Origin: a virus
Virus record (IMG/VR): IMGVR_UViG_3300041809_000180
Location: 1-27,570 of that record
Length of the DNA: 27,570 bases
Reading direction: 5' to 3' (one strand)
In this document: positions 1 to 27,570 of the stretch, in pieces
How the letters are laid out: the number at the start of each line of letters is the position of its first letter
How positions within the stretch are numbered: the first letter of the stretch is position 1
Translations under genes and position numbers: made by a program
The notes under the pieces: generated by a model
What the model saw: only the letters and a program-made list of their open reading frames with translations
Told to the model about the DNA's origin: nothing
Database searches by the model: none

Positions 1-2
1 AT

Positions 3-656
3 CCTATGGCTGTTCAATTCTGTACAAATCTCTTGGAAACTGAGACTCACGAGGAATTGTATCAGCTGGGGGAGCGGTTGGGTTTGAACGTGACTGAGTG
101 CGATGTAGAAGATAGAAACGGTAAGTACATTAGTATTTGGGATAGATCATTAGCAGAATTATGTGCTCAGCATTGTGGTGAGAAAGCACTAACAAAGAGA
201 CTATCAAGTGACTTGATCGGTGCTGATGTGGAAACACTTCAGTTACTTTTGGGCGCTTACGCCAATGTGGATGGTGGTTGTTATAAAGGCTCTCTTTACT
301 TCTCTACTGCCTCGGAGGAGTTGTCAGAACAGTTGCGTTTAGTTCTGGCCCGTTGCGGAATGATCGCCTCAGTAAACGAGATCGTGCACAAGCCCTCGAA
401 GATTGTTCTTAAAGAGACTATAGAGTTTCAGGTGTGGGTTGGGACAGACACAGCATGGAAGTTAACTACATCTCGGCATAGCGTAGGTAAGTCAGATCGA
501 CTTTGTAGCAAGCGTTTCTTCTACACATATGATGGTGTTACTTATTTGATGACGCCGATTGAGTCTGTAGAAGAGGTGTCTTACGACGATGACGTATATA
601 ACTTTTCAGTTGATGAAGACGAGAGCTATTTGGTAGAAGGACTGGCTGTACATAAC
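3..656 (+). other. Intein C-terminal region with LAGLIDADG-like endonuclease remnant
   Basis: The intein end is clear. VYNFSVDEDESYLV resembles block F, and GLAVHN followed by Cys is block G, with His216, Asn217 and the +1 Cys218 as splice-junction residues (codons at 651-659). Upstream, LLLGAYANVDGG at about residues 80-91 resembles a degenerate LAGLIDADG helix. It is preceded by the usual basic/Ser segment and followed by a typical S-x-E-L-x-x-x-L-x-L-x-L-x-R-x-G-x-x-A stretch. The N-terminal splicing blocks A and B and the first LAGLIDADG copy would lie upstream of the window. The splice residues look intact, so splicing is plausible. Whether the endonuclease still cuts is unknown, because its catalytic segment reads NVDGG rather than DADGS. 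Confidence 0.85.
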
Positions 657-1955
657 TGCAAAGTCCCATATGATCTGTGTTCTAACTGTACAGATTGGAG
701 ACGCTATGAGGAAGCGAAAGCTACGTTTGATCAGGTTAACCACAAAAGCATATCGGCAGCTGTTCTTGAGGTACATAAGAAATATCCAATACGGGGTCTC
801 TCGATAACTAGAAATGATTACTGTGAGCATCTTAGAAAAGCTCTTAATAAGATCATGCCTAATGGTTTGAAGAATTATGCAATCAATGACTACCCAAGAT
901 TCTTTGATATTTCAGTAGTGTTCATAGGGGCAGATAAGACAGCCAAGGTAATGGCAAAATTGGCTTCTGTATCTAGTTTTAGCCACGTGGCTGGAGATGC
1001 TATCCCATCATGGCAGGTAGCAGAGGTGATGGGATACTCCACGGAGGAGCCTATGGAGAAGGCAGCTTCAGTAGGGCATGTTCTTCCTAATATCAAAGCT
1101 GCAGCTGAGATCAAATCAGGGGAGATCGAAAAAGATGTTGTGCCCTCGCAGTTTGGTGGCAAAGCCGTACCAGCTAAGGACGACATACCTAACGATATAC
1201 TGGATACGCTGGGTAAAGGAGATTTGAGTGAAGCTCTCTCCACCCCAACCATGATGGGTATGCTTCTACGCCCACGTGAGTTTCAGCGTATAACAATCAT
1301 CAGCATGGGTAACAAGCCTTTGGCTGATGAATTGGACAACAAGGGTATTGTGTTTCCTCACACAGATGAGGATGAGTCCCCTGCAGATATAGGGTCTGGT
1401 CACTTCAGTGATATGATCAAGAAGCTACTAATGCCATTAATGGAGGGGCGTAGCTCACTAGAACCGGTAGCCAAACGGCGTATGATTAAGATCACGATAA
1501 TGGGTGGACCTAAAGAGGAGTCGTCTCTTCAGAAGACCTCTTCTCATCCTTTTATGCAGAAAATTGCTGCTATGTATAATGGGTACATACGAGGAGCTAT
1601 TTCTTGCTTAAAGGATATTCCATCAACAGTAGACTCTGATTCTGGTCTGTGGAGTGCTATATATGGTAAAGGTATTGGCGACTCTATGTTTAAGCTTGCT
1701 GATGGGGCTCAACCTGCTCATGTTTTGGGGGCAGCAATAGTTGCAGAAGCGATATCAGTTATGGCCAGAAGAGATGTAAAGAGGCAGGAATTACAAGGGC
1801 AGCAGGCTGGTCTAATAGAAGATCTGATAGCCAGTCACCCACACGCCCTAGCCTCTTTGGCAGCCCTTGGCGCTTTACATGCAGAAGGTTCTTCCCTTCC
1901 GAAGGATTTACTAGCAAAATTGGTGGGGATAGGTAAGAACGTCATTTCTCGGTGA
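3..1955 (+). CDS. Head-morphogenesis protein, interrupted by an intein (5' end outside window)
   Basis: The reading frame is open to the left edge, so the gene is truncated by the window; the ATG at 6 lies inside the intein. Numbering from that ATG, residues 1-217 are the C-terminal part of an intein and residues 218-649 are the C-extein. The extein begins at Cys218 and has a CxxC pair (C225, C228), a later YCEH (C273, H275) and FFDISVVFIGAD at 299-310. From memory, this CxxC/YCxH/FFDIS pattern occurs in a conserved family of large-phage virion proteins encoded just before the capsid gene; some are labelled VrlC-like. The C-terminal part has Ala-rich helices. The position upstream of core-like and capsid genes supports a role in head assembly. 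The biochemical function is not visible in the sequence; a protease or core protein is possible. The next gene follows with a 77-nt gap. Confidence 0.72.
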   Translation, partial: PMAVQFCTNLLETETHEELYQLGERLGLNVTECDVEDRNGKYISIWDRSLAELCAQHCGEKALTKRLSSDLIGADVETLQLLLGAYANVDGGCYKGSLYFSTASEELSEQLRLVLARCGMIASVNEIVHKPSKIVLKETIEFQVWVGTDTAWKLTTSRHSVGKSDRLCSKRFFYTYDGVTYLMTPIESVEEVSYDDDVYNFSVDEDESYLVEGLAVHNCKVPYDLCSNCTDWRRYEEAKATFDQVNHKSISAAVLEVHKKYPIRGLSITRNDYCEHLRKALNKIMPNGLKNYAINDYPRFFDISVVFIGADKTAKVMAKLASVSSFSHVAGDAIPSWQVAEVMGYSTEEPMEKAASVGHVLPNIKAAAEIKSGEIEKDVVPSQFGGKAVPAKDDIPNDILDTLGKGDLSEALSTPTMMGMLLRPREFQRITIISMGNKPLADELDNKGIVFPHTDEDESPADIGSGHFSDMIKKLLMPLMEGRSSLEPVAKRRMIKITIMGGPKEESSLQKTSSHPFMQKIAAMYNGYIRGAISCLKDIPSTVDSDSGLWSAIYGKGIGDSMFKLADGAQPAHVLGAAIVAEAISVMARRDVKRQELQGQQAGLIEDLIASHPHALASLAALGALHAEGSSLPKDLLAKLVGIGKNVISR

Positions 1956-2014
1956 GGTTAGAGGCTTCGTACCTCGAGGAAACAGATCACCGAACGGAAC
2001 CGAAAACAAACCGA

Positions 2015-2031
2015 GAATTCAGGAGATCACA
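2015..2031 (+). promoter_or_regulatory. RBS leader, first copy of a 17-nt repeat
   Basis: GAATTCAGGAGATCACA ends two nt before the ATG at 2033. It recurs exactly at 8903-8919 just before another virion gene. It contains the AGGAG ribosome-binding site. A shorter form (TTTCAGGAGA) precedes the gene at 6370. Confidence 0.55.
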
Positions 2032-2032
2032 A

Positions 2033-2872
2033 ATGGACGCACAATTGGCAGAGATCTATGGCACTGGAGTCAGCGCCGAAGACGATCAGGTAAAGCTCGC
2101 TGCGGCAGAGCTTTTGGTAAAGTTGGCAGAGGATAATCAAGTTGATCTGAGTCAGTTCAGTGATGCTGAGGTAGCTCAGATGGTTAGTGAACTTCATAAG
2201 CAAGCAGAATTCCCTCCTGCTATGGAAGAGAAGAAAGAAGAGAAGAAGGAGTCTAAGGAGACACCAGAGTCCAAGGAATCCTCGGAATCTTCTGAATCTG
2301 CTGAGAAGGCAGCTGCAGAGAAGGTAGCTGAAGCAGATTTCCTTGGTCGTGTGATGGCTCACTCTTTCAATCAAGAGCTCACTGAGATCAATAAGGAAGC
2401 TGGAGTCAAGGACAAAGCAATCAGCGCTGGCAAGTCCATTGGTGAGTTCTTCAAAAATCGTGGCAAGAATGTAGCTAATGCTGCTAAAGCTACCGGTGCA
2501 GCTGCTGCTAAGGGTGGCGCTGCGGTTGGTCGTGCAGGTAAAGCTGTAGGTAGCACTGCTGCTACGGCTGGGAAAGCAGTCAATGAACAGGTCAAGAAGC
2601 ATCCATGGGCTGCTGCTGGGGCTGCTGGTGCTCTTGGAGCTGCTGGTGGTGCGGCTGCAATGCACAAGAAGTCCTCTGCTTTGGATGCTCTAGCATCTGA
2701 GCGTGCGTGGGAATTGGCTAAGGAAGCTGGTTGGGTAGATGCAGAAGGCAATCTTGTTGTTCCACAGCAAGCAGAGGAACAGAAGGTAGCTTCTGCTCTA
2801 GAGATCGAAGTAGAGCGTCGTGCCCTACAGATGCTTGAGGCAGAGGGTCTTCCAGTTAAGTGGAATGAATAA
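2033..2872 (+). CDS. Prohead core/virion-associated protein with glycine-zipper segment
   Basis: The ATG at 2033 is preferred over upstream in-frame starts (GTG at 1952) because AGGAG sits at 2021-2025 with good spacing. The product is about 279 aa. The N-terminal part is helical. Residues about 64-98 are a Lys/Glu/Ser-rich low-complexity linker. A segment reading LGRVMAHSF follows, then an Ala/Gly-rich stretch (about 145-211) ending in HPWAAAGAAGALGAAGGAAA, flanked by Lys. That looks like the single C-terminal membrane helix of DUF883/YqjD-type proteins, or a glycine zipper. The C-terminus is charged. Position and composition suggest a core, scaffold or ejected internal protein; the exact role is inference. 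Confidence 0.7.
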   Translation: MDAQLAEIYGTGVSAEDDQVKLAAAELLVKLAEDNQVDLSQFSDAEVAQMVSELHKQAEFPPAMEEKKEEKKESKETPESKESSESSESAEKAAAEKVAEADFLGRVMAHSFNQELTEINKEAGVKDKAISAGKSIGEFFKNRGKNVANAAKATGAAAAKGGAAVGRAGKAVGSTAATAGKAVNEQVKKHPWAAAGAAGALGAAGGAAAMHKKSSALDALASERAWELAKEAGWVDAEGNLVVPQQAEEQKVASALEIEVERRALQMLEAEGLPVKWNE

Positions 2873-2878
2873 CACCCA

Positions 2879-3160
2879 ATGACTGGGATTGGTATGTCGG
2901 CGTTTTTTGATGAACTGGAGAAGTTGGGTGGCTTAGCCCGCTCCATAGATAGTCCTTGGGGAACCAAGACTGTCGGAGCACCAAGGTCTAAGATCACTCC
3001 TTCACAGTTCCCAAAAGCGCCGACTGCCCCCGGTCCTATGAGTCCCAAGCTAGTAACACCGGCAGCTAAGTATGGTCCCAGCCAGAACTACTCTCAACCT
3101 AACTTCTCAACACCACCAGCCTCAATGGGTGTTGGTGTAAATGATGTGGGTGGGGTGTAG
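2879..3160 (+). CDS. Small Pro-rich virion-associated protein with FFDELEKL N-terminus
   Basis: The product is 93 aa from ATG 2879, or 88 aa from ATG 2894; no strong ribosome site decides between them. The later start would give MSAFFDELEKLGG at the very N-terminus, which matches the FFDEFEKI start of the gene at 14278. The rest is Pro/Ser/Thr-rich and probably unstructured, ending in GVGVNDVGGV. It lies 6 nt after the core-like gene and is probably cotranscribed with it. The shared N-terminal peptide suggests a common targeting or assembly role, which is inference. I do not recognise a named family. Confidence 0.55.
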   Translation: MTGIGMSAFFDELEKLGGLARSIDSPWGTKTVGAPRSKITPSQFPKAPTAPGPMSPKLVTPAAKYGPSQNYSQPNFSTPPASMGVGVNDVGGV

Positions 3161-3201
3161 TCGGCAGCAACTGCCACCAATTTTTGTACCTGGAGGATTC
3201 G

Positions 3202-4254
3202 ATGCATATCTCGCTACAAGCAATGGTTGCTACGGCGCTGGCTGAGGCTGAAGAACGTGAGAAGCTCGCAGCAGCAGACGGCGATGCCGTAGCCAACGGA
3301 GAAGATACAGATATCAATGATGGGAAGGGCAAGGAGCCAAGTGCTGCTAATGCCACTCCTAACAACCCTGCTACTGTTCCTGAGCGGAATGAGACTAGCA
3401 AGGCAGACGGTGAAAAGACTTCGATGGTGGCTAATAAGTTAGCTAGCGCTATCGAGTATCTCAATGAAAACTGGCTATCCAAGGTGGCTGTAGGAGAGAT
3501 CACTCCACCTACACCAACAGGTCAACCAGAAGCTAAGGTTGGCCCAGGCGATGGTCCAGGTGCCTTTGAGACTAATGTAAATTCGCCTACTCCTGGAGTC
3601 CAGTCTGAGGCTGTTGGTCAAGCAAAAAATGATCAAGTGCCTATGAAGCCTGGCTCAGACACCAAAACACTTGGTCAGACCAATCCAACTACGGCCATGG
3701 AGACTACTATTGAAACTCCTCCAGGTGGTAGTGAGTCTTGGAAAGACAAGGATGTCCTCAAGCAAGCTGCTGCAGCTTTGATCAAGAAGACGGCAGCTGC
3801 TAAACAGGTATCTCGTGTATTTAAGTTGATCAAGGAGGCAGATATTCCTCCTCAAGCAACAGAAGCAGAACAAGGTGTTCCAGCTCTCCCAGGTCCAGCT
3901 GCGGCCCAGGAGAAGTTGATCGATTCAATTACATCAGCAATAAACTATACTAAGCGTGATGCGAAGGCAGAGCCCAAAGAGCGGATGGGTGAGGTTCTAG
4001 ACGAACCAGCTCAGAAGAAGACGACGGATACTGTCCTTCAGAACAACCTCTCCAACACTGATGCAGCAGGGACCAAAATCTCTTCTGTAAAGGTGGCTGC
4101 GGCGAGGGCCTACCTCAAGAAAGTAGCTGAGGCAGGTTGCGACTCTGATGCTTCACCAGAGGCAAAAGAGAAGGCAGATAGACTTCGGTCTATCGTAGAA
4201 GCCAAGAGCAAAGAAAAGTCGAGTCAGTTCGACCTACCAAAAGAGACAGTCTAA
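3202..4254 (+). CDS. Low-complexity core/scaffold-like protein
   Basis: ATG 3202 is chosen because GGAGG at 3192-3196 lies at proper spacing; the frame also allows TTG 3184. The product is about 350 aa. The N-terminus is helical (ALAEAEEREKLAAAD). A long Pro/Gly/Asn/Thr-rich region covers roughly residues 30-175. Lys/Ala helices follow (LKQAAAALIKKTAAAK; VKVAAARAYLKKVAEAG), and the C-terminus is highly charged. There is no enzyme motif. Composition and location between head genes and the capsid gene fit a scaffold or internal head protein. The repeated K-x-A helices resemble those of neighbouring virion proteins. Confidence 0.65.
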   Translation: MHISLQAMVATALAEAEEREKLAAADGDAVANGEDTDINDGKGKEPSAANATPNNPATVPERNETSKADGEKTSMVANKLASAIEYLNENWLSKVAVGEITPPTPTGQPEAKVGPGDGPGAFETNVNSPTPGVQSEAVGQAKNDQVPMKPGSDTKTLGQTNPTTAMETTIETPPGGSESWKDKDVLKQAAAALIKKTAAAKQVSRVFKLIKEADIPPQATEAEQGVPALPGPAAAQEKLIDSITSAINYTKRDAKAEPKERMGEVLDEPAQKKTTDTVLQNNLSNTDAAGTKISSVKVAAARAYLKKVAEAGCDSDASPEAKEKADRLRSIVEAKSKEKSSQFDLPKETV

Positions 4255-4269
4255 GGAAGGATGAATACC

Positions 4270-4632
4270 ATGGGAACGACTAAGATCAGTGCAGCACAGG
4301 CCGCCCAGGTCTATGCCGAGGTACCAGGAGTCCTTCGGAAGCTGGCCTCTGAGAGAGATGCTCTACAACGTGAGGTAGACGGTTATCGTCTAGGCTCCAG
4401 AATTACCAAGATTGCTCAACGCATGGAGGAGAAGAACATTAGTCTCGGCTCCAACTTGTCAGAGCGTGTTGCGTACATTAAGGAAGCTCACGAAAAGGGT
4501 CGCTCTCTAGAAGCAATCGAAGAGGCAATTGAGATGACTGCTCCTAACGGAGAGATCGCCAAGATTGCAGCTGAGGATGCTGGGAACGGAAGCAACCAAC
4601 TCGAAACGTATCTGATTGGCGACCTGGCGTAA
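4270..4632 (+). CDS. Short helical head protein, possible scaffold
   Basis: Two ATGs are possible, 4261 and 4270. The ribosome site AAGGAAGG (4253-4260) abuts 4261 but is 9 nt from 4270, so 4270 is preferred and gives 120 aa. The protein is mostly predicted helix, with a heptad-like stretch RKLASERDALQREVDGY near the N-terminus and KIAQRMEEK, AIEEAIEM and EIAKIAAEDAG further on. It sits directly before the decoration-like and capsid genes. A scaffold, core or adaptor role is plausible, but no family is recognised. Confidence 0.62.
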   Translation: MGTTKISAAQAAQVYAEVPGVLRKLASERDALQREVDGYRLGSRITKIAQRMEEKNISLGSNLSERVAYIKEAHEKGRSLEAIEEAIEMTAPNGEIAKIAAEDAGNGSNQLETYLIGDLA

Positions 4633-4674
4633 GCCAGTGTTCCGAAGGCAACAAGAAACAACAGGAGAACCAAA

Positions 4675-5121
4675 ATGATCGTCAATTTCGAACTGGTTAC
4701 AGACGTACAGGACCTGATTCGCAGGGACTTTACGCTTGCTAACCAAGCTATCATCAACCCAACCAATCCAAACCCACTGCTTGATGGCGAGTGGGTTGCC
4801 CTCAACTCTGCATATCAGATTGACCGTGCAGCTACTGGAGTCCTTGGATTCGCAGTGTTTGCAGAAAAGGGACGTTTCGATGTCCAGGCAATCGGCAAGA
4901 CCACAGTCTTGTTTGCAAAGCCATACGAAGCAGATACTCGTATCTTCACTACAACCGGTTTGGTTTTGGGTGGAGCACTCAAGATCTCCGCTACAGTGAG
5001 CTACAATAGCCAGACAGTTTCTGGCCTCATTGCCTACGATACGGGCATCATCATTGGCTACGTCACTCGTTTGCCTGCAAACAACGGTGGCAAGCTGCGG
5101 TTCCTCAAGACCATCGGGTAA
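4675..5121 (+). CDS. Head decoration-like protein
   Basis: The product is 148 aa with a clear AGGAG ribosome site 8 nt before ATG 4675. It appears to be almost entirely beta strand. A segment PLLDGEWVALNSAYQI is followed by alternating strands with GVLGFAVFAEKGRFDVQAIG and a C-terminal GYVTRLPANNGGKLRF. Small beta proteins encoded immediately upstream of the major capsid gene are commonly capsid decoration or stabilising proteins of the lambda gpD/SHP type. The LLDGEW motif is typical, from memory, of such proteins in environmental phages. This is inference from fold pattern and synteny. Confidence 0.6.
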   Translation: MIVNFELVTDVQDLIRRDFTLANQAIINPTNPNPLLDGEWVALNSAYQIDRAATGVLGFAVFAEKGRFDVQAIGKTTVLFAKPYEADTRIFTTTGLVLGGALKISATVSYNSQTVSGLIAYDTGIIIGYVTRLPANNGGKLRFLKTIG

Positions 5122-5159
5122 TTGAGGCAAACAAGGGTTTCATACAAGAGGTAAATATC

Positions 5160-6281
5160 ATGAGCGTTCCATCCAGAGTTTTGAATGATCTCTTTACTCA
5201 GAAGCTTGATTCTTCTGAAGGACAAGAGAAGATCGCTGAGTACGCTGGTACATACATCCGTGACCGTTTGCGTGAAGTTTCTTTCGCAAGAAAGATCACT
5301 CCACCGCAACAGGTAACACGGGCAGATTGCCAGCGTTCAGTTAATCACGATACTCTCGTGAAGATCGTTGACGTAGAACCAAAGAGCCGTGCAATGTCTA
5401 TGACCTTCCGTGGTCAACCGACTGCTCGTTTCATCCGTGCACCACGTGCGGAGGTTGCCTTCTTCACCATCTCCTCGGAAAAGTTCGAGAAGAGTGAACA
5501 GGAACTTTTGGCCTACGAAATGCCAATCACGAAGATCATTGAGGACAACTCGGTCAAGGATATTCAAGAGATCGAAGACCGTGAGTTCACAATCCATATT
5601 GAAGCAGCTGTCCAGGCTCTTCAACAGGAAGCCAATGGTAACGTCGTTACCTGCCTTAACGCTGCAACCGTCCAGGCTGGCAGTGTAGTTGAGTTCTCGG
5701 TACGTAAGGGCGAGCTGGCTCGTAACGCTACTACAGAGACCTCGGCATCCTTGCCAATCCAGAAGCCAGACCTAGTCAACCTGTTCAAGATGCTGTCGGG
5801 AAACCGTCTGCGTGGCGAAATGGTGTTGATGACGGAAGTAGACTGGGATGACATTCTTCAGTGGACCACTGAAGATGTTGGTAACAAGATCGCCAGCGAG
5901 ACCACTGTTGAGGGATACAAGTACAACTTGCTCCTTGGCCGTGCATACTGCCGTACGATCAAGACAGACATTCTTCGTCCAGGTAACCTCTATCTGTTCA
6001 CGAAGCCAGACTTCTTCGGTAAGTTCTTCATCCTGAACAACACGAAGTTCTACATTGACAAGATTGCCAATATGATCACTTGGCAGTCGTGGGAAGATAT
6101 CGCTATGAGCGTTATCAATATCGCTGCTGTTCGTAAGCTTGAGCTCTACTCGGGTGATGCGTCCAGTCTTGATACCGATAGCATCCTTTCTAGCGTCATC
6201 CCATTGGCTGAGGAAGATCTTGGTCAAGAGAATAACCAGGTAGATCAGGGCCTGGTCTATCCTCAGATTGAGACCTACTAA
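5160..6281 (+). CDS. Major capsid protein (HK97-fold type)
   Basis: The product is 373 aa with an AGAGG ribosome site before ATG 5160. It has the character of large-phage HK97-fold capsid proteins. A helical N-arm (RVLNDLFTQKL) leads to a basic beta region RFIRAPRAEVAFF. Next comes the long spine-like helix region containing EMPITKIIEDNSVKDIQEIEDREF, then a helix IEAAVQALQQEA and a beta-rich C-terminal half. It would form the icosahedral shell. The gene follows the decoration-like gene and is closed by a strong terminator, consistent with very high expression. No obvious N-terminal cleavage site can be assigned by eye. Confidence 0.82.
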   Translation: MSVPSRVLNDLFTQKLDSSEGQEKIAEYAGTYIRDRLREVSFARKITPPQQVTRADCQRSVNHDTLVKIVDVEPKSRAMSMTFRGQPTARFIRAPRAEVAFFTISSEKFEKSEQELLAYEMPITKIIEDNSVKDIQEIEDREFTIHIEAAVQALQQEANGNVVTCLNAATVQAGSVVEFSVRKGELARNATTETSASLPIQKPDLVNLFKMLSGNRLRGEMVLMTEVDWDDILQWTTEDVGNKIASETTVEGYKYNLLLGRAYCRTIKTDILRPGNLYLFTKPDFFGKFFILNNTKFYIDKIANMITWQSWEDIAMSVINIAAVRKLELYSGDASSLDTDSILSSVIPLAEEDLGQENNQVDQGLVYPQIETY

Positions 6282-6314
6282 GTAGTAGTCAATCTGTTAC
6301 ACAGGTAGTTGGAT

Positions 6315-6356
6315 GCGCCAGCGTTCCTAACCATGGGCGCTGGCGCTTCTTCTTTC
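6315..6356 (+). terminator. Rho-independent terminator after the capsid gene
   Basis: A perfect 9-bp stem, GCGCCAGCG (6315-6323) with CGCTGGCGC (6338-6346), has a 14-nt loop and a T-rich tail (6347-6355). It separates the capsid gene from the 6370 gene, whose ribosome site AGGAG overlaps the end of the tail. Confidence 0.88.
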
Positions 6357-6369
6357 AGGAGAAATTTAG

Positions 6370-7008
6370 ATGGCTGAGAATACGTATTTGATCCACAACA
6401 TGTTCCGTGCTCATAGCTCGCACAAACAACGTGCCTTATCTGCTACTCCTCATACAGCTGTAGAGCGTATTGCTGGACGCAGAATAGTGCCGAAGAGACC
6501 GATCAGAGTTTCTGAAGAAGAGTTCAAAGCAAATGAAACAGAGATTTTTCAGAAGATTCGTGAAGGTAGACTTGCTGTTACACTGCCAGATCTTACGTTC
6601 ATTGATTCAAGACCAGATGGACGATTGTACAAGGTCTTCGTGAACAAGAAGATCGAAGAAGAAAAAGTAGCAATTGATCTGACTAAAGATTCTGTTGATT
6701 CAGAAGGAACAGATGGTGGCCTTGATGACCTGGGTCCAACTGGAGCTCAAGCACCAACTGGTTGGCAAGGACCACAGGGTCCTGCAATAATTGAATCTGG
6801 TTTTGGTAAGGGGCAGGAGGGTGCTAATCCTGGCATGGATGGACTTACCGGTGCTGTTGGTGAGGTAGGACCCCCTGAATCTACACCAGGCGTAGAGCCC
6901 ATACCTTCTGATACTGAGAAACTAATCCAAACAGGTATTCCTCCAGTTCAAGATATGCAGACCATTACTTTGGATACACCAAAGTCTAAGAAGCGTCGTA
7001 AGGAGTAA
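6370..7008 (+). CDS. Virion protein with short collagen-like segment
   Basis: The product is 212 aa, with AGGAG 9 nt before ATG 6370. The N-terminal half (1-115) is basic and globular, with KRPIRVSEEEFKANETEIFQ and FIDSRPDGRLYKVFVNKK. The second half is Gly/Pro-rich with imperfect Gly-X-Y triplets (GPTGAQAPTG, GPQGPA, GMDGLTGAVGEVGPP), resembling a short collagen-like region. The C-terminus is KSKKRRKE. It is the first gene after the capsid terminator and lies 2 nt from the next gene. It may be a head-tail region or decorating protein; the function is unknown. Confidence 0.65.
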   Translation: MAENTYLIHNMFRAHSSHKQRALSATPHTAVERIAGRRIVPKRPIRVSEEEFKANETEIFQKIREGRLAVTLPDLTFIDSRPDGRLYKVFVNKKIEEEKVAIDLTKDSVDSEGTDGGLDDLGPTGAQAPTGWQGPQGPAIIESGFGKGQEGANPGMDGLTGAVGEVGPPESTPGVEPIPSDTEKLIQTGIPPVQDMQTITLDTPKSKKRRKE

Positions 7009-7010
7009 CC

Positions 7011-7307
7011 ATGGCAAAGGTGCTGAACAAGACAGATAGAAGCCTTCCAGTAGAAAGGTGGACCCTTTTTGCTGGAGGAACTAAGTGCATGGATAATAAT
7101 GGTAAGATCAGGGAAGAACTCCCGGATAATGTAGCCTATGGTCCAATTGTTCGGCACCTATTAGCCCAGGATTTGGTATCCTTTGGTGGCATACAGAAAA
7201 AGATAGCTAAGTCTGTAACGTTCACCGGAGAGATAAGAGAAATAGACATGACCAGTGGCCAGTCTAAATCTCAACGTAAGAAGCTTCGTGGCGAACAGAG
7301 GAGCTAA
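7011..7307 (+). CDS. Small basic protein, neck region, unknown function
   Basis: The product is 98 aa. AAGGAG overlaps the end of the preceding gene, and ATG 7011 follows. It contains RSLPVERWTLFAGGTKCMDNNG, then VAYGPIVRHLLAQDLVSFGG, and a basic tail SQRKKLRGEQRS. The stop abuts the ATG of the next gene, so translational coupling is likely. No family is recognised. The location suggests a connector or adaptor component. Confidence 0.62.
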   Translation: MAKVLNKTDRSLPVERWTLFAGGTKCMDNNGKIREELPDNVAYGPIVRHLLAQDLVSFGGIQKKIAKSVTFTGEIREIDMTSGQSKSQRKKLRGEQRS

Positions 7308-7829
7308 ATGGCTCAGCAACTACAAGGTCTGGATGGAGTATCTGGTGGAGGAACCAGTCCTCTATTCAATTCCTTTATTCAAACAGTCAGATTCTTCATG
7401 AGAGATCATCCCCAGCTTAACCGGCTGGTAAAGGGGGAGGAACACTCAGATAGAATGATCTCGTGGGCCATCATGGACTTTCTGTCTGATTGGGCAGGTA
7501 CTCCACCAGACCTGGGCTATATGACCTTGGAAGAAATGTTCTACAAACATTACCAGTCATTCGCTCTTCGTGGAACCTGTGTGGCTCTGTTGCAGTCTAT
7601 CGGTATCCTCCAGACCCGTAACCAACTACAATTCTCTGACGGCGGTATAAGCGTGGACGCTAATAACAAAGCACCTATGTGGATGCAATGGATCAGAGAC
7701 TTCTCCACCAAGTATGAACAAGAAAAAGTCCAGAAGAAGGTGTCGATCAATATTGCTAACATGATGACAAGCTTCTCTGGTGTTCATACCGAGTATTTCT
7801 TCGTTAATGGCTGGTACGGAGTCTATTGA
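7308..7829 (+). CDS. Probable neck/head-tail connector protein
   Basis: The product is 173 aa and its ATG directly follows the previous stop. It is mostly helical and aromatic-rich: FIQTVRFFMRDHPQLNRLV, MISWAIMDFLSDWAG and YMTLEEMFYKHYQSFALRG, then a short beta region and MWMQWIRDFSTKYEQEKV. Such compact helical proteins encoded shortly after the capsid gene are often head-completion adaptors. That assignment rests on synteny, not on a recognised motif. The downstream neighbour is a free-standing HNH gene, so this gene was probably once adjacent to the gene now at 8919. Confidence 0.6.
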   Translation: MAQQLQGLDGVSGGGTSPLFNSFIQTVRFFMRDHPQLNRLVKGEEHSDRMISWAIMDFLSDWAGTPPDLGYMTLEEMFYKHYQSFALRGTCVALLQSIGILQTRNQLQFSDGGISVDANNKAPMWMQWIRDFSTKYEQEKVQKKVSINIANMMTSFSGVHTEYFFVNGWYGVY

Positions 7830-7868
7830 CAATGGATGGTGCCCGTGGTAAACTTCCTGAGATTGAGG

Positions 7869-7890
7869 GTATAAGACTCTCACTAGGAGG
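7869..7890 (+). promoter_or_regulatory. Shared HNH-cassette leader, copy 1
   Basis: GTATAAG (7869-7875), 10 nt, GGAG (7886-7889), 8 nt, then ATG 7898. The same elements with identical spacing precede the HNH gene at 19150. GTATAAG could be a -10-like or phage late promoter core, or a processing site. No convincing -35 is visible. Confidence 0.45.
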
Positions 7891-7897
7891 TTTTAGT

Positions 7898-8857
7898 ATG
7901 GGACGACCACGAACACTTGATTACGATAAGATCAAAGAGATGTACGAGCAAGACTACACTTTGAACGAGATTGCTAGAGCCATAGGCTCTGAGCATACAA
8001 GTGTGGGCGATGCTGTAGAACGTATGGGTCTGCCAAAGAGGCCAGGACACCCACAAGGAAAACTGGATGTAAAGAAAGATGAGATCATTGCTGATTATTT
8101 ATCTGGGTTATCCGCTATCCAGGTAGCTGAAAAGCATGACTGTCACGCTTCCAGCATAAAGGAGCTGCTTGCTAGAAATGGAATAGAGCTACGGCACGGC
8201 GCTAAGAGAAGTGATCTAAATAATAAGTTAGGCATACTTCTTGGCTGTCATTACTTCATCCCAACAGTAGAGTGGTTTCAGGAACAGCTGAGCATCCACA
8301 AAACTGCTGCTGCCATAGCTAGACACTACGACATCCCGTACGGGACATTTATGGAGCGTGCGACTAAACTGGGGTTTGAGTTTCCTGTGTGGCGTGGAGG
8401 TCCTGGTCCTGCAGGTAGTCCGTTGAGACAAGAGATACCAACCAAAGAGGCCATTCAGCTTTCAGATGAAGGGTGGAGCTATGAGAAACTGGCTGATAGG
8501 TATGGAGTTTCCTACGGGGTCATCAACAGACGGATGAGAGAAGCTGGCTACTCCGCACCTAAAGGGCGAATGAGGAAGTATTCTCTAGACTCTGTTTTTG
8601 TGAGTACATCGCATAAACATAAGAAGATCTTGGAGGAATTGGGCATTCGTGCTTGTGAGATTTGTGGGGAAGATCAAGTCTTAGACTTTTGTCACATAGT
8701 TGCACAGGATGATGAAGGACCTACAGTCTCTGATAACTGTTTGGTTCTTTGTCCGACTCATCATCGCAAATTCGATAAGCATATCCTCAAGCCCTCTGAA
8801 CAGGCTAAAGTACAGGACAAGGTAGAGGCAGCACTAGCTAAGTATGGAAAGAACTAA
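7898..8857 (+). CDS. Free-standing HNH homing endonuclease with four HTH repeats
   Basis: ATG 7898 is chosen because AGGAGG lies 7 nt upstream; the frame is open to 7826. The product is about 319 aa. It begins GRPR, an AT-hook-like core. It then shows four helix-turn-helix-like repeats at about 20-46, 71-96, 133-160 and 193-218 (for example LNEIARAIGSEHTSVGDAVE and YEKLADRYGVSYGVINRRM). The C-terminal HNH nuclease has C253/C256, CH at 265-266, N280, C285 and HH at 288-289. The HTH array would recognise DNA and the HNH domain would nick or cut it. It interrupts the virion cluster between the connector-like gene and the 8919 gene, and carries its own leader and terminator. This is typical of a mobile endonuclease gene, not of virion assembly. 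Confidence 0.88.
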   Translation: MGRPRTLDYDKIKEMYEQDYTLNEIARAIGSEHTSVGDAVERMGLPKRPGHPQGKLDVKKDEIIADYLSGLSAIQVAEKHDCHASSIKELLARNGIELRHGAKRSDLNNKLGILLGCHYFIPTVEWFQEQLSIHKTAAAIARHYDIPYGTFMERATKLGFEFPVWRGGPGPAGSPLRQEIPTKEAIQLSDEGWSYEKLADRYGVSYGVINRRMREAGYSAPKGRMRKYSLDSVFVSTSHKHKKILEELGIRACEICGEDQVLDFCHIVAQDDEGPTVSDNCLVLCPTHHRKFDKHILKPSEQAKVQDKVEAALAKYGKN

Positions 8858-8871
8858 AGAGAGAGAGAAAA

Positions 8872-8896
8872 AGAGAAGCCTTCCGGCTTTTCTTTA
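8872..8896 (+). terminator. Terminator after first HNH gene (repeat copy 1)
   Basis: AGAGAAGCC (8872-8880), a TTCC loop, and GGCTTTTCT (8885-8893) form a 9-bp stem with one G-U pair and a T-rich 3' arm. The 16 nt GGCTTTTCTTTAGCCC (8885-8900) recur exactly at 20002-20017 after the other HNH gene. Confidence 0.75.
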
Positions 8897-8902
8897 GCCC
8901 AC

Positions 8903-8919
8903 GAATTCAGGAGATCACA
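8903..8919 (+). promoter_or_regulatory. RBS leader, second copy of the 17-nt repeat
   Basis: GAATTCAGGAGATCACA, identical to 2015-2031, with AGGAG 6 nt before ATG 8919. It lies just after the HNH terminator, so it provides fresh translation initiation for the displaced virion gene. Confidence 0.55.
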
Positions 8920-9365
8920 TGTACATTGTTAGAACATTCAACAACCCAGATGAGCTAGTAGATTTCTTGAATGGTGCCGTGCGATGCAAGCCACTAGCTA
9001 GCACTGTTTATGGTCTAAATGGACTCACAGTGATCATCAATGATGGTAGTGCTGATCGGACTACTACTCTATCAGATCCAACTGGTGTTGGTCTCTCACC
9101 ATCAGCTATTCTTACTCAGATCAGAGCCACTAATGCCAGCATGACTGCTGTAAAGGTTCGTTTCTATGGACAGGCTCCACAGAAACCTCTATTTATCGTA
9201 GACGTACAGGGGTTCATTGTCCGTGGTAGTGGCACAGCCAATACAATCCTTGGTTTTCCAACATCAGATACCACTGTTTCCGAAATTGCTACTACAGACA
9301 TCATTAAGATCACCGCCTCAATCTCAGGTGGTCCAAGATACGACGTCATCTACCACACTACCTAA
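8919..9365 (+). CDS. Small beta-rich virion protein related to the sheath modules
   Basis: The product is 148 aa with AGGAG before ATG 8919. A short helical N-terminus (FNNPDELVDFLNGAV) is followed by a beta module at about 33-115. It contains YGLNGLTVIINDG, LSDPTGVGLSPSAILTQI and GTANTILGF. The same signposts (MNGLVLNVSINNG, FSDPTALGLDAGQVCDQI, GSANTVLGF) occur in the large sheath protein at 15720. The module also recalls the flagellin hook IN type repeat of FliD. It is probably a structural protein of the neck or tail; the precise position is unknown. Confidence 0.68.
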   Translation: MYIVRTFNNPDELVDFLNGAVRCKPLASTVYGLNGLTVIINDGSADRTTTLSDPTGVGLSPSAILTQIRATNASMTAVKVRFYGQAPQKPLFIVDVQGFIVRGSGTANTILGFPTSDTTVSEIATTDIIKITASISGGPRYDVIYHTT

Positions 9366-9376
9366 GGGGTACTCCT

Positions 9377-11734
9377 ATGCATGAGGAAACTCTATTCAAA
9401 GCTCTTTCCGCAGACAACAGAATTCCATGGGAGAAATCTGCTGAGCATTTCATGTATATGAAGCTGGCTTCAGGTGGTCTACTTAGTGATGAGGTAGACC
9501 TGCTGATCAAGACAGCCGAGGGTACCATCTCTCCAGAAGATATTCAGAAGGCAATGGATCAAGGTACACTTACGGGTGTACGCTCTTCTGTTGCTCAGGA
9601 TATTACCAGTAATGCAAAACACCAAAGAACCCATGGTGAGCGTCTTGGTAAGGGAGTAGGAACTCTAGCTGGTATTGGTGGTGGTCTGCTCACCAGTAAG
9701 GGTAAGGGTCATTCTATTGGTGAGAAAGCCTTTAGAGCTGCCGTGGGAATGGCAGTAGGTCACCAGGCCGGTAAAGTTGTTGGTCAGGAGCTTGACGCCC
9801 ACAGATTGAACAAGCGTGGGTCTATGGAGAAAGATGCTTTATCTTTGGCAGGGCATGGAGCCCTGATGGGTGGTTTAGGAGGAGCTGCTGTTGGGGCTGG
9901 TTTAGGAGCACTTTCAGATCCAGAGCATAGAGGACGAAATGCTTTAATTGGTGCTGCTTCTGGAGGTATGCTAGGTGGTGTTGGCGGGGCAGGTTTAGGT
10001 CGTGCTGCTGACCTAGATGCCGATTTGTTTAAGATCAACAAATACCATAATGCCCGTCTTACTGTCGATGCTTTGCGAGCAGAAATGGGTCTGACTGGCA
10101 GTAGAACCACTAAGATGGACCCAGAAACTTTACGACACGCAGAAATGGGTCTTTTTGGTGGTCGTAGTAGTGCACCAAAAGTTATCCATCCAAAAGGAGA
10201 TGTGATCGATCCTCCTGAGTCTGCCATTAAGAAGCTTAGTGAGGTCAATAGGGACAAGGTTGCTGGTGTTCTTGGTCAGATCGGTGGCTGGGCTCTTAAA
10301 AATCCACGTATGGCTGCAGGTGTTGCCGGTGCAGGTCTAGGGGCTATTACTGGTGCTGCTGGAGCTGCAGGAGACCCAAATGCCAGTATGCTAGGTGGTG
10401 CTCTCAAGGGTGGTCTAGTAGGTGGTGGACTCGGTGCTGCTGGCGCTCACTTTGGTATGAAGGCCATGGCTAAGGGTGGCCGTAAAGCGATCTTGAACGT
10501 CCCAGGAAAGGGAGCTCTCAGCATAGCCCCCAAGCTGAATGAGGCTGGTGGGCTTGCTCCTGGAGCCTTGAACTTCCGTCCAGCACCGGCTGTGATGACA
10601 CCAAAGGTAGCTGCTGCCATACTAAAGCAAGCTATGATCAAAGAGGGCTGGAGTCTTCGTAACTTATTCAAAGCAGTTCCAGAGATTGTTCCACCGGAAG
10701 ATGTAGGTGAGGCTGCTATTTCTGGTGGTATTCAGGAGGGCCCTGCTGGTGCGATCAATGAAGCTGCTGGACAAGCTGGTGCTTTAGCTGGTCATGCACT
10801 AGGTGAAAGATTCCATGTTCCTGCTCTAGGAGCCATGGCCGGGAATATGGGGGCAAAAGGACTCTCTGGTCAGCTCACAGAGGGTATGGAGGCTCCAAAG
10901 ACAGCTGCCGCTACAAAGCTACTCAGTGCTATTCATGGGCTAAAGAAGGTAGCAGAAGAGCCACGTGGAGGTCTTTCTACCACAGATGAGGAAGCACCTA
11001 CTGGGCCTAATGAGTTTTCTGGCAACCAGTATCCGATCAATCATAACGAGATGGGTGCTGCTCCTGAAGCAGAACCTGTAGCTAACATAGATCAAGACCT
11101 ACAACCAGACCCAGCAGATGCCATCATGGCTCTGTTGCAGAAGGGTAACGAGTCTGAATTCCATGAGGCTCGTGCGGATGAAGCACAGCAAGCTGCTTCG
11201 GCTGCTGAAGAGCGTGCTTCTATGCTTGAGGGTCAGATGCAGCAGCTGCTTCAAGAGATTGATCAGGTGAAGCAGGAGCAGGGTGGTCAAGCTCAGATGG
11301 CTAGTGAGCAGGCTATGATGTCCTCGCAGGATGCTATGGCGGCTAGAACAGAGTCTCAAGCTGCTCAACAGCAGGTAATGCAACTTCGTCAAGCCATTAC
11401 TTCTTACAGGCAACAGCTGATGGATCTTTTGGCTCAAGACCCAACTATGGACGCTGGTCCTCCACCGGTTCCAGTGGGTCCAGCACCAGGCGCTCCAGGA
11501 ATGGAAGGAGCAGCAGGAGGCCCAGAAGGACAAGCTATGCCTCCAGGCGGTGGCTCACAGCCTCAGGAAGTGCCTGCAGAGGCCGCTGGAGCAGCTCCTC
11601 CGGCTCAAGTAGCACTTGCTGGTGGAGAAGCTCCCAAGGCTCCAGAGGCTCCTAAACCACCAGCTGCAGAGGGTGGTGGCGTGAACGTCAATATTCATCC
11701 ACCAAAGGCAGCTAAACCAGCAGCCAAGGCCTAA
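9377..11734 (+). CDS. Large glycine-zipper virion protein with coiled coil and Pro/Ala tail
   Basis: The product is 785 aa, with a weak AAGGGG ribosome site before ATG 9377. The N-terminal 60 residues are helical (FKALSADNR, LLIKTAEG). Gly/Ala-rich hydrophobic stretches with G-x-x-x-G spacing lie at about 87-137, 155-210 and 308-365, with another around 460-500. They look like glycine zippers that could insert in or cross a membrane. Residues about 591-688 form a Gln/Glu/Ala coiled coil, and 694-785 is a Pro/Ala/Gly-rich tail. It is likely a virion-internal or DNA-ejection protein that contacts the host membrane, by analogy of composition only. A short internal duplication AEMGLxGxR lies around residues 235-263. 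Confidence 0.65.
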   Translation: MHEETLFKALSADNRIPWEKSAEHFMYMKLASGGLLSDEVDLLIKTAEGTISPEDIQKAMDQGTLTGVRSSVAQDITSNAKHQRTHGERLGKGVGTLAGIGGGLLTSKGKGHSIGEKAFRAAVGMAVGHQAGKVVGQELDAHRLNKRGSMEKDALSLAGHGALMGGLGGAAVGAGLGALSDPEHRGRNALIGAASGGMLGGVGGAGLGRAADLDADLFKINKYHNARLTVDALRAEMGLTGSRTTKMDPETLRHAEMGLFGGRSSAPKVIHPKGDVIDPPESAIKKLSEVNRDKVAGVLGQIGGWALKNPRMAAGVAGAGLGAITGAAGAAGDPNASMLGGALKGGLVGGGLGAAGAHFGMKAMAKGGRKAILNVPGKGALSIAPKLNEAGGLAPGALNFRPAPAVMTPKVAAAILKQAMIKEGWSLRNLFKAVPEIVPPEDVGEAAISGGIQEGPAGAINEAAGQAGALAGHALGERFHVPALGAMAGNMGAKGLSGQLTEGMEAPKTAAATKLLSAIHGLKKVAEEPRGGLSTTDEEAPTGPNEFSGNQYPINHNEMGAAPEAEPVANIDQDLQPDPADAIMALLQKGNESEFHEARADEAQQAASAAEERASMLEGQMQQLLQEIDQVKQEQGGQAQMASEQAMMSSQDAMAARTESQAAQQQVMQLRQAITSYRQQLMDLLAQDPTMDAGPPPVPVGPAPGAPGMEGAAGGPEGQAMPPGGGSQPQEVPAEAAGAAPPAQVALAGGEAPKAPEAPKPPAAEGGGVNVNIHPPKAAKPAAKA

Positions 11735-11736
11735 GA

Positions 11737-12927
11737 ATGCTCACAGCAGGGCAGGCAAAATATGCTGCTTTCAAAAAGAAGGTAGCCTCAGACCTGAGCC
11801 CAATTACTTCTTGGGTAGCCAGGAAGCCATACACTACGGCTGCTTTACTTGGTGGAGCAAGTGGGGCAGTTGGCCTTGTAAGACACGGTCCATGGGGCAG
11901 TGGCGGCATGTCTCCAGTAGAGGAGAAGCGTTTACCTGCTCTGCAAGCTGCTGAACAGTTAGATCAATCAGACCCAAGTAATAGAGCAGCTCTGAAGGGT
12001 TCTCTGTCTGGCATGCAGTCAGCTGCCAGTAACGCAGAGATTGCAGGAGCTGGGTTAGCAAATGCTGGTGCTCTATATGGTGGCCTTAGACTAAGTAGGT
12101 TGGTCAATAACAATCTCAAAAAAACAGAACTTGGTCAGTTTGTTCCTCCAGAACATGTAAATGCAATGGAGGCTGCTGCTGGCCAGATAATGCGAGATAA
12201 GTATAAAGTTACTGGTGACTTGCCTGATGTGATCCAATTGCCACACGGAGGAGTGAGTGTAGGTAGAACGGTTCCACAAGGTGGAATATGGAAAATGTGG
12301 CCAAAATTCATTCGCAAGCGTGAAGAAAAAGGTACTGAAAGATTTTTACATAATTACCTAAGTCAAGTTACGGACCCAGAGTACGTATCTCCCGAAGCAT
12401 TAGATACATCAGCTAAGCACCAAGCAGAGAGTGCTTTACGTAATGGACTGATCGCTGCACCACTTGATTCTGGTCCACACATAGCTGCCCATGAATTTGG
12501 ACATGGTATCTTTCAGAAGTCTAACCTAGGTAAAGTTACACAAGCACTACGCCTACCTGGAGCATTACTTGGTATAGGTGCAGGAAATGCTACAGCAGCT
12601 ATGACAGACCCTGACTCCACAGCATCAAAGTTGTCACCACTCATATCCGCTGCTGGTGTAGCTCCTATCATAGGAGAAGAGGCTGCTGCTTCTATACACG
12701 CACTAAAGCTTATGAAGTCTATGGGATATCCTCCAGAGGCTCTCAGTACAGCACGTAGACAACTAGGTAAAGCTTTCGGAACATATGCTCTAGGTCTGGG
12801 AGCACCAGTGGTAGCCGCACCATACATAGTCAGAAAGATTAAACAGTGGAATCAGGCACGCAGGGCTAAGGCTGGTTTGCCTAGTTCTGGCGAGCTGAGG
12901 AATAGAGTTGAAGCACTAGAGGAGTGA
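11737..12927 (+). CDS. Putative membrane-associated zinc metallopeptidase, YugP-like, in virion cluster
   Basis: The product is 396 aa, starting 3 nt after the previous gene. Hydrophobic segments lie near residues 33-48 and 97-117. The key feature is IAAHEFGHGIFQ, with the zinc-metallopeptidase signature HExxH at His252, Glu253 and His256. About 60 residues downstream, IIGEEAAASIHALKLMKSMG (Glu314/Glu315) is followed by a Gly/Ala helix and a hydrophobic segment (about 350-367). This matches the layout of the YugP/Zn_peptidase_2 family, where IAAHEvGHA is followed by an E-x-x-A-S-x-x-A-L third-ligand helix. It may remodel host envelope proteins or process virion proteins. Activity is unproven, and the family call is from motif memory. 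Confidence 0.62.
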   Translation: MLTAGQAKYAAFKKKVASDLSPITSWVARKPYTTAALLGGASGAVGLVRHGPWGSGGMSPVEEKRLPALQAAEQLDQSDPSNRAALKGSLSGMQSAASNAEIAGAGLANAGALYGGLRLSRLVNNNLKKTELGQFVPPEHVNAMEAAAGQIMRDKYKVTGDLPDVIQLPHGGVSVGRTVPQGGIWKMWPKFIRKREEKGTERFLHNYLSQVTDPEYVSPEALDTSAKHQAESALRNGLIAAPLDSGPHIAAHEFGHGIFQKSNLGKVTQALRLPGALLGIGAGNATAAMTDPDSTASKLSPLISAAGVAPIIGEEAAASIHALKLMKSMGYPPEALSTARRQLGKAFGTYALGLGAPVVAAPYIVRKIKQWNQARRAKAGLPSSGELRNRVEALEE

Positions 12928-12929
12928 TC

Positions 12930-13208
12930 ATGGATACTTTCCTAACAGATTTGTATGACCATAATATGGCCAAGGTAGCGGTAGCTGGTTCTACTGTACC
13001 ACCACTTCCAGAAGCCTCTGCAACGAAGCCTTTAGAGCCAAAAATCAATGCCCCAGCTAAGAAGACTACACCTCCTGAGGAACCATCCAATACTGCTGAA
13101 AAGAAGGCAGAGTTGGTGCTTACAGCATTAAGAGCCACAAGAAATGCTCCAGAACACATCAAGCAGGCTGCTGCTAGATATCTGGGTCAAAAACTAGCAA
13201 GGAGATAG
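12930..13208 (+). CDS. Small virion-associated protein with MDTFLTDLY N-terminus
   Basis: ATG 12930 is preferred over GTG 12924, since AGGAG (12920-12924) then has normal spacing. The product is 92 aa. The N-terminus MDTFLTDLYDHNMAKVA parallels MDFLTKLYAEEQEKTAS of the next gene. A Pro-rich middle follows, then a helical C-terminus with LVLTALRATRNAPEHIKQAAARYLGQKL. It starts 2 nt after the metallopeptidase-like gene and is probably cotranslated. The function is unknown. Confidence 0.62.
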   Translation: MDTFLTDLYDHNMAKVAVAGSTVPPLPEASATKPLEPKINAPAKKTTPPEEPSNTAEKKAELVLTALRATRNAPEHIKQAAARYLGQKLARR

Positions 13209-13211
13209 ATC

Positions 13212-13367
13212 ATGGATTTTCTAACAAAGCTATATGCAGAAGAGCAAGAGAAGACTGCTAGTGCAGAGGTAGAGAGTCTGTTCGATCAGATGACTATTCC
13301 TCAGCTCGAGCAGGTTCTTGGTCTAGAGAAGAAAGCAGAGAAGACGGACAAGCACGGTAAGAAGTAA
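13212..13367 (+). CDS. 51-residue peptide, paralogue-like to its upstream neighbour
   Basis: This short gene runs from ATG 13212, with AAGGAG 8 nt upstream, to TAA 13365-13367. The TAA overlaps the next ATG as TAATG. The product begins MDFLTKLYAEEQEKTAS, continues with an acidic helix VESLFDQMTIPQLEQVLGL, and ends Lys-rich. The N-terminal M-D-(x)-F-L-T-x-L-Y pattern is shared with the gene at 12930. Start site, coupling and shared motif make it a believable gene despite its length. Function unknown; possibly a minor virion peptide. Confidence 0.68.
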   Translation: MDFLTKLYAEEQEKTASAEVESLFDQMTIPQLEQVLGLEKKAEKTDKHGKK

Positions 13368-14281
13368 TGGCTCAGAATCTCAAATTCGTAAACACTAAGA
13401 TCCGAAGCTTCTCTTTGGATTTTCTGGAAGTTCTTTGGGAGATCGAAGATACGGTCGTAGACCCATTGGACTTCCAGCTTTACGTATTGAGATCTGAATC
13501 CCCTATGGGGCCGTTCGATACTGTTGCAGGTCCTTTCGAGGATAAGTATCGGTTCGTAGATAGCACTGTAAATCTACTCCATCGTTGGCGTCAGCTTTGG
13601 TACAAGATCAGAAGTGTTCAAAAGGCAGACACCAGTAGTGTGGTGGAGAGTGATGCCTTCACTTTTGTTAACAACCCAGACTTGATCGGTGCAGAGATAC
13701 AGCGTCTTGAGCGCTTGGTATGGTCTGAGTATGCAGGCAATAAGTGCTTCGTATTCCCAGTTCGTACCTTCGGTAAGAGATGCCAGACTTGCTATGACGG
13801 TCCAGAAAAAGGTAAAGGGTTCACAGGGCAAAGAAGGCGCAGTCACTGCATAACCTGTTACGACACTACTTTCATTCGTGGATACTATGATCCAATCGAA
13901 ATATTCATGCAGATCGATCCTAGTAGTAAGTCTGTGCAGAACCTTCCTATAGCTGAGCGTGGTCAGACAGATACGACTGCTCGTCTACCTAACTTCCCTC
14001 TTATGAAGCCCAGAGATCTAATCGTAGAGGCTAATAACATTAGGTGGAGGGTAGTGAAGGTAACTCCTACAGAGAGAATGCGCTCTGTGGTTCACCAGGA
14101 GCTTGTGCTGCATGAGGTGGCTAAAGGAGATATCGAGTACCAGCTTCCCATCAGAATAGATGACCTGCGAAACTTTGAGCCTAGCCCAGCTAGAAACTTC
14201 TTGAATCCACAGGACTTGCAGGCATTTGAAGAGAAGGCTATTCAGGATATTTATGCTGTATACGGTATGAGGATGCCATGA
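13367..14281 (+). CDS. Virion structural protein with FN3-like domain and CxxC zinc pairs
   Basis: The product is 304 aa, overlapping the preceding stop by 1 nt. Residues about 6-100 look like a fibronectin type III-like beta domain (LEVLWEIEDTVVDPLDFQLYVLR then RWRQLWYKIRSV). Two Cys pairs, C139/C142 and C161/C164, flank a basic loop and should bind zinc. The region after them (GYYDPIEIFMQIDP) and VEANNIRWRVVKVTPTERMRS are beta-rich. Genes of this kind sit between head-tail connectors and the sheath, so a neck or tail-completion role is likely. The stop overlaps the next ATG by 4 nt (ATGA). Confidence 0.68.
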   Translation: MAQNLKFVNTKIRSFSLDFLEVLWEIEDTVVDPLDFQLYVLRSESPMGPFDTVAGPFEDKYRFVDSTVNLLHRWRQLWYKIRSVQKADTSSVVESDAFTFVNNPDLIGAEIQRLERLVWSEYAGNKCFVFPVRTFGKRCQTCYDGPEKGKGFTGQRRRSHCITCYDTTFIRGYYDPIEIFMQIDPSSKSVQNLPIAERGQTDTTARLPNFPLMKPRDLIVEANNIRWRVVKVTPTERMRSVVHQELVLHEVAKGDIEYQLPIRIDDLRNFEPSPARNFLNPQDLQAFEEKAIQDIYAVYGMRMP

Positions 14282-14862
14282 TCAATATTTCATTCTTTGA
14301 TGAGTTCGAAAAGATCTCAGCTGTTCTCTCTTTACAACATAGAGAGAAATTGCCATCTAAGAGCTTTGCTGTACCTGAAAAGGCTGCAAAAAGAATAGGT
14401 GTGGCCAATGAGATACAGGGCACCTCAAAGGGTAAGTATCCCATTCATGATGCTGCTCATGCTCGAGCGGCTCTTAGAATGGTAGCAATGCATGGTACTC
14501 CTGAAGAGAAGGCCATGGTACACGCCAAGGTTCATGCAAAGTATCCTGAGATCGGACAGAAGACAGCCGCTATGTTTGATGAGCTGAGTAAGATTGCAGA
14601 TGCAGAGACTGATGCTGGTGGTCCATTCATTACCAAGGACAGACTAAAGCGTCTTGCTATTGCTGCTGGTCTAACTGCTGCTGGTGCAGGATTGGGAGAG
14701 GCTGCAGGACATGCAATCAATAGGTGGGTTCTCAAGAGTCCTGGCAGAGAAGGTCTTTTGCGTAAAGCCGCACCGTTTATAGGTGGAGCAGCAGGTATGG
14801 CGGCCTATATTCATAGGCATCATACTGATAGATACATTCGTCACGGGAAGCCAAAGAAATGA
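14278..14862 (+). CDS. DUF6582-like virion-associated protein with duplicated FDE-EKI motif
   Basis: The product is 194 aa, with its ATG overlapping the upstream stop (ATGA). It starts with MINISFFDEFEKIS. Residues 22-90 contain REKLPSKSFAVPE, KYPIHDAAHARAALRMVAMHG and VHAKYP, a pattern I associate with DUF6582, a small domain found in phage and bacterial proteins. At residues 99-107 a second copy of the signature occurs (MFDELSKIA), followed by a Gly/Ala-rich hydrophobic segment (125-146) and a basic His-rich C-terminus. The architecture suggests that two small proteins have fused. The function is unknown; a virion location is inferred from context. Confidence 0.66.
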   Translation: MINISFFDEFEKISAVLSLQHREKLPSKSFAVPEKAAKRIGVANEIQGTSKGKYPIHDAAHARAALRMVAMHGTPEEKAMVHAKVHAKYPEIGQKTAAMFDELSKIADAETDAGGPFITKDRLKRLAIAAGLTAAGAGLGEAAGHAINRWVLKSPGREGLLRKAAPFIGGAAGMAAYIHRHHTDRYIRHGKPKK

Positions 14863-15710
14863 CCGAGACTACTGGTAGTAGAGTGTTCACTGCCGAGGAG
14901 AATGACATCTCCTGGGGCAATGATCCGTTGAACTACCTGGTACGTGTATTCATTGCTTTCACCCAGACTATTTGGGAGGCAGCATCAAAGGGAGCATTCC
15001 ACTGGACATTAGATCCGTTGGATACAGAGTTGGTGATCACAGAAGAGAACCCAGTTCACGTAGACACAATGGAGAAGCGACCAGCTCTTATGATTGCTCT
15101 TGGTCCATCTAGATTCAATGGAAGCTCTCTAGACGATCTGCAGGGACTTAACTTTCGTAATGCTGCTGAAAAGCATATTGACTTGATCCCTACTAATATC
15201 ACGATCAATTGTCTTTCTCGTGTAGCTGCCGAGGCCAGATTTTTGGCGTGGCAAAATGCTCGTATGGTTTGGATTCTACGAAAGCTTCTCATAGCAGAGA
15301 AAGGAATACAGGACTGTGGTCGGCGAAATGAGATCGGACCAGTCACTCCAGCTGGTGCTCTTGTGTCTGGAGATACAGAAGCTGAATGGGTAGTTTGTCC
15401 AGTTACAATTCCGGTCTTTATGCAGTGGAGTGATTTTGTGACTCCTCTGAAATTTGAGGCAAATGGACATCCGATACATACACTTGAGCATCTTGAGATG
15501 CAGTTTCGGGTAAAGACTGATGCAGTAAGAGCTTCCATCGGGATGGCTCCATCTGCTAATGATAGTAATATGAGTAGATGGTCCGCACATAGGGGCCAAG
15601 AGGGACTCACTGTGGAAACGGCTGGGGGCCCTCGACCTCCGACCATAAGAGGTAGAACGATTCAAGTCGGAACATCCGTTCCGGTGTTCCAAGGTTCAAA
15701 GGTTAAATAG
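14859..15710 (+). CDS. Probable tail-completion/neck protein
   Basis: The product is 283 aa, with its ATG overlapping the upstream stop (ATGA). The N-terminal region has aromatic helices (PLNYLVRVFIAFTQTIWEAA), followed by mixed alpha/beta sequence with RPALMIALGPSRFNG and AEWVVCPVTIPVFMQWSD. The C-terminus is probably flexible (GGPRPPTIRGRTIQVG). It lies directly before the sheath gene, 9 nt away. That is the usual place for a tail terminator or completion protein in contractile-tail phages, and this synteny is the only basis for the call. Confidence 0.6.
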   Translation: MTETTGSRVFTAEENDISWGNDPLNYLVRVFIAFTQTIWEAASKGAFHWTLDPLDTELVITEENPVHVDTMEKRPALMIALGPSRFNGSSLDDLQGLNFRNAAEKHIDLIPTNITINCLSRVAAEARFLAWQNARMVWILRKLLIAEKGIQDCGRRNEIGPVTPAGALVSGDTEAEWVVCPVTIPVFMQWSDFVTPLKFEANGHPIHTLEHLEMQFRVKTDAVRASIGMAPSANDSNMSRWSAHRGQEGLTVETAGGPRPPTIRGRTIQVGTSVPVFQGSKVK

Positions 15711-15719
15711 GAGGCCATT

Positions 15720-18700
15720 ATGGCTACGTCACCCCTTCTTCAGCCAGGCGTTGAGGTTATTCAAGAATTTCGTACTGTCAGTCCGACCATCCTTACCCCT
15801 ACCCTGGTTCCATGCGCCATTGCACCAGCTTTCCAGGTTGTTGATGCACTGACCACAAATGCAGCCGGTAGCCAGGTAGCCAACTCTGCTGCCGTTGTGT
15901 CAGTTCCTGCTCTATTGACTTCAGCTAATCCCGCTCCATTCACAGGAATGAATGGCTTGGTTCTGAACGTGAGCATCAACAATGGTCCAATCCAGACCTT
16001 TACCTTCTCAGATCCAACTGCTCTTGGTCTGGATGCTGGTCAGGTCTGTGATCAGATTGCTTCTCAATCGCCAGCAGGTTTTGGTGCTTATGTAGTCGAC
16101 AGAGATGGCACCAACTTTGTAGAACTTCGTACAACTGCTACTGGCGATGGACAGTATCTGAAGGTTCTTGCTGGTTCTGCCAATACAGTCCTTGGATTTG
16201 CAGACGGGTACCAAGCTGCTGGTGTTTCTACATACAACCAGACTGCTGTTCAGATCGAACAAGACAACTTTCCAGATCCGTTGGGTCTTGATGGTGAGCA
16301 GGTTGTTGACACAGATTCGATCCGTGTATTCATCAACAGAGGAAGCTCTTTGCAGGAGCTGTCTCGTAGTCAAACATTCTTGCGGAACAAGAAGAAGGTT
16401 ACCTACAACACCAGCACCAGTGTGTCTTTCCCTGTAGGTCCAGCAACTTTTGTTGGAATGACTGTTACCTTCCAGCAAGGGCTTCAGGGTACCGTTGAGA
16501 CTTACACTATGGTCTCTAATCCAACCAATATTGCAGACTTGGTGACGGCTCTTAATGCTTTGTTTGCTCCTCCTAGTGCTTCTACCCCTGCTGCTGTAGC
16601 ATCAGCTGTCGGTAATACTCTCGCACTCACTTCTGAGGCTGGATATCTCTACATTGGAGCTTCAACTATTGATGCATACTTCGGTTGGACTCCAGGTGAT
16701 ACGGTATTTACGCTGAATGTCGTAGACGATGGTGATGGTGATGCTACAAGTCCGATCATTCAAGTAGCATCTGATAATTTTGCTACTCCTGCTGGTCCAG
16801 CTTCTATCACAGGTACAGTTGCTGTCACTGCTCCTCTAGCTGTTCATAACAAGACGATCTTAATGTCGGTGGATGGCGGTCCTCAGCAAGAGCTGTTGAT
16901 CAATGCTGGTCCAATTGTTGGAGCTACTGGCGCTACTAACGTAGGTCTTGATGGGCTTACTTTCAACTTTACAGTGAATGGAAATGCTAAGGCATGTACA
17001 TTTTCCTCTCCTGCTGCACTATCTGATGCTATTGATCAGATCAATGCTGCTGCAGGTATCACTGTCTGCTATGTAGTCGGTTCTGGCACTACTCTTCAAT
17101 TTCAGGTTGGTGGAGCTACGGCCATTGAGGGTGGAGCAGTCACACTGGTGTACGGCGGATCTGCTGACGACACTCTTTGGGGTCTTCTAAGCCTCAGCAG
17201 TTTGGTCACTAGTCCAACAGCATCTGTGGTGTATCAGACCATTACACTCTCAAATCTAGTATCAGAGATCAATGCGATTATGGGAGCAGGCTTTGCCTCT
17301 ATCTTCAGTACTCATCTGGTTCTAAGCTCTTCTATCAACGGAGCTGAATCCGAAGTTAGACTGGGGATGGGTACAGCGAACTCAGATCTAGGCTTCACTG
17401 ATAATGCAGTAGCTAACGGTCTTCCATATGCACCTAAGGTAGGTGACGCTGTTTATGCTGATGGAGCATTCATTGGAAATGTTGCAGCAGTAGCTCCTGG
17501 TGGAGATTCTACAAAGCTGAAACTGAATCAAGAGAATGCCCTTACCTTCACAGCACAGGCTATGTTCATCGAAGCGATGAACATTCCTCTGCCAATTCCA
17601 TCAGATCGCCCAACACCAGATTTGGTTATTGATCTGTCTGGTGCAGTGTTGGTAAAGATGGAAGTCCTTCGTGATACTGAAGGCTTTGCTCTCTCGAACG
17701 CCAGCGGATCTCTGATCATTCAGTACAAAGCCCTTCGTCTTGATGTGACTCCACAATCTAAGACACCGGCTCTATTGAACTTCTCGGATATCATCACTCT
17801 CGAGACAGCTTTGGGGCCGCTGACTACAGATAACCCACTTGCATTGATGCTTTACTTCATGATGCTCAATGCTCCTGGTGTCACGATTTCTGGTGTAGGT
17901 GTTCCTGACGTAAGCACAGCTGAGCCAGATGGTACCGTGGCTGGCTATGAAGCAGCTCTGACATTCCTTGAGGCTCAAGAGGTTTATGCTCTTGCTCCGG
18001 GTTCTCAGGAGGGTGGAGTTCACCAGGCATGTGTCTCTCACGTAGTAGCAATGTCAGCACCTGAGGCTGGTGGAGAACGTGTTGTCTTCATCAATCCAGC
18101 CATGCCAGATGAGGCACTACCTGCTTTGGTGGGAAGTGGAGAGGGAGACAGCCTTCCTTCTACAAACTGGTTTGATACGCACATTGCCAGTCTGGCTTCA
18201 GATCTGTTGGCCAAGAATATCAATCCAGTTGGTACGATCTCAGTAGATGATGGTCTGTACCTGACTGTAGCTGGAGAGACTGCCAAGTACAACATCGCTC
18301 AGGTCTCAGGAACAAGAGTCCTCGTAAGAGTTGCTTTTGCTCCAGGTCAGAACGATGACGGTTTCTACTCTACAAGCAATCTACCATCTACATTGATCAG
18401 TGATGCATTCACCATCTACATCCGTGGTGCTAAGTTGGTCACTTCTACTGGTGCTCCAGACTACGATGCTATTGCACAAGCATACGCTGATACAGGTGCC
18501 TCTTACCTGAATCGTAGAGTTCGTATGACTGCTCCACAAAATGTTGGAGCTATCGTCAATGGAACAGAAGCTCTACTGCCTGGGTACTACATGTGCAGTG
18601 CTTTGGCGGGTATGGTAGGTCAACTGCCACCACAGCAGGGATTCACGAACTACCCAATCACTGGATTCACCAGTGTTGTAGGTTCGAACGATGTGTTCAG

Positions 18701-19100
18701 TCGCCAGCAAATGAACGTGGGTGCTGGTGGCGGAACATGGTGGGTCATTCAAAGTACGGCTGGAGCACCTCTTCAGACCCGTATGCAGGTCACAACTGAT
18801 CTGACTAGCGTAGAGACCCGTGAGCACTCAATCACTAGCATCGTGGACTTTGTAGCAAAGTTCATGCGTGCTGGTCTGAGAAACTTCATTGGTCGTTTCA
18901 ACATCACTCAGCCATTCTTGGATTCACTATCCACAGTGGTACAAGGACAGCTGGCCTTCCTCAGAGAGGCAGGAATTCTGGTGGGTGGAGATTTGAATAA
19001 CCTGGTTCAGGATTCTACAGCACCAGACACTGTTCTGGTAGACGTGACCTTGGATGTCCCTTATCCGTGCAATTATATCAGATTGACGCTTTTGCTATAG
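15720..19100 (+). CDS. Tail sheath protein with inserted tandem beta modules
   Basis: The product is 1126 aa, with AGGAGG before ATG 15720. The N-terminus (LLQPGVEVIQEF) and C-terminal third are sheath-like. The latter has YNIAQVSGTRVLVRVAF, GTEALLPGYYMCSALAGMVG, MQVTTDLTSVETREHSIT, a helix VDFVAKFMRAGLRNFIGRFN and a final beta strand VLVDVTLDVPYPCNYIRLTL. Known contractile sheaths share such a C-terminal domain that links subunits. The protein is far longer than common sheaths (about 400-700 aa). The excess is at about 70-570, where four related beta modules occur. They carry NGL.L.V..N, (S)DP and I..IN signposts and end in GSANTVLGF or GTANSDLGF. These probably decorate the outside of the sheath. 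The assignment as sheath is fairly strong; the modules' role is inference. Confidence 0.74.
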   Translation: MATSPLLQPGVEVIQEFRTVSPTILTPTLVPCAIAPAFQVVDALTTNAAGSQVANSAAVVSVPALLTSANPAPFTGMNGLVLNVSINNGPIQTFTFSDPTALGLDAGQVCDQIASQSPAGFGAYVVDRDGTNFVELRTTATGDGQYLKVLAGSANTVLGFADGYQAAGVSTYNQTAVQIEQDNFPDPLGLDGEQVVDTDSIRVFINRGSSLQELSRSQTFLRNKKKVTYNTSTSVSFPVGPATFVGMTVTFQQGLQGTVETYTMVSNPTNIADLVTALNALFAPPSASTPAAVASAVGNTLALTSEAGYLYIGASTIDAYFGWTPGDTVFTLNVVDDGDGDATSPIIQVASDNFATPAGPASITGTVAVTAPLAVHNKTILMSVDGGPQQELLINAGPIVGATGATNVGLDGLTFNFTVNGNAKACTFSSPAALSDAIDQINAAAGITVCYVVGSGTTLQFQVGGATAIEGGAVTLVYGGSADDTLWGLLSLSSLVTSPTASVVYQTITLSNLVSEINAIMGAGFASIFSTHLVLSSSINGAESEVRLGMGTANSDLGFTDNAVANGLPYAPKVGDAVYADGAFIGNVAAVAPGGDSTKLKLNQENALTFTAQAMFIEAMNIPLPIPSDRPTPDLVIDLSGAVLVKMEVLRDTEGFALSNASGSLIIQYKALRLDVTPQSKTPALLNFSDIITLETALGPLTTDNPLALMLYFMMLNAPGVTISGVGVPDVSTAEPDGTVAGYEAALTFLEAQEVYALAPGSQEGGVHQACVSHVVAMSAPEAGGERVVFINPAMPDEALPALVGSGEGDSLPSTNWFDTHIASLASDLLAKNINPVGTISVDDGLYLTVAGETAKYNIAQVSGTRVLVRVAFAPGQNDDGFYSTSNLPSTLISDAFTIYIRGAKLVTSTGAPDYDAIAQAYADTGASYLNRRVRMTAPQNVGAIVNGTEALLPGYYMCSALAGMVGQLPPQQGFTNYPITGFTSVVGSNDVFSRQQMNVGAGGGTWWVIQSTAGAPLQTRMQVTTDLTSVETREHSITSIVDFVAKFMRAGLRNFIGRFNITQPFLDSLSTVVQGQLAFLREAGILVGGDLNNLVQDSTAPDTVLVDVTLDVPYPCNYIRLTLLL

Positions 19101-19106
19101 CAAGTG

Positions 19107-19141
19107 TTATACGAAACGTGGTATAAGGTTCATCTAAGGAG
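19107..19141 (+). promoter_or_regulatory. Shared HNH-cassette leader, copy 2, with hairpin
   Basis: GTATAAG (19121-19127), 10 nt, GGAG (19138-19141), 8 nt, then ATG 19150. Spacing is identical to copy 1 at 7869. Here the TATAA is also half of an inverted repeat, TTATAC (19107-19112) with GTATAA (19121-19126), loop GAAACGTG. Confidence 0.45.
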
Positions 19142-19149
19142 CCTTATCC

Positions 19150-19983
19150 ATGAGTCAGAGACACCCTGGAAGACCAAAGAAAACAGATCGAGGAAATTGT
19201 AAGGTAGAAGGATGCACTAAAGAAGAGCGAGTACATGGACTTTGCCAAACACACTATATTGCAGCTAGAAGAGGCCGGATAGACATGAACACTGGAGCAG
19301 AACTAAGACCAATGCAGCGAGTGCCTAGCTACGGCGAAGGTGCACGTTGTATTGTTCTCGGGTGTGGTAATAGGCCAAAGGGACGTGATTTGTGCAGTAC
19401 GCATTATCAGCAGTGGGAAAGTGGTGTAGACATTGGTGTACAAGTTCCTGATCGAAGTGTGACTAAATCAGTTGTGAATAACACTGGTGTGATGTGCTTA
19501 GTATGTGATCAACGGGCTGTTAATAGAGGCATGTGTAGCAAACATGCTCAGCAAAGAGAAGCAGGCATTATTGATAGCAATGGTGCACAGTTGCGTGAAT
19601 TAGAGCCTCGTGGAAGACGCCCATTTGACTATCGCATAGAAGATGCCGGATACATTCTCATTCGAGCTCCAGAAGGGCACCCTCATTCAAGAATTGATGG
19701 TTCTATCCTTGAGCACTGTTTGGTGATGGAAGATCACTTAGGTAGATATCTAGAGGAGTGGGAAATTGTTCATCATAGGGATGGGGATAGGTCAAACAAT
19801 GTCCTGTCTAACCTAGAGATCTATGATGGTAGAGCCAATAAAGAAAAAGGTCCTGGACATCATCCGGGTCACAGCATGGATACTCGTACAGCCGCACAAG
19901 TTATTCTGCAAGATGTAAAAGACGCAATACCAGAAGCAGTAGCTTCATTTTTAGAAGGCATCCTCAACAAAGGATCGAATTAA
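19150..19983 (+). CDS. Free-standing HNH homing endonuclease with three zinc-finger repeats
   Basis: The product is 277 aa, with AAGGAG 8 nt before ATG 19150. The N-terminus reads RHPGRPKKTDRG, an AT-hook-like core. Three short Cys/His repeats follow: C17, C22, C32, H35; C67, C72, C82, H85; and C116, C119, C129, H132 (each ending in C-x-x-H). An HNH_3-type nuclease core then occurs with LEHCLVMEDHLGR (H189), IVHHRDGDRSNN (H208, H209, N216, N217) and NLEIYD. The zinc repeats probably bind DNA and position the nuclease. The gene splits the sheath gene from the tail tube gene and has its own leader and terminator, matching the cassette at 7898 although the DNA-binding part is unrelated. It is a mobile endonuclease gene, probably of no structural role. 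Confidence 0.9.
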   Translation: MSQRHPGRPKKTDRGNCKVEGCTKEERVHGLCQTHYIAARRGRIDMNTGAELRPMQRVPSYGEGARCIVLGCGNRPKGRDLCSTHYQQWESGVDIGVQVPDRSVTKSVVNNTGVMCLVCDQRAVNRGMCSKHAQQREAGIIDSNGAQLRELEPRGRRPFDYRIEDAGYILIRAPEGHPHSRIDGSILEHCLVMEDHLGRYLEEWEIVHHRDGDRSNNVLSNLEIYDGRANKEKGPGHHPGHSMDTRTAAQVILQDVKDAIPEAVASFLEGILNKGSN

Positions 19984-19989
19984 TGCCTG

Positions 19990-20012
19990 GAAGAGCCTGC
20001 TGGCTTTTCTTT
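19990..20012 (+). terminator. Terminator after second HNH gene (repeat copy 2)
   Basis: GAAGAGCC (19990-19997), loop TGCT, GGCTTTTC (20002-20009) form an 8-bp stem with one G-U pair and a T-rich 3' arm. The 16 nt at 20002-20017 are identical to 8885-8900. Confidence 0.75.
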
Positions 20013-20052
20013 AGCCCCAAACCGTAGATTCGGTACAAGGAGATAACGCACG

Positions 20053-20799
20053 ATGTCTAATTTTAGCGATTGGAAATCCTATGAAAATTATGTCCAAGAG
20101 GGGCTGCAGGATGGTAAGTTCCTGAATGCAGGATTTACTCTTCTTTGTGCCGGTCCTCCACGTCTTGCTGGTTTGACGGGGGTTAGTGCTAATGTCAACG
20201 CACAGGCGGCTGCATTAGGCACCTCACTCACATCAAATCCTGGTCTGGCAGATCAATTGGTCTATCCAATTGGCGTTATCCAAAACGTCAATCTGTCACA
20301 CAACAGACAGTTCAGCAGAATCTTTGAAGTTGGTTCCGAGAGATCTTACTTCATCTCTGGTCGTACTGTCGGTCAGCTTGCTATCAGCCGCATTCTCTAT
20401 CACGGACCAAGCCTACTGCGTGTGATGTATGCCTACTATCAGGACAGTATTGGGGCTATCACAGTCCCAGCACTCTTTCCAAATGCAGGCATTGGTCAGC
20501 AGCCTAATCCGCATGATGTCATCATTCCTCCTGGGTATGATTACCTGTTCGTGAACTTGGCTTCTGACTTGTTCAATCAACCAATTGGCTTGATGATGTA
20601 TGTCCGTGACTCAGATCAACAGACTTATGGTGCTGTATACCTCGAGGGTTGCTACATTCCTAACCACACCTGGGCAACTGATGCTCAAGGCGTATTGATC
20701 CAAGAATCTGCTGCTGTGCAATTCGAGCGTGCAGTACCAGTATCTGTGACCAACTTGACCGTCACAAATGGTGTACTGTCTCCGGCATTAGGTCAGTAA
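20053..20799 (+). CDS. Tail tube protein
   Basis: The product is 248 aa, with AAGGAG before ATG 20053. It is beta-rich. An N-terminal segment with FSDWKSYENYVQEGLQ leads to QNVNLSHNRQFSRIFEVGSERSYF and SGRTVGQLAISRILYHGP. The later part has DLFNQPIGLMMYVRD and YLEGCYIPNHTWATDAQGV, then a final AAVQFERAVPV strand. The FEVGS-R pattern followed by a G-T-G-x-L-x-I-S-R stretch and a late C-Y-I-x-N-H strand is what tube proteins of contractile phages usually show. The gene lies after the sheath gene, as expected, apart from the inserted HNH gene. It would form the inner tube through which DNA passes. Confidence 0.75.
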   Translation: MSNFSDWKSYENYVQEGLQDGKFLNAGFTLLCAGPPRLAGLTGVSANVNAQAAALGTSLTSNPGLADQLVYPIGVIQNVNLSHNRQFSRIFEVGSERSYFISGRTVGQLAISRILYHGPSLLRVMYAYYQDSIGAITVPALFPNAGIGQQPNPHDVIIPPGYDYLFVNLASDLFNQPIGLMMYVRDSDQQTYGAVYLEGCYIPNHTWATDAQGVLIQESAAVQFERAVPVSVTNLTVTNGVLSPALGQ

Positions 20800-20805
20800 C
20801 CAATA

Positions 20806-20843
20806 GTGACAGCTTCTGTCACATCATGTAGAGTTTCTACATG
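20806..20843 (+). promoter_or_regulatory. Tandem perfect hairpins, second one enclosing RBS and start codon
   Basis: GTGACAG (20806-20812), CTT, CTGTCAC (20816-20822) is a perfect 7-bp hairpin. CATGTAGA (20825-20832), GTT, TCTACATG (20836-20843) is a perfect 8-bp hairpin. The second contains the only plausible ribosome site (TAGAG) and the ATG at 20841. An in-frame TAG at 20829-20831 shows translation cannot start further upstream. There is no T tract, so these are not a simple terminator. Confidence 0.65.
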
Positions 20844-22391
20844 TACGTTCTAAGCCGAGAAGAAACACTGGAGAAGATAGCAGCCCTTGAGGCTGCTGCT
20901 GACCTAGGGAAGATTCTCTCTCATAAGTGGCACAGTCATATTGCAGGAGGCCTAGCTGATCATAGGTCTCCTGCTGATTTTCCACGCGAGGACTTGCTAA
21001 AGGGTATGGTTGTGGAGATGGAACACACAAGCGACCCCTCTGTGGCTTGTGAAATAGCAATGGATCACCTAATGGAAGATCAACACTACTACAATCATGA
21101 GCAAGATATGGCTAAAGAAGTGAGAGAGAAACTCGGGCATCTTCAGCTCCATGAAGATGGCGCGATCAAGATAGCTGAGATGTTGGGTAGTAGACTGGCC
21201 GGTATGTACAAAGAGGCAGGACCACTTTCCGCCATCAAGAGTGTTGGTTCTAGATTACTTGGTAAGGCCGCCCCAAGGGCCATAGAGGCAGCGGTTCCTA
21301 AGGTAGTCACTAAGGGTATAGGTGGTGCTGTAGCTCATGGAGCTGAGAGTTCTGTAGGTAAGGTACTACCATTTCAAGCTGCGCCGTCTCGTATGGGTAC
21401 CGTTGGTCCTCGTTCGTCAGGTATTAGCGGACTAGAACGCACCAACATAGATCTGCACCCTGTTGGAGCTGCAGCACGTACACCAGCCCCCATTGAAAGG
21501 GCTGTACAGCATGCAGTTGGACAACCAATGCAGAGAATGCCCACTGCACAGTTCAATGCCCGCAAAGAACAGTACATGCAGTCACCATCTCCTGGTCGTG
21601 AAGGTGCTGATGCTCTTATAAGAGACCCAAAGAGACTTGCTGAACACCAGAAGGCTATGATGGCAAAGGCTCCTACACAGGGAGTTGCTCCAGCCAGGTC
21701 TATTGTAAATCAACAACAGTTTGATCCAATTGCAAGTAGAACAGTACAGATACCAAATCAACCGATGGCTCAGATACAAGCCACGCCTCCACCTACTCCT
21801 CAGGCATCTGTAGGTAGTGTTGCTCCTAATGTTCCGTCACATGAAGAGCGACTGAATAGGATGATGGAGGCACACCAAGAAGCCCCTATTCCTGCAGAGG
21901 CACCTGGTAGAGTTGTCCCTGCACCGCATTCTGATCCGAGAATCAATCATCTCCTCGAGCACGGTACTGTAGCCCCTGCGAGTGTACAAGCTGCTCCAGC
22001 AGCTGTAGCTATACGTGACCCTGGTAATTTGAGAGTACCAGAACGTGAAACATTTTCGGGACCGCACTCCGGTTCTAGTATCAGTAACGAGGCAGGCTTC
22101 CATAATGCTCCTGGTCATGTAGTACCCAATGAAAGTGTCGTGGCCAAGGGTGGAGGCGGTGGCAGTGAGGGAGGTCCTCAGACGAAGAGATTCGGCATGG
22201 GTAAGGTCTTGGGCTATGGAGCTCTCGCAGGGGCTGGCTATGGGCTCTATAAGGGGGTTCCAGCAGCAGCTAGGATGGTAGACCAGGAGAACTCCATGCC
22301 GCTGGCCTATGGCGGCGGATGGTCTCCAACCCCTTACGGTTATGGCAGCACTCCATACGGTCCAGGAATGCCGACTATGGGAGCTGGCTAA
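20841..22391 (+). CDS. Virion-associated protein with DUF5661-like domain
   Basis: The product is 516 aa. The start ATG 20841 lies in a hairpin and the ribosome site is weak (TAGAG). The N-terminus MYVLSREETLEKIAALEAAADLG carries the recurring EKIA-type motif. Residues 46-90 contain ADFPREDLLKGMVVEMEHT, then EIAMDHLMED and YY at 83-84, a clear DUF5661-type pattern (Glu59, Glu61, His62, Asp75, His76). From about 125 on it is Ala/Pro/Gly-rich and probably disordered. Near 455-475 a short Gly-rich hydrophobic segment (LGYGALAGAGYGLYKGVPAA) follows, then a Gly/Tyr/Pro tail. It ends the plus-strand virion run. DUF5661 has no known function that I can state; a virion-associated role is inferred. 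Confidence 0.66.
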   Translation: MYVLSREETLEKIAALEAAADLGKILSHKWHSHIAGGLADHRSPADFPREDLLKGMVVEMEHTSDPSVACEIAMDHLMEDQHYYNHEQDMAKEVREKLGHLQLHEDGAIKIAEMLGSRLAGMYKEAGPLSAIKSVGSRLLGKAAPRAIEAAVPKVVTKGIGGAVAHGAESSVGKVLPFQAAPSRMGTVGPRSSGISGLERTNIDLHPVGAAARTPAPIERAVQHAVGQPMQRMPTAQFNARKEQYMQSPSPGREGADALIRDPKRLAEHQKAMMAKAPTQGVAPARSIVNQQQFDPIASRTVQIPNQPMAQIQATPPPTPQASVGSVAPNVPSHEERLNRMMEAHQEAPIPAEAPGRVVPAPHSDPRINHLLEHGTVAPASVQAAPAAVAIRDPGNLRVPERETFSGPHSGSSISNEAGFHNAPGHVVPNESVVAKGGGGGSEGGPQTKRFGMGKVLGYGALAGAGYGLYKGVPAAARMVDQENSMPLAYGGGWSPTPYGYGSTPYGPGMPTMGAG

Positions 22392-22443
22392 CGATTCCCA
22401 CTTGGTGAACCGTGTTCTCAGCCTTCGGTCCTAGGTGGTACAT

Positions 22444-22483
22444 CCCTTCTGTCTGTTTCGGCCAGATCGAAGGGGTTTTCTTA
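22444..22483 (+). terminator. Terminator closing the plus-strand late gene run
   Basis: CCCTTCTGTCTG (22444-22455) pairs with CCAGATCGAAGGG (22462-22474) in a 12-bp stem with one mismatch and one G-U, loop TTTCGG, followed by TTTTCTT (22476-22482). It lies about 55 nt after the last plus-strand virion gene. Confidence 0.8.
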
Positions 22484-22883
22484 TACTAGGAGTGTCATAA
22501 AGCATGGTGTGGGAAAGTTGATCCCAAGACACAGTAACCTACAGTCTGGTACTTACCACCAGGGGCACAGACTGCATGATACTTTATTGATCATAGGCTA
22601 AGGAACAGTTGCAACTGCTCCTTCCCCATTTCGTGTAAACGCTTCAGTACTCAGAGGGGGCTGAGTACCTATCTCCAGATCTATCCAACACACATTTTCG
22701 GAAGGGTTCCGTTCTGTAGAACACGGTTCCAAACCTAGTATGCCAACATCGTGCCAGGGTAACTGGATCACGACTTATTGCTCTATTTTCTTGGTGAGTG
22801 ACAAGCTCGCAAGAGAATAGGCTGTCTAGTAAGAGGGCGTACTCTCCTACACAATACTTATACCAGAAACACAGATCGTTTTT
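22484..22883. other. Non-coding stretch with at least six stem-loops; candidate structured RNA
   Basis: No convincing gene occurs in this stretch. It holds a chain of inverted repeats: TGGGA/TCCCA (22510-22526); CAGTCTG/CAGACTG (22542-22574) with inner CTGG/CCAG; AAGGAaCAGT-TGCA-ACTGcTCCTT (22600-22623); GTACTCAG/CTGAGTAC (22647-22668, perfect 8 bp); TCGTGCCAG/CTGG-at-CACGA (22749-22773, 9 bp with a 2-nt bulge); and CTATTTTCTTG/CAAGAGAATAG (22783-22820, 11 bp with one G-U). A weaker GTTC/GAAC hairpin is at 22711-22722. It could be a structured RNA on either strand, the shared 3' zone of converging transcripts, or a replication or packaging site. It resembles no RNA family that I recognise. 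Confidence 0.45.
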
Positions 22884-22886
22884 CAC

Positions 22887-22935
22887 GGCTTCCTCGGCGT
22901 GGAAGCCGCCCCCTTTAGGAGGCGGAGGAAACGCC
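22887..22935 (+). repeat. Left-end double hairpin with possible pseudoknot
   Basis: GGCTTCC (22887-22893) pairs with GGAAGCC (22901-22907). A second hairpin CCGCC-c-CCT-tt-AGG-a-GGCGG spans 22906-22925. The loop of the first (GGCGT, 22896-22900) is complementary to ACGCC (22931-22935), allowing a pseudoknot. The pattern resembles the 3' end of a TnpB guide RNA more than a plain left end. Confidence 0.55.
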
Positions 22936-22984
22936 GTCCGGATCTAGGTTGCATTCTTCTCCTTGGAGTGACAGAGTCTAAGTC

Positions 22985-24112
22985 GTGAAACTGGTTGCCG
23001 TCGCCAAGTTGCTCCCAACGCCCGAGCAGTCCGCCGCTTTGCTGGCGACGCTCGAGCGCGTGAATGAGGCATGTGCGTGGCTGGCGGAACGAGCTTTCGA
23101 GCTGAAGTCGGCCGACAAGCTCCGACTCCAGGGACTCTACTACCGCGACCTGCGTGAGAAGTTTGGGTTGTCCTCGCAGATGGCGGTGCGGGCGATCTCC
23201 AAGGTGGTCGAGGCGTACAAGCGTGACCGCATCCGCAAGCCCAACTTCAAGCCCCATGGGGCCATCGCCTACGACCAGCGGATCATGAGTTTCAAGGCGA
23301 TGGACCGCGTTTCGCTCTTGACTATCTCGGGCCGCATCCTCGTGACCTACGTCGCCGGCTCTTACCACCGAGCGCGACTCGAAGGCGTGCGGGGACAGTC
23401 CGACCTCGTCTTGCGCAAGGGCAAGTGGTTCCTTTACGTGACCGTCGATGTCCCCGACGGTTCGCCCATCGACCCAGAGGGCTGGCTGGGCGTCGACCTC
23501 GGGATCAGAAACCTCGCAGTCGACTCGGACGGCGAGGCTCACAGCGGCGCAGCCGTCGAGGCTACGCGCCAGCGCCATCAACGTCTTCGCAACATGCTCC
23601 AACCCGTCGGCACCAAATCGGCGAAACGTCACCTTAAGAAACTCTCGGGCAAGGAGGCCCGCTTCCGTTCCCACACCAACCACGTGATCTCGAAGCACAT
23701 CGTCGCCAAGGCCAAAGGCACCGGGCGCGGCATCGCCGTCGAAGACTTGACGGGCATCCGCGAGCGGGCAACGGTCAGGAGAAGCCAGCGGGCGATGCAC
23801 TCGGGATGGGCGTTCTTTCAGTTGCGTGCGTTCCTCAGCTACAAGGCCGCCATCGCTGGCGTCAAGCTTGTGGCCGTGGACCCGCGCAACACTTCTCGGA
23901 CTTGCCCCGCGTGCGGCTACATCGACAAGGCCAACCGCAAAAGCCAGTCCGAGTTTGCTTGCAAGTCGTGCGACTTCGTCGACCATGCCGACCACGTCGG
24001 TGCGGTCAACATCGCACGCAGGGCGACCGTAAGTGCGCCTATCGTCTCGGGCTATCGTGGCGGAAAGCACTGCTTGTCCGGTCCTGCTCAGGGGCAAAGC
24101 TGCCTGCTTTAG
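22985..24112 (+). CDS. tnpB: TnpB RNA-guided nuclease (IS200/IS605 OrfB family)
   Basis: The product is 375 aa, a normal length, from GTG 22985; the ribosome site is weak. The N-terminal helical region (1-110) is followed by a beta region and a RuvC-like nuclease. Catalytic residues are visible as Asp171 in GVDLGIRNLAVD, Glu253 in IAVEDLTGI, and Asp336 in the DHADHVGAVNIA segment. Between them is the zinc ribbon C307-x2-C310 with C326-x2-C329. TnpB proteins use an RNA made from the element's right end to cut DNA next to a short motif. All key residues are present, so an active nuclease is plausible. The stop codon lies in the loop and stem of the right-end hairpin. Base composition differs strongly from the surrounding phage genes, which points to transfer from another genome. 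Confidence 0.93.
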   Translation: MKLVAVAKLLPTPEQSAALLATLERVNEACAWLAERAFELKSADKLRLQGLYYRDLREKFGLSSQMAVRAISKVVEAYKRDRIRKPNFKPHGAIAYDQRIMSFKAMDRVSLLTISGRILVTYVAGSYHRARLEGVRGQSDLVLRKGKWFLYVTVDVPDGSPIDPEGWLGVDLGIRNLAVDSDGEAHSGAAVEATRQRHQRLRNMLQPVGTKSAKRHLKKLSGKEARFRSHTNHVISKHIVAKAKGTGRGIAVEDLTGIRERATVRRSQRAMHSGWAFFQLRAFLSYKAAIAGVKLVAVDPRNTSRTCPACGYIDKANRKSQSEFACKSCDFVDHADHVGAVNIARRATVSAPIVSGYRGGKHCLSGPAQGQSCLL

Positions 24113-24119
24113 CTGGCAG
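24097..24119 (+). ncRNA. Right-end hairpin, probable 3' scaffold of TnpB guide RNA
   Basis: CTGCCTGC (24100-24107), loop TTTA, GCTGGCAG (24112-24119) form 8 pairs with one T-T mismatch at the very end of tnpB. The guide RNA of TnpB elements overlaps the 3' end of the gene and finishes at the element's edge. The bases from about 24120 on, in the adjoining phage gene, would then be the guide. The 5' limit of the RNA cannot be seen. Confidence 0.55.
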
Positions 24120-24124
24120 TCCAT

Positions 24125-24532
24125 TTACTGGTTGTCGAAGTCTTCATCTAGCTTGGGTTTAGTCTGAGGCTGATGAACTTCGGCTTTCTTAGTAGTACCA
24201 CTGGCGGCAAGGTGATAGGCCATATTATCTAGAATGGCTATTTCTTCTTTGCTTAGCTTCTTCAGATCTTTTGCACCGATCAAAAGTTCTGTAGCTAGTA
24301 TCCTCTCATTTGGGCCCAACCTCTCATCGTCCATCATTTCAGCTAGAGCATTCTCATCCTGGCCATAAAGCTGCTCAAACAAGGTGGGAGCTAAAGAGGT
24401 GGCAGCAGGTGACTCCAGCTCCTCGGGTGATCGAGGAACCGGAGCCATAGCTGCTAGGTACTGTTCAGTAGAGCCAAACAGCGGGCACTTCTGCCAGCCG
24501 TGACCTTGTTGCTCACACAGGAGACACTTCAT
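24125..24532 (-). CDS. Small protein with CCHC zinc knuckle
   Basis: The product is about 135 aa from ATG 24532; GTG 24535 directly upstream is an alternative, and no clear ribosome site decides. Near the N-terminus C-L-L-C-E-Q-Q-G-H-G-W-Q-K-C is an exact CX2CX4HX4C zinc knuckle, a motif that binds single-stranded nucleic acid in other proteins. A Pro/Ser linker, helical segments (TLFEQLYGQDENALAEMM; ATELLIGAKDLKKLSKEEIAILDNM) and an acidic tail DEDFDNQ follow. It is the last gene of the minus-strand set. Its stop codon lies within a few bases of the TnpB element's right edge, so the C-terminus may have been altered by the insertion. Function unknown; a nucleic-acid role is a guess from the motif. 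Confidence 0.68.
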   Translation of the reverse strand: MKCLLCEQQGHGWQKCPLFGSTEQYLAAMAPVPRSPEELESPAATSLAPTLFEQLYGQDENALAEMMDDERLGPNERILATELLIGAKDLKKLSKEEIAILDNMAYHLAASGTTKKAEVHQPQTKPKLDEDFDNQ

Positions 24533-24544
24533 CACTGAAGTGTA

Positions 24545-24775
24545 TCATGTCATTGCGTGTGAGGAGGACCGACAATGTAGTGGGCACTCTTCGTTGTTCA
24601 TATCTCCGACTTCCCTGTCACACACACAGTCACCGTGTATCGGACACCAAGATGCTGAGATTCCTGTGCACGTGGGTAGGTCTAGAAATTGTCTACAGTT
24701 ACATGGCTTTTGAGACGGACCACCATCTGGAGCAAGCTGAAGTACGTCACAATGTTCAAGGTGTTCTGCAATCAT
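24545..24775 (-). CDS. Small Cys/His-rich putative zinc protein
   Basis: The product is 76 aa. GAGGAGA lies just before ATG 24775, overlapping the stop region of the upstream gene. The C-terminal half contains CPIHGDCVCDREVGDMNNEE and then CPLHC, a compact pattern (C-P-I-H-G-D-C-x-C ... C-P-L-H) that I have seen in small phage and actinobacterial proteins of unknown function. The N-terminal part has C-N-C and more Cys/His residues. It probably binds one or two zinc ions. It lies in the minus-strand operon, 9 nt after the gene upstream and 13 nt before the next. Confidence 0.66.
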   Translation of the reverse strand: MIAEHLEHCDVLQLAPDGGPSQKPCNCRQFLDLPTCTGISASWCPIHGDCVCDREVGDMNNEECPLHCRSSSHAMT

Positions 24776-24783
24776 AGTTCTCC

Positions 24784-25032
24784 TCAGTCGTCTGGGTCGA
24801 TCTTTAGACCTATTGCACGCTTCTCACAATAGCTGATGATGAGAGCTCGGATAAGCCGTTGTACAGTCAGCTTATCCTTTTTCCCTTCACGCTTTAGTCT
24901 GATATTCAGCCTGGTTACCTCAGTACCAAGGAACTGCTTTATGTCCTTTGGTAGATTTATGCGCAGATCATCAAGAATACTCTCCTTGATGGCTGTGTCA
25001 TCATCCGGTTGAACATGCGTTTTCCTCGGCAT
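24784..25032 (-). CDS. Small basic/acidic helical protein, possible DNA-binding
   Basis: ATG 25032 is preferred; TTG 25044 is also possible. The gene overlaps the 3' end of the upstream gene by about 30 nt, indicating coupling. The product is 82 aa. It has LDDLRINLPKDIKQFLGTEVTRLNIRLKREGKKDKLTVQ-type helices, with a C-terminal segment LIRALIISYCEKRAIGL. Composition and size suggest a ribbon-helix-helix or other small regulator, but no motif is firm. The function is unknown. Confidence 0.55.
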   Translation of the reverse strand: MPRKTHVQPDDDTAIKESILDDLRINLPKDIKQFLGTEVTRLNIRLKREGKKDKLTVQRLIRALIISYCEKRAIGLKIDPDD

Positions 25033-25576
25033 CGGCAATCTCAACTACATTGGATACTACCATGAATGGCCGTCTACCTTCGTAGATCAACAACCACACC
25101 TGCTCTCTACCATCCACAGATGTTCCACCTAGGTAAACACTATACTTCATGTCTCTTTTTCCAACTATGTCTTGAGCCAGTTGTAAATACTCTGGTCGGT
25201 AATAGGCTCTTTTCTTTTCGACCTTTTTAGACCAGCCTCTGGTGTACTCAAAAACTACCCCAAGAGTTGTCACTAAAGGCATTCTGTCTGCCTTTACGAT
25301 CTTGCTGATGTCTGGTACGACAGCATTAAACCACCCAGACTCAAATCTCTCCATCTCTATTTGTTCCAGACCATCAGTTATCAGTTTGTCCAGTTTCACT
25401 GAGTCGTGATCTATGTCCTCATTTGGCCATGCCATGACACAGGTTCTACATACCACTACCCAATTGTCTAGTATGTCTCTAGTGGCCCATAGATCTGTTT
25501 TCAATCCTGATGCTACAAGTGTAGCAAGGGTGACTTTTCGTATCTTGCTTATTAACAGATCGTTTAACAGGTTCAA
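25001..25576 (-). CDS. Unrecognised phage protein
   Basis: Two starts are possible. TTG 25576 overlaps the upstream stop (TTGA) and has GAGGGGG upstream, giving 191 aa. ATG 25618 lies inside the upstream gene without a ribosome site and gives 205 aa. The first is preferred. The protein is mixed alpha/beta, with WVVVCRTCVMAWPNED, GLEQIEMERFESGWFNAVV and KKRAYYRPEYLQLAQDIVG, and a C-terminal beta segment YSVYLGGTSVDGREQVWLL. A single CRTC could be half of a zinc site. The gene lies in the middle of the minus-strand set. I see no family and give no function. Confidence 0.6.
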   Translation of the reverse strand: MNLLNDLLISKIRKVTLATLVASGLKTDLWATRDILDNWVVVCRTCVMAWPNEDIDHDSVKLDKLITDGLEQIEMERFESGWFNAVVPDISKIVKADRMPLVTTLGVVFEYTRGWSKKVEKKRAYYRPEYLQLAQDIVGKRDMKYSVYLGGTSVDGREQVWLLIYEGRRPFMVVSNVVEIADAEENACSTG

Positions 25577-26178
25577 TTGGCAGCCCCCTCTATTCCGAAG
25601 GCATACCTTCTCAACCATTCGATGATCTTGGCTTTGTCGATACCATGCTCAAGGCAGCTGAATTCTATATCTTTAGCTTCAGCTACCTTATGAGCCACGG
25701 CATGTAAAATCTCTACATCCACGTCTTCCATGTTGTTTGCTGTCAATATGCTGGCTCTTCCTTCAGCTACAGCTTTATTCAAACCTTCTTCATGGGCAGC
25801 AGACATGTCTTTGCCTTCTTCAATGTCATTAGTTAGTTGGTTCATGTGAATGATGGCATTCCTCATGCTTAACAGGTCTTTCAGGTACAAGGTCAACTTA
25901 CCGTCTTCCATGATCTTGTCGTGCATGTTGATTACCAGAATCTTTAGATCTCTCAGGGATGCCTTTAACATGCTCATAAACGGCATGTCTGGGTTGGTAG
26001 GCATAGCTCTTAGCTTGGCTATACTGAGTATGCCTCTATCAGTCATCATCTCTTTGATCTTGTCTAAGACGTCAAAAGATGGTGCTCTTTTTTCCACTGT
26101 TCTTATGGTTATCGGTAGAGGCAGTGTTACCACTACTTCATACTCTTCCATGTCATCGTCGTTAGAATCTTCAGTCAT
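25573..26178 (-). CDS. Unrecognised helical acidic phage protein
   Basis: The product is 201 aa from ATG 26178, with AAAGGAG 6 nt upstream. It has an acidic N-terminus (MTEDSNDDDMEEYEV) followed by a beta strand VVVTLPLPITIRTV. The rest is long helices: KIKEMMTDRG, MLKASLRDLKILVINMHDKI, LLSMRNAIIHMNQLTNDIEEG and VEILHAVAHKVAEAKDIEF. No enzyme motif is visible. It starts 16 nt after the adenylosuccinate synthetase-like gene, so they are probably cotranscribed. The function is unknown. Confidence 0.65.
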   Translation of the reverse strand: MTEDSNDDDMEEYEVVVTLPLPITIRTVEKRAPSFDVLDKIKEMMTDRGILSIAKLRAMPTNPDMPFMSMLKASLRDLKILVINMHDKIMEDGKLTLYLKDLLSMRNAIIHMNQLTNDIEEGKDMSAAHEEGLNKAVAEGRASILTANNMEDVDVEILHAVAHKVAEAKDIEFSCLEHGIDKAKIIEWLRRYAFGIEGAAN

Positions 26179-26194
26179 CAGTGCTCCTTTACAG

Positions 26195-27556
26195 TCACAG
26201 AATACTGATCTTATTCTTGGCTGTTGATCCTGTGGATTTTATCACTACAGGAACCTCTGCATAGCTTTCTATGCGTCTGACTACATTATGCTCATCAGAG
26301 CTGCTTTCCTCATAGCCAGGTTTTGCATCAAAAAGCATGTTAGTCCTGATATCTCCTTCTGCCCACAATAGTTTTTCTGCATCTAGTCTGCGTTCGTTAG
26401 TAATGGTGTCTATGTTTGGGTAGTACATACTGCATTCTTTCCACGTTGGTACCCATCCATGTAGTTTATCTAGATGGGTTACTGCCAAAGCACTAATCGG
26501 AAAGTTACTAACTCTACAGGCCTGCATGGCATACCTGTTGAGCACGTGATCAAAATACCCTATTCGTAGATTCCCCTGCCACTGATTGAATAGGTTGAAA
26601 TCTCCTCGCACGGTCTCCGCAAGACTCTTATCTTCAGTTGGGAAGGGCCCTGCTCCATGCCTAGTTGGGAAGGCTCGGACCACACCAATGGTAGTGATGG
26701 AGCCGTCTCCTGGATGTAGGCCATACTTGTCATGTATTTGAGAGCCAGTGGTATTGGACCAGGTGTAGTAGGGAGGGAATCCCCACTTCTCATCCAGAAG
26801 CACGCCTTGTGCACCCTCGAAGATCGGGGTTTTTGCTTCTGATACTATTCCCTTATCCCAATGACCGACTAGTCGTAGCTGTTTTCCGATCTCTAGGAAC
26901 ATCTTAGAGATCACATCTACGTTCTCTTTGTCCTTTATCAATGAGTACCATTTGGTCCACAACAGGTCTGACTCGCTGTGGTGGTCAAAGGCAGGTTTGA
27001 TCAGTTCATCAGCCTGTATGAGTAACCACTCTCTAATTTCTTCCAGTTGGTTAGTGCATGGATGGCGAAGGTTCCACGCAATCATGGTTCCATACTTGGC
27101 ATTTGGATTTGGACTGATCGATTGAGCTATTGTTTCTCCATAGCCTATACCACAGCTTCCATGAGCGTCTTTACCACGGCTGAGCTCCTTCAAGCAGTTG
27201 AGGGCTTGATGGTATGGCGTGATTACCAGGCACCTCTCATCTATGAACAGGCGACTAAGGGCATCTGGTACGCCTATTTGCCTCAGATGAGCTGCTTCTT
27301 TCTGTAGACCTAGTGGATGGATTGCTACGTCTGCGGTCAGAAGGGTCCTGACACCCTCAACGAAGGTGCCAGAACCAAACTGAGAGAAGCAGTGATGGCG
27401 TCCATCAGGCGTAACAACATTGTGTCCTGCTTGTGCGCCTCCATTGAAGCGAACGACTAGATTAGATCCAGTCTTACGGGCTAGGTAATCTACTATCGTT
27501 CCTTTTCCAGAGTCGCCGAAACCAAGATCAATTACTGCATACGCCTGATGTGTCAT
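26195..27556 (-). CDS. Adenylosuccinate synthetase-like enzyme (divergent PurA family)
   Basis: The product is 453 aa from ATG 27556, with AAAGGAA 5 nt upstream. Adenylosuccinate synthetase uses GTP to join IMP and aspartate. The family landmarks are present: P-loop-like DLGFGDSGKG with Asp15 in the catalytic position; RFNGGAQAGHN with His45; IFEGAQGVLLDE at 246-256; WSNTTG; TRHGAGPFPTE at 298-308; LTHLDKLHG; and a C-terminal GTP-base segment STGSTAKNK. It differs from housekeeping PurA (GDEGKGK, GGNNAGHT) and resembles a divergent branch known, from memory, in actinobacteria and phages. Diaminopurine-type PurZ enzymes usually replace the catalytic Asp with Ser; here Asp is kept. Phages carry such genes to adjust purine nucleotides. 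Which nucleotide it uses cannot be settled from sequence. Confidence 0.85.
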   Translation of the reverse strand: MTHQAYAVIDLGFGDSGKGTIVDYLARKTGSNLVVRFNGGAQAGHNVVTPDGRHHCFSQFGSGTFVEGVRTLLTADVAIHPLGLQKEAAHLRQIGVPDALSRLFIDERCLVITPYHQALNCLKELSRGKDAHGSCGIGYGETIAQSISPNPNAKYGTMIAWNLRHPCTNQLEEIREWLLIQADELIKPAFDHHSESDLLWTKWYSLIKDKENVDVISKMFLEIGKQLRLVGHWDKGIVSEAKTPIFEGAQGVLLDEKWGFPPYYTWSNTTGSQIHDKYGLHPGDGSITTIGVVRAFPTRHGAGPFPTEDKSLAETVRGDFNLFNQWQGNLRIGYFDHVLNRYAMQACRVSNFPISALAVTHLDKLHGWVPTWKECSMYYPNIDTITNERRLDAEKLLWAEGDIRTNMLFDAKPGYEESSSDEHNVVRRIESYAEVPVVIKSTGSTAKNKISIL

Positions 27557-27570
27557 GTTGTTCCTTTGTT

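Follow-up and report, generated by a model that had tools for sequence, protein, structure and literature searches.

Putative homing endonuclease genes in two structural-gene slots of an Arash-like phage, with a promoter-in-hairpin leader that probably limits translation to local transcripts

The window, i.e., the whole stretch of DNA analyzed here (27,570 bases), is an entire viral record that is itself a 27.57-kb fragment; genome-wide statements therefore come from its relatives. Genes encoding a major capsid protein (5160 to 6281) and a tail sheath (15720 to 19100) identified the window as a fragment of a contractile-tailed phage. Comparison of the capsid and sheath proteins revealed Salmonella phage Arash and Vibrio phages D69, D148, and D181 as the closest cultured relatives (26 to 29% identity), in addition to many environmental relatives. 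The window phage is an Arash-like large myovirus, and its structural-gene operon contains two slots occupied by HNH genes. A phage RNA polymerase subunit (PF00562) was encoded in all large relatives tested (9/9). In Arash, the RNA polymerase subunits beta and beta' and a sigma factor are virion proteins, and no promoter consensus was described (PMC10585845). Rfam and tRNA scans of the window gave no matches.

The first HNH gene, HNH1 (7898 to 8857, plus strand), encodes a protein with helix-turn-helix (HTH) domains and an HNH_2 nuclease domain at residues 253 to 295 (Pfam HNH_2, E = 1.7e-6; HTH_23, E = 3.9e-9); Pfam detected HTH-like stretches around residues 2 to 35 and 183 to 218. The second, HNH2 (19150 to 19983, plus strand), encodes three C/H clusters and an HNH_3 nuclease domain at residues 189 to 223 (Pfam HNH_3, E = 4.1e-8). 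Both nuclease matches exceed the Pfam cut-offs, and the HNH residues of HNH1 and the catalytic residues of HNH2 are invariant across five relatives each. The preliminary description of this DNA had considered the two proteins to have unrelated DNA-binding parts and different HNH subtypes. The two proteins were confirmed to belong to unrelated families: the hhalign probability was 0.25%, and HNH_2 with HTH domains stands against HNH_3 with three C/H clusters. A shared GRP(R/K) start had also been pointed out. The N-terminal GRPR and GRPKK are each conserved within their own family, but the families have no detectable homology to each other, and the two motifs therefore appear to be separate minor-groove-arm elements. 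From their sequences, HNH1 and HNH2 are putatively free-standing homing endonucleases. Further features of mobile-element type were observed in the window. A TnpB-like gene (22985 to 24112, plus strand; Cas12f1-like_TNB, E = 7e-21; OrfB_IS605), with no TnpA visible, is positioned right behind the structural genes. The first approximately 217 residues of an ORF at 6 to 1955 (plus strand) resemble a LAGLIDADG intein end in weak Pfam matches, and this ORF may place a mobile nuclease of yet another, third kind less than 8 kb from HNH1. The closest long relative, G003, contains inteins in a DnaB-like helicase and a ResIII-type helicase (L129:10620-13391 and L129:17245-19683).

Slot 1, the site of HNH1, is located between gene A (7308 to 7829, plus strand), which encodes a virion-region protein 98% identical at the amino acid level in relatives L031 and L032, and gene B (8919 to 9365, plus strand), which directly follows gene A in empty relatives. 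In L031 and L032, gene B begins 12 nt past gene A, compared to a gap of 1089 nt in the window. Other relatives carry an HNH_2-type gene (L034, L041, L054, and L147) or an HNH_3-type gene with an HTH domain (L026) in this slot. Slot 2, the site of HNH2, is flanked by the tail sheath gene (15720 to 19100, plus strand; phrog_279 tail sheath, E = 3.5e-7) and by a gene whose position suggests a tail tube protein (20053 to 20799, plus strand). Seventy-one distinct slot-2 alleles were found in the set. The gap is shorter than 80 nt in 21 of the 71, with the tail tube gene 11 to 79 nt past the sheath gene, and the other alleles contain a zinc-type HNH, an endonuclease VII-like gene, another HNH type, or unrelated genes; the slots also accept non-nuclease genes. 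At slots 1 and 2 alike, the insertion is absent from relatives at the same junction, and both slots are recurrent sites that hold different endonucleases in different relatives. Some near-empty slots contain scars consisting of gene 3' ends or terminator remnants. At slot 2, an endonuclease VII-like gene that L022/L251 carries in intact form is reduced in L021/L252 to about 55 nt of its 3' end, and at slot 1, remnants of CTTTAGCC are present in L060, L035, and L044. These endonuclease scars suggest repeated gain and loss. Just past the gene A stop codon, the window has what may be a remnant copy of the 3' end of that gene (7831 to 7840, plus strand; 9/10 match, p = 0.095), and a degenerate copy of about 20 nt is found past the stop codon in L033, L034, L041, and L060. 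In L028 (2660 to 3545), the C terminus of gene A (NGFYGGW) is repeated at the end of the slot-1 HNH ORF and once more behind it, and no promoter-hairpin leader was seen for this ORF. Gene A shows no co-conversion signature, its identity to empty relatives being flat up to the 3' end.

The preliminary description had drawn attention to signals shared by the two genes. The leader pattern GTATAAG-N10-GGAG-N8-ATG does occur exactly twice in the window (7869 to 7900 and 19121 to 19152), as does the 16-nt terminator sequence GGCTTTTCTTTAGCCC (8885 to 8900 and 20002 to 20017). When up to 3 mismatches were allowed, GGCTTTTCTTTAGCCC reached at least two matches in 5 of 100 shuffles, and 2.6 occurrences of the leader pattern are expected by chance with 3 mismatches. 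Only exact leader matches therefore carry weight, and the loose pattern was dropped as evidence. The identical N10/N8 spacing is not kept in relatives: L113 has GGTATAAG-N9-GGAG-N10-ATG, and L029 is without GGAG. The expectation that such signals would single out endonuclease genes failed on searching. The full leader pattern also precedes other genes in G003, G010, G011, G014, and G016, and GGCTTTTCTTTAGCCC, found in 18 viral contigs and mostly in unrelated contexts, was discarded as an endonuclease mark.

Analysis of the relatives revealed that GGTATAAG occurs 28 times in G003 (168 kb; 8.9 expected) and 13 times in G001 (133.5 kb; 2.6 expected), a 3- to 5-fold overrepresentation located mostly outside large ORFs. 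At these sites, an A-rich box stands at a constant distance of 18 nt upstream, and the base 14 nt past the first one is a purine; AA at -18/-17 is present in 29 of the 41 sites of both genomes and in 7 of 9 HNH leaders tested. A DNA ligase gene and numerous small genes have GGTATAAG in front of them, and at 40105 of G003 (minus strand) it heads a minus-strand cluster encoding helicases, DnaB, DNA polymerase A, and a RecA-like protein; the structural genes seem to be without it. GGTATAAG is a general promoter element of the lineage (nnAA box, N14, GGTATAAG), which provides a testable consensus for the Arash-related phages. Its recognition by the phage RNA polymerase is a plausible guess. In the window, promoter 1 (7848 to 7875, plus strand; GTAAAC box, N14, GGTATAAG) has the spacing of the genome-wide family and a predicted start at 7882. 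Promoter 2 (19100 to 19127, plus strand; GCAAGT box, N14, GGTATAAG) has a predicted start at 19134. The third copy (22857 to 22885, minus strand; GAAAAA box, N14, GGTATAAG at 22864) has no endonuclease gene attached. A TTGACA-17-TAAACT candidate at 7826, with TTGACA overlapping the gene A stop codon, was rejected because slot 2 has nothing alike and the GGTATAAG family explains both slots.

Inspection of the sequence and the shared 16-mer defined terminator 1 (8872 to 8900, plus strand; AGAGAAGCC-TTCC-GGCTTTTCT followed by TTAGCCC) and terminator 2 (19990 to 20017, plus strand; GAAGAGCC-TGCT-GGCTTTTC followed by TTTAGCCC). In G003, TTTAGCC or a close variant was found at 6 of 40 hairpin/T-tract sites versus 26 of 1408 T-tracts (Fisher p = 5e-5), and in G001, at 4 of 25 such sites (p = 0.012). 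A GC stem followed by TTTAGCC is a general terminator of the lineage. Genome-wide in G001 and G003, some of the terminator-like hairpins have AGCC behind their T-tract. Many other transcription units thus use the GGTATAAG promoter and the hairpin-TTTAGCC terminator, which the preliminary description itself had named as the finding that would speak against its proposal of a common expression chassis. Because both signals are general in the lineage, HNH1 and HNH2 have no special DNA cassette in common; what survives of that proposal, in altered form, is the recurrent slots with differing endonucleases and the shared leader design. The preliminary interpretation is partly supported; the commonality of the two genes is a design built from the phage's own signals and not a cassette of common descent.

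Folding of the leaders revealed hairpins around the Shine-Dalgarno (SD) sequence. Leader hairpin 1 (7869 to 7899, plus strand) consists of a 5' arm (7869 to 7881), a loop (7882 to 7886), and a 3' arm (7887 to 7899), with the SD at 7885 to 7890. It is weak when considered alone and no better than shuffles, with z = +0.5 in one test and -1.65 when positions -35 to +3 were folded. Leader hairpin 2 (19120 to 19149, plus strand), identified by folding and by covariation in relatives, pairs GG.AUAAGGUUC with GAGCCUUAUCC around the SD at 19137 to 19141. It folds at -13.2 kcal/mol with z = -3.2, or about -5.5 in a longer stretch (-3.2 to -5.6 over the tests). Positions -35 to +3 of 16 HNH leaders and of 167 structural-gene starts from the same loci were folded and scored as z against shuffles. 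The HNH leaders had a median minimum free energy of -13.9 kcal/mol and a median z of -3.15, compared to -4.0 kcal/mol and -0.07 for the structural-gene starts (p about 1e-9, an optimistic value because the HNH leaders are partly related by descent). The median z of 12 genes with the same promoter-SD-ATG pattern was 0.02, and z was -3 or lower in 1.3% of 151 SD-led ORFs of G001 and G003 versus 56% of the HNH leaders. The hairpin is weak in one or both tests in the leaders of L041 and L026-1. A hairpin over the ribosome-binding site (RBS) is thus present in HNH2 and in the 16-leader set. Many slot endonucleases share a design that is absent from ordinary genes: a promoter inside a hairpin covering the RBS.

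The hairpin is not a general trait of phage HNH leaders, as it was not found in 23 of 24 HNH genes of unrelated phages (median z = -0.17). The exception, L166, has a strong hairpin over the SD (CTCCTT/AAGGAG, z = -5), and this leader may represent another instance of such control. Nor is the hairpin a trait of any slot-2 nuclease: the endonuclease VII-like genes of L257 and L260 and the HNH types of L295, L325, and L263 are without it, unlike the endonuclease VII-like gene of L249. When the slot-2 occupants were ranked by z alone, the zinc-type HNH leaders were the top five; the same hairpin was later found in L281, at -18.1 kcal/mol. These comparisons bear on an alternative in which the HNH genes are ordinary inserted accessory genes with a functionless hairpin. 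Phage morons are single genes with their own promoter and terminator between genes that are adjacent in relatives, and both HNH genes have this arrangement. The general nature of the promoter and terminator and the non-nuclease genes in the slots fit such a reading, but the hairpin is absent from the other slot-2 occupants (median z = -0.48, n = 25; p = 3e-4 versus zinc-type HNH), from same-promoter genes, and from HNH genes elsewhere, and we regard this alternative as unlikely. Typical morons benefit the host and have host-type promoters, whereas the cargo in the window is a nuclease that is equipped with phage-type signals and an RBS hairpin.

In five promoter-bearing slot-2 leaders, arm positions 8 to 10 vary on both sides with pairing kept, whereas GGUAUAAG holds the outer arm. 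Nucleotides of the SD frequently fall in the loop instead of being paired, and for SD pairing taken by itself the difference is small (p = 0.013). An inverted repeat could also act as DNA, namely, as an operator for autorepression by the HNH protein. I-TevI provides a precedent, the repeat overlaps the promoter, and the copies of the gene A 3' end at slot 1, a possible homing-site mimic, lie beside or over the -35 region. This operator reading appears quite improbable, however, since arm sequence varies among close homologues (W2, L029, and L113) with pairing kept and the repeat invariably coincides with the SD and start codon. A chassis of common descent that is dedicated to endonucleases and has its nucleases swapped, or repeated capture of one regulatory cassette, is improbable as well: it is favored by the exact shared motifs at both HNH genes, by differing nuclease families with similar ends in the same slot (endonuclease VII-like in L249 and HTH-HNH_3 in L026), and by ATAGCAAGTGTTA, common to the window and L249 at slot 2, but the leaders are alike in promoter, SD, and pairing only, not in sequence, and general use of both signals by ordinary genes largely refutes it.

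The reading that we favor, and consider likely, is that the HNH genes are free-standing insertions that use ordinary phage signals and a promoter-in-hairpin lock that releases translation on local transcripts. The transcription start was predicted 14 nt past the first G of GGTATAAG, so that the predicted local transcript begins at or beside the hairpin loop and loses the 5' arm, which includes the -10 element; only locally started mRNA should therefore expose the RBS. The median cost of opening the SD-to-ATG region in 9 HNH leaders was 14.1 kcal/mol on the read-through transcript versus 4.1 kcal/mol on the local transcript (difference, 10.1), compared to differences of 1.6 in 12 same-promoter genes and 0.9 in 134 structural genes. 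The single control outlier (15.3 to 1.6), from slot 2 of G010, proved to be an endonuclease VII-like gene. For HNH1, the costs were 14.0 and 4.8 kcal/mol, respectively. The hairpin leaders of L114, L026-2, L157, and L159 are without the GGTATAAG promoter, which excludes release by a local start in these cases. According to the proposed mechanism, the HNH genes occupying the two slots between genes of the structural operon would each use the phage's ordinary promoter and terminator, with the -10 element forming part of the 5' arm in an RNA hairpin enclosing the RBS and reaching the start codon. Read-through mRNA from the upstream structural gene would contain both arms and be poorly translated; mRNA from the local promoter would begin at the loop, lack the 5' arm, and be translated. 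The nuclease would thus be kept off the structural-operon mRNA and its synthesis tied to its own promoter. Because GGTATAAG heads the replication cluster of G003 and the structural genes seem to be without it, expression of the HNH genes may be early or middle. A mirror image of the T4 arrangement can be envisaged tentatively, although we lean slightly against it: the HNH genes would be expressed early or in the middle period from their own promoter, perhaps by the phage RNA polymerase, and silenced by the hairpin on late structural mRNA, sparing genomes that have been replicated and await packaging, and two unrelated HNH families would have converged on this solution.

Like the free-standing seg and mob genes of T4, the genes described here are intergenic insertions in the orientation of their neighbors that are absent from relatives. 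Many seg and mob examples have been described as promoter-less cassettes, whereas most leaders here have a promoter, a hairpin, and a terminator. In Arash, slot 2 looks empty, as the next structural gene lies about 40 nt past the sheath-matching gene. The filled, empty, and scarred alleles of two structural-gene slots allow nuclease gain and loss to be traced in this lineage. Hairpin-regulated phage endonucleases are known from T4 (I-TevI, I-TevII, I-TevIII, and segB) and Aeh1 (mobE) (PMC2988022). As predicted here, all five are endonuclease genes within the transcript of another gene with a hairpin at the RBS and with their own promoter sited so that its transcript is without the 5' arm (PMC2988022). 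Differing from these cases, the proposed lock occurs here in unrelated phages with their own multisubunit RNA polymerase, in two unrelated HNH families, and in a structural, presumably late, operon, and the genes have their own terminators; as the promoter family also heads replication genes, the timing may be reversed. The promoter-in-hairpin lock is thus a type of control already described, found here in a new lineage and apparently in both of the unrelated HNH families. If this is true, hairpin-locked translation of endonucleases is not a peculiarity of T4 but arose again in a separate lineage and in two nuclease families, and it looks like a general solution for a selfish gene inside an essential operon.
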